A stretch of DNA of 64,000 bases, from positions 3,038,001 through 3,102,000 of the forward strand of contig NZ_CP062165.1 in assembly GCF_014844075.1 (NCBI RefSeq). The letters are read 5' to 3'. This DNA comes from Paenibacillus sp. JNUCC-31. Its GTDB lineage: Bacteria > Bacillota > Bacilli > Paenibacillales > Paenibacillaceae. Below are positions 1 to 64,000 of the stretch, piece after piece. Position 1 is the stretch's first letter. Each line of letters opens with the position of its first letter. The notes beneath the pieces were generated by a model. It did not search any database and was not told the origin of the DNA. It saw only the letters and a program-made list of their open reading frames with translations. A program made the position numbers and the translations under genes.

Positions 1-40
1 CCAGAATCTTCAGTGTGCGAAAGTCGGAGGAATCCGCCAT
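1..40 (-). CDS. Partial CDS, probable ABC transporter permease (N-terminus only)
   Basis: An ATG at position 40 opens a frame that begins MADSSDFRTLKIL and runs off the window edge. It starts one base after the stop of the ATPase gene, and a GCAGGAGGTGT ribosome site lies inside the end of that gene (about 48-57). This tight coupling suggests the membrane partner of the ATPase, but only 13 residues are visible, so the function is inferred from position. Confidence 0.5.
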   Translation of the reverse strand, partial: MADSSDFRTLKIL

Positions 41-41
41 A

Positions 42-827
42 TCAGTACACCTCCTGCACAATGGACACAAAGCGTTCCGCAATGGCCTGATGCTCATTAA
101 AGCCCGTCAGCTGATTGAATACTTCCTCCAGTGAGCCCTCCATGGACTGCTGCTGGAGCTGCCTGAACGTACCATCCGCCATCACGCGTCCTTCGGCAAT
201 CAGGACGATACGGCTGCTGATCTTCTCCACCACATCCATGATGTGTGACGAATAGAATATGGTCGTACCTTTGGCCGACAGCTGTGTCAAAATCTCCTTC
301 ACCACCATTACACTATTGGCATCCAGACCGCTGAGTGGTTCATCCAGGAACAACAGATCCGGGTCATGTAACAGTGCGGAGATCAACAGCACTTTCTGGC
401 GCATGCCTTTGGAGAAGGAAGCAATGCGGGAATGATATGATTTCTCCAGTCCAAAACAGTCCATCAGCAATTTCGCCTTATAATCGGCATCTTCGTAGGA
501 TAACCCGTACAATTCTCCGGTGAACGTCAGATACTCTGCCGGGGTTAATTGTTCATATAGCTCCGCAACTTCCGGTACATAACCGATTCTGCGTTTATAT
601 TCCACGTCACCGTCTGCGATATCCTTGCCAAAGATGCGAACCGTACCCACATATCCCTCAACCAGTCCGAGCAAAATCTTGACCGTGGTGCTTTTACCCG
701 CACCATTCGGACCAATGTATCCGATCATCTCGCCCCGATTCACTTCCAGATCAATACCATTCAGCACATAACGCCCGTTATATCTCATACGCAAGCCTTC
801 AATTGAAAGTACTTGTTTTTCACTCAC
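42..827 (-). CDS. ABC transporter ATP-binding protein
   Basis: This is a 261-residue cytoplasmic ATPase subunit of an ABC exporter of the CcmA/NatA type. Walker A is GPNGAGKST (about residues 40-48), the signature is SFSKGMRQK, Walker B is LLFLDEPLSGLD and the switch histidine is in SSH. The length is usual for a single nucleotide-binding domain. About 50 residues follow the core, with no membrane segment. The next gene downstream starts 1 bp after its stop and is probably the permease. The substrate cannot be deduced; drug, lipid or ion export are all possible. Confidence 0.9.
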   Translation of the reverse strand: MSEKQVLSIEGLRMRYNGRYVLNGIDLEVNRGEMIGYIGPNGAGKSTTVKILLGLVEGYVGTVRIFGKDIADGDVEYKRRIGYVPEVAELYEQLTPAEYLTFTGELYGLSYEDADYKAKLLMDCFGLEKSYHSRIASFSKGMRQKVLLISALLHDPDLLFLDEPLSGLDANSVMVVKEILTQLSAKGTTIFYSSHIMDVVEKISSRIVLIAEGRVMADGTFRQLQQQSMEGSLEEVFNQLTGFNEHQAIAERFVSIVQEVY

Positions 828-980
828 TTCGTTTTCCAGCCCCTGTCCTATATATTTCTACAATTCTACTAGTTTACCACAGATTGGGATGGAAATGATC
901 GGAAATACTTCACAACACGAGAAATCATCTGGGTATCATCCCAGTTCATATAGTTCACGTAACAATGGTGAAAACATCAC

Positions 981-1020
981 AAACCCCTTGTCTCACCTAT
1001 AGGTGCGGGACAAGGGGTTT
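981..1020 (-). terminator. Intrinsic terminator after the GH43 gene
   Basis: A perfect 12-bp inverted repeat, AAACCCCTTGTC with GACAAGGGGTTT, encloses a second small stem (CACCTATAGGTG). It lies about 40 bp beyond the GH43 stop and upstream of the ABC operon. The U-tract on the minus strand is short, so termination strength is uncertain. Confidence 0.7.
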
Positions 1021-1062
1021 CTATGGTCATTTTTGATCATAACGCTACCTTAAAATAAATCC

Positions 1063-2567
1063 TTATTGAACCTTAACCATCTGGAAGTGTTGATTCGTAC
1101 CGCCGTTATCCGTCCACTGGATTGCGGCAGCCCCGTCTGCCAGGGATTGCGAAGAAATATCAAGCAGCTTGCCTGTGCTGCGATTCTTCAATTTATAGTA
1201 ACCACCACCCACACTAACCAACTGCCATTGCTGACTGGCCCAGCCGCCATCGTTCCACTGTTCAATAACAGCTCCATCTGCTGTGGAGCCATTTTCCACA
1301 CCGATCAGCTTGCCACTGGATCGGTTGATGATTTTGACATAACCGCCACCTGCATCGGTAATCTGCCACTGCTGACTGATCGTGCCGCCATCTGCCCGCT
1401 GCTCCAGATCGGCACCATTATCCGCAGAACCACCGATGACATTCAGCAATTTATTGCTTTTGCGACTAATCAACTGGTACGAAGCATTGGGGTCCCATAC
1501 ATCGGGCGTATCCACTCCTGTTACGAAACCCGTAGCTGCATCAATGGTAACACTGCTTGCCCAGTTCATCGCCAGACTGGTTGCACTCGGGAAAGACAAG
1601 GGTAGCCAGACATACTTGGAATCCTGCACGGGCCCGCTCCAGGCACCCGCCCAACGATCGCCCATGTAGAGATAGGAGGTTGTCTGTGAGCCTTCCACCG
1701 GAAGGACGTAAGTCGATTGGGAACCATAGGTTGTGCTATCTCCAAAGTTGCTCAGACCGCTCCATGTGCCAGTTATGCTAGTAGCAGTCGCATATTTGGC
1801 CTGATTCGGATTCCAACCCGTAGCCCCGGATGTAATCAGGAAGTAGACGCCTCCTTTTTTGAACAGGGCAGGTGCCTCACGATACTGACCCGGCCACAGC
1901 GTCGTTACGAGCGATTCTACTCCAAGAAAATCAGGAGTAAGCTTGTAGATATTCAGGTCGGCATTCACTTTGGTCGCTGAGATGAGATAAGCCGTTCCGT
2001 TGTCGTTGTATACCGTCATATCTCTCGAGTCATAGCCAAGCGGACGATAGCTGCCCACATACGTATAATTGCCATCCACCGTACTTGAAGTCGCTACAGC
2101 CACTCGGGCTTCACCGTAATCGACTCCGTTTTCCTTGTGCATCCAAAGGACATACTTGCCTGTTGCACTGTTATATATCACTTTCGGGCGTTCGATATTG
2201 GAAATGTTCAACTCGGCAGCCGAGCTGCTGGTGAGCACATCATTGCGATACTCCCAGTTTTTCAGATCTGCTGAACGATATACGGAAACCGCCTTGAACG
2301 TTCCATTGGGGTTACGGTTCTCTCCAAACCAGTAACAGTACCCGTTAGCCTTAATCATTCCGCCCCCATGGGCATGAATGACATTGCCGTTTGTATCTCC
2401 TTAAACTGTACCCCGTTGGTTACACTAAGGGGAGCAGCGGAAGCCTGTGGTCCTGAAGCAACCAGCATACCTAGCGATTGCAGCGCTAAGATTAGGACGA
2501 GCAGATAACAAAGTCGATGAGTAAAACGATGCGGATTTGTTTTCTTTTCCAACCGGCCCTCATTCAT
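1063..2567 (-). pseudogene. Secreted GH43 glycosidase with ricin-type lectin domain, frameshifted
   Basis: The gene encodes an extracellular glycoside hydrolase of family 43, resembling exo-beta-1,3-galactanase types. It begins MNEGRLEKK at 2567, after a GGAGG site, with a signal peptide ending near ASA. The first frame stops just after MSFMPMGAE. The homologous sequence continues in another frame as TNGNVIHAHGGGMIKANGY and runs to 1063. The shift sits near 2394-2404, where AAGGAGATACAAACGGC would read FKDTNG if one GA were removed. A five-bladed propeller region follows, then a (QxW)3 beta-trefoil lectin domain (QQWQI, QQWQL, NQHFQ) in the last 135 residues. An internal ATG at 2358 could give only a leaderless 431-residue product. 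Recent mutation and sequencing error are both possible. Confidence 0.8.
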
Positions 2568-2594
2568 AGAACATGGCACCTCCGTAATTTATTA

Positions 2595-2608
2595 ATAAAG
2601 CGCTTACA
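2595..2608 (-). promoter_or_regulatory. Candidate cre (CcpA) site upstream of the GH43 gene
   Basis: On the minus strand the sequence reads TGTAAGCGCTTTAT, close to the catabolite-responsive element consensus TGNAANCGNWNNCA, with the AAGCGCTT core intact. It lies about 30 bp upstream of the start, where a roadblock or promoter-overlapping site would repress a sugar-degrading enzyme. The rest of 2609-2917 holds only the terminator described next. Confidence 0.6.
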
Positions 2609-2786
2609 ATAAAATCGATACGTCTCTTCTTCCTCCGATCGATGATGCATTTCATCAATTACCTATCTCTCAGACTGGCTCGGCACTCACCTCCTGATTA
2701 CGATTGTATCCGCCATCCCCATGCTCGAATAGTGAACAATCCTGCGGAACATGTACGATTACACACTGAACTTACGGAGTGAACAG

Positions 2787-2813
2787 CAAAAAGACGCCTC
2801 ATTTGAAGCGTCC
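2787..2813 (-). terminator. Intrinsic terminator after the distal PepSY gene
   Basis: On the minus strand GACGC, a loop and GCGTC are followed by TTTTT. The stem is short but has a proper U-tract, about 105 bp beyond the stop of the PepSY gene. Confidence 0.7.
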
Positions 2814-2917
2814 CCGCTATATCTAGCCTATCGCCTATAATGTAAGCTCTCTAGCTCTTGAGGCACGTACAGATATATGTTGCTGATATCCGTTTCCTTG
2901 CCTGTTAACGCTGCTTC

Positions 2918-3544
2918 TTAATCTTCGTGGTCAAAGTCCTGATCAAACGACAGCACTTTACCCGTGTTGGCATCGACGTCAACATCGGCTTCGCCGCCTG
3001 CTGTTCTCAGTTCCACTTCATAAACATAGCGGCCGTTATCATGATCCAGTTCGATTTTGGTTACTTTTCCACCTGTCACCTGTTTCAGGGCAATGTTCGA
3101 AGCTTGGGTCTCTGTCAGTTTAACTTGTTTGGAAGCGGCTTGATTGGAAGAAGCGCCTGCCACAGTGCCATTATAATCATCGTCGTCATCATAATCTTCA
3201 TCATCGACTATTGCGAGGATTTTACCTGTATAGGCTTCCAAACGAACGACAACGTCGTTGCTTCCTTTTTTGTCGATTTCAACTTCATAGAACGTTTGTC
3301 CGTTTCTGCGCTCCAGATCCACATCATCCACTTTACCATCCGTTGCTTTCAGGGCTGCTTCCTTGGCCTGTGCGACCGTCAGCAATTTACCTGTGTTCTG
3401 GGTCTGTGTTACTGACTGTGTAGTGGACGTTTGCGCAGGCTGTACCGATTGTCCGTTCACACTCCCACTAGCCAGAGCGGCTGATCCTCCGAGCAATACC
3501 GCTGCCGACAAGCTGCCAATCCATAGTTTATGTTTGTTCATCAT
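2918..3544 (-). CDS. Secreted or membrane-tethered PepSY domain protein
   Basis: This is a roughly 208-residue exported protein with a signal sequence (MNKHKLWIGSLSAAVLLGG...ALASG) and two PepSY repeats (about residues 50-115 and 140-205). They are separated by an Asp-rich stretch (DDEDYDDDDDYN), and the C-terminus is acidic. PepSY domains are known as small extracytoplasmic folds, often linked to peptidase inhibition or cell-envelope sensing. Of several Met codons at the start, the one at 3544 is best spaced (9 nt) from GAGGAG. The gene lies downstream of a two-component system and another PepSY gene, like ykoGHI in Bacillus subtilis. It has its own promoter with phased repeats. Confidence 0.85.
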   Translation of the reverse strand: MMNKHKLWIGSLSAAVLLGGSAALASGSVNGQSVQPAQTSTTQSVTQTQNTGKLLTVAQAKEAALKATDGKVDDVDLERRNGQTFYEVEIDKKGSNDVVVRLEAYTGKILAIVDDEDYDDDDDYNGTVAGASSNQAASKQVKLTETQASNIALKQVTGGKVTKIELDHDNGRYVYEVELRTAGGEADVDVDANTGKVLSFDQDFDHED

Positions 3545-3584
3545 TATCATCATCTCCTCGTTGTTGTTCTCGTTCTCGTCTACA

Positions 3585-3644
3585 GTTATAGATTAACCTG
3601 GACGAATGAGAGTTCAGCGAGAGCCAGATTAGAATTTGATGAGA
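3585..3644 (-). promoter_or_regulatory. Promoter with four 11-bp-phased TCTnAT-like repeats (PepSY gene 2)
   Basis: On the plus strand the hexamers ATGAGA, GCGAGA, ATTAGA and ATGAGA start at 3606, 3617, 3628 and 3639, exactly 11 bp apart. Read on the minus strand they are TCTCAT-type direct repeats, one helical turn each. A TATAAC -10 lies at 3585-3590, so the nearest repeat overlaps the -35 position. This is the usual arrangement for activation by an OmpR/PhoB-type regulator such as the one at 5975-6724. Confidence 0.65.
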
Positions 3645-3725
3645 AAACGAGGAGAACACTCACATTATTCCTTGAATAGCAATGTGCATGGTTTCATGCA
3701 GGGCTTTTGAACCTACTCGGAGTCC

Positions 3726-4526
3726 TTAATCTTCGGCCTCATCCCAGGTCACGGACCGAATCGCCCCCGAAATGGCATTCACCTGCACGATGGCTTCCCG
3801 ACCATCCTCCAGGTCGATTTCCACCAGATAGTACGGATTGCCGCTATTTGTTCCACGAAGCTCGATATCATCCACTTCCCCGGGAACCTTAGCCAGTGCC
3901 TTCCGCTCTGCTTCTTTCTCGCTCAGAAATGGCGTCTTGGTGCCTTCCCCTGTCGTCTCATCGGATGAAGATGCTTCCAGTGTCTTTGAAGACTGTTTCT
4001 CTCCGGTATACGGATCAATGGTCCATTGCTCCCGGCCTTTGTCCTTCATCTTTAATACCGCCACATAAACCGGGCTTCCCTGCTGCTCGACGAGCTCAAG
4101 CGATACCAGCTCGGCATCCGTTTGTTTCAGCAATTCCGTCTTGATCTGTTCCCGGCTCCATAACGTCTTCTCCTCGGCTTGCGGATTGGACTCCAGCCGT
4201 TTAATGGAATTCACGGTCGCCGTAACCGCATCAATTTGTACGTCATACAGTCCGGTTTCTGAGCGGAGCTGCATGATATAGGTCCCATCCTTCAATGTGG
4301 AATTCACGATTTCTCCCGGATATTGATCCAAAACCGATCGGGCCGCTGCATCTGCTGTTAACATCACGCGATCTGATTGCCACGGCTTCCACCACATGAC
4401 TGCTATAACGACAAGGAACGCCAGGAGCCCCGCAACCCACCAAAATGAACGTCTCGGATTTGCCCATCCTTTGCGTCGCTGTTCTTCCCGTTTCATTTCT
4501 GGACGCCCCTCATGCTCCTCCATCAT
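3726..4526 (-). CDS. Membrane-anchored PepSY domain protein
   Basis: This 266-residue protein has a basic cytoplasmic N-terminus, one membrane segment (FWWVAGLLAFLVVIAVMWW, about residues 28-46) and three or so PepSY-like units outside the membrane. The last is the clearest (KAEAERKALAKVPGEV-like start, ending AISGAIRSVTWDEAED). The AAGGGGGG ribosome site is 3-6 nt before two tandem ATGs. It follows the histidine kinase by 75 bp and has its own phased-repeat promoter, suggesting that it is a target of, or ligand sensor for, that system. No enzymatic motif is visible. Confidence 0.85.
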   Translation of the reverse strand: MMEEHEGRPEMKREEQRRKGWANPRRSFWWVAGLLAFLVVIAVMWWKPWQSDRVMLTADAAARSVLDQYPGEIVNSTLKDGTYIMQLRSETGLYDVQIDAVTATVNSIKRLESNPQAEEKTLWSREQIKTELLKQTDAELVSLELVEQQGSPVYVAVLKMKDKGREQWTIDPYTGEKQSSKTLEASSSDETTGEGTKTPFLSEKEAERKALAKVPGEVDDIELRGTNSGNPYYLVEIDLEDGREAIVQVNAISGAIRSVTWDEAED

Positions 4527-4559
4527 GGTCCCCCCTTATGCACTCTCTTATGATCCGAA

Positions 4560-4609
4560 ATTGTACCGTGTTCACCAGTATATAAGAGAAGAATGAGATT
4601 TTCATGAGA
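4560..4609 (-). promoter_or_regulatory. Promoter with three 11-bp-phased TCTnAT repeats (PepSY gene 1)
   Basis: On the plus strand ATAAGA, ATGAGA and ATGAGA begin at 4582, 4593 and 4604 with exact 11-bp spacing. A minus-strand TACAAT -10 lies at 4560-4565, and the closest repeat covers the -35 position 17 bp away. The array straddles the kinase stop codon. Geometry and hexamers match the array at 3606-3644. Confidence 0.65.
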
Positions 4610-5978
4610 GTGGCCCGTTCTGTACGGATGTGGGCAAAATAATCGAAGCTTCGGTTCCCCTGCCCTCGGTGCTGTTCAGTTCAATACGCGCGCCCACGGC
4701 TTCTGCGATATCTTTGGCCAGGGAAAGTCCCAAGCCCGAACCGCTTGCTCCGCCGCTGCGTGTTCTGGCCTGATCTACGCGATAGAAACGGTCAAACACC
4801 TTGGACAATTCCCCTTCACACATGCCGATTCCCTTATCCACAATACGTATCCGACATTCCTGCCCCTTTGCTTCCAGCCGGACTTCAATGGCATCCTCAC
4901 TATACTTGCGAGCATTGTCCAGCAAAATAAAAAGCATCTGCTTCAGCTTGCTCACATCGCTAACCGCCCATATACTACCCGGATCATCGCAGTGGACTTC
5001 CCGATGATAGGCTTCGCGAAACGCACGGGTGGAATCCAGCGCAAGCCGGGTAATATCCACCCGCTCCAGCTGCACATTCCACTGCTCTGGCTGCTTTGCC
5101 AGCAATAACAGCTGCTCGGTCATCTCCCGCATGCGCACGGATTCGGACAGAATGGCCTCCACCGCTTCGTCGAATACCTCGGGTCGATCCTTGCCGCGTC
5201 GTTGCAGCAGACTGGCATAGCTCTCAATAATGGTGAGTGGTGTTTTCAGTTCATGTGAAGCATCAGAAACAAAGCGCTCCTGCCGCTCGAAGTTGGATTC
5301 GAGCAGGTCCATCATGCGGTTGAACGTCTGTCCCATTGTTTTCAGCTCATCTTTCGATCTTTCATCCAGCGAAAGTCGCTTGAACTGACCACTGGACTGG
5401 ATATCGCTCATTGTGCGAGTCATCTGCTGAATCGGCCGTGTCATCCGGTTCGCCAGAATACGGCTGGAGATGATGGCCGGAATCAGCGCAATGATGGTCA
5501 CGGCAACAAGAACTGTACGGAGCACAGACAGGCTATTCTCGGTATCTTCAATGCTCTCGGTGACTTGTACATTCACCACTTCACCGTCCGGCCAGATGAC
5601 GGGCACAGAAACCCAGACATATCCGATTTGTCCAACCTGGATATATTCGGATTTCTTTTCGCTTTCGTACTTGAAAGACAGCTTGCTCAGCTGCTCCTCT
5701 GCGGAGGTTGTCACCGGCGGGGAGCTGGTGCCGTCTTCGTTGACGATCCGCAGCATGCCGTCCAGCGGCGCGTAGGCTCGTAACAAGTCATCCGGCGGAA
5801 TGGAGCCGGCAGACTGCCGCACTCCTTTTACAATAGACTCGGCCTCGGCTTCGACCCGCTTGATCTCATTATCGATCGACATTCGTTCAAATACGATGTA
5901 TACCGACAGGTTCACGGCAATCAATAGCACGGCGAACAATACGGACGAGTATCCGTAAATTTTGCTGCGCAGACTCAT
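4602..5978 (-). CDS. Two-component sensor histidine kinase (YkoH-like)
   Basis: This is a 458-residue membrane kinase. It has an N-terminal membrane helix (residues about 10-30), an extracytoplasmic loop to about 160, a second helix near 165-185 and a HAMP domain. HisKA contains the phospho-accepting SDASHELKTPLT box, and the ATPase domain has N (LDNARKY), G1 (VDKGIGMCEGE) and G2 (GLGLSLAKDI) boxes. The start overlaps the regulator stop by 4 bp (ATGA), with AAGGAG five bases before it. The adjacent PepSY genes suggest envelope or metal stress sensing; the actual signal is unknown. Confidence 0.92.
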   Translation of the reverse strand: MSLRSKIYGYSSVLFAVLLIAVNLSVYIVFERMSIDNEIKRVEAEAESIVKGVRQSAGSIPPDDLLRAYAPLDGMLRIVNEDGTSSPPVTTSAEEQLSKLSFKYESEKKSEYIQVGQIGYVWVSVPVIWPDGEVVNVQVTESIEDTENSLSVLRTVLVAVTIIALIPAIISSRILANRMTRPIQQMTRTMSDIQSSGQFKRLSLDERSKDELKTMGQTFNRMMDLLESNFERQERFVSDASHELKTPLTIIESYASLLQRRGKDRPEVFDEAVEAILSESVRMREMTEQLLLLAKQPEQWNVQLERVDITRLALDSTRAFREAYHREVHCDDPGSIWAVSDVSKLKQMLFILLDNARKYSEDAIEVRLEAKGQECRIRIVDKGIGMCEGELSKVFDRFYRVDQARTRSGGASGSGLGLSLAKDIAEAVGARIELNSTEGRGTEASIILPTSVQNGPLS

Positions 5979-6724
5979 ACTTGCTCCTTCAGGACGTAAC
6001 CAACGCCCCGAACGGTATGTATTAAGGGTGGTGTGAATCCGCTATCCACTTTTTTGCGCACATAACGGATATACACATCCACCACATTCGTATCTCCATA
6101 ATAATCGTATCCCCAGACGGCCTGAACAATCTGGTCCCGGCTGAGCACCTGGCGCTGATTTTGCATCAGATATACCAACAGATCGAACTCACGCGGGGTA
6201 AGCTCAATTGGTTGACCATCCCTAGATACCTCACGGGTTCCTTCATTCAGCTTCAAGTCACCTGCGGTAAGCCAACCTGTCTCGTTTTCCGCCGTGTGCT
6301 CCATAGATTGCGCCGTATCCCGTGTGACCGAAGAGGCAGAATGGGCAGCAGCCGAGGCTGCACTCAGACGCAGTGCAGCCCGTACTCTCGCGAGCAGCTC
6401 CTCAATCCGGAACGGCTTGGTGATGTAATCGTTGGCCCCGAGATCAAGTCCCGATACTTTGTCTTCCACAGAGTCTTTGGCTGTAAGCATCAGAATGGGC
6501 ACCGTGGCATCCTTGACTCGAATCCGCCGTAATACCTCAATTCCACTCAGACCCGGCAGCATGATATCCAGCAGAATCAGATCCCATTGACCATCGATAT
6601 ACATCTCCAGCCCTTCCGTTCCGCTGCCTGCCTTGCCTACCTGATATCCTTCGTATTGTAATTCCAGTTCAAGCAGGCGTGCAATTTTGGGCTCATCCTC
6701 GATCACCAGTACGGCTTCATTCAT
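5975..6724 (-). CDS. OmpR-family response regulator (YkoG-like)
   Basis: The protein has 249 residues. The receiver domain spans about 1-120, with acidic pocket ED near residue 10, phospho-acceptor Asp in LILLDIMLPG and Lys in ITKPF. A long Ser/Thr/Ala-rich linker (about 125-150) leads to a C-terminal winged helix (ELTPREFDLLVYL, DTNVVDVYIRYVRKK). GGGGGAG is placed correctly before the ATG. It is translationally coupled to the kinase. The TCTnAT arrays before both PepSY genes are its most likely binding sites (inference). Confidence 0.93.
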   Translation of the reverse strand: MNEAVLVIEDEPKIARLLELELQYEGYQVGKAGSGTEGLEMYIDGQWDLILLDIMLPGLSGIEVLRRIRVKDATVPILMLTAKDSVEDKVSGLDLGANDYITKPFRIEELLARVRAALRLSAASAAAHSASSVTRDTAQSMEHTAENETGWLTAGDLKLNEGTREVSRDGQPIELTPREFDLLVYLMQNQRQVLSRDQIVQAVWGYDYYGDTNVVDVYIRYVRKKVDSGFTPPLIHTVRGVGYVLKEQV

Positions 6725-6778
6725 GCAGAGCTCCCCCTCATCCCGTCATTCCATTCTCCCGTTATATTACAATACGAA

Positions 6779-7423
6779 TTACAATTTACCTAAGGCATCC
6801 TCTACCAAGTCATCCCCTGCGATCAGATCAAAAGCCATTCGATACGTCTTCTCCTCCTGGAGGGAAGCAGCGATTACACGAGCGACATCTTCACGCGGGA
6901 TACTTCCCGGTTTCAGGTCTGTTCCTACGGAAATCTTGCCGGTGCCCGGCTCATTTTTCAAACCACCAGGACGGATAATGGTGTAATTCAGTTCACTTGC
7001 GAACAACGCCCGATCCGCATAATGCTTCGCCACATAATACGGCTTGATGGCATCCGACCATTTCTCCCGCTGATCTGCCCCAAACGCACTGACCAGAATA
7101 TATCTGGTAATCCCCTGCTGCTGCGCTGCCTCCATCGTTTTCACCGCACCATCCAGATCAATGAGCAATGTTTTGTCTGCACCCGTAGATCCACCGGAAC
7201 CCGCTGTAAAGACAATGGCATTATGATCCTTCATTGCCTCGGCCAGATCATCCACACTGCCTTCCAAATCGCCAATTACGACATTGGCTCCCAGCTCTTT
7301 TAGTGCGTCTGCCTGTTCCGGTTTGCGAATCATTGCGGTGACCTGATGTTTCCCTTCCTGCGCCAGCTGCTGCACCAGAAATTTGCCAATTTGTCCGTTC
7401 GCTCCAATGACTAATACGTTCAT
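6779..7423 (-). CDS. Atypical SDR / NAD(P)-binding protein (YhfK-like)
   Basis: This 214-residue Rossmann protein opens with the dinucleotide-binding motif GANGQIG (residues 7-13). It resembles the NmrA/YhfK group of atypical short-chain dehydrogenases: RPGG after strand 6, and a YxxxK-like YYVAKHYAD. Members bind NAD(P) and may act as reductases or redox sensors. The substrate is unknown. A GAGAGGAG ribosome site precedes the ATG. It is downstream of ndh but separated by a strong terminator, so it is probably transcribed separately. Confidence 0.85.
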   Translation of the reverse strand: MNVLVIGANGQIGKFLVQQLAQEGKHQVTAMIRKPEQADALKELGANVVIGDLEGSVDDLAEAMKDHNAIVFTAGSGGSTGADKTLLIDLDGAVKTMEAAQQQGITRYILVSAFGADQREKWSDAIKPYYVAKHYADRALFASELNYTIIRPGGLKNEPGTGKISVGTDLKPGSIPREDVARVIAASLQEEKTYRMAFDLIAGDDLVEDALGKL

Positions 7424-7497
7424 ATGTCGTTCTCCTCTCGGTTTGCCTTTTATAAAACCAGCTTTTTATAAAACAGACTTGTCTTTAATTTAAACGA

Positions 7498-7522
7498 AAG
7501 CCGACGCTTCTAAGCGCCGGCT
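7498..7522. other. Hairpin in the leader region of the YhfK-like gene
   Basis: AGCCGACGCTT and AAGCGCCGGCT pair with one A-C mismatch and a 3-nt loop, about 75 bp upstream of the ATG at 7423. It may be a second weak terminator behind ndh or an attenuator. Nothing else is recognised in 7424-7704. Confidence 0.45.
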
Positions 7523-7704
7523 GCTATGTATTACTACTGTTCAGCGCATCTGGTGTGATGCAGATAACACGTCTTTCCTTTAATATACCATACGCCCCAT
7601 ATGCTTTATACCGAGCGCCTTTGACCCACAATATACGATAACAACATGGGATACACCTAAGTCAGGAAATGCATAATATGCCCCTGGGCTAATCATGGTT
7701 ACAA

Positions 7705-7741
7705 CAAAAAAGGCACCCCAATTGAATTGGGGTACCCTTTT
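7705..7741 (-). terminator. Intrinsic terminator of the yjlC-ndh operon
   Basis: The minus strand folds GGTACCCCAATT with AATTGGGGTGCC (12 bp, one wobble) around a 1-nt centre, followed by TTTTTTG. It lies 20 bp after the ndh stop. Confidence 0.9.
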
Positions 7742-7762
7742 GTGCTGCATGACGTACAGATC

Positions 7763-8944
7763 TTAGTAAGCCAGTGCAAACAAACCGTGAATATGAGCAA
7801 GGTAACGAATGTTACTTGCTTCTTTCATCATAGTTGCAGGCAGACCTTTCAGACGAGTCTGGTTGCCACCGATCATGCCGACAGCATCCTTACGACCCAG
7901 ACTTCCCAGTGTACCAGAGAATACTGGTGTGAAAGATTCCATTGCGCCACCTTTGAACATTACGCCCAGGTTGTGACCAATGGTTTCACCCATTTGCCAA
8001 GCCAATTGTGCTGTTGGAGGGTATGGACGAGCGCCTTCGCTAGGGAAGACCACTGCGCTGTCACCAGCAACAAACACGTCTTTATGAGATGTGGATTGCA
8101 GTACTTCCGTAACTTTCGCACGGCCACGATCCACTTCAATTCCGCTATTGGCAACAACTGCATTACCTTGAACGCCGCCTGTCCATACGAGTGTGTTCGT
8201 AGGGATTGAGCTTCCGTCTTTCAGCAGAACTTCATTTTCTTTCATTTCGGTAATCGCTACGCCAACGATGAAGTTAACGCCACGTTTTTCCAGACTCGAT
8301 TTGGCACGCTCAACCAGTTCTGGCGGGAATCCTGCCAGGATGGAAGGACCTGCTTCAACCGTGTACAGGGAAACTTCTTTGAAGTCGATCCCTTTTTCCT
8401 GGCATACAGCCGGAAGAAGGTCAGCGAATTCACCAACAAGCTCGATACCTGTCAAACCACCGCCACCGATAACAAACGTAGCGTCTGCTTTGTTGCCGGA
8501 TTGTTTGTAAGCATCCAGACGAGCTTCCACGTGTGCACGAATGCGGTTAGCATCGCTAACGGATTTCAGCGTGAAGCTGTACTCCTGCAATCCCGGAATT
8601 CCGAAGAATGCCGTTTCACTGCCCAAGGCAACAACGAGTGCATCGTAAGAGTAAGTAGAACCGCTGGTCATGAGAACTTTTTTCTCGTCCGGCTTGATTG
8701 TATCCACCGTATCGATTTTCAGGTTCACATTTTTGCCACGCAGCAATTTTTCGAGTGGAAGGGCAACTGCTTTTTCAGCAATGCTTCCCGCTGCAAGACG
8801 GTGCAGTTCCGTAATAATTTGGTGCGTAGGGTAACGGTTCACGACTGTAATAGTCGCTTCTTCCGGTGTCAGGTATTGACGCGCTGTCAGCGCAGTCAAC
8901 AGACCTCCATAACCTCCGCCCAAGATCAAGATTTGCTTCGACAT
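7763..8944 (-). CDS. ndh: Type II NADH dehydrogenase (NDH-2)
   Basis: A single-subunit, non-proton-pumping NADH:menaquinone oxidoreductase at the inner membrane face, 393 residues. FAD-binding GGGYGG lies near the N-terminus and the NADH-binding GGGGLTGIELVGE near residue 160. FVAGDSAV and PPTAQLAWQMG form the second FAD contact, and the C-terminal amphipathic helix typical of NDH-2 would mediate membrane binding. The start at 8944 (MSKQILILGGG) is preferred because GGAGG overlaps the upstream ATG at 8950. It follows a DUF1641 gene by 23 bp, the same order as yjlC-ndh in B. subtilis, and the operon has a Rex-like operator. Confidence 0.92.
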   Translation of the reverse strand: MSKQILILGGGYGGLLTALTARQYLTPEEATITVVNRYPTHQIITELHRLAAGSIAEKAVALPLEKLLRGKNVNLKIDTVDTIKPDEKKVLMTSGSTYSYDALVVALGSETAFFGIPGLQEYSFTLKSVSDANRIRAHVEARLDAYKQSGNKADATFVIGGGGLTGIELVGEFADLLPAVCQEKGIDFKEVSLYTVEAGPSILAGFPPELVERAKSSLEKRGVNFIVGVAITEMKENEVLLKDGSSIPTNTLVWTGGVQGNAVVANSGIEVDRGRAKVTEVLQSTSHKDVFVAGDSAVVFPSEGARPYPPTAQLAWQMGETIGHNLGVMFKGGAMESFTPVFSGTLGSLGRKDAVGMIGGNQTRLKGLPATMMKEASNIRYLAHIHGLFALAY

Positions 8945-8967
8945 ATCCATCCTCCGTTCTTCTAATC

Positions 8968-9414
8968 TTAACGTTGCTGTTGTTGACGCTCGTTCAGGAT
9001 GCTCAAGAATGATTGAGCAAAACGCAGCGTTTGTTGTACGTTTGGATCTTTAAGCATTTTGAGCATAGCGAACAAACCAACCGAAGTTTGCTCGGCTTGC
9101 GCACGATCACTCGCTTCGATGGCAGCAGAAGCTACACCTTTAGCTTTGTCTACAACAGGCTTAGCAAACTCGCCCATTGCGCTCATTGTGTCGCTGATCA
9201 GAACTTTGTCTGTAGCTACGCTTTGTGCAAAGTCATAAGCTTTGGTCATTGCAGTGACCATTTCAGCCAGTTTAGGCAGGTTCTCCACCAGAACGGTCAG
9301 AGACTCCTGTACCTCAGGCTTCATCAGTTGATCCAGTACGTCCAAGGACTGGCGCTCGGAAACGTCGGCACCTTCTGTAACCGGCACCTCTTGTTGAGTA
9401 GGCGATTGTGACAT
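8968..9414 (-). CDS. yjlC: DUF1641 protein, YjlC-like
   Basis: A small helical cytoplasmic protein of 148 residues, starting MSQSPTQQ after AAAGGAGG (10 nt spacing). It is rich in Val/Leu/Ala helices (LTVLVENLPKLAEMV) and ends in a Gln/Arg tail (NERQQQQR). DUF1641 proteins accompany NDH-2 and formate dehydrogenases, and YjlC precedes Ndh in B. subtilis. The biochemical role is unknown. A longer frame reaches 9561, but its first 49 codons (Cys-rich) have no ribosome site and are not counted. Confidence 0.85.
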   Translation of the reverse strand: MSQSPTQQEVPVTEGADVSERQSLDVLDQLMKPEVQESLTVLVENLPKLAEMVTAMTKAYDFAQSVATDKVLISDTMSAMGEFAKPVVDKAKGVASAAIEASDRAQAEQTSVGLFAMLKMLKDPNVQQTLRFAQSFLSILNERQQQQR

Positions 9415-9703
9415 AAGAGAAAGTCCTCCTTTACTTTGGGATAGAAGTCCGCGACTTTCATGATGCCTGTCAAGCAGAGTCGAACCACAAATACATCCAA
9501 TACAACTAAATGTACCAAATTTCACACAATAGAATGAGCACAGCCCAAAGGCCGCTCCCACATCATGTATTGTATCTTGGGTCTATTGCGGACAACATGT
9601 GTTGACGCAAAACGACAAGCAGGCCGAAACCGAACTCTATACCCCTATATTACACCTCTTACACATGAACATGAAAAAGAAATTTTTTACACTTGTGAAG
9701 ATA

Positions 9704-9721
9704 TTGTGAACATTGTAACAA
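9704..9721 (-). promoter_or_regulatory. Candidate Rex operator over the yjlC-ndh -10
   Basis: The minus-strand sequence TTGTTACAATGTTCACAA matches the Rex consensus TTGTGAANNNNTTCACAA at 12 of 14 defined positions, with one half-site perfect. A further TTGTGAA lies 11 bp to the left at 9693. It covers the -10 hexamer, as expected for NADH-responsive repression; Rex control of yjlC-ndh is established in B. subtilis. Confidence 0.7.
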
Positions 9722-9739
9722 AATCGATTTTTTTGTCAA
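9712..9739 (-). promoter_or_regulatory. SigA-type promoter of yjlC-ndh
   Basis: On the minus strand TTGACA (9734-9739), a 16-bp spacer and TACAAT (9712-9717) form a near-consensus promoter, giving a leader of roughly 290 nt before yjlC. Confidence 0.7.
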
Positions 9740-9793
9740 GCTTTGAGCCACGTTAAAACGGCTTACCCTCCTGTCTGGAGATCTGTGTTCCTA

Positions 9794-9835
9794 CCACATG
9801 TGGTATTAAGACAAGATCACATATGACCATATGTG
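9794..9835. promoter_or_regulatory. Two palindromes in a 660-bp gene-free region
   Basis: CCACATGTGG (9794-9803) is a perfect 10-bp palindrome. CACATATG-AC-CATATGTG (9818-9835) is an 8-bp inverted repeat with a 2-nt centre. They lie 55-100 bp upstream of the ndh promoter and behind the sigma-factor operon. A third, weaker dyad (GAAATGA-CA-TCATTTC) is at 9963-9978. They look like regulator sites, but no regulator can be named. No convincing gene is present between 9415 and 10081. Confidence 0.45.
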
Positions 9836-10011
9836 CGATATGTACACAAAGAGGGATTTTTTCGATCCAAATATACAGGAATTGTTTTCCAAAATCATGA
9901 AATTCATGCAACGAATTTGGTCACTGTCGTTATTATGCAGCTAGGAGTGCAGCCTTATTCCTGAAATGACATCATTTCTTGTTCAAGTATGAACCTATCG
10001 CGGCATGAAAG

Positions 10012-10052
10012 CAAAAAAAGACAGAAAGAAGGCCTGACGGATCGTCCTGCCT
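10012..10052 (-). terminator. Intrinsic terminator of the sigma-factor operon
   Basis: The minus strand folds AGGCAGGACG with CGTCAGGCCT around ATC (two internal mismatches), followed by T-rich sequence ending in TTTTTTT. Confidence 0.7.
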
Positions 10053-10081
10053 CCTGATATTTCTTTCACTGTTCGCCAGAT

Positions 10082-11893
10082 CTAATCGTTACATTTCGGC
10101 CACACCATAACGATTTCTGGGGAATGCTGATCCATTTCTTCAAGCAACGCTTTTATTGCAACGACAACAGCTCGCTCCAATTCCTCCACCTCTAGCAGTA
10201 ACAATATGGCTTGATCGGCATGGAGCTTATCATTCGGCTTTCCTCCTTCGGGGAAAGGAAAACATTGTTTGAGCATGTTCAACCTTTGCGTCATGATCCG
10301 ATATATCTCTTCCGCCTGGAGACAGAATGGAATCAAACTCGTATAGCGGGGAGTCGAAGCCCACTTTAGAGAAAGCTCTTCGAAAAACTCACCTGCATAA
10401 CGTCTTGCATCCCACAAAACAGCAATGTTATAGGCGTTACCGTTTGGTTCTACCTGTCTGTATTCCAGGGCTTCTCTCCAAACTGCATAGGCAGCCAGAC
10501 CACTGACTGTGTTCGGCAAGGTATACGGGTCCTCCCCACGGTAATGAGCCAAAACAGCTGTCAGCGCTTCGCGCAAGTTCATTTCTCGTATCATGCCATC
10601 TGATTCCGCTGCCAGTACAAATACTTCCTGATTCACACCCCGGCCTACATGATCATAGGGAATTGACCCTGATTTAATAAAATCAGTACCGTATAAGGTC
10701 CGTGCGGCATCATCATAGCCATAGATCAATCCGAATTCGGGAATGTTCAGATCCCATACCACAGCCGGAATTCCCCGATGAATGGAGGTACGAATCAAGG
10801 AGAGGGCCCGAACAAGCCTTGGATTCAGCAACCTTTTCCCCTTCGCTTTCTCCTCTAGCATCGAAGGATCGACCAGATTGGCATTGAGCCCCGCTTCGCT
10901 CGCCAAAGCCTCAACCGCTTGGGAACGATAACCCAGATACTGCAATCCTCTGGTAAGCACCTCTTTGAAATTATAGGCGGTGGGTCCAGCGATATGTATA
11001 TCCTGAGGCAGGATGGTCAGACGAAAAGAAAGCCCAGTCATCCCCATAACCATGGGGAGGGACGGAGATGGACCGATATAACCTAACATCTCGTGAATGG
11101 CCGCTGCTGCCGAGTTCCAGGTTTGCGGGTCCCGAAAAGAAAGGGGCTCCTCCAGAATCACTCGATCTTGCCCGATTGAATTCCACTCTGCCAGCATTTC
11201 TTCTACAGATAAATGAATATGAAGCTGCGACACTTTTTTACGTGAACGGGACAGGATTTGATACACATTGGCACTCGTCAGATTGAATCGGCAGGCCATT
11301 TCTTGCGTTGAGAGCTGCTCCATCCAATACGATGTAAAGACCTGTTGCTCTCTCTCATTCAGACAACCCAGCAGCTTGTGGAGATTATTCCTCATTTCCT
11401 GCTGAGCAACAGCTTGATACGGGTCATCGTGTGTTTCCTGCGATCTCCGATCGGTTTGGTTCAACAGATGATTCAGCGTCATGTCGAGAGAGTCTCGATC
11501 GCTCCATGAGTCATCATCGGCTCCAAATGCAAAGAACGAAGAAAAATGTTGTTCCCGCTGCTGCTCTCGGCGTTGCATATGTGAGTACGCCTGATTACGC
11601 ACAATGCGCTGCATCCAGGCCATAAAACGCTCGGCATTCTGAAGCTGTCCCATATGAATGAACGCACGAATAAGCCCATCCTGTATAATGTCCTCGGCGA
11701 GATAAGAATCATGCGTAAGTGCTCGCACATAACGGAACAATTGCCCCCGGTAACGGCGAATCAACTCACCAAAGGCCTCTGTATCCCCAGTTTGGGCTCG
11801 TTGGACAAGCGCAATGTCCGGCTCCTTTTGCCGATTCTCGAATGTCTCATCTTCCTCTGTCCTGATATGACGATTATCAGCTAATTTATCCAT
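10082..11893 (-). CDS. ECF-like sigma factor fused to a C39/BtrH-like domain
   Basis: This 603-residue protein begins as a sigma-70 factor of ECF size. Region 2 covers about residues 29-110 (AFGELIRRYRGQLFRYV, LAEDIIQDGLIRAF, FMAWMQRIVRNQA) and region 4 about 168-222 (LNEREQQVFTSYW, STQEMACRFNLTSANVYQIL). About 380 residues follow that no ordinary ECF factor has. They resemble the C39/BtrH-like fold of the neighbouring 11931-12863 gene: an NSAAAAIHEMLGYIG helix, SLPMVMGMTGLSFRL, then IPAVVWDL and GLIYGYDD. The Cys and His positions of the active relative read as other residues, so it is probably a non-catalytic sensor or partner domain (inference). A GGGAG site precedes the ATG. It is 37 bp downstream of the C39-like gene, so likely one operon. 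Confidence 0.85.
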   Translation of the reverse strand: MDKLADNRHIRTEEDETFENRQKEPDIALVQRAQTGDTEAFGELIRRYRGQLFRYVRALTHDSYLAEDIIQDGLIRAFIHMGQLQNAERFMAWMQRIVRNQAYSHMQRREQQREQHFSSFFAFGADDDSWSDRDSLDMTLNHLLNQTDRRSQETHDDPYQAVAQQEMRNNLHKLLGCLNEREQQVFTSYWMEQLSTQEMACRFNLTSANVYQILSRSRKKVSQLHIHLSVEEMLAEWNSIGQDRVILEEPLSFRDPQTWNSAAAAIHEMLGYIGPSPSLPMVMGMTGLSFRLTILPQDIHIAGPTAYNFKEVLTRGLQYLGYRSQAVEALASEAGLNANLVDPSMLEEKAKGKRLLNPRLVRALSLIRTSIHRGIPAVVWDLNIPEFGLIYGYDDAARTLYGTDFIKSGSIPYDHVGRGVNQEVFVLAAESDGMIREMNLREALTAVLAHYRGEDPYTLPNTVSGLAAYAVWREALEYRQVEPNGNAYNIAVLWDARRYAGEFFEELSLKWASTPRYTSLIPFCLQAEEIYRIMTQRLNMLKQCFPFPEGGKPNDKLHADQAILLLLEVEELERAVVVAIKALLEEMDQHSPEIVMVWPKCND

Positions 11894-11930
11894 GTGTATC
11901 TCCCTTTCTCCTAGCCTTGCTTCACTTCCA

Positions 11931-12863
11931 TTACTCCATCTTCAAAATAGCAGCTTCGATCATGGCTTCCGTCTCCGCGAGTGTCACCATAATTGTCGCA
12001 GCAGCCTCCCAGTTCCGGGAGACAAGACGGGATTGGCATTCCCCGAATTGGCGGGATTGTGCGTATTTCAAAGCAGAAAGGTCAGGATGGATTGTTTTAA
12101 AAAACAAGCCATAATCATGGGCACGACGCGCGCCTACGGGCAGAGCAAAATACACATAATGAGCCCACTCATTACCATCGATTGCCCCAGCACGAACCTG
12201 TTCCGCTTTATGCAGAATCGCTGAAGCTCCGGTTCTCCCCTCCTGTGCAGCAATATCATGGATCTGTTCTGTAAGGTTTGATTTGAACCAAGTAAAAGCG
12301 CGGCGGTGAATCTCCTCCAGATCAGGCTGTTCAATGCGTTCCGGACTCCACCATCGTCGATACACACCGCTACTCCACGGGAATTCAGACTTCCATGCTT
12401 CCTCAAGTTTATCCAATGTCAGGAAGACATTCGGGAATCCAGCCGGGTCATGCAGGCATAATTCATCGCCTTCCATGCTCAATGCCACTACATAATGATC
12501 ACAACCACCCAGGTTAGGAGAGTTGGGATTGTAGACGAGTTTGCCCATATCCAGCGGCCCCATCATCACAGGACCCTGCTTCAAAACCTCTCTTAGCTCA
12601 TCTACAGGCATCTCTGTACCCCGTGATTGCACACTTTCGCGCACACTAAATCCCAGAATGCTCATTGCCTTGCTGATGGCCAAATCAGGACTAGAAGTAC
12701 AATTATCAAAAAAAAGAATATCTTCCAACGTTCGAAAGGCCCCTAGTGAAAAGCCACCGATAGTTTCAAGCAGACCAGGGTCTACCTTCTCTCCAATGGA
12801 CGACAGCAATATGGCTGCTGAATTAGCGTAGCAATACGCACCATTTCCAATATAATTGCTCAT
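11931..12863 (-). CDS. C39/BtrH-like cysteine-protease-fold protein
   Basis: This 310-residue, apparently cytoplasmic protein has a papain-like arrangement. A Cys sits in GAYCYANSAAILLSSIG near residue 12, a His in GGCDHYVVAL and an Asp in LCLHDPAG. This resembles peptidase C39 and BtrH-type acyltransferase domains, which form thioester or cleave leader peptides. The C-terminal third is helical. There is no signal peptide. The downstream gene carries a diverged copy of the same domain joined to a sigma factor, suggesting that one protein modifies or senses something that controls the other. The reaction is unknown; peptidase, aminoacyltransferase and pure ligand binding are all possible. Confidence 0.7.
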   Translation of the reverse strand: MSNYIGNGAYCYANSAAILLSSIGEKVDPGLLETIGGFSLGAFRTLEDILFFDNCTSSPDLAISKAMSILGFSVRESVQSRGTEMPVDELREVLKQGPVMMGPLDMGKLVYNPNSPNLGGCDHYVVALSMEGDELCLHDPAGFPNVFLTLDKLEEAWKSEFPWSSGVYRRWWSPERIEQPDLEEIHRRAFTWFKSNLTEQIHDIAAQEGRTGASAILHKAEQVRAGAIDGNEWAHYVYFALPVGARRAHDYGLFFKTIHPDLSALKYAQSRQFGECQSRLVSRNWEAAATIMVTLAETEAMIEAAILKME

Positions 12864-12993
12864 ATCATAACATCCTCTCGTTCGGTTAATGAAGCACGCC
12901 GTGTAGCAATGCCTATATTAATACTGACTCTTTCTACGGAGTATTTCTGACAGATAATCCAGAAGTAATTTCTGCCCGCAAGAAAAAGCGAAC

Positions 12994-13019
12994 GTTTAGA
13001 AAACGGACATCCCGGTTAA
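12994..13019 (+). promoter_or_regulatory. Candidate SigB-like promoter of the csbD gene
   Basis: GTTTAG (12994-12999), 14 bp, then GGTTAA (13014-13019) resembles the general-stress consensus GTTT-N12-15-GGGWAW with one mismatch in the -10. CsbD is a SigB-controlled gene in B. subtilis. Whether this organism has a SigB-type factor is not visible here. Confidence 0.45.
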
Positions 13020-13054
13020 TAAGGACTACACCAGAAACGAAGGAGATGTTCGAT

Positions 13055-13228
13055 ATGAGTAATTCAACTAGCGATAAAATCAAAGCAGGCGTAAACAAGG
13101 CCAAAGGCGAAGTGAAGGATCAGATCGGTAATGCAACAAACAACAGATCCCTTCAGGCTGAGGGCAAGAAAGACAAAGCCAAAGGTGCTGTGCAGGACAA
13201 AATTGCTGATATCAAAGATCATCACTAG
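13055..13228 (+). CDS. csbD: CsbD family stress protein
   Basis: A 57-residue, highly charged Lys/Asp/Ala-rich protein (MSNSTSDKIKAGVNKAKGEV...KGAVQDKIADIKDHH) with the two-unit pattern of CsbD (KxKGxxKxxxG...KGKxDKxKG). CsbD-like proteins are small hydrophilic general-stress proteins of unknown molecular role. ATG 13055 is chosen over 13046 because AAGGAG ends right at the earlier ATG and is 9 nt from this one. It is a single-gene unit with a strong terminator. Confidence 0.9.
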   Translation: MSNSTSDKIKAGVNKAKGEVKDQIGNATNNRSLQAEGKKDKAKGAVQDKIADIKDHH

Positions 13229-13329
13229 GTTCATCCGTTTATCGTAAACCGCACGACGATTCGTGCAGCAAATATAGGTGAATGCCTTCCCGTACATGGT
13301 GGAATAAACTCCAAAGTGTACGGGGGCGC

Positions 13330-13379
13330 AAAAAAGCCAAGGAAGGTGTTATTTAATACTCCCTTCCCTGGCTTTTTTT
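13330..13379. terminator. Bidirectional terminator between csbD and the epimerase
   Basis: AGCCAAGGAAGG and CCTTCCCTGGCT pair with one A-C mismatch. An A-run lies on the left and a T-run (TTTTTTT) on the right, so it can serve both converging genes. Its right arm touches the epimerase stop. A second inverted repeat (CCCGTACA/TGTACGGG) lies at 13289-13324. Confidence 0.9.
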
Positions 13380-14394
13380 ATCTGTCCTTGGCGGTTGAAA
13401 CGGCGTATCTGGCCATATCGATAATAAAACCCCGCGTTTCTCTTGTCGTATGATATTCACGGCTGAATTGTCTTACCCAATCGGGATGTTCCTGATACCA
13501 ACGAAAGGTTCGCTCCAGTCCCTGTTCCAATGTGATTTGCGGGAACCAGCCTAACTCTGCCCGTAACTTACCGGAGTGAACCACCAGGCTTGAACCTCTG
13601 GACTGAGTGGGTTCCTGCTCCCGAATCTCCTTCGCTCGAATCGTACTGTGAAGGGATTGCAATAGCTCTCCAATCTCTTGCATGGTCGTTCCATGACCTG
13701 TGGAAATGTTATAGATCTGCTGATCTTGTCCATTCAGCATAATCAGTTCAATCGCACGCAGTGCATCGTCTACATACAGGAAGTCACGTACAGCTGATCC
13801 CTGAATGTCCAACGGCAGGCCGTCCATCATTCGGCCAAAGTTACGTGGAATAATCCGATCTGGCAACTGCCAAGGGCCATAAAGATTGGTCAACCGAAAT
13901 ATTTTGACAGGAAGTTGATAACATTTCGCGTAGGATAGCGCTAGCGTCTCACAGGCTACTTTGGATGCGGAATAAGGGGATACCGGAGCATATTCATCTG
14001 ATTCGTGATACACTCTGCCCATCGCCCCTCCATACACCTCTACGGATGAGGCCAGTGCCACGGGGATGTGATGCTCCGAAGCATATTGCAAAATCGCCTG
14101 TGTACTCAGGGTGTTGTTACGAAACACTTCTCTAGGGTGATGATACGAGTAGTCTACGTGCGGCATCGCTGCCAGATGAATGATATAATCCGTTTCGTGT
14201 GGCAGGTTAAACCTGCCCTCGGCAAGGTCACAGCAGATAAAGGACATCTCATGAAGTGGGGACCTATGAAGAAGTCTCTGACAATAATCATCCTGATCCA
14301 CCAGGGTGATCCGATGTCCTTTTTGAGCCAAATACTGAGAGAGGTTAAAACCAACAAATCCAGAAGCCCCGGTAATGACAATATTCAAGCACAT
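13378..14394 (-). CDS. NAD-dependent epimerase/dehydratase (extended SDR)
   Basis: An extended short-chain dehydrogenase of about 338 residues. NAD-binding GASGFVG is at the N-terminus, then a catalytic Ser (ASSVEVYGG) and YSASKVACE as the YxxxK pair. The sugar-contact part includes RLTNLYGP and YVDDALRAIELI. It probably epimerises or dehydrates a nucleotide-sugar for surface polysaccharide; the sugar is unknown. The start is uncertain. AAGGGGG ends 1-2 nt before ATG 14394 and 7 nt before a TTG at 14388 (MNIVITG), so the TTG may be the real start. It stands alone rather than in a glycan cluster. Confidence 0.85.
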   Translation of the reverse strand: MCLNIVITGASGFVGFNLSQYLAQKGHRITLVDQDDYCQRLLHRSPLHEMSFICCDLAEGRFNLPHETDYIIHLAAMPHVDYSYHHPREVFRNNTLSTQAILQYASEHHIPVALASSVEVYGGAMGRVYHESDEYAPVSPYSASKVACETLALSYAKCYQLPVKIFRLTNLYGPWQLPDRIIPRNFGRMMDGLPLDIQGSAVRDFLYVDDALRAIELIMLNGQDQQIYNISTGHGTTMQEIGELLQSLHSTIRAKEIREQEPTQSRGSSLVVHSGKLRAELGWFPQITLEQGLERTFRWYQEHPDWVRQFSREYHTTRETRGFIIDMARYAVSTAKDR

Positions 14395-14543
14395 TCCCCC
14401 TTGCGATTTATACAACAAGTTCACTAAAGAGAGTCTATGTTCTGAGTATAACCTTAAAGAGATACATTTTGTAGCATTTCACAACTGTTTTTTGTTCTTC
14501 TTCCGCATTAAACGGGTAATGTCATAGGGAGGTGATATTTACG

Positions 14544-15062
14544 ATGAAGGATGAAATGAACAATGTGCAGATGCTGCTATTCCAGGATGATGGAGTGATT
14601 CCCAATCATCCGAGCCTGCCTGTACTTCTGTATAAGGGGACTTGGGCAACTGATTTCTCTCGTGCAGAGACCATGCTGAACCGAAACGGCTGGGGAAACA
14701 GCTGGATTAACGGTGTGTTTGACTATCATCATTATCATAGCAATGCTCATGAAGTACTTGCGGTGGTCAGTGGGTTCGTGCAGCTCATTTTGGGTGGGGA
14801 GAAAGGACAGAAGGTTTATTTGCAAACGGGAGACGTTGTCGTGCTTCCTGCGGGAACAGGACATAAACGGTTGGAGGCCAGCCCTGATTTTCGTATTGCG
14901 GGCGCCTATCCTGCTGGGATGAGCTACAACACACGCACGGGCGAACCAGGGGAACGGCCAAAGGTGCTTCGGGAGATACAAGACGTTCCCATCCCTGATA
15001 CCGATCCGGTCTATGGAAAAGAAGGGCCCCTGTTAGAATTATGGAATCAAAATAAGACATGA
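14544..15062 (+). CDS. Cupin domain protein, YjlB-like
   Basis: A 172-residue single-domain cupin. The first motif is HYHSNAHEVLAVVSG (metal ligands His, His, Glu) and the second GDVVVLPAGTGHKRL (His). The remaining C-terminal segment matches the YjlB-like pattern with AGAYPAGMSYN and a PDTDPVYG motif. Cupins of this kind bind a metal and may be isomerases or dioxygenases; the substrate is not known. ATG 14544 follows GGAGGTG by 11 nt. It is a single-gene unit divergent from the epimerase. Confidence 0.85.
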   Translation: MKDEMNNVQMLLFQDDGVIPNHPSLPVLLYKGTWATDFSRAETMLNRNGWGNSWINGVFDYHHYHSNAHEVLAVVSGFVQLILGGEKGQKVYLQTGDVVVLPAGTGHKRLEASPDFRIAGAYPAGMSYNTRTGEPGERPKVLREIQDVPIPDTDPVYGKEGPLLELWNQNKT

Positions 15063-15108
15063 AAGAATCAATGAGGCTATCTCGAAGGGACTCCCTCTCC
15101 CTTCCGGG

Positions 15109-15302
15109 CTAACGAACCTACCGCATCCTAAACTGCGAATTTTCAAGAAATGCAAATTTTAACGAACTTCAGTCACGTAAATTCGGTGCAAAACATTGTA
15201 AGGCCTTAAAAATCGCCACAATCGAAGAAATAACTGCTCTGTGATTCGTTACATCTCAGAACTGTGCAATTGGGAGCGAATAGCGTGTACTAGGTTCATT
15301 AG
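15109..15302 (+). repeat. Dispersed 194-bp intergenic element, copy A
   Basis: This non-coding element ends in inverted repeats CTAACGAACC (15109-15118) and GGTTCATTAG (15293-15302). It matches the reverse complement of 59113-59306 over its whole length (for example the shared stretch TACACGCTATTCGCTCCCA) and, less closely, 52243-52437. No frame is open. It fills most of the 306-bp gap between the cupin and DUF1835 genes. Confidence 0.75.
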
Positions 15303-15368
15303 AACAAAATCTCATTAACAAGAGGCATTCCCCATCCTGCCATGACTTATGGGAAAGCCCCATTTCAG

Positions 15369-16442
15369 TTACTGGGGAAGCCGCACGCTGTAAAATCGCA
15401 TGGCATGTGGCCTTCCCTCCATCTCAAGCCGTCCCTGTATGATCAGTTGTCGAATACGGTATTCAATGAATGCGTCTCCAAGAGCTTGTTCAAGATGACC
15501 CAGCACCTCACCTACGACACGGGCTGCTTTTATGAATTCACCGGGCTGTCTGGTCAACGTAATCTCTCTGGCTTTCTGCATAATGTATTCATCAATCGCG
15601 TCTTCGGGTACGCTCTGAATCTCGCCATTCTTCATTAAGCGCAGAAGCCCAGGCTGTACAGCCAAATTCATCCACTCTTGCTCCATGTGTCTGCGTTCCT
15701 CCAAAGACAATGGCTCGGCACCCACGCAGTGTCGCCACATGGATATCAACTTCTCGGAAATAATCTCACCTGTTCTAAGAACATCATGCTGCACTTCAGA
15801 AGTATTGAATAATTCTTGGTACAATGCACTTGTCTCGATTAAATAGACAGGGCCCAGCCGGTTACGCAGCAAATACATGGCATATAAAAGTCCCGTTTTC
15901 TCATGAGCATTATTCGCATACCAGATCGTTATTCGCGTATCTTCATCAATTGCACTCAATACATTGTTTAATCGAAGCAGCTCATCCATGTCTTGGACGG
16001 CATAACTTCCATGTTCACTCAAATAGAGTTTATCGAGTAGCCAGAGGTGCCTGCGGTATAAATCCGCTTGGTTAGTCAAATCTCCCAATGGACCGATGGC
16101 ATAGTAGTCATTCATTGAAAAAAAACGCCGATCTGATCGACCGGGAACCTTGCCCATCGCAACCTTAATGCTGCCTAGTGGCGATTCACCAATCGCTATA
16201 TGAATTTCACGTGGTTTCTGTGCCTCCAATGCCTGCTGCTCCGCTTTCTTCCGATTCCGATCCTTGTCCACCGTCTTGAATATCGACTGTAATTTCGTTG
16301 CAAAATGAACAGAATGTTCTTCCGCTGACTGAACACTGACCGCCATATCTGTCCTGAGATAGAGCAAACGCAATAACGAACGCAGCTCTTCCTCATTCAT
16401 ACGGTGCAGCTCTTTATCAAAGTCAAAGACATTTTCAATCAT
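15369..16442 (-). CDS. DUF1835/DUF3658 domain protein
   Basis: This 357-residue cytoplasmic protein has a helical, charged N-terminus (about 1-80), then a DUF1835-like domain that begins EIHIAIGESPLGSIKVAMG. A C-terminal DUF3658-like helical part contains EYRIRQLIIQGRLEMEG. Such proteins are widespread in Bacilli, often without known function. Start ATG follows GGAGGATAAGC. There is no operon partner; the gene behind it is the repeat element. The family assignment rests on pattern recall. Confidence 0.75.
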   Translation of the reverse strand: MIENVFDFDKELHRMNEEELRSLLRLLYLRTDMAVSVQSAEEHSVHFATKLQSIFKTVDKDRNRKKAEQQALEAQKPREIHIAIGESPLGSIKVAMGKVPGRSDRRFFSMNDYYAIGPLGDLTNQADLYRRHLWLLDKLYLSEHGSYAVQDMDELLRLNNVLSAIDEDTRITIWYANNAHEKTGLLYAMYLLRNRLGPVYLIETSALYQELFNTSEVQHDVLRTGEIISEKLISMWRHCVGAEPLSLEERRHMEQEWMNLAVQPGLLRLMKNGEIQSVPEDAIDEYIMQKAREITLTRQPGEFIKAARVVGEVLGHLEQALGDAFIEYRIRQLIIQGRLEMEGRPHAMRFYSVRLPQ

Positions 16443-16515
16443 GCTTATCCTCCTCTAAACAGTAGTCATTTCGATAAAGAACCATCCGTTACAAGCATAT
16501 CAGTATCTCCTAAAT

Positions 16516-17175
16516 TTACGAAGAAATGGACTTTCCTGAGGGTTGACTCCGTTCACTCATATCCTCACGATCGGATGACGCACGGGTGAAGTGACGCTCC
16601 AGCTTCCGGCTGGCCCACAGGGATACAGCAACAAACAGCAACACGCCGCCCCACCGAACGGGGTGCTCCATAAATTGCGCTACATTAGAACCAATATACG
16701 TGACGCAGAAGATCATAATGGCTTTACCAAAGCTCACAGCAAGCAGGAAAGACAGCAATCTCATACGTGCAATACCTGCCGCCACATTGATGATGACAAA
16801 CGGACCGACCGGAAAAATACTCAGCAAAAATACATAACTGAAGGCATTCCGCCGAATCCATACCATGCTGCGCTGCACACGGGGTTTGTTGGCCCAACGT
16901 TCTACAAAAGCCGATTTCCCAATCTCCCGTACGATCAGGAATGTAACGGTGCAACCGAGTATCATTCCGATCCATGAATATAAAAATCCTGCCCATAACC
17001 CGTACACCGCACCGTTAACCCCAACAATCAGCAGCGTGGGAAGCGGAGGCACGAATGACTTCATAAAGGTAAGCAAAATGCCCGGTAGCGGGCCCAGGGA
17101 GCGAAACTTCTCCAGCCAAAAACGAATATTCTCTTCCGTAATATAGGACATGATGTCCAAAGATGCCGGGATCAT
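16516..17175 (-). CDS. TVP38/TMEM64 (VTT domain) membrane protein
   Basis: A 219-residue integral membrane protein with about five hydrophobic segments. It has the VTT/SNARE-associated signature: PPLPTLLIVGVNGAVYGLWAG, then ILGCTVTFLIVREIGK, and FPVGPFVIINVAAGIARM. Relatives of the DedA superfamily scramble or flip phospholipids. The first in-frame ATG at 17313 lacks a ribosome site. ATG 17175 (MIPASLD) follows GGAGGG by 7 nt and fits the family, so it is preferred. The charged C-terminus is cytoplasmic. Confidence 0.85.
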   Translation of the reverse strand: MIPASLDIMSYITEENIRFWLEKFRSLGPLPGILLTFMKSFVPPLPTLLIVGVNGAVYGLWAGFLYSWIGMILGCTVTFLIVREIGKSAFVERWANKPRVQRSMVWIRRNAFSYVFLLSIFPVGPFVIINVAAGIARMRLLSFLLAVSFGKAIMIFCVTYIGSNVAQFMEHPVRWGGVLLFVAVSLWASRKLERHFTRASSDREDMSERSQPSGKSISS

Positions 17176-17348
17176 CTGCTTCCCTCCAATCCATACAGTA
17201 AAATCTTTGAAGATTAGGTGTTTATTATAAGATACTTCTGGTAAGTTGATGTTAAGTATCTCTACTCGCTTCTCCTCAGTATAACGTACATATGAACTCT
17301 TTACCGTTGTCAATTTGAAGAAATATTCACATCACAACTCTGAAACAC

Positions 17349-17388
17349 AAAGAACACACCCGGACCTGTTCAGTCCTGGTGTGCTCTT
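17349..17388 (-). terminator. Intrinsic terminator of the HNH gene
   Basis: On the minus strand CACACCAGGAC and GTCCGGGTGTG pair around a 7-nt loop, followed by TTCTTTGTGTTT, about 70 bp beyond the HNH stop. Confidence 0.7.
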
Positions 17389-17456
17389 CATATCGGATAT
17401 CCCGCTTGAAACGGATTGTGAGCAAGCCATAGCAAATGAAATTTATCGCTTAGCGC

Positions 17457-19091
17457 TTATTCCAACTGTGCTTCCTGCATGGCGAGTTCATTCAGTTCTT
17501 CCTGATGCGCAGCATTCCACTCGGGAATACCGGAACGCATGAACTCTTCGGCATCCATCGCTGCTTTGGACTGGTTGCACAGATTGCACGCACAGACACA
17601 GTTTAGCGGGGTGGTATGGCCACCTTTGGCTCGCGGCAGAAGATGGTCAATCGTATCCCCATACGATCCACAGAAGTAACAGGTATAGTGGTCACGGGTC
17701 AAAATATACCGCTTAAAGTCCTTGTTGCTGAATAATCGGCGAATCGTGTACCGATTAACCACAACAGCGGCCTTTTCCTTGACCAGCGTGACCGCCAGCT
17801 CCATATCCACTTCCTGATGCCAGCGCCGTCCTTTGTCCGTCTTGCCGCGCATGCGCACCATGCCTTGCCGGTTAGTCCGAAGCGATGCCGGATCTTCCGG
17901 GTCAATTGCTGCAGGCACCGCCGGCGCATGACGGCGGGGACGGCTTTCCGTTCCAGCCCCGTGACTGCGGCTGGAATGCGCAGGCGCCCGCTGCCCGGAT
18001 GATCCGGCACGGGCTGTGTCTTCGCCGCCCGCCTTGGGCGCACGCTCCTTGCGTGCCGGGCGCGGCTTCGACCCGGGCGAGCCAAGCTGACGCCCGGGTG
18101 CAGGAGGCGCAGCCTCCATGCCAGCATCCGGCGCATGGCCGGGTGCTGGCCTTGCAGCGGCAGGCTGTGCTGCAGCCGCTGCGGTTCCGGCGACCGTATG
18201 GGCATCGCCACGGTCGCTCAGGGCCGGCGCACTGGCCTCAGCAGCGATGCTGCGGGCCTGGCCTGCGCCGGATGGGAGCGCGGCAGCACGTTTGCGGCGC
18301 CGCTTGCGTTTGCGCTTGGCTGCGGTCGGCTGACCCGCAGCCTCTGGCTCTGCTGCCGGGCCTTGCGGCTTAGCTGGCAGCACCGTCTGGGCCGCCGCAG
18401 TCTCCTGTTCGGCGGCCTGATCTTCGCCAGCGGCTATCCGTGCGCTGGCACGCTTCGCAGATGGTTCAGCACTCGCTGTATGCACCTGCGAAGCTCTCTC
18501 CGTCTGCGGTACAGATCCCGTCTGCGGATGATCTGTAGTCCCGCTTTCCTCATCCATTCGTGTGATCGGCTCCGTACGCTCCCTACCTGGTTGTAGCTCC
18601 GGGCGCTTCGCCTTTCTCCTTCTTCTCCGCTTCTTTTGGTTGCCCGAAGGCGAAGAGGAAACCGTTGCAGAATCAACCAGGTCAGCCATATCGCCCTCCA
18701 CCGAAGAAAATGAGCCTATGGATGGCTGCGACTCCATACGTCTTATAGACGCGTTGACTGATGCCCCATCGACTGCATCGGTGATCCGGGCTGCAGTTTG
18801 GTTGGCAGACGCTGAAGCTTTGGCCGTATTATGCCGGGCTGCCGTGGTCCCTTTTGCGGTCTTCAACGCCTTATCTGTCTGCGGGATGGATGGGTTAACA
18901 TTATCCGCTTGTCCACCGAGCTGGCGACATTGGCGGCAGGCTCCACGTCTGGCTCCGGGACCAGCCCGCTTTCCGGTTCTTCGTCGAAATTCGGACAAAG
19001 ATCGCTTTTGCCCGCAATACATACATGTCTTGGTCAGTTGCGCTTCATGTTCCGTCATTTCCTGCCGGAAAGGGGCCGAGCCCGTCTCCAT
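17457..19091 (-). CDS. HNH endonuclease domain protein with long low-complexity linker
   Basis: A 544-residue protein. Residues about 20-60 form a Cys4 zinc-ribbon-like unit (CMYC...CRQC). A disordered Ala/Pro/Arg/Lys-rich stretch of about 350 residues follows, with basic clusters (KKRRRRRKAKRPE, KRKRKRRRKRAA). The last 110 residues are an HNH nuclease fold: TRDHYTCYFCGSYGDTIDHLLPRAKGG, then LNCVCACNLCN. The HNH part suggests metal-dependent DNA cleavage. The basic linker could bind nucleic acid. DNA of the linker (about 17880-18450) is visibly GC-rich compared with its surroundings. Start ATG 19091 follows GAGGTGACAAC; the 22 codons upstream lack a ribosome site. A small Cys protein is encoded just upstream. 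Confidence 0.8.
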   Translation of the reverse strand: METGSAPFRQEMTEHEAQLTKTCMYCGQKRSLSEFRRRTGKRAGPGARRGACRQCRQLGGQADNVNPSIPQTDKALKTAKGTTAARHNTAKASASANQTAARITDAVDGASVNASIRRMESQPSIGSFSSVEGDMADLVDSATVSSSPSGNQKKRRRRRKAKRPELQPGRERTEPITRMDEESGTTDHPQTGSVPQTERASQVHTASAEPSAKRASARIAAGEDQAAEQETAAAQTVLPAKPQGPAAEPEAAGQPTAAKRKRKRRRKRAAALPSGAGQARSIAAEASAPALSDRGDAHTVAGTAAAAAQPAAARPAPGHAPDAGMEAAPPAPGRQLGSPGSKPRPARKERAPKAGGEDTARAGSSGQRAPAHSSRSHGAGTESRPRRHAPAVPAAIDPEDPASLRTNRQGMVRMRGKTDKGRRWHQEVDMELAVTLVKEKAAVVVNRYTIRRLFSNKDFKRYILTRDHYTCYFCGSYGDTIDHLLPRAKGGHTTPLNCVCACNLCNQSKAAMDAEEFMRSGIPEWNAAHQEELNELAMQEAQLE

Positions 19092-19135
19092 GTTGTCACC
19101 TCGGTTCCGTATGAATCCGGTTTCTTTCCATTGTA

Positions 19136-19282
19136 TCACATCTGCTCGCGAACACACTCATAGCCAGATGTCTCATAGTCTTTTTCCTTGTATTCCTGGG
19201 CTCCTCCACATTCGTGAAGAATGTGTTCAACGTATTCCAATATATCTTGCATCGGTCTCCCGCATTGTTCACATGTTGTCAT
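19136..19282 (-). CDS. Small CxxC protein upstream of the HNH gene
   Basis: A 48-residue frame reads MTTCEQCGRPMQDIL...HECGGAQEY...GYECVREQM. It has a CxxC pair and two further Cys, so a small zinc-binding fold is possible. AAGGTGAG precedes the ATG by 4 nt. The stop is 44 bp before the HNH start, suggesting co-transcription. Not recognised as a named family. Confidence 0.6.
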   Translation of the reverse strand: MTTCEQCGRPMQDILEYVEHILHECGGAQEYKEKDYETSGYECVREQM

Positions 19283-19416
19283 TTATCTCACCTTGTTCCT
19301 GTTGTTTAGGTCGTCGACTTATAAAATGATTGAAATTGCTTCCGCTTTCTCATTACCCTTCGAATATAAAAAAGAAACACTCGTTCGCCATAGGATAGTC
19401 CGCTTCGAATCCAAAA

Positions 19417-19460
19417 AAACCGCTTCCCGCTCAACCCTAAGGTCGACCAAGAAACGGTTT
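19417..19460 (-). terminator. Probable terminator after the acyltransferase
   Basis: On the minus strand AAACCG-TTT-CTT and AAG-CGGTTT form an imperfect stem with a long loop, followed by TTTTTGG. It is 25 bp past the acyltransferase stop. Confidence 0.55.
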
Positions 19461-19484
19461 ATTATTCCTGTATTGGCTATAAAT

Positions 19485-20660
19485 TTAACGCACATCGAGT
19501 TGTCCCGAGTTTTGTTGTGGCACCAAACGAGGTTTTGGCTTCGGCAGATTGCCGAAGATGACCCAGGCCAATGGGACAAATCGGGCCGTGAGTCCAACCA
19601 CGAGCCATGAAGCCAGCAAAGCCACTCCGAATCCTCCGGCATACCAGAGATGAATCAGCCAGGAGACTCCGGTTTGTGGCGGGTAGTTCCGATATACCAG
19701 CAGGAAGAACGGATGAATCAGATAAATACCGAAGGACAGCGCCCCCAGCCGATTGAGCGGCTTAACGATTAGCGATGGCCCTTTGCGATATAGCAAATAT
19801 GCGATTTGGATCAATACGAGCGCACAGGCGAACGTATGCAGGTTCCAGAAAAATTCGTACCACAGCGTGTTATACGTGGCAATTTTCATACGTAACAGAT
19901 AATAAATATATACATGACCGAGTCCGGCAAAAATCCATACCGCCCACAGCATAATCCATGAAACTACACGAGCTTTGGTTGCATTTTCCCGGCTGATGAC
20001 AAACCACTGCTTAATCTTCGGAAAATATACCCCGATAAAAGCACCCAGCATGAAGTAAGAGAAGTACGAAAATGCCCAGCTTCCTTTATTCGGCACTTGA
20101 AATCCATATTTATTACTGACGATAAATGCCCACTGAATGAGTAACCCGATCGGAACAGACCATTTGACCACCGATGGATATTTCTTAAGCAGCCACAACA
20201 CCAACGGAAATATCAAATAAAATTGCATATTGATAAATACAAAATACAGATGTGTATATGCCTTGCCCGTGAACAGTTTCGTTATGAAACTCACTGCCGA
20301 TTCTCCAAACGGGCGTCCCTGATAATGTGTAATATGCAGCAATATAAAGTACATCAATGAAAATATGAAATACGGCAGTAAAATATAAACGAATCTTTTT
20401 TTGTAGAAATTACTTACCAGCTTTTTGTCCAGCGGGCGAGAATAATAGTTATAGAACAGCACAAAACTGCTCATGAAAATAAATGTTGGGGTACCATATT
20501 TCATAAAGATATTAATAAAGTTGTAAAGCCAATAATACCCCGAACCCGTCATGTCCACCGTTGCAAACGAAGTGGAATGCACACACAGCACGCCGATTAT
20601 GGCCATGGCACGGACCAGATTCAGCTCTGGAATTCGCTCTCTTTTGATGGTTTCACTCAT
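19485..20660 (-). CDS. Acyltransferase 3 family membrane protein
   Basis: A 391-residue polytopic protein with about ten hydrophobic helices. The N-terminal motif ELNLVRAMAIIGVLCVHS carries the conserved Arg and His of OafA/YrhL-type O-acyltransferases. The later YFIFSLMYFIL and FGIYLIHPFFLLVYR segments are typical. There is no C-terminal SGNH domain. The enzyme would transfer acyl groups to an extracytoplasmic glycan or lipid. The target is unknown and no glycan genes are adjacent. Ribosome site AAGGAG is 11 nt before the ATG. Confidence 0.9.
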   Translation of the reverse strand: MSETIKRERIPELNLVRAMAIIGVLCVHSTSFATVDMTGSGYYWLYNFINIFMKYGTPTFIFMSSFVLFYNYYSRPLDKKLVSNFYKKRFVYILLPYFIFSLMYFILLHITHYQGRPFGESAVSFITKLFTGKAYTHLYFVFINMQFYLIFPLVLWLLKKYPSVVKWSVPIGLLIQWAFIVSNKYGFQVPNKGSWAFSYFSYFMLGAFIGVYFPKIKQWFVISRENATKARVVSWIMLWAVWIFAGLGHVYIYYLLRMKIATYNTLWYEFFWNLHTFACALVLIQIAYLLYRKGPSLIVKPLNRLGALSFGIYLIHPFFLLVYRNYPPQTGVSWLIHLWYAGGFGVALLASWLVVGLTARFVPLAWVIFGNLPKPKPRLVPQQNSGQLDVR

Positions 20661-20821
20661 GTTCTACGCTTCTCCTTCATGTGTTCGTCAATATGTCAGA
20701 TATGACTTAGTACGATAAGCTCTCTATCTATTAAAAGGCATAATGCTTAAGATGGGTAGTCCAATTTCTTAAAATATTCTGAATTCCCAACAATTTTCAT
20801 CGTATTTTCATGACTATATAT

Positions 20822-20850
20822 GTAAAAAAAGACCGCTATGGCGCGGTCTC
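20822..20850 (-). terminator. Intrinsic terminator of the photolyase gene
   Basis: On the minus strand AGACCGC and GCGGTCT pair, followed by TTTTTTT. It lies about 120 bp past the stop at 20968. No other feature is visible in 20661-20967. Confidence 0.85.
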
Positions 20851-20967
20851 AGGCACATTTTGAAACTTTATACATTTTTGTTGGTTCATCGGGCTGAAAA
20901 TGGAAAATCTCAACCTTTTAGTCCCATCCCTGTTAGGTGATCCGAAGCTCTAAGCTCCAATGACCTC

Positions 20968-22320
20968 CTAACGATCGGTCTGACGGCTGGCCAAAATTTG
21001 TTTATACACGTCAATCGCTGCATGGCGAGATGCCTTCAGATCAACGATTGCATTCTCCCTTGGCATATGGATTTCTTTGCTGTCCAAATCCTTCAGACCT
21101 GGCAACCATTTGCGAATATAATCCCCTTGCGGATCATACTTCTCTGACTGTGTTACAGGATTGTTCACCCGGAAATACGGAGCTGCATTCTCACCCAGGG
21201 AAGCACACCATAACCAGTTTCCCCGGTTCTGTATGTTGTCATAGTCCCGCAGCTTACGCCTGAAATACGCCTCACCCAATGTGAATGGGCATTGCAGATT
21301 TTTGGTCAGGAACATGGCGGTCAGAATACGGAGCCGATTCGGCATATATCCAGTCTCATTCAGTTCCGTCATCGCTGCATCGATAATTGGAATGCCCGTT
21401 TCGGCTCTACACCACCGTTCGAAGTGAAGATCACTGAGCGCGGACAGATCGTAACTCTTTTCATATGTAAAGTAGTGACTCTCATACACCGCACGATACA
21501 GATAGAAGTCACGGAAACATAGCTGTCTGATCCATTCACCCGCTTGCTCCTTGCGAATCGCTTCATCGTACAGCTTGCGGATGGATACAGCCCCTACAGC
21601 TACATAAGAGCTGAGATGACTTGGTTCATATGCTTCATATTCATCTCGATGGTCGCCATAATCAGCTATCCTGTCGGACAGGAAGCCCTCCAATAACCGA
21701 TAGGGGTCACTCGAGTCCGATACATTGAATGTCAGTAATTCTTGTGGTACACGAAGGGAAGCTGGCCATTCGATCTGCTGATCGCTGACCTTCACATCGG
21801 CAACCGTTGTTGTCGAAGGGGGATTGGGATGCTCATTCATGAATTCTACCCACCTACGATGGAAGGCAGCAAATACTTTATAGGGCTCAGCCTTTCCCGT
21901 AAAATCAGCAAATCCCGCCAGATCCATCAGCAGATGATCCGTCAGCTGCGTAAAAGTCACGCCTCTCCCCTCGGTCACTTTGCGTATTCCACGGTCACGC
22001 TCGAAAGCATACGGGGTCATGTCCCGATGTACAACGACCTCGTCTACACGCCCTTGCAGCTGGTCGAGGACATCATCAACGACCTTGGCTGGTTTGCCGT
22101 AGGCCACATGCAGTTTGCATCCTTCCTCCCGGTACTGCTCACCAAGCTTCGCTGCATGATGGAGAAAGTTGACACCACTGTGTTCCTTCTCACGGTTCTG
22201 CCGCAATAGAAATGGATCATAGATGAGTAGATGCAGACTTTCCGCTTCCTGGTTCCGTAAATAATCAAATGCAACCAGATCATCCGTACGCAAATCTTTG
22301 CGATGTATGAATAACTTCAT
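20968..22320 (-). CDS. phrB: Deoxyribodipyrimidine photolyase
   Basis: A 450-residue FAD-dependent enzyme that splits UV-induced pyrimidine dimers using light. The N-terminal photolyase domain opens KLFIHRKDLRTDDL. The C-terminal FAD domain has LSSYVAVGAVSIRKLY, WIRQLCFRDFYLYR, GIPIIDAAMTELNETGYMPNRLR and DYDNIQNRGNWLWCAS, all in the positions of class I CPD photolyases. Length is typical. GCAGGAGGATAAGGC precedes the ATG. It lies 27 bp downstream of a response regulator gene and may be read through from it. Confidence 0.93.
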   Translation of the reverse strand: MKLFIHRKDLRTDDLVAFDYLRNQEAESLHLLIYDPFLLRQNREKEHSGVNFLHHAAKLGEQYREEGCKLHVAYGKPAKVVDDVLDQLQGRVDEVVVHRDMTPYAFERDRGIRKVTEGRGVTFTQLTDHLLMDLAGFADFTGKAEPYKVFAAFHRRWVEFMNEHPNPPSTTTVADVKVSDQQIEWPASLRVPQELLTFNVSDSSDPYRLLEGFLSDRIADYGDHRDEYEAYEPSHLSSYVAVGAVSIRKLYDEAIRKEQAGEWIRQLCFRDFYLYRAVYESHYFTYEKSYDLSALSDLHFERWCRAETGIPIIDAAMTELNETGYMPNRLRILTAMFLTKNLQCPFTLGEAYFRRKLRDYDNIQNRGNWLWCASLGENAAPYFRVNNPVTQSEKYDPQGDYIRKWLPGLKDLDSKEIHMPRENAIVDLKASRHAAIDVYKQILASRQTDR

Positions 22321-22347
22321 GCCTTATCCTCCTGCCCGAACTTCCGT

Positions 22348-23514
22348 TTACCGTGCCATCAGCTTCTCATAAAGTCTGCTTGTTTCCGGCTCCGGTTGAT
22401 GTCCTAGATCCTCAAGCAGAGTCCGTGTGAATGAATCGTACAATTGGAGTATGGCTTGCTGATCATCCAGTGATGCATACACATTCATCATTAACCGGCA
22501 GATTTCTTCGGCATAAGGCTCACGTTCCAATAGTTCACTCAATTGTTCAATCGCTTCCTTACCCTGTCCTTGATTCATATTCCATTCGGCGAGGTCCACG
22601 ACCAGTCGTATATATTTACGTCTCAGTTCTCTCGCTTTGGCTTGAGCCCAGCGATAATCATGTTCCTCCAGATAGTCGCCGCGGTAGAGTGGAACGATAT
22701 CTTTCAATTGAGCCACATTATCTGGCGTAATTGCAGCATACGCTGTCCCTTGTTCAAATTGCTCCACATCACTCACCAGATTGCCTGCTAACAGACGATA
22801 GCGATTCATATTGTATTCCAGCTTACCCGTCATGCCCCATTCTTTCAGCAACTTGCGGATCTGATAAACGGACGTATGCAGATGGGTTAACCCTTTCTCT
22901 TGGGTGACATCTGCCCACAACTGATCTAGCAGAATCTCCTTGCTTACCCATTCCCCCCTGTGATGAAACAAAAATGCAAACAGTTCCTGTGATTTGGTTG
23001 TGCGCCACCTGTGTTTCTGCGCTTTCTCATCCAGGCTTCTATAGATATCCAGATGTTTAAAGGTAAGCAATCCGGGCACATGGGTATCCACCCCGTCAAC
23101 CTCTGGTTGTGAAACCTGTACCTCGGTAGTTGCAGCAGCCGGGGCAGACAGGGGGATTATGCTGGCGACAATTCGATCGATTGTTTTGGCTAGTCTTGTG
23201 GAGCTCACCGGCTTTAATACATAATCCAATGCATGCAGTTCAAAAGCTTCAATCGCATGATCGGCATAAGCCGTTACAAATATAATACGAATGGTGTTAT
23301 CCAATTGCTGTATATATTCAGCCGCTTCCAGTCCATTCATTTCCGGCATGCCAATGTCCAGAAAAACAACGTCCATGCGCTCTTTTGCCAGAAAATCCAA
23401 ACCATCACGGGCTGTTAAAAAACACTGCACGGGTGTAATCCGTCCGTCTGAACGTAACAGGCGCTCCAGATGGAGCTGCGCCGGTTTCTCGTCATCGATT
23501 ACAATGGCTCTCAC
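22348..23514 (-). CDS. Response regulator with REC and SARP-like BTAD domains
   Basis: A 388-residue regulator. The receiver (1-120) has DDE near residue 8, Asp53 in VVFLDIGMPEMNG and Lys in YVLKPVS. Next is an OmpR-like winged helix (WRTTKSQELFAFLFHHRGEWVSKEILLDQLW), then a bacterial transcriptional activator (BTAD) repeat domain to the end. This REC-wHTH-BTAD arrangement occurs in Firmicutes next to large hybrid kinases. GTG start with AGGAGG 12 nt upstream. It lies 113 bp downstream of the hybrid kinase and very likely receives its phosphate. Confidence 0.9.
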   Translation of the reverse strand: MRAIVIDDEKPAQLHLERLLRSDGRITPVQCFLTARDGLDFLAKERMDVVFLDIGMPEMNGLEAAEYIQQLDNTIRIIFVTAYADHAIEAFELHALDYVLKPVSSTRLAKTIDRIVASIIPLSAPAAATTEVQVSQPEVDGVDTHVPGLLTFKHLDIYRSLDEKAQKHRWRTTKSQELFAFLFHHRGEWVSKEILLDQLWADVTQEKGLTHLHTSVYQIRKLLKEWGMTGKLEYNMNRYRLLAGNLVSDVEQFEQGTAYAAITPDNVAQLKDIVPLYRGDYLEEHDYRWAQAKARELRRKYIRLVVDLAEWNMNQGQGKEAIEQLSELLEREPYAEEICRLMMNVYASLDDQQAILQLYDSFTRTLLEDLGHQPEPETSRLYEKLMAR

Positions 23515-23627
23515 GGTTCTTCCAGCCTCCTGCCATGAAAATATTCATAAGAATACCGACCTTATCGGCATCCGCTTATTAGTCTGTTAACCACTCTCGT
23601 TTACATCAGCAACACTATTTGGAGAGA

Positions 23628-26600
23628 TTACCCCTTTTGTACGGGTATGCGAAACCGTATCTGTGTCCCTTTACCCGAATGACTCTGAATCTCCAACCCT
23701 TGACCATACAAGGAAAGCAGACGCCGATTTATATTCTGTAACCCTACACCCCCGGGACCTTCTGTACGCCCCGACTTCACCTGGGCCAAACGCTCAGGTG
23801 GTATGCCCACACCGTCATCCTGCACCTGAACGACAACATGCTCACCTTCTATGGAAACAGTGAGGTTTACCGTGCCGCCTGCCGCTCGCTCCATCACTCC
23901 ATGACGAATGGCATTCTCCACAAGCGGCTGGATACTGAGCGGCGGCAAATAGAGACGCACATCAGGGTCCACGTTATAGTTGACCACCAGACGTTCCTCA
24001 AAGCGGGCCTGTTCCAAATGTACATAAGACTCCACTAATTCCAGCTCCTTAGCCAGCGGAACCAGCTGGTCCCGGTTCTGAAAATCGAAGCTTCCTCTCA
24101 GGTATTGACTCAGTTCAATAAGTAGATCTGTCGCCTTGTCCGGGTTCACCGCACACGTCGCAATAATGACGTTAAGTGCGTTATATAGAAAGTGCGGCTT
24201 GATCTGGGCTTGCAAAAAGGCCATTTCCGTACGGATGACCTCCTGCACGGAGGTTCTCATCTCGATTAAGGTCCGTACCCGGGCACGTAATTCCCCTGCA
24301 TCGACGGGTTTGCTCAGAAAGTCATTGGCACCTGCCTGAAAGCCCAACTTAATATCCTCGGGCATCCCGCGAGCCGTCAGCATCAGAATAGGCAGCTCGG
24401 ACAGGGAGCTGTGCTCACGCAGTTTGCGGCACAACTCCAGCCCAGACATCCGCGGCATCATCCAGTCTGTAATGACCAGATCAATGGACGGGTGCTCTTC
24501 ACGCAGCTTCAATGCCGCCGCCCCGCTATTCGCTGCAATGACACGATATCGTTCAGTCGATAACAGATTGAACAAGACCTGCCGATTCACCGGGTCGTCG
24601 TCCACGATCAGAATGGTATGCTCCGCCTCCCCGTTGTCCTCCATATCATCCGCTTCGACTGAAACGGTATCCTGCACTCTTTTTTCTTGAGCAGGTACAT
24701 AACGGGCCGCTGCAGGCCGCGAGCTCGTTTGTAGCAGAGGCGTCTTCACAATGGGCAGTGTAAAATGAAAGGTTGAGCCTTGCCCTGGCTCTGATTCCAC
24801 CCAGATGGTTCCTCCCCCAAGCTCTACAAGCTTGCGTGTGATGCTCAGTCCAAGACCCGTTCCCCCGCTTACCCTCTCGCTTGTTCCATTACCTTGTTCA
24901 TAGGCCTGGAATATGTCCTCCTGCTTCTCCGGGGCAATTCCGACACCTGTATCCGCGACAGATACCGTTACCAGGTCTCCATCCACACGGGCATACAGGC
25001 GAATCTCACCCTGCTGGGTGTACTTATACGCATTACCCAGCAGGTTATACAGAACCTGCCTTAATCGATCCTCATCCGCCTCAACCAGCGGCAACGCTGG
25101 AGGCCAATGCTGAATCAGCACAACGGGTTTGTCCTCGAAGGTGAAGCCGGAAACTTCAACTACCGTCCGGGCCACCGATTCCAAATCAACGGCTACCCGA
25201 TTTAAATCAATTTCACTATTTTTGAGCTTGGCAAAATCCAGAATATCGTTTACCAGCAGCGAAAGTCGCTTTCCGGTTGACGTAATCATGGACAGATTTT
25301 TGGCCTGCTTGGGCGTGACCGCTCCAGCTGCTCCTTCCAGCATCGACTGGGCGATATTAATGATGCCATGCAGGGGAGTTCTTAGCTCATGAGATGTATT
25401 CGCCATGAATTCATCCTTCAGACTGTCGATGGCGAGCAGACGTTCAGATAACGCTTCGACTTCACGGAATGATTGTGCGAACCGGAGCGCTGTAACAATC
25501 ATCTGGGCAAAAACAAATAACAGAAGCTCGTACAGCGCGAGAAATGTCGTATCCATGGGGGTGAACGCACCCACGGTATGCAGCATAACGACCATGCATA
25601 TGCTCATCATGCTAATTAGAACGAAGTGGCTGTCGTTGGGCCTTTTCTTTATCCAATGGAGCATGGCCCGCAGGGTGTAACCGATCACCACAAGTGAAAT
25701 GAGCAGCATGGGCAGCTCCAGCCACGAGAACAAAACAGGAGACATGGTCAGACCGATAGTGCATTGTGTAATAATCAGAACCACACCCAGACGGACAAAC
25801 CACGGATGGACCGCTCCAGGTACAAGAGCATCCATATAACGAAGCAAGTAATAATAAGCGAGAGCAGCGCTGATGAATTGAAGCCGCAGAATTTCATTGC
25901 TCGTCAGGAAGGGCAGCAGCGTTCCCAGCAACTTCTCGCCATGAGTCAGTGCGTACATCGCACCCGAAAGGCTGAATAATCCCAGATAACGAAGTTCTTT
26001 CTCACTGCGCCGCAGCCTGAAAAGAAGCAGGAAGAAGGCTGCTGGGAGAATAAATCCGAATAACGTCATCAGATCCTTAAGCCAGTCCTGCTGTTGGCTT
26101 TTCAGTATGCTATGCTCGTCCCCGAACAGAATGGATGCGACAATGCCGCCAGACGAGTAGCTGTAGTTGGATACTTGAATGATAATATCTGCAATGTCGC
26201 CATCTATGGATGTGAAGCCCGTAAATGGCAGATTGAGCTGGATGTCCGTATCCTGTGTTGGGCCGGGCAGCCCTTTACCGCCGATCTCCTTGCCATCTAT
26301 GAACAAGCGATGGGCCATACGGATATTTCGAGTACGTATTCCATAATCGTTCTTTTCTGTTCTCGGGGTTATCCTGACACGCAAATGATAGGTTCCGTAG
26401 CCATGAGCTTCTCCAAGTGTCTTGTTCCATTGGGACGGGACATGAATGCGTGAAGGTGGAGAAAGCGGCTTACGCCCCGATACATTTGCCTCAAAATCGA
26501 CAGGTGTCAGCATCTGACCCGGATAGAAATCCCACGTACCATTCAGAGCAGCTGCCCCCTGCCTGTCAAATTCCCATGAACTCAGATCTATGACTCCGTC

Positions 26601-26711
26601 TCTTGCTTGAGGATTGCTTCGTTCGGAAATCAAGTTCTGCACAATCGACCCCAGAGGGAAGACAACAATACAAATAAAGCTAATGATGAGCATAATCCAG
26701 TGTTTTTTCAT
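23628..26711 (-). CDS. Hybrid histidine kinase with 7TM-DISM input and two kinase cores
   Basis: A 1027-residue membrane sensor. After an N-terminal helix there is an extracytoplasmic jelly-roll-like sensor (to about 205), then seven membrane helices (about 210-400, 7TMR-DISM type). HisKA has the NTSHELRTPLHGI box near 440, and its ATPase ends in GGTGLGLSITRKLVELG. A REC domain (about 700-815) has LVITDWMMPRMSG. A second, LytS/YesM-type kinase core follows (QIKPHFLYNALNVI, then a terminal ATPase with DDGVGIPPERL and GVGLQNINRRL). Two different phospho-donor histidine sites in one chain are unusual but known in this group. AGGAT precedes the ATG. The signal is unknown; carbohydrates are a guess from the DISM-type input. 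Confidence 0.9.
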   Translation of the reverse strand: MKKHWIMLIISFICIVVFPLGSIVQNLISERSNPQARDGVIDLSSWEFDRQGAAALNGTWDFYPGQMLTPVDFEANVSGRKPLSPPSRIHVPSQWNKTLGEAHGYGTYHLRVRITPRTEKNDYGIRTRNIRMAHRLFIDGKEIGGKGLPGPTQDTDIQLNLPFTGFTSIDGDIADIIIQVSNYSYSSGGIVASILFGDEHSILKSQQQDWLKDLMTLFGFILPAAFFLLLFRLRRSEKELRYLGLFSLSGAMYALTHGEKLLGTLLPFLTSNEILRLQFISAALAYYYLLRYMDALVPGAVHPWFVRLGVVLIITQCTIGLTMSPVLFSWLELPMLLISLVVIGYTLRAMLHWIKKRPNDSHFVLISMMSICMVVMLHTVGAFTPMDTTFLALYELLLFVFAQMIVTALRFAQSFREVEALSERLLAIDSLKDEFMANTSHELRTPLHGIINIAQSMLEGAAGAVTPKQAKNLSMITSTGKRLSLLVNDILDFAKLKNSEIDLNRVAVDLESVARTVVEVSGFTFEDKPVVLIQHWPPALPLVEADEDRLRQVLYNLLGNAYKYTQQGEIRLYARVDGDLVTVSVADTGVGIAPEKQEDIFQAYEQGNGTSERVSGGTGLGLSITRKLVELGGGTIWVESEPGQGSTFHFTLPIVKTPLLQTSSRPAAARYVPAQEKRVQDTVSVEADDMEDNGEAEHTILIVDDDPVNRQVLFNLLSTERYRVIAANSGAAALKLREEHPSIDLVITDWMMPRMSGLELCRKLREHSSLSELPILMLTARGMPEDIKLGFQAGANDFLSKPVDAGELRARVRTLIEMRTSVQEVIRTEMAFLQAQIKPHFLYNALNVIIATCAVNPDKATDLLIELSQYLRGSFDFQNRDQLVPLAKELELVESYVHLEQARFEERLVVNYNVDPDVRLYLPPLSIQPLVENAIRHGVMERAAGGTVNLTVSIEGEHVVVQVQDDGVGIPPERLAQVKSGRTEGPGGVGLQNINRRLLSLYGQGLEIQSHSGKGTQIRFRIPVQKG

Positions 26712-26901
26712 CTATGTATCCTTCCGCCTCCACGGCGACAGACGTCTAATTTTGTCGTTTTATACCTATAGTCCCATGTTACACGTTTCTGTTGCTGACG
26801 GAAATAGTTGGCTCATGATATTTTCGATCAAAAAAAGCCGCTGGCTCATCTGCCGGAATGTATCCCTGGCAAAGAACCTGCGACTTCGTTTATTGGTTAT
26901 T

Positions 26902-27324
26902 CTACGCTTGTCCGACCACCTGAGCGAGCTTCTGTACAATACCTGTCCAGCCCTGTTCCATCCGTTCGCGGACCATGGCGTGAGCCTGCCCAAATTCAGT
27001 CAATTTGTCCGCGTCCCAACCGCTGTGAATCAGTGTAAAGTCAGTACCCTGTGCTTGCTCCACCAGTTCGAAGCTCAATGTCCAATCCTTGCCCCACCGG
27101 AATGACAGCTTGTGTGGAGGCTGGACTTCGGTCACTTTGCACGGAGATTGCCCAAAGGGTCCAGCTTCCAGTATAAATTCATGCCCTTCCACCGGCTCCA
27201 GATTGCTCGGCATAAACCACGATTCCATACCTTTTGACGTCGATACGATCTCCCACACCTTCTCTATCGGAGCGTGTAGCAATACTTGCTGCCGGATATC
27301 GGGCAGTGCACTTGATGATTCCAC
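26902..27324 (-). CDS. SRPBCC/START-like (AHSA1 family) protein
   Basis: A 140-residue single-domain protein with a helix-grip fold: HAPIEKVWEIVSTSKGMESWF at the front, PHKLSFRWG in the middle, and a long C-terminal helix (GQAHAMVRERMEQGWTGIVQKLAQVV). AHSA1-like SRPBCC proteins bind hydrophobic ligands; the function here is unknown. The GTG at 27324 is preferred because TAGGAGG is 10 nt upstream; a TTG-initiated longer frame is unlikely. A T-rich run at about 26826-26832 beyond the stop may be its terminator. Confidence 0.8.
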   Translation of the reverse strand: MESSSALPDIRQQVLLHAPIEKVWEIVSTSKGMESWFMPSNLEPVEGHEFILEAGPFGQSPCKVTEVQPPHKLSFRWGKDWTLSFELVEQAQGTDFTLIHSGWDADKLTEFGQAHAMVRERMEQGWTGIVQKLAQVVGQA

Positions 27325-27467
27325 TATAAATCGCCTCCTACTATATATTAGCATTTTGCTTCACTCCATATTGTCGCTCACGGAATTCGTGCAGAACGCC
27401 CATTTAACTTATTGTTCGAAATTAAGGGATGACTGTCAAATATGTTCCTCTAACAACAGGTGTGCTG

Positions 27468-27496
27468 TTGACTGCCTTTGAAGACAAACCTATAAT
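27468..27496 (+). promoter_or_regulatory. Near-consensus SigA promoter upstream of the methyltransferase
   Basis: TTGACT (27468-27473), 17 bp, TATAAT (27491-27496). It predicts a leader of about 135 nt before the methyltransferase start, containing a short upstream frame and a hairpin. Confidence 0.8.
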
Positions 27497-27529
27497 TGGA
27501 ACATATTACATAAAGGGTGTGTGATTCCT

Positions 27530-27580
27530 ATGTTAGTCTGCTCCGAAAAATCCAATTCCAACCGTTGCAGGAAGGGATAA
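27530..27580 (+). CDS. Possible leader peptide (16 aa)
   Basis: A short frame encodes MLVCSEKSNSNRCRKG after AAAGGGTG, inside the leader of the methyltransferase gene. GGAAGGG (27570-27576), which overlaps its end, can pair with CCCTTCC (27596-27602). The layout resembles translational attenuation leaders, but translation is unproven. Confidence 0.35.
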   Translation: MLVCSEKSNSNRCRKG

Positions 27581-27640
27581 CTCCTCTCAACCCCTCCCTT
27601 CCACATTCTAATTCAAATGATGTTGTGGAGGAATCGTAAC

Positions 27641-28414
27641 ATGTCTTTTAGTTATTATGGTCCATTATGTACCGAGGTTTACAATGCCACCAAGCCCATT
27701 GGACACTCCCTTGGAGGCGACATTGAATTTTATCGTGATATTCTGATGAACTGCAAGGGACGCATCCTTGAAGCGATGTCTGGCTCAGGTCGAATGCTAA
27801 TCCCATTACTTGAAGCAGGTTTGAAAGTAGACGGTCTTGATTATTCAACCGATATGCTCAATTCTTGCCTTGCGCTTTGCACCGAGCGGGGACTGCCCAA
27901 GCCTGAATTGTTCGCTGCTGATCTGGAGACACTTGATCTCCCTTATCGCTACGAAGCCATTATTATTCCCGGAGGCTCCTTGTTGCTTATTCAAGACAGA
28001 CAGGCTTCCGTGAAGGCACTGTGTAATCTGTATCATCATCTGGAACCAGGAGGCCGGCTTGTCCTTGATCTCTTCCTGCCGGATGTGACGAATACTACCC
28101 CGTACTACTCAGGCACCTCGACTGTTCAATTACAGAATGGTGACACGATTACAATGGAAAGTAAAGACATCGAATTGAATTTGCTTCAGCAGTACAAAGT
28201 GAGTCTGATTCGCTACGAAAAGTGGCGCCAGGGCACACTAATTGCTACGGAACTGCAACAGCTTGCATTACGTTGGTACGGAGTAGAAGAGTTCCGCATG
28301 ATTCTGGAACAGATTGGTTTCTCCGACATATCAGTATACGCCGACTTCGATCCTCACCGGGCACCGTCCCGCTCCGATCAGAAATATGTGTTTGAAGCGA
28401 CTCGAAAAGCTTGA
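27641..28414 (+). CDS. Class I SAM-dependent methyltransferase
   Basis: A 257-residue cytoplasmic methyltransferase. Motif I is ILEAMSGSGRMLIPLLEAG, followed by VDGLDYSTDMLNSC (acidic end of strand 2), an IIIPGGSLLLI region and a post-motif LEPGGRLVLDLFLP. Small-molecule or tRNA methylation cannot be told apart. ATG 27641 follows GTGGAGG by 9 nt; the ATG at 27617 precedes the ribosome site and is rejected. It is a single-gene unit with a strong promoter and terminator. Confidence 0.85.
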   Translation: MSFSYYGPLCTEVYNATKPIGHSLGGDIEFYRDILMNCKGRILEAMSGSGRMLIPLLEAGLKVDGLDYSTDMLNSCLALCTERGLPKPELFAADLETLDLPYRYEAIIIPGGSLLLIQDRQASVKALCNLYHHLEPGGRLVLDLFLPDVTNTTPYYSGTSTVQLQNGDTITMESKDIELNLLQQYKVSLIRYEKWRQGTLIATELQQLALRWYGVEEFRMILEQIGFSDISVYADFDPHRAPSRSDQKYVFEATRKA

Positions 28415-28453
28415 ATATTATAGAAGATAGGATCTAGATTCAGCTACAAAATC

Positions 28454-28491
28454 AGGCCACAGCATAAGATTATCCCATGCTGTGGCCTTTT
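28454..28491. terminator. Terminator between the methyltransferase and namA
   Basis: AGGCCACAGCAT and ATGCTGTGGCCT form a perfect 12-bp stem, followed by TTTT. It sits between converging genes and can serve both. Confidence 0.9.
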
Positions 28492-28520
28492 ATTACAAAT
28501 ATATCAATGTTAAATTAAGC

Positions 28521-29555
28521 TCAGTATCCGCGTGAATATTGCTCCGCAATAGCGGCTTTATCCTTGCTGACACCCAACTCCAGAGCGGCATGTGTCGCCC
28601 AGTACGGGTCACGCAGCATACCTCTGCCAACGGCAACCAGATCCGCATCACCATTTCCGATAACCGCTTGAGCCAGAGCTGAATCCTCAAGCATGCCCAC
28701 CGCGATCACAGGAACGTTCAGTTCTTCCCGGAAACGACGAGCAAATGGCACTTGGTAACCAGGGTAGTTACCCGGTTTACGTTGTCCTGAAGGTCCTTCA
28801 CCACCGGAGCTGATATGGAACATGTCCACGCCTGCTGCCTGATAAGCACGGGAAATTTCAATGGTATGATCAATGTCATATCCGCCATCAGCGTATTCCA
28901 CCGCCGAAATCCGCATAATGAGCGGCATGTCTTCCGGCATTTCTTGTTTCACTGCACGAATGATTTCGACGCCAAAACGGGAAAGGTCCTGTCCATATAC
29001 ATCCTCCCGATGATTCATCAATGGAGAGTGGAACTGATGGATGAGATAACCATGAGCACCATGCAGCTCAATGGCATCGACTCCGGCAGCTACTGCACGA
29101 CGTACACCGTCCGCAAACTTCTGTACCATGGCTTGTGTTTCCTCTGTAGTTAAAGCATGCGGTGTATTGAAGCTCTCTCCAGGGAAAGTAACCACTGATG
29201 GAGCTACAGGCTGTGCCGCATCCTCTGCTTTACGTCCGGCATGTGCGATCTGAATCGCCACCTTGGAGCCATAAGCGTGAATGCCATCCACCAACTTGGT
29301 AAAGGCAGGAATGTGTTCATCTGACCAGATGCCCAGGTCATTGTCAGTGATACGTCCGTCCGGATCAACATCCGTCATCTCGATCACGATCAACCCTGTA
29401 CCCCCAACCGCACGGCTTACATAGTGTACCTGATGCCAATCGTTCGGGATACCGTCTTTGGCAGTTACGGAATATTGGCACATCGGTGCCATGACGACCC
29501 GGTTGTTTAATTGAAGCCCCTTGAATTGATACGGGGAAAATAATTTCTCTGTCAT
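28521..29555 (-). CDS. namA: NADPH dehydrogenase, old yellow enzyme family (YqjM/NamA)
   Basis: A 344-residue FMN flavoenzyme that reduces activated C=C bonds with NADPH. The motif VVMAPMCQYS has the Cys and Tyr characteristic of YqjM-type enzymes near residue 25. ELHGAHGYLIHQFHSPLMNHR holds the substrate-binding His pair. FMN contacts include ISSGGEGP and AVGMLEDS with DLVAVGRGMLRDP. Length is typical. Ribosome site AGGAG is 11 nt upstream. It is a single-gene unit divergent from pepT; the role is likely oxidative or electrophile stress. Confidence 0.93.
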   Translation of the reverse strand: MTEKLFSPYQFKGLQLNNRVVMAPMCQYSVTAKDGIPNDWHQVHYVSRAVGGTGLIVIEMTDVDPDGRITDNDLGIWSDEHIPAFTKLVDGIHAYGSKVAIQIAHAGRKAEDAAQPVAPSVVTFPGESFNTPHALTTEETQAMVQKFADGVRRAVAAGVDAIELHGAHGYLIHQFHSPLMNHREDVYGQDLSRFGVEIIRAVKQEMPEDMPLIMRISAVEYADGGYDIDHTIEISRAYQAAGVDMFHISSGGEGPSGQRKPGNYPGYQVPFARRFREELNVPVIAVGMLEDSALAQAVIGNGDADLVAVGRGMLRDPYWATHAALELGVSKDKAAIAEQYSRGY

Positions 29556-29905
29556 TCAGTTTGCATCTCCTATTCCATATAATGATATATGTTGAGGCAT
29601 TCACTTGCTTTCCAGCTCGGAAAACCGCTGCCCGTTCTTACCGTTCACTAGCGATTCGAGTTATGCTCACTCTTGCTGAACACACTCTTTCACCACTACT
29701 ATTATGAACAAGACTCCCCATATTACAAGTACGTACATTTTTGTTACATAGTACCCTTTTTGATACCTAGTCTGCATCCAGCTCCGATTGATCCATTACT
29801 CGAAACCGTTCCAAAACATGATATGATAGCCATACAGACATACAGGATTTAATATAAAATAAGTGGTCAACTTATATACTAACCGAGCCAAAGGAGCGAT
29901 TACTG

Positions 29906-31144
29906 GTGAAAGATATTTTAATCCAACGACTGATTACCTATGCTCAAATGGATACACAATCCGATGAAAGTAGTGAGACATGCCCTTCCACACCCGGCCA
30001 GCTGGTCTTGGGAAAATACCTGGTTGAAGAATGCAAATCCATCGGTTTGCAGGATGTGACCATGGACGATAACGGCTATGTGATGGCGACATTGACATCC
30101 AATACAGACAAGGACGTTCCAGTAATTGGTTTCCTGGCCCATCTGGATACGGCTACCGATTTTACAGGCAAGAATGTCAAACCACAGGTCATCGACAACT
30201 ATGATGGGCAAGATATTCTACTGAATCAGGAACTGGACGTGGTGTTATCCACCACCGATTTCCCGGAACTGCGTGAATATAAAGGCCACACCTTGATCAC
30301 AACAGATGGCACAACTTTGCTTGGGGCAGACAACAAGGCAGGCATTACCGAAATCATGACGGCGATGGCTTATCTGATTGAACACCCGGAATTGAAACAC
30401 GGAAAGATCCGCGTCGCCTTTACTCCGGATGAAGAGATTGGCCGCGGGCCACATAAGTTCGATGTTCCTGCTTTTGGAGCCAAGTATGCCTACACGGTGG
30501 ACGGCGGACCACTCGGTGAGCTGGAATACGAAAGTTTCAATGCTGCTGCTGCCAAAATTACGGTTCGAGGTACCAACGTTCACCCGGGTACGGCCAAGAA
30601 TAAGATGGTCAATTCGGCTAAAATCGCGATGGAACTGAACCGCCGTTTACCTGCAGAGGAAGCTCCCGAATTCACGGACGGTTATGAAGGATTTTATCAT
30701 TTGCTGTCCATCGAGGGAGACGTCGAACAGACCAAGATGAGCTACATCATCCGCGACTTCGACCGGGAGAAGTTTGAGGAACGCAAAACATACTTGTTGA
30801 ATGTCGTTAGTGAGCTGCAAACCAAATATGGTGAGAAAAGCATCTCCATCGAATTAAATGATCAGTACTATAACATGCGGGAAAAAATTGAACCAGTACG
30901 CCAGATCGTCGATATTGCGCATGAAGCCATGACTCGCCTGGGTATTGAGCCGATTATTCGCCCGATTCGCGGAGGCACGGACGGTTCTCAGCTCTCGTAC
31001 ATGGGCATGCCTACACCCAACATCTTCACCGGTGGAGAGAACTATCACGGCAAGTTCGAATATGTGTCGGTCGATAATATGGTGAAGGCCACGCAGGTCA
31101 TCGTGGAAATTGCTCAATTATTTGAACAGCGTGGGGATGTTTAA
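29906..31144 (+). CDS. pepT: Peptidase T (tripeptide aminopeptidase)
   Basis: A 412-residue cytosolic di-zinc M20B peptidase that removes the N-terminal residue from tripeptides. Metal and catalytic residues are visible: His79-Leu-Asp81, Asp142 in GADNKAG, Glu176/Glu177 in PDEEIGRGP, and the final His in NYHGKFEYV. Dimerisation-domain sequence [15 protein letters not shown] is present. The start is GTG with AAGGAG 9 nt upstream. The 350-bp region before it (29556-29905) holds both divergent promoters. An ATAAGT-GGTCA-ACTTAT dyad lies at 29859-29875, and nothing else was recognised there. Confidence 0.94.
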
Positions 31145-31215
31145 TCTACATTCCATTTCTGTATGTAACAGCATTGGAAAAGAACCTGTCACTTAAAGCA
31201 GGTGGAGGCAAAAGA

Positions 31216-31244
31216 GGCGCCCTCTGACATCCAGAGGGTGTCTT
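31216..31244 (+). terminator. Terminator of pepT
   Basis: GGCGCCCTCTG and CAGAGGGTGTC pair (7 perfect pairs plus wobbles), followed by TTTACGT. It lies 70 bp after the stop. Confidence 0.7.
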
Positions 31245-31290
31245 TACGTCTATGCATACAACTGGTTTGAGGCCCTGCCATCTTCCCTAT

Positions 31291-31983
31291 TTATTCGTAC
31301 ATATTGCCTCCCGCAATTTCACGCAGCTGCTCCAGATTGCAGATGACGAGCTTTCGCCGTTCTTTTCGAATGATCTCGCGGTCACAGAGGTCATGAATGA
31401 CCCGGTTTAAGTGCCTGTAGCTTGTACCCAGCATATCTGCCAGCTCTGTCAGCTTGGAGGTCTGGATTTCTTCCGTAATCTGCTCCCCCTGCTCCATCGT
31501 GGACAGCAAATAGCTCGCAAAACGGCTCTCGACCGGGTATAGCAGATTAAGACTCGACAAATTGGAGAAGGTATATAACTTGTGGGTCACATGGCTGAGC
31601 ATAAAATGGAGAAACTTCGGATTTTCTGCATATGTATTTCTGAGATAACGATAACTCACACCGAGCAACAGGCTCCTGTTAACGGATTCCACTGTATTTT
31701 TGGCTTCCTTGCCATTAACCAGCTCCAGGTCTCCGATCAACGCAGGCGGCGTACTGAAACGCAGTAACAGAGATTTGCCATTCGGCAGTGTCGTATAAAT
31801 CTTGAGCTTACCCTGAACGAGAAAATACAATCGTTCGGGACGTTCACCTTTGGCACATATAATCTCTCCCTTGGAGGCTTCCAGCAGTCTTAATTCAGCA
31901 AGCGCAGGCTCGTCCAGCACCTGATCCAGGCCATGCTCTCGAGCAAGTTGGCGCAGCAATCCAAAGTCCATGATCTCTCTCAT
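31291..31983 (-). CDS. Crp/Fnr-family transcription regulator (YeiL-like)
   Basis: A 230-residue regulator. The N-terminal cyclic-nucleotide-binding-like beta-barrel (about 35-135) has GEIICAKGERPERLYFLVQGKLKI and ALIGDLELVN. A long dimer helix follows, then a C-terminal helix-turn-helix (LTELADMLGTSYRHLNRVIHDL). No cysteine cluster for an FNR-type Fe-S centre is visible in the N-terminus, so the effector is unclear. The pattern is closest to E. coli YeiL by recall. A perfect GGACATATGTCC palindrome lies about 40 bp upstream. Confidence 0.85.
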   Translation of the reverse strand: MREIMDFGLLRQLAREHGLDQVLDEPALAELRLLEASKGEIICAKGERPERLYFLVQGKLKIYTTLPNGKSLLLRFSTPPALIGDLELVNGKEAKNTVESVNRSLLLGVSYRYLRNTYAENPKFLHFMLSHVTHKLYTFSNLSSLNLLYPVESRFASYLLSTMEQGEQITEEIQTSKLTELADMLGTSYRHLNRVIHDLCDREIIRKERRKLVICNLEQLREIAGGNMYE

Positions 31984-32023
31984 CCCGGATTAACCCCCCA
32001 TGTGTGATTCTGCATATACAAAT

Positions 32024-32035
32024 GGACATATGTCC
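32024..32035. promoter_or_regulatory. Perfect 12-bp palindrome upstream of the Crp/Fnr gene
   Basis: GGACATATGTCC is perfectly self-complementary and lies 40 bp upstream of the regulator and 235 bp upstream of the divergent chemoreceptor. Size and symmetry suit a Crp/Fnr dimer, so autoregulation is possible. Confidence 0.45.
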
Positions 32036-32270
32036 CATAAACCATATACACCCGTACAAATATCTTGATATAAAAATAGTTACAACTAGAACTTATATCC
32101 AATAAATCAGTTTAAATAGAAATTACTTTTAACTTTAGACTTTGAAATGACAATATTTTATTCAAAAAGGAGTACAGGATAGCGCAATCTTATCCGATGA
32201 AAGATAAAGCATGCTGTTCGTCTCCAAATTTAACCTAATTTAGATAAGTGAAAGGATGGTTCGACCTACC

Positions 32271-33110
32271 ATGAATGTTGTAGAAGCCCTTTTGAAAGTG
32301 ATGCCTTATATCCGTTTGATTCTTAGAGAACCAGCCAGTTTGACCGTGTATGATCACGAAAAGGTATTGTATTCCGTCTCCACCGATAAATTCAATCTCG
32401 GATTCAACGAAGGCGATCCTCTTTTGGACGGATATAAAAACTTCACTGCGCTCACGAACGGACGCGAAGCCACGCTGACCCACTTACCAGCTGAATTCTA
32501 CGGTATTGAGCTGGATGTTCTAAACATTCCGATCTTGGATGACAATCATCAGGTTGTCGCCATCTTCTGCGTGTCGTACGATCAATCGAATCAAAATCAG
32601 CTTGAAGCTATTATACAAGAGAATCGAACCATTAATGGAACTCTGGTCGATATGGACCAACACGTCGCTGCTCATGCCGAGGAATTGCAAGCCACCAGCG
32701 AACAAATTCTGGAGAACACACGTCTAGCGGTACACAACTCTTCCCAGATTAACAAAGTGGCCGGATTCATTCGTGAAATCTCTGAACAAACCAATCTTCT
32801 TGGACTTAATGCCGCTATTGAAGCTGCGCGTGTAGGTGAAGCCGGCGCAGGTTTTGGCGTCGTAGCAACAGAAGTTCGCAAACTTTCGGTCGATGCCAAA
32901 CAGGCTACCAGTGATATTGATATTAGCTTGAAAGATGTACAAGAAGTTATTAAACAGATGGAAGTTGAAGTCTCCCAGATTGCAGCCTCTTCACAGGAGC
33001 AAGCTACACTCGTATCATCCTTCACGGATGTGATCGAGAAGCTGAATGAAACGGGTGAACGCATGAAAGCTCTGTCCGAGCAACTCATTAGTTACTCTGT
33101 GAACCAATAG
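32271..33110 (+). CDS. Soluble methyl-accepting chemotaxis protein (YfmS-like)
   Basis: A 279-residue chemoreceptor without membrane segments. The N-terminal half (about 1-115) is a small PAS-like input domain ([39 protein letters not shown]). The rest is a short signalling coiled coil with the conserved tip [23 protein letters not shown] and EVRKLS. Length and architecture are those of the soluble receptor YfmS. ATG 32271 gives better spacing from AAAGGATGG than the ATG at 32256. It couples cytoplasmic or redox signals to CheA. Its neighbour is a divergent Crp/Fnr regulator. Confidence 0.88.
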
Positions 33111-33183
33111 GAGAAATATCTCTCAGGAATGGAACTCGTTTGGGCGGATAATGCTTAAATCTTATTTCCTCATATGCAACAAA

Positions 33184-33230
33184 CAGGACTCCGGGACTTC
33201 CGTTAAGGAAATTCCAGGTCCTGCTTGAGT
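33184..33230 (+). terminator. Probable terminator between chemoreceptor and symporter genes
   Basis: CAGGAC and GTCCTG enclose an inner TTCC/GGAA stem. T-rich sequence on both sides suits two converging genes, but the stem is interrupted. Confidence 0.5.
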
Positions 33231-33263
33231 TGCCTTTATCGTGGTGTATTTCACGAATTCATT

Positions 33264-34682
33264 CTACTTGGTCCCTGTAACCTCAGCCTCGGATTCCCAA
33301 CACTCCACTTCACCCGGAATGTGAATACGATCCCTTGTAAAGATGGGGTCACGCCCCTCGGCCTTTTGTTTCCTATAATCCTTGAGCGCTTCGAATGTCA
33401 CTTTGGACAACATCAGGATGGCAATCAGGTTCACTACCACCATCAGCCCCATAAACAGATCAGCCAGATCCCATACCAACTGCACCTTGGCTATAGCACC
33501 GAACAGCACCATCGCGATGACGCAGATACGATATACCCACAGCCAAATTTTATTGGACTTGATAAATTCAATATTTGTCTCTCCATAGTAATAATTCCCG
33601 ATGAGCGTACTGAAGGCAAACAGAAATACCATGACGGCCAAGAATCCGGATGCCCATGAGCCGATATGCACACTTAATGCCGCCTGGGTCAATTCAATCC
33701 CGCCCAAATTCGAACCTTTGTACACGCCTGACAACAAAATAATCATGGCTGTACTCGTACAGATGACCAAGGTATCTGTCAACACGCCAAATGCTTGAAT
33801 AAGCCCTTGTTTGACTGGATGAGTTGTATCCGCCGTTGCCGCTGCATTCGGGGCACTACCCATACCTGCCTCGTTGGAGAACAGCCCACGCTTGACACCA
33901 TTCATCAGTGCGGCTCCCAGTGTACCACCCGCAACCTGTTCAATACCAAAAGCATTTTTCACAATCAGGGCAATCATGGCTGGAACCTGAGTGATGTTAG
34001 CCAATACAACAAATGCAGCCACACCGATGTATAACACCGCAAGAACGACGACAATGTATTCGGACGCTTTGGCAATCCGTTTCACACCGCCCATAATAAT
34101 TCCTGCAAATACAACCGCCATAATGATGCCGACTGTCAACCGATCAACACCGAAAGAATTTTTGAATGCTACGGTGATGGTGTTGGACTGCACTGCATTA
34201 AAGACCAAACCGAACGACAATGTAATGAGAATCGCGAACAAGATCCCCATCCAACGTTTGCCCAGTCCCCGCTCCATATAATATGCCGGACCCCCGCGGA
34301 ATCCACCATTGTCTTTAACCTTATATATTTGAGCAAGCGTGCTTTCCACAAAACTGGAGGCCGAACCAATAATCGCAATGATCCACATCCAGAACACTGC
34401 CCCTGGTCCGCCCAAAGCGATGGCCAGCGCTATACCGGTGATATTCCCGGTGCCTACACGGGCTGCCATACTGATACAGAATGCCTGAAACGGCGAAATT
34501 TTGCCAGGCTCCTTGCTTCTTGGCTCCGCAAGCACTTTGACCATATCTCCAATCATCCGGAATTGCATGAACCGGGTCTTGGTGGTAAAGTACACTCCGC
34601 ATACGACCAACAAAATAATTAATAGCTTGGACCACAGAAAATCGTTGAAAACGACGACAATATCTTGTATTGTTTGCTCCAT
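33264..34682 (-). CDS. Sodium:alanine/glutamine symporter (AGCS family)
   Basis: A 472-residue membrane protein with about eleven helices and the AGCS signatures: SMAARVGTGNITGIALAIALGGPGA split by helix 2-3, GGFRGGPAYYMERGLG, and GLFSNEAGMGSAPNAAATA. It imports alanine, glycine or glutamine with Na+. AAAAGGGG precedes the ATG at 34682. Divergent to it is a GlnL-like regulator, and in B. subtilis GlnL controls the AGCS glutamine transporter GlnT, so glutamine is a good guess for the substrate (inference). Confidence 0.9.
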   Translation of the reverse strand: MEQTIQDIVVVFNDFLWSKLLIILLVVCGVYFTTKTRFMQFRMIGDMVKVLAEPRSKEPGKISPFQAFCISMAARVGTGNITGIALAIALGGPGAVFWMWIIAIIGSASSFVESTLAQIYKVKDNGGFRGGPAYYMERGLGKRWMGILFAILITLSFGLVFNAVQSNTITVAFKNSFGVDRLTVGIIMAVVFAGIIMGGVKRIAKASEYIVVVLAVLYIGVAAFVVLANITQVPAMIALIVKNAFGIEQVAGGTLGAALMNGVKRGLFSNEAGMGSAPNAAATADTTHPVKQGLIQAFGVLTDTLVICTSTAMIILLSGVYKGSNLGGIELTQAALSVHIGSWASGFLAVMVFLFAFSTLIGNYYYGETNIEFIKSNKIWLWVYRICVIAMVLFGAIAKVQLVWDLADLFMGLMVVVNLIAILMLSKVTFEALKDYRKQKAEGRDPIFTRDRIHIPGEVECWESEAEVTGTK

Positions 34683-34965
34683 CAGCAATGCCCCTTTTCG
34701 TTGGTGTATCGTTAAAAAAGTGTCCCAGCCGTATGACTGAGCGGATAAATCTCATACTACTGCATAAAGCATGCATTTCTGTCGCCTAAACGACCGCTTC
34801 ACGCTAAACACGATGGGGTTAAGTGTAACGTTTGTACCATTTCGCATAACTTTGAATCCACACTTATGGATGTTACTTATACTACAGGGACATCTACGAA
34901 AACCGACAAATACCTACATGGAATAGTTTAATTTTTTTATAAATTAGCAACGTTTATCCATTCAC

Positions 34966-34982
34966 TGTCACTTTACCTGACA
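34966..34982. promoter_or_regulatory. Candidate GlnR/TnrA box
   Basis: TGTCACTTTACCTGACA fits TGTNA-N7-TNACA exactly. It lies in the 528-bp divergent region between the AGCS symporter and GlnL-like genes (34683-35210). The rest of that region is AT-rich, with no recognised gene or riboswitch. Confidence 0.5.
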
Positions 34983-35210
34983 TAATATTCAACTTATATT
35001 GGGATATATCTAAAGTTGGAACGGGTCTTCACACCAGGATACGCAACCAAGTATGATAAGAGTGTACATGTAGAGAGGCAAGATTAGATTCATAGAGGTA
35101 ACGAACGGAATATGAAGGCACGATCACACAAATTGATTCTGAGGCGGTACAGACCGTTTCTTCACCATACATTGATTAATCGCATCATTTGCGGAGAAAG
35201 GAGTTACGAC

Positions 35211-36140
35211 ATGCGTTATTTTATCGTGGATGATGATCCAGGGGTTCGTTCCATGTTGATGGATATGATAGAGGATGAAGGGCTGGGTGACATTGCTGGG
35301 GAAGCGGAGGACGGAGCACATATCCACGCCGAATTGCTGGAGTTGCACAAGGTCGATGTCCTGCTGATTGATCTGCTCATGCCACAGCGGGACGGTATTG
35401 AAACGGTACGCGCGCTTGAGGGAAGGTTCGAAGGCAAGATCGTAATGATTTCCCAGATTGAATCGAAAAATATGATTGGCGAAGCCTATTCGCTAGGCAT
35501 CGAATATTACATTACGAAGCCGGTTAATCGGCTGGAGATCCTGTCTGTTCTGCGTCTGGTGGAAGAACGCCTTCGCATGCAGCAATCCATTGCAGATATT
35601 CAGCGGACGCTGCAGGGGTTGGCCAGGCTGCAATCTCCCGAACGCGCTGCGTCACAAGCTCCAGACAAAACGATTACCACAGCAGGGCATTTCCTGCTGT
35701 CCGAGATGGGCATGATCGGAGAAGCAGGCAGCAGGGATCTGCTGGACATGCTGGAATATCTGGAGCAAGTCGAGACGGAGGACCATAAGCTGTCTCCTTA
35801 CATGTTCCCTTCACTGAAGGATATTTTCCAAAATGTAGCGATACGCAAACTGGGCAGAGATGCTTCCCCGGCAGAAGTGACCAAGGAGATTAAGGCATCG
35901 GAACAGCGTGTCCGGAGAGCCATTTTCCAGACCCTAAGCCATGTTGTGTCTCTGGGACTGACGGATTATACACATCCGAAGTTCGAAAATTATGCGTCAA
36001 AGTTCTTTGATTTTACCGAGATTCGCAAAAAGATGCTGGAATTGCAAAACAATGTGGAACCTTCCCTGTCCCAGACACGGATTAACACGAAAAAGTTCGT
36101 TCAGGTCTTATATCTGGAGGCCAAACGGTTGCTGCATTAG
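35211..36140 (+). CDS. GlnL/YcbB-type response regulator
   Basis: A 309-residue regulator. The receiver domain (1-120) has DDDPG near residue 7, phospho-Asp in VLLIDLLMPQRDG and Lys in YYITKPVNR. The C-terminal YcbB-type DNA-binding domain (about 165-305) includes LSPYMFPSLKDIFQNVAIRK and SLGLTDYTHPKFENYA. GlnL of B. subtilis, with kinase GlnK, activates the glutaminase-glutamine transporter genes. Here no GlnK-like kinase is adjacent. ATG 35211 follows AAAGGAG by 7 nt; the upstream ATG at 35112 adds 33 basic residues and is rejected. Confidence 0.88.
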   Translation: MRYFIVDDDPGVRSMLMDMIEDEGLGDIAGEAEDGAHIHAELLELHKVDVLLIDLLMPQRDGIETVRALEGRFEGKIVMISQIESKNMIGEAYSLGIEYYITKPVNRLEILSVLRLVEERLRMQQSIADIQRTLQGLARLQSPERAASQAPDKTITTAGHFLLSEMGMIGEAGSRDLLDMLEYLEQVETEDHKLSPYMFPSLKDIFQNVAIRKLGRDASPAEVTKEIKASEQRVRRAIFQTLSHVVSLGLTDYTHPKFENYASKFFDFTEIRKKMLELQNNVEPSLSQTRINTKKFVQVLYLEAKRLLH

Positions 36141-36191
36141 TGTAAAGTCTCGATGCTCCTCATTGAATGCGGCAATATGCATGTACCATAG

Positions 36192-36282
36192 AACAAGCGG
36201 GCATGATTCAACTGGAATGACACAGCACACAGTCTTACACCCACTGCGTCTGTTCCAGCTATTTTCATGCCCGCTTGTTTTT
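36192..36282 (+). terminator. Terminator of the GlnL-like gene
   Basis: AACAAGCGGGCATGA (36192-36206) and TCATGCCCGCTTGTT (36265-36279) are a perfect 15-bp pair. An inner CTGGAA/TTCCAG pair and a TTTTTT tail are also present. The loop is unusually large (about 58 nt), so it may also act as a stable 3' structure for the converging Spo0E-like gene. Confidence 0.75.
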
Positions 36283-36319
36283 TCATGCTCATCTATATAG
36301 TCCAAAGTAAGGTTGATAT

Positions 36320-36496
36320 TCAAATTGTCTGCTTGCTTCGGTTCATTCGATTGTACTCATTGATCAGTTCATCCAGTGCCATGGACTGTTTTAGCACATC
36401 AGGATGTCCAAAACCACCCTCGTTATGCTCTACCAACATATGAAGGTTATGTCTAGCATTTTCGATTTGACTTTTCAATTCCATACTCATAACCAT
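36320..36496 (-). CDS. Spo0E-family aspartyl-phosphate phosphatase
   Basis: A 58-residue frame encodes MVMSMELKSQIENARHNLHM...GGFGHPDVLKQSMALDELINEYNRMNRSKQTI. Two helices, with the SxxLDxLIxxY core (QSMALDELINEY) of Spo0E/YnzD/YisI proteins, identify it. Such peptides dephosphorylate Spo0A-phosphate or other response regulators and delay sporulation. AAGGAGG is 11 nt before the ATG at 36496. It is a monocistronic gene; the region upstream to the pectinase (36497-36754) shows no other gene. Confidence 0.85.
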   Translation of the reverse strand: MVMSMELKSQIENARHNLHMLVEHNEGGFGHPDVLKQSMALDELINEYNRMNRSKQTI

Positions 36497-36754
36497 CGCC
36501 CTTAATACCTCCTTATTTCTGTGTTACATTTTAGGTTTTCCTGTCAATCTATAGTTGGATTAACATTTGGCATAGTTGGCATGGATTTTATGGTTTCTTC
36601 TCCATAAGTTGAAAGTCGCTATGTTTTTAAAAATATTAGACATTCCAAAAACGGCTTGAAATCGCCTTATTTAGGGTTCAAATGTGATTTTATAGCAGAA
36701 ATTTCAATGGACTGGCTTCATCATCAAACGATTGTGACATTATTGTGTATGTTG

Positions 36755-36825
36755 AAAAAAAACAAAAAACACCCCTCTATCCTACAGGAGCCTCCAAGAG
36801 GGCATCCTATATATTATAGAGAGGT
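36755..36825 (-). terminator. Terminator of the pectinase gene
   Basis: On the minus strand ACCTCTCTAT (36816-36825) and ATAGAGGGGT (36771-36780) pair at 9 of 10 positions, followed by GTTTTTTGTTTTTTTT. Confidence 0.75.
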
Positions 36826-36844
36826 GCTGAGGGTTAAACTTTTT

Positions 36845-39800
36845 TTAACGGGTGACCTTCACCTTAATCACATCACTTGTAACCGATCCACTCGTGTTAA
36901 TCCATTCCACATGGTATTCATACTCGCCTGGTGCGCGATCTGTAATCACCGCCGTTGCCGTCTGTGCATTCGGGGATGCAGCGGTCAGCGGCTGGCTGTC
37001 GATTTCTTGACCGTTCTCATACAGACGATAGGAGGTGGCATTCGTGCCCCACCACATATTCACCGTAATGGTGTAGTTTCCATCTCCATCCCAGTTGTCA
37101 TGAGAAAGCACCGGTTTTGTTGGTGCAGCATCTCGCACGGTTACAGTATGTGGCGCGCATTCGGTTGTCCCCTTTGAATTGATCAGTTCGCAAGTATACA
37201 CATACGTACCATCCGCCCGTCCCGAAATATCCGTAGATGCCTTTTGGGCAGAAGGGGTAGAAGCTGTAAGCTTCTGCGTATCGATCAGTTCACCATTCTC
37301 ATACAATTTATACCGTGTACCGTTATTCCCCCACCACATATTCATCGTGATGGTGTAGGTTCCGTCGGCCAGGCCAGAGCTATAGCCCGCATTGTCGGAC
37401 AACACAGGTACACCGGGTTCACCTGCGGCCTGGTCTGCGGCAATGACTGTCACTTCTACGGAAAGCTCGGTGATGAGTCCCACACCATTCACTGCCCGGG
37501 CTGTAAATGTGTGTTTGCCGACCAACCCCGCCAGCGTAATTTCATCACCCTGCTCTACAGCCTCACCATCCCAAGTTAATTGCAGAAGCGTGATTCCGGA
37601 CTCCGGATCTTCTGCCTTCACACCAACTTTGAGTATATCCTCTTCACTCATCTGTTCCGCAGGCATTCCGGTAATGACCGGAGGCGTTGTATCTTCCATT
37701 TCTTGCGGAGCACCTACATAACGAATATTCGGTGCCGCTGGCTGATCCATGCCTACTCCCAGATGGAAGCCGGTGTGTGGCGGCTGGTTATAGGCTACAT
37801 TTTGCCAAGCTACCCCAAGGCGGTAAACCGGATCATGCATCAACGTGCGAATGCGCGCAACCGTCTCATCTGTCGTCGTATAAATGCGTAATTCCGAACT
37901 GTCCTGGCTGCGCCACATCACTTCTTCACGCCAGTCGCCAAACAGATCGGCCTGCAAGCTCGGGTTGGCTTTGGTACCATTGTTCGAAGCCGCACCTGTT
38001 GCCGTCAGCAGATTAACCGTCGTTTGGTTCTGGGCATCCCATTTGTCGACACGAATGCCATCCTGCAGTTCACGCAGCAGGTCTCCGTCCCACCAGATGC
38101 CGAAGTTGGTGGACGATGGAATCTTCGTCGAGATTAGTTCGCCCTGAGCACTGTAGAGCCCGGTGATCGGAATGTGCTGTTCATTCGTAATTGTGGCTGC
38201 CCACACTTCCGACCCCGGATAATTCGGATCAATATCCGCAGCCATGCCGCGTCCGGTATCGATACCTGTGAATACACCCCAGAGAATCTCACCGGTAGCT
38301 GCATCACGCATTTCCATACCGTACTGCGAATCTTTGTGTTCGTGTACGTCGAACACCTCCAGTCCCGGACGAGTCGGGTCCAGATCACTTAGATGCATCG
38401 CATCACCATGCCCAAGTTTCGTATTGTAGAGCGGTTTGCCATCATCATCAATAGCCATTGCGCCAAATGTAATCTCATCCTTGCCGTCCCCATCCACATC
38501 TGCAACCGAGAGATTGTGATTTCCTTGGCCTGCATACTCGCCGTAGCCATCATCATTGGAGTCAAAACGCCACACTTTGCTCAACTTTCCATCACGGAAA
38601 TTGTAGGAGGCCAGCACGGTACGCGTATAATATCCACGGCTAAACATGGCACTTGGATGTTCACCGTCCAGATACGCCACCGCTGCGAGGAAACGGTCCA
38701 CCCGGTTTCCATAGCCATCTCCCCATGAAGCCACATCTCCGCGCGGCGGATCATATTCCACCGTATCCAGCGCAGCCCCGGTTTCACCATCGAATACAGT
38801 CAGGAATTCATCCCCAAGCAGAACGTAGCCCGAACTGTTCCGGTGATCTGCATTCGCGTCACCAATGACCTTTCCTTGCCCATCGACAGTGCCATCCGCA
38901 GTACGCATCATCAGTTCCGCTCTGCCGTCACCGTCGAAATCATAAACCAGGAACGGAGAGTAGTGCGCTCCCGCACGGATATTTGGCCCCATATTGATGC
39001 GCCACAGTCTTGTTCCATCCAGCTTGTAAGCATCCATGTATACAATGCCTGTGTATCCGGATTGAGAATTATCCTTGCCGTTGTTTGGCGACCACATCAG
39101 AATAATTTCATATTCACCATCACCATCAACATCACCTACACTGGCATCCCCCGCATAATACGAATACGGCTGTCCGTCTTTCGTATATGCATCGGCAGGC
39201 TTTTGCAGAGGTACAGACAGGTACTGCTCCTGCCAAACGCCGAATTCCTTCGTTGCCGCTTTTTCAATGCCGTTTTCTACTGTCATGACGCGGTATTTGG
39301 ACGCATCCGTGCCTTCGGCATCCGTAAAGTTGGTGCTTCCCGTTATCGGTACATCGTTAAGCTTAACACCATCCCGATACAGATTGAAAGCAATCGTCTC
39401 CGCATCCAGACCCAGCATGCGCCAGCCGATATAGTTGCCGTTTTCTGTTTTTACAGCGACCGGAGCACGGTCCAGATATTCCATTTCACGATTTAGCGTT
39501 GTTGCTACAGGTGTTTCGAGTACCACCGACAGTTCGGATACCCCACCTGCATTCACAGACGCCACTTTATAAAAATAAGGAATGGTGCTGAGAATGGTGG
39601 AGTCTGTGTATGCCGTCTCCTTGGTGCGAGCGATTAAGTCATACGGCCCATCCTGCTTCACAGCACGATAGATTTGATATGCACGTGCTCCTGCTGATTC
39701 CGTCCAAGTGAAGGAGACGTCATTTTTGTTAATGCTTAGTAACGACAGACCTGAAGGGACCTGTGCCTTCTCTACAGATGAATCAATCGTCGAAACAGGT

Positions 39801-42040
39801 AATGCATTGGATGCTACCGATTCTGTACCTGTACGATCTGCAGCCGTTACCGTATATACATAATTCATGCCCAGGTCGACCTTGTTGTCGATATAGGTTG
39901 TTGTATCGGTAGTTGCCAGCAACTCGGCTTTGGTTGCTCCGGTTGACTGACGGTACACCTTATACTGCACGTCATCCCCAATTGCATCCCATGACAATGC
40001 AGCCGTGATCGGATCACTCTCCAGATCCAGGCCATCCAGTTTCAGATTAGAAGGGGCCACCAAGACGGGTGTAATCTCAAGTCCGTTGAGATGCGCCGTA
40101 GCCCCGCTGAAGATCAGGTTCATCTGTCCATCCTGGACGTTAATCTGGTTGATCACTTTTTCGGCTATATTTTGAGCGCCGGAAGATACCGTTCCATAAT
40201 CTTTGCCTTCGATGTTCATATTGGTTTTTGCTGATCCAATCCAGTCCCCCGTGTACGTCTTGACCGAATAGGTACCATTCGGCAGATCCACTTTGAATTC
40301 ATATGAACCGTTAAAATAAATGACGAAGTCACGGCGCAGATGATCCGTCCCGCTGCCACGATCCCGATCTGCCATATTGGCGGAAGACGTTAATCCATAA
40401 CCGCGTTCAGGCGTATACAGTGTATTCCGATTGACTTCCGTATACCCTTCAGCAACCGGAGATCCTACCGGGCCAAAATCATACCGATACGTTGCCGATT
40501 TGGTGGTGAAGCTGACCTCATCCGAAGGTTCGGATTCTCCGCGGCCATTCACAGCGGTTACTCGAACCGTGTACGACTTGCCTTCCACCAGACCGGTTAG
40601 TGTTAAAGTAGATATAGTTGCCGTTCCTGCCAGCTTGTAGGCAGACTCCGGCTCTGTTGAAAGCTTACGGTACACTTTGTAGATGTCTGCGGTATCATCC
40701 GCCGTCCATTTCAATACCGCTCCAGCGTTGCTAATGCTGCCCGCCTTCAATCCGGCGGGTTTGGCTGGCAACTCAGCCGGAACCTCGGCATCCTGAACCG
40801 CTTCCGATAAGGGCAGATTCAGTTCACGAACCGCACCTGCAACCAGACGGGCAATCTGAATGGCCCCATATTCCTGGAAGTGGGTATTATCTGTTGCCCC
40901 GTTCGGGAACGCCTGATAGATACCCGGTGAGACATGGAGGAAGACAGACAACGTCGCTTCCGGCCCAATGGAATCATAGTACGCAATGCTTAGTGCGCTT
41001 AGATCGATCAGCTTCACATTTTTCTCCGAGGCTACTTCTTTCATCGCCTGCACATATTCAGGGAAGGACACATTGAACTTTCCTGTGTCTGCGTTAAAGT
41101 CCCTGCGACCCATTGGGGTTACCAAGACTGGGGTAGCTCCCCGCTGCTGCACACCGTCTATGTAGGTTTTCAGATAGTTTTTGTAATCGGCGGGTGAAGC
41201 ATAGCGGTCTGGAACACTGATCGTTGCATCATTATGTCCGAACTGCACGAACAGATAATCTCCCGGACGAATGAGGCGCAGAATCTCATCCAATCGCCCT
41301 TCGAATATAAAGGATTTGGAGCTGCGTCCACCGATGGAATGGTTTTTAATTTCCACGGCGTCACTGAAGAAGGACGGGAACATCTGCCCCCAACCGGCTT
41401 GGGGCTCCCAATACGGATTGTACGTTTGCATCGTGGAGTCACCCGCAAGGTACACCGCAGGCTTGTTACCTGCTTCGCGTTCCTGCTGTTTGGTGATTAC
41501 CAGTACATTGATATTCGCAGCCGTTCCGGAAAATTCAAAGTTCATCTGCCCATCCACCAGAGCGATATCAAAACTCATCTCCAGATACTCACCCGCTGCC
41601 TTGGTGTTCGGCTGAACCTTGTTCATGCTCTCCACCTTGATGGCTATATCTGTGTTGCCTTCACTGTCGCCAGCGACCAGGGAGACGGTATAATCACCGC
41701 TTGGCAGGTCTACCTTAAATCCGCCCCCATCGGTAATTTTGGCAAAATCCGATTTCACCGGATCACTTGTACCCCGATCCTGAACAATTACCTTGGACAA
41801 ATCCGTGAAGCCATACCCCTGTTCCACCGAATAGGCAGACGTACTGTCCACCCCTGTATATTCATTCGCAACAGCTCCTGAGCCAAAGTCATATTTATAA
41901 GTGCCCCCGCCGGATGCTTCCCCATTCGATACGGCTGCACTTGCGGTTGGCGTGCCAAACATCGTACCCCAGCCCAGACTGGAAATCGTAAATACCCATA
42001 GAAGCAAAACCAAGCCAACTCGCCGCGTCTTCGCGATCAT
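36845..42040 (-). CDS. Secreted multidomain pectinase: CE12 acetylesterase plus PL11 rhamnogalacturonan lyase
   Basis: A 1731-residue exported enzyme. It has a signal peptide (to about ASA, residue 36) and a malectin-like beta domain (YKYDFGSG). The SGNH/CE12 rhamnogalacturonan acetylesterase has GDSTM near residue 202, GGRSSKSF, FGHND and DNTHF as catalytic blocks. An FN3 domain, a second malectin-like domain (YRYDFGPVGSP) and two more FN3 domains follow. The PL11 lyase (about 850-1450) starts REMEYLDRAPVAV and carries many Asp/Gly calcium motifs (DVDGDGEYE, DFDGDGRAE, DVDGDGKDE). An Ig-like domain and two copies of a MNMWWG...YKLYENG module end the chain. It would deacetylate and cleave pectin backbone. 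ATG 42040 follows AAAGG. A cre-like site lies upstream. Confidence 0.9.
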   Translation of the reverse strand: MIAKTRRVGLVLLLWVFTISSLGWGTMFGTPTASAAVSNGEASGGGTYKYDFGSGAVANEYTGVDSTSAYSVEQGYGFTDLSKVIVQDRGTSDPVKSDFAKITDGGGFKVDLPSGDYTVSLVAGDSEGNTDIAIKVESMNKVQPNTKAAGEYLEMSFDIALVDGQMNFEFSGTAANINVLVITKQQEREAGNKPAVYLAGDSTMQTYNPYWEPQAGWGQMFPSFFSDAVEIKNHSIGGRSSKSFIFEGRLDEILRLIRPGDYLFVQFGHNDATISVPDRYASPADYKNYLKTYIDGVQQRGATPVLVTPMGRRDFNADTGKFNVSFPEYVQAMKEVASEKNVKLIDLSALSIAYYDSIGPEATLSVFLHVSPGIYQAFPNGATDNTHFQEYGAIQIARLVAGAVRELNLPLSEAVQDAEVPAELPAKPAGLKAGSISNAGAVLKWTADDTADIYKVYRKLSTEPESAYKLAGTATISTLTLTGLVEGKSYTVRVTAVNGRGESEPSDEVSFTTKSATYRYDFGPVGSPVAEGYTEVNRNTLYTPERGYGLTSSANMADRDRGSGTDHLRRDFVIYFNGSYEFKVDLPNGTYSVKTYTGDWIGSAKTNMNIEGKDYGTVSSGAQNIAEKVINQINVQDGQMNLIFSGATAHLNGLEITPVLVAPSNLKLDGLDLESDPITAALSWDAIGDDVQYKVYRQSTGATKAELLATTDTTTYIDNKVDLGMNYVYTVTAADRTGTESVASNALPVSTIDSSVEKAQVPSGLSLLSINKNDVSFTWTESAGARAYQIYRAVKQDGPYDLIARTKETAYTDSTILSTIPYFYKVASVNAGGVSELSVVLETPVATTLNREMEYLDRAPVAVKTENGNYIGWRMLGLDAETIAFNLYRDGVKLNDVPITGSTNFTDAEGTDASKYRVMTVENGIEKAATKEFGVWQEQYLSVPLQKPADAYTKDGQPYSYYAGDASVGDVDGDGEYEIILMWSPNNGKDNSQSGYTGIVYMDAYKLDGTRLWRINMGPNIRAGAHYSPFLVYDFDGDGRAELMMRTADGTVDGQGKVIGDANADHRNSSGYVLLGDEFLTVFDGETGAALDTVEYDPPRGDVASWGDGYGNRVDRFLAAVAYLDGEHPSAMFSRGYYTRTVLASYNFRDGKLSKVWRFDSNDDGYGEYAGQGNHNLSVADVDGDGKDEITFGAMAIDDDGKPLYNTKLGHGDAMHLSDLDPTRPGLEVFDVHEHKDSQYGMEMRDAATGEILWGVFTGIDTGRGMAADIDPNYPGSEVWAATITNEQHIPITGLYSAQGELISTKIPSSTNFGIWWDGDLLRELQDGIRVDKWDAQNQTTVNLLTATGAASNNGTKANPSLQADLFGDWREEVMWRSQDSSELRIYTTTDETVARIRTLMHDPVYRLGVAWQNVAYNQPPHTGFHLGVGMDQPAAPNIRYVGAPQEMEDTTPPVITGMPAEQMSEEDILKVGVKAEDPESGITLLQLTWDGEAVEQGDEITLAGLVGKHTFTARAVNGVGLITELSVEVTVIAADQAAGEPGVPVLSDNAGYSSGLADGTYTITMNMWWGNNGTRYKLYENGELIDTQKLTASTPSAQKASTDISGRADGTYVYTCELINSKGTTECAPHTVTVRDAAPTKPVLSHDNWDGDGNYTITVNMWWGTNATSYRLYENGQEIDSQPLTAASPNAQTATAVITDRAPGEYEYHVEWINTSGSVTSDVIKVKVTR

Positions 42041-42103
42041 GAACACCCATCCTTTCGTTTCTCATCATGGAATGATATAGCCAGAACGATGGTACAATCC
42101 TTA

Positions 42104-42117
42104 AGTAAGCGCTTGCA
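42104..42117 (-). promoter_or_regulatory. Candidate cre (CcpA) site upstream of the pectinase
   Basis: The minus strand reads TGCAAGCGCTTACT, with the same AAGCGCTT core as the site before the GH43 gene, 64 bp upstream of the start. The rest of 42118-42510 holds the satP leader region; no gene is seen there. Confidence 0.6.
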
Positions 42118-42510
42118 TTTTGTTGTTTTAAAAAGGATCTGCTTTTTGATTAATTGATCACCTCTTTAATTTTAGTTTTCAAGTTCTTTAATGCTTCACA
42201 TCAGTAAACTTTGAGGCAAAGGTTTTCATTTCCCCTCGATACTATCCCTTCTTCCAGGGAATGAACATGTAAATTTCCGTCTTTTTCCACCAAAAAACCG
42301 ATTTCTTCGTTCGTGATCTCTAACACAAGTCTCACAAGGGATCGGATTACAGTTCAAAAGGTAATAAAATCCCTTTTCATACGAGGGTCATTCAGGTACA
42401 ATAGGGCGATGTGTGTGTCCGGACCAGGCGGATACGAATTACGAAGTATAGAGGACGATTCGGTTCTAACCGATCATCCTGATTTGATTATTTGGAGGCT
42501 CATCAACACC

Positions 42511-43134
42511 ATGCAAACTGATTCACAGACTAAAGTCAAAATCATAAACGCCGATCCCAGCGCGATGGGATTATTTGGGTTGGCCATCGTCACTCTGGTC
42601 GCTTCCTCCCAGAAGCTTGGCATTACAGACGGCCTTAGCTATGCCATTCCTTGGGCCATTTTCCTGGGCGCCTTTGCCCAGTTGTTCGCATGCATTCAGG
42701 ATTCCAAACGCAACAATACGTTCGGCACAACTGCCTTCGGCGCATACGCATTCTTCTGGTTCGCCATGGGCGCCAACTGGCTGATCAAAATGGGCGTGTT
42801 CGGCTCCACTCTGGCAGAACAAGCAGATGGCAAGCAGCTCGGATTTGCTTTTGCCGGATACCTTGTGTTCACCCTGTTCATGACGCTGGGTGCCATTGAA
42901 GCCAACAAAGTATTGCTCATCATATTCATTCTCATCGACTTCCTGTTCCTTGGTCTGACCTTTGACGCTTTCGGCGTAGCTCCTCATATCTTCCATACCA
43001 TCGCAGCGTATGCTGAAATGGGAATTGGAATCGTATCCTTGTACGGCACAGGCGCTTCTGTACTGAATGCTCATTTTGGCTACACGTTCTTGCCGATCGG
43101 CAAACCGTCCGGCATTTTCAGACCCAAGGCTTAA
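42511..43134 (+). CDS. Acetate/succinate transporter (AceTr/SatP family)
   Basis: A 207-residue membrane protein with six hydrophobic helices and the GPR1/FUN34/YaaH signature at the start (NADPSAMGLFGLAIVTLV, a variant of NPAPLGL). Also seen are FGAYAFFWFAMG and a GLTFDAFG segment. It moves acetate or other short carboxylates with protons. The ATG at 42511 has GGAGG 12 nt upstream; a longer frame from 42313 adds a non-homologous 66 residues. The following acyl-CoA thioesterase is separated by a terminator. Confidence 0.88.
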   Translation: MQTDSQTKVKIINADPSAMGLFGLAIVTLVASSQKLGITDGLSYAIPWAIFLGAFAQLFACIQDSKRNNTFGTTAFGAYAFFWFAMGANWLIKMGVFGSTLAEQADGKQLGFAFAGYLVFTLFMTLGAIEANKVLLIIFILIDFLFLGLTFDAFGVAPHIFHTIAAYAEMGIGIVSLYGTGASVLNAHFGYTFLPIGKPSGIFRPKA

Positions 43135-43146
43135 TATACAGCATCC

Positions 43147-43185
43147 AACCGCCCGCGCGCCGGTCCGCGCCAGGCGGTTTTTTTT
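43147..43185 (+). terminator. Terminator of the acetate transporter gene
   Basis: AACCGCC and GGCGGTT, with an inner GC-rich stem, are followed by TTTTTTTT. Confidence 0.9.
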
Positions 43186-43306
43186 GAATTATGCATTCAA
43201 TTGAATATCCATTTGACGGACACCTATACTAGAACTAACATATAGAGACGATGGACTCGGCAATCTTCCAGAGTGCATTAGCCATACTGTCAGGAGGAAA
43301 AAGTGG

Positions 43307-43855
43307 ATGAGAGAGATACCTAAACCTACAGAGTTTGACCAAATAGAGAAAAAATACATGCGGGAGACACGTTGTTTCAAGACGGCAAGAGTGTTCCCTA
43401 CTGATGTCAACAATCATAACACGTTGTTTGGCGGAAAACTCATGTCCTACATCGATGACATCGCGTCCATTACAGCATCCAAGTTGTGCAGGGTCAATAC
43501 CGTCACAGCTTCAACCGATTCAGTCGATTTCCTGTATCCGATTAACCCGACAGATTCGGTGACGTTGGAATCCTTTGCTTCCTGGACGGGACGAAGTTCA
43601 ATGGAGATTTTTGTGAAGGTGATCCGTGAAGATCTCAAGACCGGGGAAAAGAAGATTGCGGCGACCGCATTCCTCACCTTTGTCGCTTTGGACGAAAATA
43701 ACCGTAAACTCATCGTCCCCCGCATCATTCCGGAGACGGAAGAAGAGAAGAAATTATACGAGACCGCTCCAGCCCGGGCAGCCATGCGGAAACAACGGCG
43801 GGAAGAAAGCAAAAAATTTGCCGACTTCCTTACCGTTACATACCCTTGGGAATAA
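43307..43855 (+). CDS. Acyl-CoA thioesterase (hotdog fold, YkhA-like)
   Basis: A 182-residue hotdog thioesterase that hydrolyses acyl-CoA. The catalytic-region motif NNHNTLFGGKLMSYIDDIA is present, followed by VDFLYPI and an AATAFLTFVALDENNRK strand, as in YkhA/YciA proteins. The C-terminus is charged. AGGAGG is 9 nt before ATG. Single-gene unit. Confidence 0.9.
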   Translation: MREIPKPTEFDQIEKKYMRETRCFKTARVFPTDVNNHNTLFGGKLMSYIDDIASITASKLCRVNTVTASTDSVDFLYPINPTDSVTLESFASWTGRSSMEIFVKVIREDLKTGEKKIAATAFLTFVALDENNRKLIVPRIIPETEEEKKLYETAPARAAMRKQRREESKKFADFLTVTYPWE

Positions 43856-43900
43856 GAAAAATCACTCCAGCTTCACAAATCCAAGGGTCATCCAACATGC

Positions 43901-44977
43901 TTATCTGGACGATGCCGGAAATGTGGATATTGCTCTGCTATCCGGCAGTTCGCCACCCATGGCGACACACCACTGTTGATAGATGCGATAGGCAGCGCCA
44001 CTCTCCAGCAAACCCTGGCATGTATAGATACCTTCTTCTATTGAATTGACACGCCCCGTCGCATATAGACGGAACCCGCCATTCAACAGAACCTGGTTCA
44101 CAAAGGCGATATGCCCATTCCCTCTTAACACGGCTTCACCTACTTCAAGCTGTTTGGCTGCCGTCCACACCAGCTCCGGTGCAGGAATATCCAGGTCATA
44201 GGCAGCCGGGTCTACCAATTCAAGCCTCATTTCGCCCTGTTCCACGGCATAGACCCGAGTCGGCCGATCGATATACAGGTCTTCCGAACCCTCCATCCCC
44301 TGTACAACATAAGCACGACGATACTGGAAACGGGTGAGCAGCTTGGCAATCCGATCCAGAAACGTATTATGAAATACACCAAAAACCAAATATGGCGATT
44401 GGTTAAAATTAATCAGTTTCTCCGCCGTGTTCAGAACTGTACGAAATCCAAGCTCTTCCCGCAAAGGACGAAGTTGCCGGAGAGGGGCGCACCACTCCTC
44501 GGATGAAACATACATCACTCCTGTACGCAGGGCAGCACTTCTGGCATCTTCACGATCCATCTCCCATGTATTAATCCCCGCTTTTCTTAACAAAACCGAT
44601 AACGTAACTCCCCACTTCGGTGGCAGAGGTTCACTTCCATGCAATGTCACCGGAAGGCCTGCAGCAGCGAGCACAAACGCAGTCGGAAATGTGGCCATAA
44701 AGGACTTGGTGCGTCCATCATACGGTCCAGCACAATCCAGTCCTTCCCGAAATATGGATAGACGCTCCGCATGGTTCTGACAAGCATGAACAAACGCTTC
44801 AAGCTCTTCGACATTTTCCATCTTCATTCGCTCAGCCATAAGAAAGGCAGCCGTCTGGGCAGGCGATACCTCCTGTCTGAGGATTTTTTCTGCTACAGCC
44901 AGTGCCTCCGCATAATGCAGATCACGCGAGCCTCGTTTCCCTCGCCCGACTTCCCTGAGTATTTCGGACATATCCAC
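43901..44977 (-). CDS. TrpD2-like protein (anthranilate phosphoribosyltransferase fold)
   Basis: A 358-residue protein with the nucleoside-phosphorylase-like fold of TrpD2/YbiB. The N-terminal helical domain contains DLHYAEALAVAEKILRQEVSPAQTAAFLMAERMK. The core has VTLHGSEPLPPKWGVTLSVLL and LGFRTVLNTAEKLINF; the first glycine loop of true TrpD (GTGGD) is replaced. It is therefore probably not a tryptophan enzyme. E. coli YbiB (TrpD2) binds nucleic acid without phosphoribosyltransferase activity. The GTG start has GGAGG 7 nt upstream. It follows the ANTAR gene by 18 bp, so the two form an operon divergent from nasDE. Confidence 0.75.
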   Translation of the reverse strand: MDMSEILREVGRGKRGSRDLHYAEALAVAEKILRQEVSPAQTAAFLMAERMKMENVEELEAFVHACQNHAERLSIFREGLDCAGPYDGRTKSFMATFPTAFVLAAAGLPVTLHGSEPLPPKWGVTLSVLLRKAGINTWEMDREDARSAALRTGVMYVSSEEWCAPLRQLRPLREELGFRTVLNTAEKLINFNQSPYLVFGVFHNTFLDRIAKLLTRFQYRRAYVVQGMEGSEDLYIDRPTRVYAVEQGEMRLELVDPAAYDLDIPAPELVWTAAKQLEVGEAVLRGNGHIAFVNQVLLNGGFRLYATGRVNSIEEGIYTCQGLLESGAAYRIYQQWCVAMGGELPDSRAISTFPASSR

Positions 44978-44995
44978 AAAAAAACCTCCTTCCCA

Positions 44996-45589
44996 TTAAG
45001 ACTGGAGCAGTTGATGCGCCTTTACAATGGCTGTTGCCACATCCACCATCCGTTTACGTTCATCCATCGCTTTCTTGCGCAGCAAGTCATAGGCCTCCGA
45101 TTCGGAAATCTGCTTCAGATCACACAGGATTGCTTTGGCCATGTCAATCCATTTCCGGTCCTCCAGCCTGGATTGCAGCTGCTTGCGCTCCTGCTCCCAC
45201 TGCTTGCGTTCCATATAACGCTTGGCTGCAAAATGAAGGGTCCAGTGAATCTCCGGCCCGCTCATGGAGGGGGTGAGTATTCCGTCAAAGGACGTCTCCA
45301 CCTCGCAAGATTCTGCCGAAGAAGAGGCCGTATCCGGGGCACACCACCAGAGCAGTGGTGTGTCCGACTTCCCCTTTCCCAGAGATTGCACCCAATACTC
45401 CATGTCTGCCAGAGACAAATGAAGGATGGATGCGTCAGCTCCGCCAGCCAACTTCAGCGCCTCCGTCTCACTGTCTGTCACCTGCACATGATACCCATTC
45501 GCTCCCAGTAGTTTCTCCGGTGTCAGAGGGATTGCATCAATCGAGGCAGATAGTGTTGGCTGAACACGGATGACCAATAAAGATCGCAT
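44996..45589 (-). CDS. ANTAR-domain antiterminator (NasT/AmiR-like)
   Basis: A 197-residue protein. The N-terminal part (to about 115) is a pseudo-receiver; the phospho-acceptor site reads ILHLSLAD with no Asp in the usual place. A coiled coil (MERKQWEQERKQLQSRLEDRK) leads to a C-terminal ANTAR RNA-binding domain (IDMAKAILCDLKQISESEAYDLLRKKAMDERKRM). ANTAR proteins bind twin hexaloop hairpins in leaders and prevent termination. The divergent nasD leader has a matching hairpin and terminator. GGAGG precedes the ATG by 12 nt. No NasS-like sensor is adjacent. Confidence 0.88.
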   Translation of the reverse strand: MRSLLVIRVQPTLSASIDAIPLTPEKLLGANGYHVQVTDSETEALKLAGGADASILHLSLADMEYWVQSLGKGKSDTPLLWWCAPDTASSSAESCEVETSFDGILTPSMSGPEIHWTLHFAAKRYMERKQWEQERKQLQSRLEDRKWIDMAKAILCDLKQISESEAYDLLRKKAMDERKRMVDVATAIVKAHQLLQS

Positions 45590-45667
45590 GATGGATCAAT
45601 CCCTCCCTATTACATTTGGCATACTCAGATAAAAGGGGAGCCTCGTCTGTTCTCTGCCCCACACTTA

Positions 45668-45684
45668 TGTCATATTACCTTACA
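45668..45684. promoter_or_regulatory. Candidate GlnR/TnrA box 1
   Basis: TGTCATATTACCTTACA matches TGTNA-N7-TNACA exactly and the longer TnrA consensus at all but one defined position. It lies 80 bp upstream of the ANTAR gene. Confidence 0.6.
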
Positions 45685-45801
45685 AATTGAACAAATCTTT
45701 ATTTGATGACATTCATTGTTGAAGTGAATCTATGTCGTTCGCTCCTAATGCCGATAAACCCATGTAAACATAATTAACTTTAAATTTCAAATACTTTTTT
45801 A

Positions 45802-45818
45802 TGTTAACTATATTGACA
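45802..45818. promoter_or_regulatory. Candidate GlnR/TnrA box 2, overlapping the nasD -35
   Basis: TGTTAACTATATTGACA matches TGTNA-N7-TNACA. Its right end is the -35 hexamer of the nasD promoter, so binding could repress, or activate by contact. Confidence 0.6.
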
Positions 45819-45841
45819 TGAAGAGATGGATCTTTTATAGT
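45813..45841 (+). promoter_or_regulatory. SigA promoter of the nitrite operon
   Basis: TTGACA (45813-45818), 17 bp, TATAGT (45836-45841). A transcript from about 45848 would have a leader of about 195 nt before nasD. Confidence 0.85.
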
Positions 45842-45874
45842 TAGGCCATAACAACTCCATATTTGAATCGATCA

Positions 45875-45907
45875 CAGCTACAACGGCGTAGCTGGTTGAA
45901 ACGGCAA
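45875..45907 (+). promoter_or_regulatory. ANTAR-type antiterminator RNA hairpin(s) in the nasD leader
   Basis: P1: CAGCTAC and GTAGCTG pair (7 bp) around the hexaloop AACGGC, which has the A1 and G4 required for ANTAR recognition. A possible P2 follows at 45896-45907 (TTG-AAACGG-CAA); it is only 3 bp long and lacks G4, so it is doubtful. P1 ends 16 bp before the terminator. Confidence 0.75.
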
Positions 45908-45909
45908 TG

Positions 45910-45987
45910 AAGCCTGTTTTGCAATCTCGGAGCAAGGGATGCGTATGTGTATGCGCAATCCTCCGAGGCATAACAGGCTTTTTCTAT
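45910..45987 (+). terminator. Leader terminator upstream of nasD
   Basis: AAGCCTGTT (45910-45918) and AACAGGCTT (45972-45980) enclose a CTCGGAG/CTCCGAG stem and a third inner stem, followed by TTTCTATTTT. It lies between the promoter and nasD, so it must be bypassed for expression. Confidence 0.9.
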
Positions 45988-46041
45988 TTTAGAGCAATGT
46001 TTTGGGCATTTAGCAGAATGGAACCAAGGGGGCTAACTACA

Positions 46042-48486
46042 ATGAGTACAACGAAAAAATTGGTACTGGTCGGCAATGGCATGGCAGGAATCCGAACCAT
46101 TGAACATATTCTCAAGCTCGCACCACACGCTTATGAAATCACCGTCTTCGGCGCTGAGCCGCATCCCAACTACAATCGCATTATGCTCTCCTCTGTCCTC
46201 GCAGGTGGCACGAGCATTGAAGATATTGTGATCAATGATTGGAGCTGGTACGAAGACAATGGCATTCAGGTATACCCGGGTGACCCTGTCATCCAGATTG
46301 ATGCCAATCGCAAGGAGGTTGTATCCCGGAATGGTGTACGCGCAACCTACGATGAGCTGATTATGGCGACAGGCTCTCAAGCCTTCATGCTGCCACTCCC
46401 GGGAGCGGACAAAGAAGGCGTGATCGGTTTCCGGGACATCAAGGACTGCGAGACGATGATGGCCGCATCGCAAACGTATCGCAAAGCCGCCGTCATTGGA
46501 GGTGGCCTGCTTGGACTGGAAGCTGCGCGGGGCCTGCTCAATCTGGGCATGGACGTGACGGTCATCCACATTAACGGGCATCTGATGGACCGGAATCTGG
46601 ATTTGCCAGCAGGTCTAATGCTCCAGCGGGAGCTTGAGGAGCAGGGTATGAAGTTCCTTTTGAACAAACATACCGAAGAAATCACAGGCAAACATCGGGT
46701 CAAAGCCATTCGGTTCACAGACCAAACGGTGCTTGAAGCCGATCTGGTCGTCATGGCCGTCGGAATAAGGCCCCAGGTTGAACTGGCCCGTCAGGCGGGC
46801 TTGGACGTGAGCCGAGGTGTCATCGTGGATGATTATATGAACACCAGCATACCTGGCATCTCGGCTGTGGGCGAATGCGCAGAGCACCGCGGGATTGCAT
46901 ATGGACTGGTGGCTCCATTATATGAGCAAGGCATGGTACTGGCGAAGCGTCTTGCGGGTGCGGCAACGGAAGGTTATGAAGGATCTGTGACTTCGACGAA
47001 GCTCAAAGTATCCGGTGTAGACGTCTTCTCCGCAGGGCAGTTCAAGGATTCAGCGGGCACCCGCAGCATTCGCATACAGGACGACGTGGATGGTGTCTAC
47101 AAAAAGATGGTCCTGAAAGACGGAGAGCTGATTGGAGCTGTATTGTTTGGTGATACAACAGATGGTGCATCCCTTTTCTCCCTCATTAAAAGTGGGGAGA
47201 ACATTAGTGGACGCGAAAAAGAAATATTGCTCGGCGTACCCTCAGGTTCCGGTTCAGGCTCTGGTCCATCCATTGCTGAACGCATGGCAAGTATGCCAGT
47301 TGACGAGATCGTCTGTGGATGTAATGGTGTTACCAAAGCTGCCATCGGTGATGCTGTGCTGAACAAAGGATGCAACACACTGGGTGCCATTAAGTCCTGT
47401 ACCAAAGCCTCAGCTTCCTGCGGTGGATGCAAACCGATTGTGGAATCATTGCTTGTCCATTATGCAGGCGATGCTGTGGGTGAACAGGTGAAAGAAGGCA
47501 TCTGTGGCTGTACTTCCTATGACCGTGATGAGATTGTTTCCCAGATCAAGGAGATGGGACTGAAAACCGTGAAGGAAGTTATGAATGTACTCGGTTGGAA
47601 TGAGCCTGAAGGCTGCTCCAAATGCCGTCCATCCCTCAACTATTATCTCGGCATGATCTGGCCGACCGAATATGAGGATGAGCGGGTATCCAAATTCACA
47701 AATGAGAGGTATCACGCCAACATCCAGAAAGACGGCACGTATTCCGTTATTCCACGGATTTATGGCGGTGTCACTTCCCCGGCAGAGTTGATGAAGATTG
47801 CCGCAGTTGCGGAGAAATACGACGTACCCATGGTGAAGTTCACGGGTGGGCAACGGCTCGATCTGCTCGGTGTACAGAAGGAAAATCTGCCGAAGATTTG
47901 GGAAGAGCTTGATATGCCTTCCGGCTTCGGTTATGGCAAGGCATTGCGAACCGTCAAGACATGTGTGGGCAACACGTTCTGCCGATTCGGAACACAGGAC
48001 TCCATTGAGATGGGCATTCGTCTGGAGAAAAAACTCGACAAGATGGTCGCTCCTGCCAAAGTGAAACTCGCTGTCTCAGGTTGTCCACGGAACTGTGCAG
48101 AGGCCACAATTAAGGATCTGGGTGTTGTTGCAATTGACGGAGCATGGGAACTGCATGTCGGTGGCAACGGTGGAGTTAAGGTCCGTGCAGCCGAGCTGTT
48201 ATGTACGGTGAAGACTGACGCTGAAGTGGAAGAGTGGACTTACGCCTACCTTCAATACTATAGAGAGAATGCACGATGGAATGAGAGAACAGCGGCTTGG
48301 ATTGAACGGGTCGGTCTGGATCATGTAAAAAAAGCACTGGAAGACCGCGACGTACGTCTCGCACTGGTAGAAAGACTTGAATTAACCCTGGGGCGTACCG
48401 TCGATCCATGGAAAGAAATCATTGATAACGAAAAATTGCGTAAAAACTTCACCCCCTTGGCTGATGCACAGCCCACAGCCCACTAG
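46042..48486 (+). CDS. nasD: Assimilatory nitrite reductase, large subunit
   Basis: An 814-residue cytoplasmic enzyme reducing nitrite to ammonium with NAD(P)H. Domains in order: FAD/NAD-binding (LVGNGMAGIRTIEHI; second Rossmann VIGGGLLGLEAARGLL), a BFD-type [2Fe-2S] region (CGCNGVTK, SCGGCKP), then sulfite/nitrite reductase half-domains. CVGNTFCRFG and SGCPRNCAEATIKDLG supply the [4Fe-4S]-siroheme cysteines. ATG 46042 follows AAGGGGG by 9 nt. An in-frame ATG at 45907 lies inside the leader terminator and is rejected. It is the first gene of nasD-nasE-FNT-SUMT. No nitrate reductase is in the window. Confidence 0.94.
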   Translation: MSTTKKLVLVGNGMAGIRTIEHILKLAPHAYEITVFGAEPHPNYNRIMLSSVLAGGTSIEDIVINDWSWYEDNGIQVYPGDPVIQIDANRKEVVSRNGVRATYDELIMATGSQAFMLPLPGADKEGVIGFRDIKDCETMMAASQTYRKAAVIGGGLLGLEAARGLLNLGMDVTVIHINGHLMDRNLDLPAGLMLQRELEEQGMKFLLNKHTEEITGKHRVKAIRFTDQTVLEADLVVMAVGIRPQVELARQAGLDVSRGVIVDDYMNTSIPGISAVGECAEHRGIAYGLVAPLYEQGMVLAKRLAGAATEGYEGSVTSTKLKVSGVDVFSAGQFKDSAGTRSIRIQDDVDGVYKKMVLKDGELIGAVLFGDTTDGASLFSLIKSGENISGREKEILLGVPSGSGSGSGPSIAERMASMPVDEIVCGCNGVTKAAIGDAVLNKGCNTLGAIKSCTKASASCGGCKPIVESLLVHYAGDAVGEQVKEGICGCTSYDRDEIVSQIKEMGLKTVKEVMNVLGWNEPEGCSKCRPSLNYYLGMIWPTEYEDERVSKFTNERYHANIQKDGTYSVIPRIYGGVTSPAELMKIAAVAEKYDVPMVKFTGGQRLDLLGVQKENLPKIWEELDMPSGFGYGKALRTVKTCVGNTFCRFGTQDSIEMGIRLEKKLDKMVAPAKVKLAVSGCPRNCAEATIKDLGVVAIDGAWELHVGGNGGVKVRAAELLCTVKTDAEVEEWTYAYLQYYRENARWNERTAAWIERVGLDHVKKALEDRDVRLALVERLELTLGRTVDPWKEIIDNEKLRKNFTPLADAQPTAH

Positions 48487-48502
48487 AAGAGGAGGATCAG
48501 CC

Positions 48503-48820
48503 ATGAATAAATTACGAATTGGACACCTTACGGATATTGATGAGAAAGGATCACGAACATTTAAGGTACTGGATACTGAAATAGCTGTCTTCAAATTAAG
48601 TGACGGAAGTCTGCACGCTGTAGAGAATCGCTGCCCTCACAAGGGCGGCAGACTGTCAGAAGGCATGGTATGCGGGACGGCAGTCCATTGCCCTCTGCAT
48701 GATTGGAAGATTGATCTTCGCAGTGGCAAGGTACACGAACCGGATGAAGGTTGTCTGAACACATACCCGACAGAAGTGGATGGAAACAGCGGGGAAATCT
48801 ACATCACCATTGCAGGTTAA
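48503..48820 (+). CDS. nasE: Nitrite reductase small subunit (Rieske)
   Basis: A 105-residue Rieske-type [2Fe-2S] protein, the partner of NasD. The ligand boxes CPHKGG and CPLHDWKID are clear. The start ATG at 48503 has GAGGAGGATCAGCC directly before it, 16 bp after the nasD stop. A longer frame from 48422 overlaps nasD and is rejected. Confidence 0.94.
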   Translation: MNKLRIGHLTDIDEKGSRTFKVLDTEIAVFKLSDGSLHAVENRCPHKGGRLSEGMVCGTAVHCPLHDWKIDLRSGKVHEPDEGCLNTYPTEVDGNSGEIYITIAG

Positions 48821-48856
48821 AGGTTAAGTTACCCTGACATCAAGGAGGAATACGCT

Positions 48857-49738
48857 ATGGATTTTGTTAAACCGGCAGAAGTATTGCAATCAATGGTCGA
48901 GGCAGGAGAAAGCAAAGCCAGAATGAACCGGGTACAGCTGCTGATCCGAGGTTTTTTGGCGGGAGCTATCCTTGCTTTTGCAACAACCCTGGCGTATACC
49001 GCTGTATCTCAAACTTCCATTGGTTTGGCAGGTGCATTGATTTTCCCAGCGGGGTTCGTCATTATCATTCTGCTGGGGCTTGAACTCGTAACCGGGAGCT
49101 TTGCCCTGATCCCGCTCGCGGTGATGAAGCGCAAAGTCAGTGTGATGGATATGCTGAGCAATTACTTCTGGGTCATTGCAGGCCATGTGATCGGATGTTT
49201 ATTCTATGCTCTATTATATGGGCTGACTCTTACCAAAATGGGGACGGACATGAGCAACCCGCTCATCCAAACGCTAGTCCAGACCAGTGAAGCCAAAACA
49301 TTGGGGTATCAACACCTGGGCGGAGCAGGTATCGTTCTTGTGGTCATCAAAGCGATTCTATGTAACTGGATGGTCACTCTCGGAGTGGTCATGGCGATGA
49401 CCTCCACTTCCACGCTCGGTAAAATTGCAGCGATGTGGTTGCCCATTACTATCTTTTTCGCACAAGGTTTCGAACACGCTGTAGTGAATATGTTTGTCAT
49501 TCCGGCAGGCATGATGCTGGGCGCCGATGTCAGTATCGCAGACTGGTGGCTGTGGAATCAGATTCCCGTGCTGGTGGGCAACTTCATTGGCGGTGCCATA
49601 TTCACAGGATTTGGCCTTTATGCAGCTCATAGATGGGGAAGTCCTGTCAAGCTTTCATCCACGCTGGCAACCATTCCGGGTGGCCGTTCAGGACTAGCCA
49701 GTCCTGATACTGCATCCAAGCTGGGGACACCATCATGA
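48857..49738 (+). CDS. Formate/nitrite transporter (NirC-like)
   Basis: A 293-residue FNT-family pentameric channel with six membrane helices. FNT signatures include LGLELVTGSFALIPLAVM and the second half FAQGFEHAVVNMFVIPAGMMLGA. In this operon the cargo is almost certainly nitrite. AAGGAGG precedes the ATG. Its end overlaps the SUMT gene by 4 bp, indicating translational coupling. Confidence 0.92.
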   Translation: MDFVKPAEVLQSMVEAGESKARMNRVQLLIRGFLAGAILAFATTLAYTAVSQTSIGLAGALIFPAGFVIIILLGLELVTGSFALIPLAVMKRKVSVMDMLSNYFWVIAGHVIGCLFYALLYGLTLTKMGTDMSNPLIQTLVQTSEAKTLGYQHLGGAGIVLVVIKAILCNWMVTLGVVMAMTSTSTLGKIAAMWLPITIFFAQGFEHAVVNMFVIPAGMMLGADVSIADWWLWNQIPVLVGNFIGGAIFTGFGLYAAHRWGSPVKLSSTLATIPGGRSGLASPDTASKLGTPS

Positions 49739-50505
49739 GCCGGGGCCTGGTAAGTATCGTTGGTGCAGGTCCTGGAGATCCTGAGCTGATTACGGTAAAA
49801 GCCCTGAAACGCATCCAGTCCGCAGATGTCATCCTGTATGATCGACTTGTTAATGAGCAGTTGCTTGCCGAAGCCCGTGAAGGCGCGCTCCGAATTTACT
49901 GCGGCAAAGCCCCAGGCCTGCATTCAATGACTCAGGAAATGATCGGACGTATATTGGCCGCGCATGCTGCAGAAGGCAAACAGGTGGTTCGACTCAAGGG
50001 CGGCGATCCATTCATCTTTGGGCGCGGAGGTGAGGAAGCCATTGTACTTGCACAAGCCGGAATTCAATTCGAAGTTATTCCGGGTATCACTTCAGCTGTG
50101 GGGACATCCGCTTCATCTCTTATACCGTTAACACATCGCGGAGTGGCTTCATCCTTCGCATGTGTAACCGGAACCGGGAGTGACGGAAACGTATCCTCTG
50201 TCCGCTGGGACCTGCTCGCCCATAGTGTAGACACCCTGGTGATCTACATGGGCATCAGTCAATTGCCCCAGATTCAGCACGAATTGCTTCACCATGGCAA
50301 AAGCGGCTGCACACCAGCGGCGCTGATAGAACGAGGTACCACCTCGCAGGAGCGAATTATTACAGGTACACTTGCCGAACTTCATTCACTCGCCCTGTCG
50401 CAAAACGTAAGTAATCCGGCGCTAATTATGATTGGAGAGGCCGTCCGTGTACGCGAACAGGTGCTTCAACTGCAGCAGGCGGCTAATACCTCGATGACAG
50501 GGTAA
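49735..50505 (+). CDS. Uroporphyrinogen-III C-methyltransferase
   Basis: A 256-residue SAM-dependent methyltransferase making precorrin-2, the first committed step to siroheme. GAGPGDPELITVKALKRI lies at the start, then VVRLKGGDPFIFGRGGEEA, GITSAVGTSASSLIPLTHRG and a final IIGEAV-like (LIMIGEAVRVRE) segment, all typical of SUMT. It supplies siroheme to NasD; the oxidase/chelatase is not in the window. It overlaps the FNT gene by 4 bp and is the last gene of the operon. Confidence 0.93.
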   Translation: MSRGLVSIVGAGPGDPELITVKALKRIQSADVILYDRLVNEQLLAEAREGALRIYCGKAPGLHSMTQEMIGRILAAHAAEGKQVVRLKGGDPFIFGRGGEEAIVLAQAGIQFEVIPGITSAVGTSASSLIPLTHRGVASSFACVTGTGSDGNVSSVRWDLLAHSVDTLVIYMGISQLPQIQHELLHHGKSGCTPAALIERGTTSQERIITGTLAELHSLALSQNVSNPALIMIGEAVRVREQVLQLQQAANTSMTG

Positions 50506-50524
50506 CCTCCCCTACCCTTCCTAT

Positions 50525-51163
50525 CTAATCCAACATCATACGTTCATGAATCGTCCGACCCTTCTGCCCTGGTTCAATCAGCAGACGGGTCGGTTTGATG
50601 TTAATTAGCGCTGTCAGCTGCTCCCCCATGTAATGCGCCGAATATTTAAACCCGATCTCGGCCCAATGCATAATGACGCCGACCGTTGCTGAAACAAGAT
50701 AACTCAGCATAATATCGTAATTAATCGTGTATTCACTGTCTTCAGTTACGAGAACGAAGTCTTCCGTTAAATAGGTGCGGAACATATTGCTTAACCGGGA
50801 AGCCATATCACTGTGCATCGTCATTAAGGCCCGAAAAATATCCTGATGAGCTTCGATATATTCAAACACCGGCATCGTGGATGGCAGCAATGTCGTCATG
50901 TCCACCTCCTTCAACTTCGCGTAAGGCTCCGCATAGGCTTGTCCCACGCCCTGCATGAAATCATCCAAAATGAATTGCAGCAGCTCCGGTTTGCCAGGGA
51001 AATGCAAATAAAAGGTTCCCCGATTATAATCCGCCCGCTCCGTAATATCACGGATCGTAACGGCGTCAGCTCCCTTTTCCAATATCAAAGAAACCGCCGC
51101 CGCAATGATGGCATCCTGCGTTCTTCGTGCTCTCCGGTCCTGAGGCTGTTCGATAATCAACAT
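50525..51163 (-). CDS. TetR-family transcription regulator
   Basis: A 212-residue regulator. The N-terminal helix-turn-helix (RRTQDAIIAAAVSLILEKGADAV, then TIRDITERADYNRGTFYLHF) is canonical. The C-terminal ligand domain ends in a TetR_C-like segment (GVIMHWAEIGFKYSAHYMGEQL). ATG 51163 has GGAGG five bases upstream. The divergent SDR gene 196 bp away is its most likely target; the effector is unknown. Confidence 0.9.
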   Translation of the reverse strand: MLIIEQPQDRRARRTQDAIIAAAVSLILEKGADAVTIRDITERADYNRGTFYLHFPGKPELLQFILDDFMQGVGQAYAEPYAKLKEVDMTTLLPSTMPVFEYIEAHQDIFRALMTMHSDMASRLSNMFRTYLTEDFVLVTEDSEYTINYDIMLSYLVSATVGVIMHWAEIGFKYSAHYMGEQLTALINIKPTRLLIEPGQKGRTIHERMMLD

Positions 51164-51359
51164 TTCCACCTCCTTTGTCCATTATTGTAACCTAAATGAA
51201 CACCGCTTACATCTCTGTCCGATAGCAGACATATGCGCTGTCAATGATGATTGTCACATTCCTATGTATATCTTAACATTAAGACAGGAACGATAGACCA
51301 CAGGTTGAATGTTTTCTTTTCATTACACCTGATCTTAATTCATAAGGAGCGAACAAATC

Positions 51360-52127
51360 ATGAGTACAACATATACCCAAACAGCCGTCATTACTGGAGC
51401 AGCCGGAGGCATTGGTAAAGAATTGGCACGCCGTCTCGCTGAACGCAAAATTAATCTGGTACTGGTCGATCTGAACGAAGACGCCATTCAGCAAACCATC
51501 ACAGATCTGGGTCTCGACAAAGAGCACGTTATTGCGGTAAAAGCGAACGTATCTCAGGAAGCAGACGTAAAAAACTATGTGCAGCAAGCACTTGATACGT
51601 TTGGCCGAATCGATTATTTTGCCAACAATGCCGGGATTGAAGGTCCAACTGGATTAATCGAAGACCTGAGCGTTGAAGCACTCGACCTTGTATATAACGT
51701 CAATGTGCGGGGTGTATTCCTTGGCTTGCAGAATGTGATTCCAGTCATGAAAAAACAAAAATCCGGTGCAATTCTGAATACATCTTCCCTTGCAGGTCTA
51801 ATGGGCGCTCCTGCTGTATCTCCATATATCATGTCCAAACATGCCGTTGTTGGTCTTACCCGTACAGCAGCAAATGAACTTGCGCCTTACGGTATCCGGG
51901 TTAACGCCGTATTGCCAGGAACCATTAACACACGCATGATGCGTCAAATTGAAGCAAACTCCGGTAATGTGGAAGATTATCAATCCGCTACCGTAGCCAG
52001 CATTCCGATGGGCCGCTACGGTGAGCCGGAAGAAGTCGCAGCGATCATGAACTTCCTGCTGTCTGAAGAAGCTTCCTATGTGACTGCTTCACTCTACACT
52101 GTAGATGGCGGTATGATGGGTCAATAA
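51360..52127 (+). CDS. Short-chain dehydrogenase/reductase
   Basis: A 255-residue classical SDR with TGAAGGIGKELA (NAD(P) binding), NNAG at the end of strand 4, and the catalytic set Ser (NTSSLAG), YIMSKHAVVG and PGTINTRM. Asp in LVDLNED after strand 2 suggests NAD preference. The substrate is unknown; 3-oxoacyl and sugar alcohols are both possible. AAGGAGCG precedes the ATG. Divergent TetR gene, strong terminator downstream. Confidence 0.9.
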   Translation: MSTTYTQTAVITGAAGGIGKELARRLAERKINLVLVDLNEDAIQQTITDLGLDKEHVIAVKANVSQEADVKNYVQQALDTFGRIDYFANNAGIEGPTGLIEDLSVEALDLVYNVNVRGVFLGLQNVIPVMKKQKSGAILNTSSLAGLMGAPAVSPYIMSKHAVVGLTRTAANELAPYGIRVNAVLPGTINTRMMRQIEANSGNVEDYQSATVASIPMGRYGEPEEVAAIMNFLLSEEASYVTASLYTVDGGMMGQ

Positions 52128-52185
52128 AAAGCTGTACCGATGGGCGATCCGAAAGGACGTGTGCGAAGCCCAGACGGTACAAACT

Positions 52186-52232
52186 AAAAAAGACCTCAAC
52201 ACCACAATAACGTGGAGGTTGAGGTCTCTTTT
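52186..52232 (+). terminator. Terminator of the SDR gene
   Basis: AGACCTCAACACCAC and GTGGAGGTTGAGGTCT pair with a 6-nt loop and one bulge, followed by CTTTTCT. Confidence 0.9.
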
Positions 52233-52242
52233 CTAACTAGTC

Positions 52243-52437
52243 CTAAAGAATCCAGGAAACCTTATAACGGTCGATAGAGCTTAGTTCCCGAACTATCGAA
52301 CCTCAGACACGCTAAAGCCGCAGATAAGCTGCAATTGCACCGAAAAACCACAGAAAGCGAGAGAATAACGTCACTCGGATTCCTTAAATGATCAGACAAG
52401 TGATAAATGCCTGAATAGCTTCAATCAGGTTCGTTAG
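52243..52437 (+). repeat. Dispersed 194-bp intergenic element, copy C
   Basis: Same orientation as copy A but more diverged. Ends are CTAAAGAATCC and GGTTCGTTAG. Shared internal stretches include ACGGTCGAT, ATCGAACCTC, AATAACGTCACT and TGAATAGC. It fills the gap between the SDR terminator and the next gene, with no open frame. Confidence 0.6.
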
Positions 52438-52449
52438 ATGTTTGCCTTC

Positions 52450-52734
52450 TTAATCCACGTAGCCTGCATGGCCTTTTTCCATTAAGTAGTCCATCTCGGC
52501 ATCCAGAATGCCTTCAACGGTCAGTTCATCCAGCTTCACATCTTTGCGGCTTAGAATATAGTCGGCCAGATCATCACCGTCGATATCCACGTCACCTTTG
52601 GCATTTTCATGCGCCTTGTTAATGTAAGCTTGCTCATGCTTCAGAACAAGGGCGATATTTGCTTGGCTCGCCTTGGTCTTCTCTGCAATATACTCCATCA
52701 TTTCCTGTTCATTAATCGCATTCGTTTCAGTCAC
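52450..52734 (-). CDS. Small acidic protein of unknown function
   Basis: A 94-residue soluble, acidic protein, all-helical by eye. It opens TNAINEQEMMEYIAEKTKAS and ends DAEMDYLMEKGHAGYVD. GTG start with AAGGAG 12 nt upstream. The middle (VDIDGDDLADYILSRKDVKLDELTV split over two helices) has no recognised motif. Not recognised as a named family. It stands alone between repeat copy C and a two-component system. Confidence 0.75.
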   Translation of the reverse strand: MTETNAINEQEMMEYIAEKTKASQANIALVLKHEQAYINKAHENAKGDVDIDGDDLADYILSRKDVKLDELTVEGILDAEMDYLMEKGHAGYVD

Positions 52735-52880
52735 GTTCTCTGTCAGCTCCTTGATTCATACATTCTGTTGCCATTGTAGCATAGGTTAACCCATTACATG
52801 CAGAACTTATGCTTGACGATCGTTAACTCTTTTTCCAGTCCCCTATTCCCGTAATTGAAATAATCACTTCATCTCCAGCT

Positions 52881-54182
52881 TTAGGACAAACGGACGTAGA
52901 ATGTCGCACTTTCACCTACAACACTTCGAGCGTAGATCTCGCCCTTGTGCTGTTCCACAATCGAACGGGCAATCGCAAGACCCAGTCCGTGTCCACCATG
53001 TTTCCGCGCTCTGGAAGCATCCGTACGATAAAATCGATCAAAAATCCGGTCCAGATGTTCCGGCGCGATGCCGTCCCCTGTATTGGAAACCGCCAGCACA
53101 ACCTCATGATTCTGTTTCTTCAGTGATACATTGACCGAACCTTTGGCTCTGGAATATTTCACGGCATTATCCAGCAGGATCAGAACGACCTGTTTAATCT
53201 GTTCGCTGTTCCCATGTACCGTGAGCTGTGGTTCAATGCTGTAATCCAGTGATATATTTTTCTCGAAAATGACAGCTTCCATCGTCAAAATAATCGTTTC
53301 GACCGCATCACTCATATTAAATTTGGAGTGAATCATCGAGGCACGCGAATCGTCAATCTGAGTCAGATATAACAGATCATTTGTCAGTCCCGACATCCGC
53401 TCTGTCTCTGACTTGATGTAATTCAGCCATTTGGCCTGATTTTCAATCGTATCCTCCCGGTTCGCGAGAAGTACGTCTGTATTGGTGTTAATAATCGCAA
53501 GCGGCGTTTTCAGCTCATGCGAGGCGTCGGCAATAAACTGCTTCTGCTTCTCAAATGCTTCCTTCACCGGAGCAATGGAACGATTGGCGAAATAACGGCT
53601 TAGGAAGTAGATGACGATGACCATGAACAATCCGACAACGGCAAACGTATAGATCAGGTTCGTGAGAATACCCTGTTGGGCCGTCACATCGATGAAAACA
53701 ATCATGTGCCCCTCGCTGCTCGGATCGATCACATAAGCCCAGTCTGTTCCATCCAGTGAGAATTGGCCAGTCTTTCGGTCCCTGTCATCCACTTTATCGA
53801 CCTTTTGCAGTGCTTCGGCATAGAACGTCTCTTCCATATCAAACCTGGAGTTCGTATCCGTGATCTTCCATGCACTGTCCGTCTTGATCATAAACGATAC
53901 GGAACGCCCCGGCGGTGAGTTCGGATCTCCTCCCGGCGCTCCATTACCAATGGAATCAGACGGTAGTGACCCCGTCCCTGAATCCCTGTCATCGCCGCGC
54001 GGCATCTTGCTGGTGTTGTACGGCCCATGATAGAAATCGGACACTTTGAATAGCTCCATGTTGGTTTCACGCTGTACATTCTGGTATGTAATGATATAGA
54101 TCGTTGCAAAAGCAACCAGCATCATAATCGAAATAGATACCAGATTCACAATCAGAAATCGATTTCTGAGTTTCTTGAACAT
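52881..54182 (-). CDS. Two-component sensor histidine kinase
   Basis: A 433-residue kinase with membrane helices at about 8-30 and 185-207, and an extracytoplasmic sensor between them that has a Gly/Pro/Asp-rich insert. HisKA contains FIADASHELKTPLAII. ATPase boxes are LDNAVKYS, NTGDGIAPEHLDRIFDRFYR and GGHGLGLAIARSIVEQH. The ATG overlaps the regulator stop by one base (TGATG). The divergent VTC operon and shared repeats suggest that it senses a cell-surface or polyphosphate-related state (inference). Confidence 0.92.
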   Translation of the reverse strand: MFKKLRNRFLIVNLVSISIMMLVAFATIYIITYQNVQRETNMELFKVSDFYHGPYNTSKMPRGDDRDSGTGSLPSDSIGNGAPGGDPNSPPGRSVSFMIKTDSAWKITDTNSRFDMEETFYAEALQKVDKVDDRDRKTGQFSLDGTDWAYVIDPSSEGHMIVFIDVTAQQGILTNLIYTFAVVGLFMVIVIYFLSRYFANRSIAPVKEAFEKQKQFIADASHELKTPLAIINTNTDVLLANREDTIENQAKWLNYIKSETERMSGLTNDLLYLTQIDDSRASMIHSKFNMSDAVETIILTMEAVIFEKNISLDYSIEPQLTVHGNSEQIKQVVLILLDNAVKYSRAKGSVNVSLKKQNHEVVLAVSNTGDGIAPEHLDRIFDRFYRTDASRARKHGGHGLGLAIARSIVEQHKGEIYARSVVGESATFYVRLS

Positions 54183-54859
54183 CAGGACGTCACCTCAAGT
54201 ACATACCCCACCCCACGAATCGTATTAATGCGAACTGTGGAGTTCAAGAAAGTTAACTTTTTACGTAAAAATGAGATGTACACCTCTACGTTGTTATATT
54301 CAACTTCCGAATCGAATCCCCACAACTTCTCAATGATCTGCTCTTTGGAAGTTATAGCCTGTTTACGCGTGACCAAAAGCTCCAGCAATTCATTTTCCTT
54401 CAGATTAAGTTTGATTTCTTTCCCCTGAACAGTCAGTTTCAATTGCGTCGTATTCAGTTCAATATCACCAAACTTCAGCGCATCCTCCGGCACAACCTCT
54501 CCCTTTCTTCTCAGGGCAGCACGAATCCGGGCAAGCAGTTCCTCTGTTGCGAACGGTTTTGCGATATAGTCATCAGCGCCATAATCCAATCCGGTAACCT
54601 TGTCCGACAGCTCTCCTTTGGCCGTCAGGAGAATAACCGGGGTATGATTTCCTTCGCTGCGCAGTTTCCTCAATACGGTGATTCCGTCCATTTCCGGCAT
54701 CATGATATCAAGCAGCAGCAGATCATAGATGCCGCTTAGTGCATAGTCGAGTCCCGTTCTCCCGTCATGGACCAGGTCCACGGAGTAATTGTTTTTCTTC
54801 AATATTTGTGACACGGCTTCCGCCAAATGAACCTCATCTTCCGCAATAAGTATTCTCAT
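54182..54859 (-). CDS. OmpR-family response regulator
   Basis: A 225-residue regulator with a receiver (DE pair near residue 8, phospho-Asp in LLLLDIMMPEMDG, Lys in YIAKPF) and a winged-helix C-terminus (LNLKENELLELLVTRK, EYNNVEVYISFLRKKL). ATG 54859 (MRILIAEDE) is preferred; the ATG at 54880 adds seven residues and leaves less room for a ribosome site. TATAAT at 54919-54924 and 11-bp direct repeats upstream point to autoregulation. Confidence 0.92.
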   Translation of the reverse strand: MRILIAEDEVHLAEAVSQILKKNNYSVDLVHDGRTGLDYALSGIYDLLLLDIMMPEMDGITVLRKLRSEGNHTPVILLTAKGELSDKVTGLDYGADDYIAKPFATEELLARIRAALRRKGEVVPEDALKFGDIELNTTQLKLTVQGKEIKLNLKENELLELLVTRKQAITSKEQIIEKLWGFDSEVEYNNVEVYISFLRKKLTFLNSTVRINTIRGVGYVLEVTS

Positions 54860-54918
54860 CGGTTCTTCATTCCTCTGCATGAATTGGTTTCGAAATATTT
54901 CAATCTATTATACCAACG

Positions 54919-54954
54919 ATTATATCAACGGAACCTTGAATCAATCTTAATTCA
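54919..54954 (-). promoter_or_regulatory. Promoter and direct-repeat operator of the two-component operon
   Basis: On the minus strand TGAATTAAG and TGATTCAAG lie 11 bp apart (54946-54954, 54935-54943). They are followed 10 bp later by TATAAT (54919-54924). The repeats are the mirror image of those before the VTC gene: AACCTTGAATCAATCTTAA here against its near-exact inverse at 55012-55030. Confidence 0.65.
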
Positions 54955-55007
54955 TTTTTTCCGAGAACTATTAAAGGAAGGTAAAAAAAGATCAACGGAA
55001 TGTAAAA

Positions 55008-55043
55008 TCATTTAAGATTCATTCAAGGTTGGCCCTCTAAGAT
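55008..55043 (+). promoter_or_regulatory. Promoter and direct-repeat operator of the VTC operon
   Basis: TCATTTAAG (55008-55016) and TCATTCAAG (55019-55027) are 11 bp apart, followed 10 bp later by a TAAGAT -10-like hexamer (55038-55043). Spacing equals that on the divergent side. Upstream, GGAAGGTAAA and GGAATGTAAA (54976, 54997) are 21 bp apart. Confidence 0.6.
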
Positions 55044-55109
55044 ACAGACATGGAAGCAATACACGATGAGACAAAACATACAAAACATGGACGAAAGGAC
55101 TGAACCCGA

Positions 55110-55928
55110 ATGGCCATTGAAGTATTCAACCGATATGAAAGCAAGTATCTCCTGACCGATGAGCAGTACGAGAACTTTTATGCTGACTTGTTGAAGTATA
55201 TGGAGCTGGATGCTTATAACAAGAAACATGAGTTTTACTCCATCAGCAACCTGTACTTCGACACTCCGCATGACTCCCTGATCCGCGCCAGTCTCTCCAA
55301 GCCCAAATATAAGGAGAAACTGAGATTGCGTGCTTACGGAGTTCCTGAAGAGAATGCCAAGGTGTATCTGGAGATCAAAAAGAAAGTGTTCGGCCTGGTG
55401 AACAAACGCAGAACTGCCCTGAAGCTGGATGAAGCCTACGATTTCGTTCATACCGGACAGGCGCCGGAACTGGCTGATTATATGAATAAACAGGTCGTTG
55501 AAGAGATCAAGTACTTCCTCCGACTGTACGACTTGGAACCTAAAGTGTATCTGGCCTATGAACGCAAAGCCTTGTTCGACAAGAACAGCCGCGATCTCCG
55601 CATTACCTTTGACACCAACATCCGCAGTCGCAGATATGATCTGAAACTGGAGCAGGGAGATTACGGTGAACCGCTGGTGAAAGACGGACGCTGGCTGATG
55701 GAAGTCAAAGCCGAGAAAACCGTCCCCATGTGGCTCTCCCAACTCTTGTCCGAACATGGCTTATATCGCACCGGGTTCTCGAAATACGGCAATGAGTACA
55801 GACATCTGGCAAGAACAACGAACCTGAATTACCAGACAGAACGTATACTCGTGCCGGGTACAGACTTCAACCCATCCATAGAATACGAAAAAACAATCAC
55901 AGAAAGAGAGCGTGTAGTATATGCTTGA
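55110..55928 (+). CDS. VTC-domain polyphosphate polymerase-like protein
   Basis: A 272-residue protein with the VTC/CYTH-type tunnel fold. RYESKYLLTDEQYENF holds the first basic/acidic pair. KLRLRAYG, VYLEIKKKVFGLVNKRR and VYLAYERKALF follow, then LRITFDTNIRSRRYDL and a WLMEVKAEKTVP lysine site. Eukaryotic Vtc4 makes polyphosphate from ATP, and bacterial relatives are uncharacterised or make polyphosphate. AAAGGA is 10 nt before ATG. It overlaps the DUF4956 gene by 8 bp, so they probably act together at the membrane. Confidence 0.88.
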   Translation: MAIEVFNRYESKYLLTDEQYENFYADLLKYMELDAYNKKHEFYSISNLYFDTPHDSLIRASLSKPKYKEKLRLRAYGVPEENAKVYLEIKKKVFGLVNKRRTALKLDEAYDFVHTGQAPELADYMNKQVVEEIKYFLRLYDLEPKVYLAYERKALFDKNSRDLRITFDTNIRSRRYDLKLEQGDYGEPLVKDGRWLMEVKAEKTVPMWLSQLLSEHGLYRTGFSKYGNEYRHLARTTNLNYQTERILVPGTDFNPSIEYEKTITERERVVYA

Positions 55929-56601
55929 TTCCATTTTTAGCTCAGCACTAACCGACACCACCCTGACTTTTAGTAATGCGATTCTAACGATCGGTCTTGC
56001 CATCATCATGGGGGTCATCATCAGCCTGACGTACATGAAGACCAATCAGAGCACCTATTCACAAAGCTTCACACTAACCATGGTCGTACTTCCAGTCATT
56101 GTCGCCATTATCATTCTTCTGATCGGCAGCAACATTGCCCGGGCATTCAGCCTGGCGGGTGCCTTCTCCATCATCCGATTCCGAAGCGCACCTGGTGACC
56201 CGAAAGACATCGCTTATGTTCTGTTCACCATGGCTTCCGGTCTTGCCTGCGGTGTAGGCGCATTCGGTTATGCTGTAATGTTCACCATCATCCTGTGTGT
56301 ATTGATGTTTGTTCTGAGCCGCTTCAACTTCGGCGGGAAGAAAACCCAGCAAAAAACGCTGAAAGTCACCATTCCGGAAAACTTGAGCTATGAAGAAGCA
56401 CTGAACGAAGTGTTCCATACATTCAACGTACCTTTTGATCTCAAAAAGATCAGAACGACCGAACTCGGCAGTCTGTACGAGCTTGTGTACAGTGTTACCA
56501 TTCACGAGAGTGTAAGCCAAAAAGAATTTTTGGATGCGATTCGTACACGAAACGGCAATCTGGATATCTCGTTAACGATGAGTCCAACACCAGAATACTA
56601 A
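55921..56601 (+). CDS. DUF4956 membrane protein
   Basis: A 226-residue protein with four hydrophobic helices in the first 140 residues: ILTIGLAIIMGVIISLTYMK, LVVLPVIVAIIILLIGS-like, a Gly-rich ARAFSLAGAFSIIRFRSAPGDPKDI loop, and VMFTIILCVLMFVLS. A ferredoxin-like cytoplasmic tail follows. DUF4956 proteins regularly sit beside VTC-domain genes. The conserved loop could bind phosphate or polyphosphate (inference). It overlaps the VTC gene by 8 bp. Confidence 0.85.
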   Translation: MLDSIFSSALTDTTLTFSNAILTIGLAIIMGVIISLTYMKTNQSTYSQSFTLTMVVLPVIVAIIILLIGSNIARAFSLAGAFSIIRFRSAPGDPKDIAYVLFTMASGLACGVGAFGYAVMFTIILCVLMFVLSRFNFGGKKTQQKTLKVTIPENLSYEEALNEVFHTFNVPFDLKKIRTTELGSLYELVYSVTIHESVSQKEFLDAIRTRNGNLDISLTMSPTPEY

Positions 56602-56627
56602 TTTGAATTCGAAGGGAACGATATAAG

Positions 56628-58949
56628 ATGAAAAAGAAAATTATAACGGGCAGCAAATTGTGGTCCATCGCCATGATTACGGCAATGGTCACGGCTTGCA
56701 GCGCTCCGGCTGCGACCAGCAGCACCGCAAATGCCGCAACGTCAACAACAGGAACAACCAAAACGGTATCCGTCAGTGAGCAAACATCTGTGAAATACAC
56801 TGATCTGGTGTCTATGGATGCTGATGATACCAATGTAAGCTGGAGTGCAACGGATTCCACAACAATTAAGCTGAATGGAACGACCGCCTCCATCACAGGA
56901 TCAGGTGCAAAAGCAGCCAACGGATCGGTAACCATCTCTGCAGCGGGTACCTATGTTCTTAGCGGCAAACTAACCGATGGGCAAATTGTGGTCAATGTTG
57001 CAGATAAGGGCACCGTACATCTCGTATTAAACGGGGCGACAATCAATGACAACGACAGTGCAGCTATCTATATCCAGAAAGCGGGTAAAGCCATCATCAC
57101 GCTGGAGGAAGGTACCGAGAATGCTGTCTCGGATGGCAAAACTTACGTATACGCCGACGCAACAACGGATGAGCCGGATGCAGCCATCTTCAGCAAGGCA
57201 GACCTGACGTTTAATGGTACAGGCAAGCTGACGGTTACAGGTAACTACAATGAAGGCATTACGAGCAAGGATGATCTGAAAATCGTTAGTGGCACAATTA
57301 ACGTCAAATCCGCCGATGACGGCATCAAAGGTAAAGATATGGTGGCGATTCAAGCCGGTACCATTACCATTGATTCAGAAGGTGACGGCATTAAATCCAC
57401 AAACGATACGGATACGACCAAAGGCTTTGTTGCCATTGCTGGAGGTACATTCAACATCCAGAGCGGCAGCGACGGCATTCAAGCGGAAACCGCATTGGTT
57501 ACGAATGGCGGCACATTTGACATCGTAACCGGGGGAGGCAGTGCCAATGCACCAGAAAAAGTAGAAGAAGGACCATTTGGCGGCGGTGGCGGCGGATGGG
57601 GTGGCGGTACACCTCCAACCGATATGGGCACACCACCGGATGGGGAACCACCTGCCGATATGCCTAGCAATGATGGAACGAACGCAACAGGCGCAGCACC
57701 ATCCGGCTCCGCGAATGCAACAGCGACTGCTGATTCCAATGCAGATGCAGACACAAGCACAACGGCTGCAGAAGAAGAAACAACGAGTGCCAAAGCACTT
57801 AAAGCAGGAGCAGATCTTACCGTCAATGGCGGTACGTATACGATCGATTCCATGGATGATTCCCTGCACAGCAACAACAATGTGACCGTCAATGACGGCA
57901 AGTTCAGCATTGAATCCGGCGATGACGGCATTCATGCAGATCAGGCGCTTACGATTAACGGCGGAACCATTACCATTGCCAAGAGCTACGAAGGTCTTGA
58001 AGGTGCAAGCATCACCCTGAACGATGGGGATGTGGATGTGACTGCATCGGATGATGGCGTGAATGCATCTGGCGAAATCAATGCAACGGATGCGGATACT
58101 GCAACCACTACAGATGACAGTACGGAGAAAGCCGATACAACTGCAGCTTCCAACATCTCTGTTACAGAGACAACAGGCACTACATCCACAACATCAACTA
58201 CGGAGCAATCCAATCAAAGTACAGACGCGAATAGCAATACTCGCCCACAAGGCGGCGCTCCAGGTGGTATGCCGGGTGAATCCGCCAGCAGCAGTGAGCT
58301 TCATATCAACGGCGGCTCTCTCACCGTCAATGCAGGCGGCGACGGACTGGATTCTAATGGCTCCATCTATATGACAGGCGGAACCGTTATTGTGAACGGT
58401 CCAACAGACAATGGCAACGGAGCACTGGACTATGACGGCAACTTTGAGTTGAGCGGCGGATATCTGGTCTCAGCCGGCAGTTCCGGCATGGCTCAGGCAA
58501 CATCTGAGGCATCGACTCAAAATACCATTGCCATGACGTTCCCTGAAACGCAAAAAGCAGGAACACTGGTACATGTGGAAGACAGCGAAGGAAACAACAT
58601 TCTGACCTTTGCCCCAGCGAAAGATTATCAAACATTGGTTGTTAGCTCCACGGATCTGAAAAAAGACGGTTCATACGTGATCTACTCCGGCGGGACTTCG
58701 ACTGGCACAGCAGTGGATGGACTTTATACCGACGGAACGTATAGTGGCGGAACCAAAATGGTTGCCTTCCAATCCACAAGCAATGTAACTTGGGTGAATG
58801 AATCCGGTGTAACAACTGCGAATTCAGGTATGGGTGGTCCAGGCGGAGGCCGTGGCCAAGGCGGATTCGGAGGCGGAAGAAACAGAACAGAGTACAGTAC
58901 AACGGGTACAACAACCGACACTACAGGCACAACCGATTCCACGAAATAG
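56628..58949 (+). CDS. Carbohydrate-binding (DUF4353-type) beta-helix lipoprotein
   Basis: A 773-residue exported lipoprotein; the signal ends in a lipobox-like VTAC (MITAMVTACSAPA). Most of the chain is a right-handed beta-helix-like array of short repeats (DGIKGKDMVAIQAGTITIDS, DDGIHADQALTINGGTITIA, and others). It has two Thr/Ala/Gly-rich linkers, one with GGGGGWGGGTPP, and a Gly-rich C-terminus. DUF4353 proteins are known beside CotH/VTC genes and bind carbohydrate. The exact ligand is unknown. AAGGGAACG precedes the ATG. It is the third gene of the operon and probably acts at the cell surface. Confidence 0.85.
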   Translation: MKKKIITGSKLWSIAMITAMVTACSAPAATSSTANAATSTTGTTKTVSVSEQTSVKYTDLVSMDADDTNVSWSATDSTTIKLNGTTASITGSGAKAANGSVTISAAGTYVLSGKLTDGQIVVNVADKGTVHLVLNGATINDNDSAAIYIQKAGKAIITLEEGTENAVSDGKTYVYADATTDEPDAAIFSKADLTFNGTGKLTVTGNYNEGITSKDDLKIVSGTINVKSADDGIKGKDMVAIQAGTITIDSEGDGIKSTNDTDTTKGFVAIAGGTFNIQSGSDGIQAETALVTNGGTFDIVTGGGSANAPEKVEEGPFGGGGGGWGGGTPPTDMGTPPDGEPPADMPSNDGTNATGAAPSGSANATATADSNADADTSTTAAEEETTSAKALKAGADLTVNGGTYTIDSMDDSLHSNNNVTVNDGKFSIESGDDGIHADQALTINGGTITIAKSYEGLEGASITLNDGDVDVTASDDGVNASGEINATDADTATTTDDSTEKADTTAASNISVTETTGTTSTTSTTEQSNQSTDANSNTRPQGGAPGGMPGESASSSELHINGGSLTVNAGGDGLDSNGSIYMTGGTVIVNGPTDNGNGALDYDGNFELSGGYLVSAGSSGMAQATSEASTQNTIAMTFPETQKAGTLVHVEDSEGNNILTFAPAKDYQTLVVSSTDLKKDGSYVIYSGGTSTGTAVDGLYTDGTYSGGTKMVAFQSTSNVTWVNESGVTTANSGMGGPGGGRGQGGFGGGRNRTEYSTTGTTTDTTGTTDSTK

Positions 58950-58990
58950 GTTAAGATTCTGGCCATTAAAGCTAATATAAATAGGGGATT

Positions 58991-59037
58991 AAAAAAGGGG
59001 ATGTCCCATACGTCATGAATATGACGGGGGACATCCC
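58991..59037. terminator. Terminator between the lipoprotein and methyltransferase genes
   Basis: GGGATGTCCC (58998-59007) and GGGACATCCC (59028-59037) pair with an inner CGTCAT/ATGACG. The T-run is on the minus strand (CTTTTTT), so it mainly serves the converging methyltransferase gene but can act both ways. Confidence 0.75.
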
Positions 59038-59112
59038 TTATATCGCGCGGTTTAATAAAGGTTGGCATATGACGATCCCGGCAAACGGCCGAGCAAGCAA
59101 CGTTTTTTTGTT

Positions 59113-59306
59113 CTTATGAACCCGGTACACGCTATTCGCTCCCATTTACCCAGGTCTGAGATCTAACGAATCACAGTGACGTTATTTCGGCGATCAGTCG
59201 TTTTTTTAGGTTATGACGCTGTATTCTGACGGAATAACGTTACGGAGGTTCGTTAAACGTTGCAATCCTTGATTATCGACCTTTTAAGATCTCCAAGGTT
59301 CATTAG
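59113..59306 (-). repeat. Dispersed 194-bp intergenic element, copy B
   Basis: Inverted relative to copies A and C. Left end CTTATGAACC, right end GGTTCATTAG, the same length as copy A. The stretch TACACGCTATTCGCTCCCA is identical to copy A read on the other strand, as is TAACGAATCACAG. It occupies the 59038-59331 gap, with no open frame. Confidence 0.75.
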
Positions 59307-59331
59307 CGCTTATTACATGATTTTCCACTAA

Positions 59332-59910
59332 TCAAAACGTATATACATACACCTTCGTACGCAACGTATCCCGGCACGTGATGGTCCGTAGCGGTATCTT
59401 GTCTGGCAATGCAAAACAGACGCTAATAACCTTTGCTCCTGGAGGCAGTTCCCGGCTGAATTTGTCCATGAGCCGATTCATTGCGCCGGGGAACAAATAA
59501 CAGATGACGCAATCTGCGTGTTCATATGAACTGGTATAGATGTTGCCACGGATGAACCTCAGCCGCCCCTCCAGAGAATGGCGTTTTCCCTTCGCCCGCC
59601 GGAAGTGGACACTTAGAAAAGCTGTCAGTTGGGAGGCCCACAAGGGAACGATTGAATTTTCAATCCCCGTAAGCCGTTTGCCAGGGCAATGCCTGACCAC
59701 GTCCAGTGCCAGCGTTCCCCACCCGGAGCCCGCTTCAATGACGTCACCGTAACCGGGAATGCGATTGACCTCCTGAATGACTGTCTGCCTGACGATGCTG
59801 GATGTGGGCATCGGTGAGATTCCATTTCTCCAACTGACCAGCACGATAGATACCACGGATATAAGTGACACCACAGCAATCAGCCATGGTATAAATTGAA
59901 TTATCAACAT
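59332..59910 (-). CDS. Membrane-anchored class I methyltransferase
   Basis: A 192-residue protein. A hydrophobic N-terminal helix (MLIIQFIPWLIAVVSLISVV) is followed by a class I SAM-binding fold (motif I VIEAGSGWGTLALDVVRH, then LTGIENS after strand 2). A membrane-tethered lipid or small-molecule methyltransferase is plausible. The DxGCG Asp is replaced by Glu, which is tolerated. RBS AAAGGG is 8 nt before ATG. Function unknown. Confidence 0.8.
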   Translation of the reverse strand: MLIIQFIPWLIAVVSLISVVSIVLVSWRNGISPMPTSSIVRQTVIQEVNRIPGYGDVIEAGSGWGTLALDVVRHCPGKRLTGIENSIVPLWASQLTAFLSVHFRRAKGKRHSLEGRLRFIRGNIYTSSYEHADCVICYLFPGAMNRLMDKFSRELPPGAKVISVCFALPDKIPLRTITCRDTLRTKVYVYTF

Positions 59911-59967
59911 AACCTCAACCCTTTGGATTTAATTAAGAGGCAGCATTTGTACCTTCATCATAACAAA

Positions 59968-60013
59968 AGGAGCTTCCCCAGGTCCAAAAAAACCTGGCAG
60001 AAGCTCCCTTTTT
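59968..60013 (-). terminator. Terminator of the FHA regulator gene
   Basis: GGAGCTTC (59969-59976) and GAAGCTCC (60000-60007) pair with an inner AGGT/ACCT. The minus strand continues CTTTTG, and the plus strand CTTTTT, so it is probably bidirectional. Confidence 0.8.
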
Positions 60014-60066
60014 CTTATTCTAATTTGGCTTTTATCTCATTCCATCCTTCTGCTCATTCCACGCAT

Positions 60067-60738
60067 TCAATCCGGCACATGGGACTTCATGTATACCCCT
60101 TTTTTGTACACGGACTTGATTGTAAAATGAACCCCCAGCTTGCGATTCGTCCGGTAAATCAGCGAATTAATCTCGTCAATGCCTACAGACTCACTCTCCA
60201 GCATGCTTCGCTCCGGCCACACTTGGCCGACAATCTGCTCCCGAGTCACGAAGTGATCCAACTGGCTGTACAGCAGTTTGAACAGCTGGTACTCCTTCTT
60301 GGACAGCGGAATTTCCACTTCGCCAATCTGCACGGTTTGCAGGTGATCCTGCAAACGCACACCCTCACCCAGCAGATCGGATATCCGATACTCCCTCGTT
60401 TCTTCAAGATCTCCCTCTGTGCGAAGCTGGATCAAGCCGTTGACCAGCGTCAGGCTATCTCCCTCGGCGAAGGGGTATTTCTCATAAGGAACAAGGCGCT
60501 GCCCGTTCAATTCGGTTCCATTTTTGCTATCCAGATCCTCAATCCACAGCTGATGCTGCTCATCATAATGGATGCGGCAATGCCGCTTCGATATCAACTG
60601 ATTGTAGACAGACAAGTCCAATTCATCTCCACCCGTATAACGCCCCACTGTAATGGAGCGCCCCTGGCTGACATAAGCGAACGAACCGTCACTTTCCTGC
60701 CCTGGCGTACGAATGACGATTTTTGCCGTCTCCCGCAT
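60067..60738 (-). CDS. FHA domain fused to an OmpR-type winged helix
   Basis: A 223-residue protein. The N-terminal FHA phosphothreonine-binding domain (about 25-105) has the GRYTGG, SKRHCRIH and DLDSKNGTELNG core residues. The C-terminal winged helix (about 135-220) is of Trans_reg_C type (LSKKEYQLFKLLY, TREQIVGQVW, VGIDEINSLIYRTNRKL). This pairing makes it a DNA-binding protein responsive to Ser/Thr kinase phosphorylation rather than an aspartate-phosphorelay protein. No kinase lies nearby. GGGAG precedes the ATG. Confidence 0.85.
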   Translation of the reverse strand: MRETAKIVIRTPGQESDGSFAYVSQGRSITVGRYTGGDELDLSVYNQLISKRHCRIHYDEQHQLWIEDLDSKNGTELNGQRLVPYEKYPFAEGDSLTLVNGLIQLRTEGDLEETREYRISDLLGEGVRLQDHLQTVQIGEVEIPLSKKEYQLFKLLYSQLDHFVTREQIVGQVWPERSMLESESVGIDEINSLIYRTNRKLGVHFTIKSVYKKGVYMKSHVPD

Positions 60739-60961
60739 GTTATTCTCCCACCTTCAAATATCACTCTATCTCTATGAGCGTTCCGTTTCATAAATAATGA
60801 TAAATTCATCAGATTTGTTCCATTGTTTGCATTCATAATAATTTATATAGTGTATACAGGCATCGTTATATGCTTTTCTCTACTATACCAGACGTTGTGC
60901 CCTTTTTCTCATAACGGTCGTATACATGCCTTAGCCCAATCAACAAGAGAGGTACCTCACT

Positions 60962-61117
60962 ATGAACAAAAAAAACATTTTCATATATGTGCTGCTCGCC
61001 TTCACCCTGTCCATAACATTAACCGTGTTATCTCGTATGAACGATGATGGCGGAGAATCACTGAAAGGCACAACTACAACCGAAACGTCGTGGTTGCAAC
61101 TAAACACCCACCCTTAA
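60962..61117 (+). CDS. 51-aa single-helix membrane or secreted peptide
   Basis: A short frame reads MNKKNIFIYVLLAFTLSITL... and ends SWLQLNTHP. It has one basic start, a roughly 20-residue hydrophobic segment and a polar Thr-rich tail. GAGAGG is about 11 nt upstream. It resembles a signal-peptide-bearing secreted peptide (Phr-like, inference). It is divergent from the FHA gene. 61118-61356 holds no further gene that I can support. Confidence 0.5.
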   Translation: MNKKNIFIYVLLAFTLSITLTVLSRMNDDGGESLKGTTTTETSWLQLNTHP

Positions 61118-61356
61118 TTCTACTCTATTATAACGCGATCACCGCGAAAAACGTTTCATGAATGTCATCTTATGCTGGGTCATGCCGTGCTAGGTGAGTA
61201 TTAGATTCTAATCCGTTCATCAGAATAAGGCCCCTGGACGCTAATAACCAGCGCTCAAGAGCCTCATTGTAGTGCAGTTTTATGATATGGATACCGATTA
61301 AGCTCACCTGATCATGACTTCTTTTAAAAGTGATGCTACTGCGGAATTACATGCCA

Positions 61357-61467
61357 TCAACGCCGCTTGTTTCTCATGCGTAACTTCCTCCACCCATACA
61401 CAATGAGAGCTACAGGACCAGCAATCCATAACAACTGCCATAACATGATACTCAGGTCAAATCCCAT
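61357..61467 (-). CDS. 36-aa single-pass membrane protein downstream of DUF2339 gene
   Basis: A short frame reads MGFDLSIMLWQLLWIAG... and ends RKLRMRNKRR, with one hydrophobic helix and a basic tail. GGAGGG is 7 nt before the ATG. It starts 50 bp after the DUF2339 stop and is probably in the same transcript. Confidence 0.6.
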   Translation of the reverse strand: MGFDLSIMLWQLLWIAGPVALIVYGWRKLRMRNKRR

Positions 61468-61517
61468 GTTCTATCCCTCCTCACATGAGTGTGAATGCTG
61501 CGTCAACTATCCCAAGA

Positions 61518-63995
61518 TTATTTCTTTTCATCCTCCAGCAGATCCGATTCATTCAGCCGTTCGGTCTCCTTGGCCTGTATTTCCTCCATCCTGCTCGACA
61601 CCTTCTGATACAGATAGGAAATCCCGAGCAGCAGTATGCCAAAGCTGAAATATGCAATGATTTTGCTGCCGGATGTGAGCAATCCTGCATCATAGAGCAC
61701 CATTTTCCCGGTGGAAAACAACGTCAGGCCCAGACCGAGTCGCCGAATCATCACATATTTCCTACGGAACCCATAGGCAATGTACAAGATGGCAAGAAGC
61801 AGATAGATCAGGCTGAAAATCAGCCCAATATCTCCCCATTGGAACTGAATCGTCAGGAATACAGTGATCACACCCAGCAGATAGACCCCGGCGATAACCG
61901 GGTACCACTCAATGCTCTTGAACTGCCTGCGGATTGCCGCGATCAGCAGATCCCTTCCTGCAAAGAACACGCCCACGTTAAAGATAATCAATACAAGCAA
62001 GCCTACAACCTCCGCCGCCGTATGCTGCTGAACACCCGGCTGAAGTGCCGGCATGGTTAACGTTACTGCCAGTGCAATACAACAACCCACCGCATGCAGG
62101 AAGACGATATAACCCTGCACGATTCGATCACGCAAAAGCTTCACTTTGCCCAATCCATAAGCCAAGGCAAGGGTCAGCGCAGCGAACATCAGCCACTTGT
62201 AGAACAGGTATAACAGGAATGAGTCATCGACGACTTTCATATACAATTCATTCGACTCATACAGTACATATATCCACAGATTGGCGAGTGTCGCGTACTT
62301 GAATGCATTCAGGAAACCGATCTCTGTCAAGCTATAGTGGTATTTCTCTGCGGACAGAGAGCCGTTGCGATCCATGGCGTAATAGAGCGTAATAAGCAGC
62401 GCACCAAGCGTGATGCAGGAGTATTTTAGCATGAAATAAGATTGCTCCCCCATAATGAACAGCACCAGCACATCATAGTACACAAAGGTGAACATGCACA
62501 GCAGCACGATGCCCCATCCGGCACGCTCCACCAGCTTGAATCGCTTCAGATGTCCGAGCGTAACCAGTAGAACCCCTTCGATCAGCCAGCCCATGGACAG
62601 CCACTTTGCACCAAATTGGAACGGTATAATCAGAATGGCAAAGGTCAGAGAAGTCACGTAGAACAATAGAAGGGTCTGCTTTTCCTGAGGCATCCTCTGT
62701 TGGACAAACCGGGCAAGCCCGAAATAGACCATAGCGAAAATCAGAGCAAGCAAGCCCTGTGCGTCATTCCAACCCGCGGCATCGAACAATACATACAACA
62801 TCAGACAGCTGATGCTCGTATTCATCGCCAGCAGTGCAAAGTCCCACCAGGTTAACTTCACCCGATGTTTGAATGGATAAGCCAGTGTTATGCCGAGATA
62901 TAATGCAAACGTCACAATGGAATACACCATGCCGATCTGCTCACTTGGCGAGAGCCATAACAGGATGAGCATGGACGGTGTGTTGAACAGAAAACTGATA
63001 TAGTGCACAATCGGCCACCGTTTGCCAAATGAAATCCATACAATAATTCCGTTTAAGAGCAACAGATAGATCATGGCAACATACACAGCCGAACCTTGAA
63101 GGCCAAAATAGGCCATGTAGGAGATTAACGGTAGATACCCTCCAACCAAACCAAGGGAGCAGATTGTCCTGGACTGATACCTCAACGATAGCAGCACGGA
63201 TACCGCCGAAACCAGGACCGACAAGGCAAGGCCTGTATATAACCCGATCATATGCAGCAGAAAGTAACTGTAGAAGATGGAGCCAAACAGAACGGAAATG
63301 CCGCCGCCCAGCAGCCCCATCGCGAACGTCTGCCGTCTGCGCCGGAACAGCCACTCACCTCCGGCAAGCATGAGCACGCCAAGGAGGAAAAAAGCGCCGC
63401 CTTTCATCTCATCGTTGAACCAGGTAGCGTATGAGTAGCGAAACGCCGCTCCAACCCCGAGAATAATGAGCAGGATGGCGACCTTGTTGATCCAGCTTAG
63501 GCCAATCTTCATCTCCATCCGGTTCTGGCGAATGCGCCGCTGGATGATCTCTTCGCTTAATCCCTCTTCCGCCATATGCTCGTATCCCTGCTGCATCTGC
63601 CCACGCAGCGCCTCTTCTCTCTCCCACAGGGTCTGTCTGTGCGCCTCAATACGTTCCTGCACCTCAGCAGCCAGATAATCAATTCTCTCCTTCATCTCGG
63701 TGGCTTCGCTCTGAAGCTCCTCTGAAGCCCTGTTGAATATGGCATTCAAATTCACTTTGGCACGATGTTCATGCGCCGCGAGCCGATCATTATGTACACT
63801 CGTCTTTCCCCGAAAATACGTCTCCATCTTCTCCTGGGATACACGAATGAGATTTAATTTCTCATCCAGCATCTGTTCGGACAGAGCCATCCGAAGACGG
63901 GCATTCTCTTCCTCCATCTTGCGAGTGCGTACTTCAAGCTGTTGCAGCTTGAGTTGATGCGCCTCATATTGTGCTCGCAGATGTTCATTCTGCAC
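61518..63995 (-). CDS. DUF2339 membrane protein, may extend past the window edge
   Basis: At least 825 residues. The first about 165 are charged coiled coil (KLQQLEVRTRKMEEENARL and a long Glu/Arg helix). Then come some 20 or more membrane helices (from WINKVAILLIILGVGAAF). DUF2339 proteins have this coiled-coil plus polytopic pattern; their function is unknown. The visible GTG start at 63995 is uncertain because the frame is still open at the window end, so an upstream start is possible. Downstream is a 36-residue membrane protein. Confidence 0.8.
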   Translation of the reverse strand: MQNEHLRAQYEAHQLKLQQLEVRTRKMEEENARLRMALSEQMLDEKLNLIRVSQEKMETYFRGKTSVHNDRLAAHEHRAKVNLNAIFNRASEELQSEATEMKERIDYLAAEVQERIEAHRQTLWEREEALRGQMQQGYEHMAEEGLSEEIIQRRIRQNRMEMKIGLSWINKVAILLIILGVGAAFRYSYATWFNDEMKGGAFFLLGVLMLAGGEWLFRRRRQTFAMGLLGGGISVLFGSIFYSYFLLHMIGLYTGLALSVLVSAVSVLLSLRYQSRTICSLGLVGGYLPLISYMAYFGLQGSAVYVAMIYLLLLNGIIVWISFGKRWPIVHYISFLFNTPSMLILLWLSPSEQIGMVYSIVTFALYLGITLAYPFKHRVKLTWWDFALLAMNTSISCLMLYVLFDAAGWNDAQGLLALIFAMVYFGLARFVQQRMPQEKQTLLLFYVTSLTFAILIIPFQFGAKWLSMGWLIEGVLLVTLGHLKRFKLVERAGWGIVLLCMFTFVYYDVLVLFIMGEQSYFMLKYSCITLGALLITLYYAMDRNGSLSAEKYHYSLTEIGFLNAFKYATLANLWIYVLYESNELYMKVVDDSFLLYLFYKWLMFAALTLALAYGLGKVKLLRDRIVQGYIVFLHAVGCCIALAVTLTMPALQPGVQQHTAAEVVGLLVLIIFNVGVFFAGRDLLIAAIRRQFKSIEWYPVIAGVYLLGVITVFLTIQFQWGDIGLIFSLIYLLLAILYIAYGFRRKYVMIRRLGLGLTLFSTGKMVLYDAGLLTSGSKIIAYFSFGILLLGISYLYQKVSSRMEEIQAKETERLNESDLLEDEKK

Positions 63996-64000
63996 GATCA

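Follow-up and report, generated by a model that had tools for sequence, protein, structure and literature searches.

The locus raises two questions: whether RNA polymerase that has left the promoter of a nitrite reductase operon can be halted or let through before the first gene, nasD, and which protein might sense the signal that decides between the two. It lies within a stretch of 64,000 nucleotides from Paenibacillus sp. JNUCC-31 (contig NZ_CP062165.1, positions 3,038,001 to 3,102,000 of the forward strand), the whole of which is called the window here and supplies all positions for which no other locus is named. The operon is read from the plus strand and is divergent from a pair of genes on the minus strand.

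43901..44977, minus strand: gene for a TrpD2-like protein (P0002), with a TrpD fold without GTGGD, 18 nt downstream of the ANTAR gene
44996..45589, minus strand: gene for an ANTAR protein with a pseudo-receiver (P0001; PF03861, 66.2 bits, cut-off 27.3)
46042..48486, plus strand: nasD, large subunit of a NirB-type nitrite reductase (TIGR02374, 1030 bits, cut-off 578)
48422..48820, plus strand: nasE/nirD, small subunit of nitrite reductase (TIGR02378, 85.8 bits, cut-off 74.65), whose true start is probably further inside this listed frame
48857..49738, plus strand: formate/nitrite transporter (PF01226)
49735..50505, plus strand: uroporphyrinogen-III C-methyltransferase, for siroheme (TIGR01469, 298.8 bits, cut-off 185)

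The region in front of nasD contains the following elements.

45668..45684, no strand assigned: second exact GlnR/TnrA-type box, in the intergenic region on the side of the ANTAR gene
45802..45818, plus strand: GlnR/TnrA-type box TGTTAACTATATTGACA, an exact match to TGTNAN7TNACA that overlaps the -35 hexamer
45813..45841, plus strand: sigma-A type promoter of the nasD operon, TTGACA-N17-TATAGT, with 11 of 12 consensus positions
45875..45894, plus strand: P1 hairpin CAGCTAC-AACGGC-GTAGCTG, 7 bp, with A1 and G4 in the loop
45895..45902, plus strand: P1-P2 linker of 8 nt
45903..45914, plus strand: P2 hairpin GGC-AATGAA-GCC, 3 bp, the second ANTAR hexaloop, again with A1 and G4
45909..45983, plus strand: intrinsic terminator hairpin with its T run (45979-45983)

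The ANTAR target described in the accessible part of PMC3369931 comprises two hairpins, each with a stem of 3 bp or more and a loop that carries A1 and G4; the linker between P1 and P2 is 5-12 nt in the eut genes, and in the best candidates P2 overlaps the terminator. The nasD leader fits every item of this description, and the 5' arm of its terminator takes in the 3' arm of P2 (GCC, 45912-45914). Both structures that the original prediction had placed here, a 7-bp stem carrying the hexaloop AACGGC and a large intrinsic terminator ahead of nasD, were found. Its view of the second hairpin as weak has to be corrected, P2 being canonical, with a stem of the published minimum length and with its pairs intact in all 50 of the sequences aligned below.

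The segment 45860-45995 folds 4.6 sd better than its dinucleotide shuffles, none of 200 of which equalled it. In the minimum-energy fold the 5' arm of P2 is unpaired because the terminator wins, and the form GGC-AANGNN-GCC was recognised by comparing relatives. The terminator is not listed by a simple scan with a loop limit of 8, and a promoter scan found 2 sites here against a mean of 2.1 in shuffles. Neither the window nor the nasA-nasBC stretch described below (L263) contains a match to an Rfam family at or above its gathering score; the weak matches to the leader, a SAM/SAH riboswitch among them, all fell below their gathering scores (best E 0.95) and were rejected. An ATG in the P2 loop (45907) opens a stop-free frame of 859 aa into nasD, which is probably due to chance, since the open frames of nasD vary in length among relatives.

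For the comparison, 132 nasD leaders were collected, from the window, from 53 genus loci and from 78 of 80 named loci, with overlap of species between these sources. The named loci are the best 80 of 298 relatives from a scan of genome_contigs with the TrpD2-like alignment and are all Paenibacillaceae by title; no nasD leader came from two of them (L180 and L183). Repeats among the 132 leave 79 distinct cores. Dual hairpins with A1/G4 hexaloops are present in 131 of the 132 leaders, as against 15 of 1320 dinucleotide shuffles and 3 of 132 reverse strands, the sole exception (L172) having kept P2 with a degraded P1. In all 131 motif-bearing leaders the P1 loop reads AANGNN and P2 reads GGC-AANGNN-GCC, and the linker is 6-10 nt long in 130 and 3 nt in one. 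As A1 and G4 were required by the search, the invariance of the loops is partly built in; the weight rests on the low rate in the controls and the constant position of the dual hairpin, not on loop invariance alone.

Fifty of the distinct cores were aligned, and 98.4% of the cells at paired positions are paired, compared with at most 44% when the arms are slid as a control. In P1, 5 of the 7 pairs have changed on both sides. This number of pairs is not above that of shuffles, 171 of 500 of which reach it, and the fraction of paired cells and the covariation score are above them, with none of 500 reaching either. The closing AC/GU pairs of P1 and the A1, A2 and G4 of its loop are the same in all 50, so that the loop and stem are conserved in relatives, which the original prediction had named as a point on which it could fail. 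Covariation of both hairpins, one of its proposed checks, was borne out for P1 and is silent for P2, whose three pairs are intact and unvarying in 50/50 and which gives no signal because it never varies. The sequence of P2 must serve both the P2 hairpin and the terminator; strict pairing of P2 with the terminator is seen in 121 of the 131 leaders, the window included, and fails in 10. A covariance model built from the nasD leaders has matches in 101 of 198 genomes of the order at E ≤0.05.

The source genome (G000, 7.55 Mb) carries two more dual-hairpin leaders, one per strand, back to back in the interval that separates nasA from nasBC.

L263:1673-2905, minus strand: nasA of the source genome
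L263, about 3331-7687, plus strand: nasB-nasC of the source genome

NasC of this genome scores 1113.6 bits against NF047855 (cut-off 1100), and the nasA transporter scores 285.8 bits against the nitrate/nitrite MFS model TIGR00886, below its cut-off of 311.7. Transporters in relatives were named via this homologue, which is 78% identical to that of L241 and 62% identical to that of L251. When the whole source genome was searched with the nasD leader model, the nasD site scored 68 bits and the next best, an unrelated site, 17.8; the nasA site (14.9 bits) stands among unrelated sites of similar score and the nasB site is unlisted. Among seven weaker sites (L204-L210), the strict motif is present only at that of nasA. 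In a 90 kb search the nasB site ranks second (17.4 bits, E 0.014) and the nasA site third (14.9 bits, E 0.066). The view that the system has a single target, which the one strong site had suggested, was dropped when the second sites of relatives proved to precede NasB-like and transporter genes: of 20 model sites read in 20 stretches from the order, 6 lie before a NasB-like gene, 9 before a transporter and 3 before nasD, and the other 2 (L249, L250) have another or an unclear downstream gene.

Across the source genome and its relatives, 48 of 50 usable regions upstream of nasA or nasB contain an ANTAR-type element. These derive from 65 regions, 59 of them with an element, after removal of ten nasB-labelled matches with an element that are nasD itself, four nasB-labelled matches without one that are nasD copies at 40-43% (L248, L256, L257, L259; in L256 and L257 nasD follows nasA), and the nasA row of L252, a misplaced slice. 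The two misses (L073 and L074) are near the ends of their loci, and the same species carry the element in L162 and L240. One of the 48, at nasA of L257, is doubtful with its 17-nt linker, and several loci represent one species twice, so that the 48 comprise 38 distinct sequences. An alignment of 33 of these has two-sided changes at 4 of 6 P1 pairs and 97.6% of cells paired. The P2 arm is paired within the terminator in 39 of the 48 elements; strict pairing fails in the other 9, which include the nasB leader of the source genome, where just two of the three P2 bases are within the terminator stem. As a negative control, a strict motif search found no ANTAR element at the paralogous nirB of the source genome (L264), which encodes a NirB-type reductase 57% identical to nasD (L264:3924-6353; C1:1218435-1220807). 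The frame after this gene has weak similarity to the formate/nitrite transporter of the window.

The reading that we favour, with a probability of roughly 85%, is that the nasD leader constitutes a canonical ANTAR antitermination switch, of which three were found in the genome, and that these would together serve a nitrate regulon. With the ANTAR protein inactive, the nascent leader would fold into the terminator and transcription would end before nasD. The active protein is predicted to hold both hexaloops, which would leave the 3' arm of P2 unavailable to the terminator and allow RNA polymerase to continue through nasD and nasE to the transporter and siroheme genes. It is expected to act on the nasA and nasBC leaders too, so that the regulon would extend over nitrate uptake, nitrate reduction and nitrite reduction. 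RNA binding, antitermination and a nitrate or nitrite signal are what we infer. The ANTAR-type antitermination originally proposed in front of nasD is supported by the sequence; a gate on the nitrite operon is too narrow a description, since with the two further leaders the system looks like a nitrate regulon and not just a nitrite-operon gate.

A further level of control may precede the leader. The pattern TGTNAN7TNACA, which we take to be the GlnR/TnrA consensus, has four exact matches in the whole window. A box of this type lies upstream of P1 in 108 of the 131 nasD leaders, in front of all three leaders of the source genome and at 43 of the 48 nasA/nasB elements, as opposed to 25 of 1600 similarly long random stretches; the promoter pattern TTGACW-N16-18-TANNNT is present in 115 of the 131. 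The box at each of the three promoters would be a first gate that reports the general nitrogen state, the direction of the control by GlnR/TnrA being inferred. On this reading the nitrate regulon is doubly gated, by the nitrogen state at the promoter and by ANTAR antitermination in the leader. A protein with receiver and YcbB domains, presumably GlnL-like and possibly related to nitrogen, is encoded 10 kb from the nas locus (35112-36140, plus strand). The parts of two reports that were accessible describe an association of GlnR with nasDEF in Paenibacillus sp. JDR-2 (PMC3412718) and nas genes that are up under nitrogen-fixing conditions in Paenibacillus sp. WLY78 (PMC4774088).

The divergent gene encodes what had been predicted, an ANTAR protein with a pseudo-receiver. 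In a Pfam scan at E 0.001 the ANTAR domain is the one match of P0001, with no NIT domain, and P0001 is in turn the only ANTAR match in the source genome at that threshold. Its structural model (mean pLDDT 86.2, pTM 0.70) has a receiver-like fold in the N-terminal part, and the top six Foldseek matches in the PDB are Rv1626, EutV (one with RNA) and AmiR, with TM-scores of 0.43-0.61; the AmiR chains of the AmiC-AmiR complex (1qo0) rank fourth and fifth (E 9.1e-7 and 1.7e-6). The RNA contacts of EutV, as named in the accessible part of PMC8934654, were placed by way of an EutV alignment with a shift of 2 between the numbers of the paper and those of the chain. Nine of the 11 are identical in all 39 aligned sequences, P0001 included (R145, K146, K152, E163, Y167, R171, M175, R178 and R180); the place of K147 is taken by M in 36, L in 2 and K in 1, and that of N173 by N in 33 and D in 6, with D in P0001. 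Receiver positions 57 and 106 were chosen from the predicted strands. At the phospho-acceptor position 57 there is H in 22 sequences, D in 7 and another residue in 10, and position 106 holds T or S in 34 of 39 and K in none. With its phosphorylation residues not conserved, the receiver is unlikely to be activated by a kinase. Control of P0001 by a partner or a ligand seems likelier, by analogy with AmiR, whose receiver is not known to be used for phosphorylation.

A candidate partner is P0002. Its gene adjoins the ANTAR gene in 80/80 of the named loci (the best 80 of 298 relatives), among which that of Paenibacillus pabuli is closest (96% identical over the TrpD2-like protein). In place of GTGGD the protein has A-x-PYDGR, the letters of which are invariant in 19/19 sequences. 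It reaches 149 bits against the TrpD enzyme model (cut-off 199) and 101 bits against that of YbiB (TrpD2; cut-off 185), and its best NCBIfam model is PRK07394 with 167 bits (cut-off 287). As it falls below the YbiB cut-off, and likewise below those of PRK07394 and PRK09071, it is called TrpD2-like only. The name anthranilate phosphoribosyltransferase, which this family bears in those sources that name it, is probably wrong, the motif having gone. Another TrpD-like gene of the source genome (C1:673787-674755) has GTGGS, and viral_contigs, when scanned with the TrpD2-like alignment, yielded no relatives.

Relatives of this kind occur in other phyla. TrpD relatives without GTGGD, labelled as glycosyl transferase family proteins, were seen inside nas clusters of Catenovulum, Ponticoccus and Sulfitobacter (L114, L115, L280), and those of Catenovulum and Ponticoccus belong to PRK09071 (384 and 340 bits, cut-off 257). 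On other proteobacterial plasmids a longer related gene is found by siderophore uptake genes. The idea that such genes mark nas clusters universally is limited by the Acinetobacter, Cereibacter, Pararhizobium, Pannonibacter, Azospirillum and Agrobacterium plasmid records viewed, where the 5-7 kb around the related gene contain no nas genes. The cyanobacterial CnaT we take to be TrpD-like and a member of PRK07394. According to the accessible part of PMC9430850, which cites Frias 2003, CnaT is a positive regulatory element for expression of the nirA operon in Nostoc PCC 7120. Literature joining cnaT with anthranilate phosphoribosyltransferase was searched for and none was found, and the relation of P0002 to CnaT is a lead.

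What, then, senses the signal? The most likely sensor is the TrpD2-like partner, which may hold the non-phosphorylatable pseudo-receiver much as in AmiC-AmiR and NasS-NasT, a step to which we give about an even chance. Adjacency of the two genes (80/80 of the best 80 of 298 relatives, and 7 of 9 further loci) speaks against the pseudo-receiver sensing the signal itself, as a one-component regulator whose TrpD2-like neighbour has another job. That alternative is somewhat unlikely; it draws on the loss of the partner in 4 of the 54 genus genomes that keep the ANTAR gene and the leader (gene missing in 3, a remnant in 1), which counts against the partner as sensor, and on C83, C95, H119 and the letters of P-x-x-W-W-C, invariant in 39/39 aligned Paenibacillaceae sequences. 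Of 9 further loci, 7 of which represent other families of the order, 8 retain C83, 6 retain C95 and 1 retains H119. These residues are not kept throughout and hence form no universal cofactor site, and the notion of a cysteine-pair sensor is weakened.

It is also conceivable, if unlikely, that nitrate or nitrite reductase needs the TrpD2-like protein as an enzyme or helper, the linkage being metabolic with no role in signalling. Its relatives are found directly behind nitrate reductase in the nas clusters of Catenovulum, Ponticoccus and Sulfitobacter, and its loss goes with lack of NasC (3/6 vs 1/48, p 0.003 with kinship ignored), two of the three NasC-lacking losers (G068 and G069) looking like close sisters. 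However, three further genomes without NasC (G021, G046, G047) retain the gene, the GTGGD motif of TrpD is gone, related genes elsewhere adjoin siderophore uptake genes, and in the window the gene itself lies co-directionally 18 nt behind the regulator, which it also follows, outside the enzyme operon, in relatives having both. A true NasS-NasT arrangement, with a nitrate-binding NasS-like protein encoded elsewhere, is quite improbable. NasT likewise joins a receiver-like domain to ANTAR (PMC3795266, in the part accessible), yet in the NasS-NasT systems covered by the accessible literature nasT and nasS occur together, and none of the 18 window ORFs scanned with Pfam (about 35.1-58.9 kb) is NasS-like, in keeping with the absence of a neighbouring NasS noted originally. 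It is scarcely credible that hairpins and terminator are a constitutive attenuator or a leftover that involves no protein. A strong terminator would by itself lower nasD expression, but the invariant closing pairs and A1, A2 and G4 of P1 (A1 and G4 being required by the search), the recurrence of the motif at three operons of one genome and the fact that 54 of the 55 genus genomes having this nasD class also encode the ANTAR protein argue against it.

If the TrpD2-like partner is the sensor, it would offer a biochemical handle on catalysis-dead TrpD relatives, perhaps including CnaT. A bolder proposal, which we regard as doubtful, is that TrpD-fold proteins that have lost catalysis form a general signalling module of nitrate assimilation across phyla. 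In the Paenibacillales they would gate an RNA-binding ANTAR antiterminator, in cyanobacteria CnaT would be needed for expression of the nir operon, and in some proteobacteria they lie within nas clusters. Should this be true, the Paenibacillus pair would show a direct target, an RNA-binding protein.

The device as such is of a known kind, and what is new is the partner and the layout. ANTAR control of nitrate genes is already known from Klebsiella and from bacteria with NasS-NasT. As with NasS-NasT of Paracoccus denitrificans and others, a receiver-like domain is joined to ANTAR, with a nas leader RNA and nitrate/nitrite genes (PMC3795266, accessible part); unlike that system, there is no NasS in the scanned window ORFs, the neighbour is TrpD2-like and there are three separate leaders. 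NasR, which acts at nasF of Klebsiella oxytoca, shares the leader hairpins and terminator before nitrate genes and the ANTAR output (accessible parts of PMC3369931 and PMC7496416), whereas P0001 lacks its NIT domain. EutV-EutW of Enterococcus faecalis has the dual hexaloop RNA and the RNA-contact residues (PMC8934654, accessible part) but serves another pathway, and P0001 has no conserved phospho-acceptor aspartate (D in 7/39 at position 57). AmiC-AmiR of Pseudomonas aeruginosa shares the receiver fold with ANTAR, as in the structural match 1qo0; here, in contrast, the neighbour has a TrpD fold, there is no partner of the AmiC type and the target is nitrate assimilation. With TrpD2 (E. coli YbiB), PRK07394 and PRK09071, P0002 shares a TrpD fold that has lost GTGGD, while falling below each model's cut-off. 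Literature searches on ANTAR/NasT, Paenibacillus and nitrate or nasD antitermination gave no title on this system; the supplementary tables of PMC3369931 may list such sites.

Many members of this Gram-positive order appear to place their nitrate genes under ANTAR control, behind a GlnR/TnrA-type gate. Relatives of P0001 occur in 54 of 75 genus genomes and, with distant ones included, in 134 of 198 genomes of the order (E 0.001). Within the genus, the ANTAR protein and this nasD class are found together in 54 genomes, nasD alone in 1 and neither in 20; for NasC, the corresponding figures are 48 with both, 6 with ANTAR only, 2 with NasC only and 19 with neither, all of these counts ignoring kinship. 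Two natural losses are useful for tests. In G086 a deletion takes out the ANTAR gene and extends into nasD on one side and the TrpD2-like gene on the other. G085 has neither a match to the ANTAR protein in a protein search nor such a nasD class, yet it has nasA and nasB elements, and it counts against the simple story unless the loss is recent. In a locus from another family of the order (L259), nasD and a distant ANTAR gene are divergently oriented. This ANTAR gene lacks a TrpD2-like neighbour, and a strict leader element was not found at this nasD, which counts against the favoured reading; the ANTAR match there (G030, contig 10) lies within an open frame of 1112 codons, either a fusion or merely a long frame. 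In six genus genomes (L085-L090) there is also a second and distant ANTAR protein, with 30-32% identity (L085, about 4783-5334, of a 183 aa class), whose gene adjoins agmatinase-like and ABC-transporter-like genes, named by eye, in the two loci viewed.
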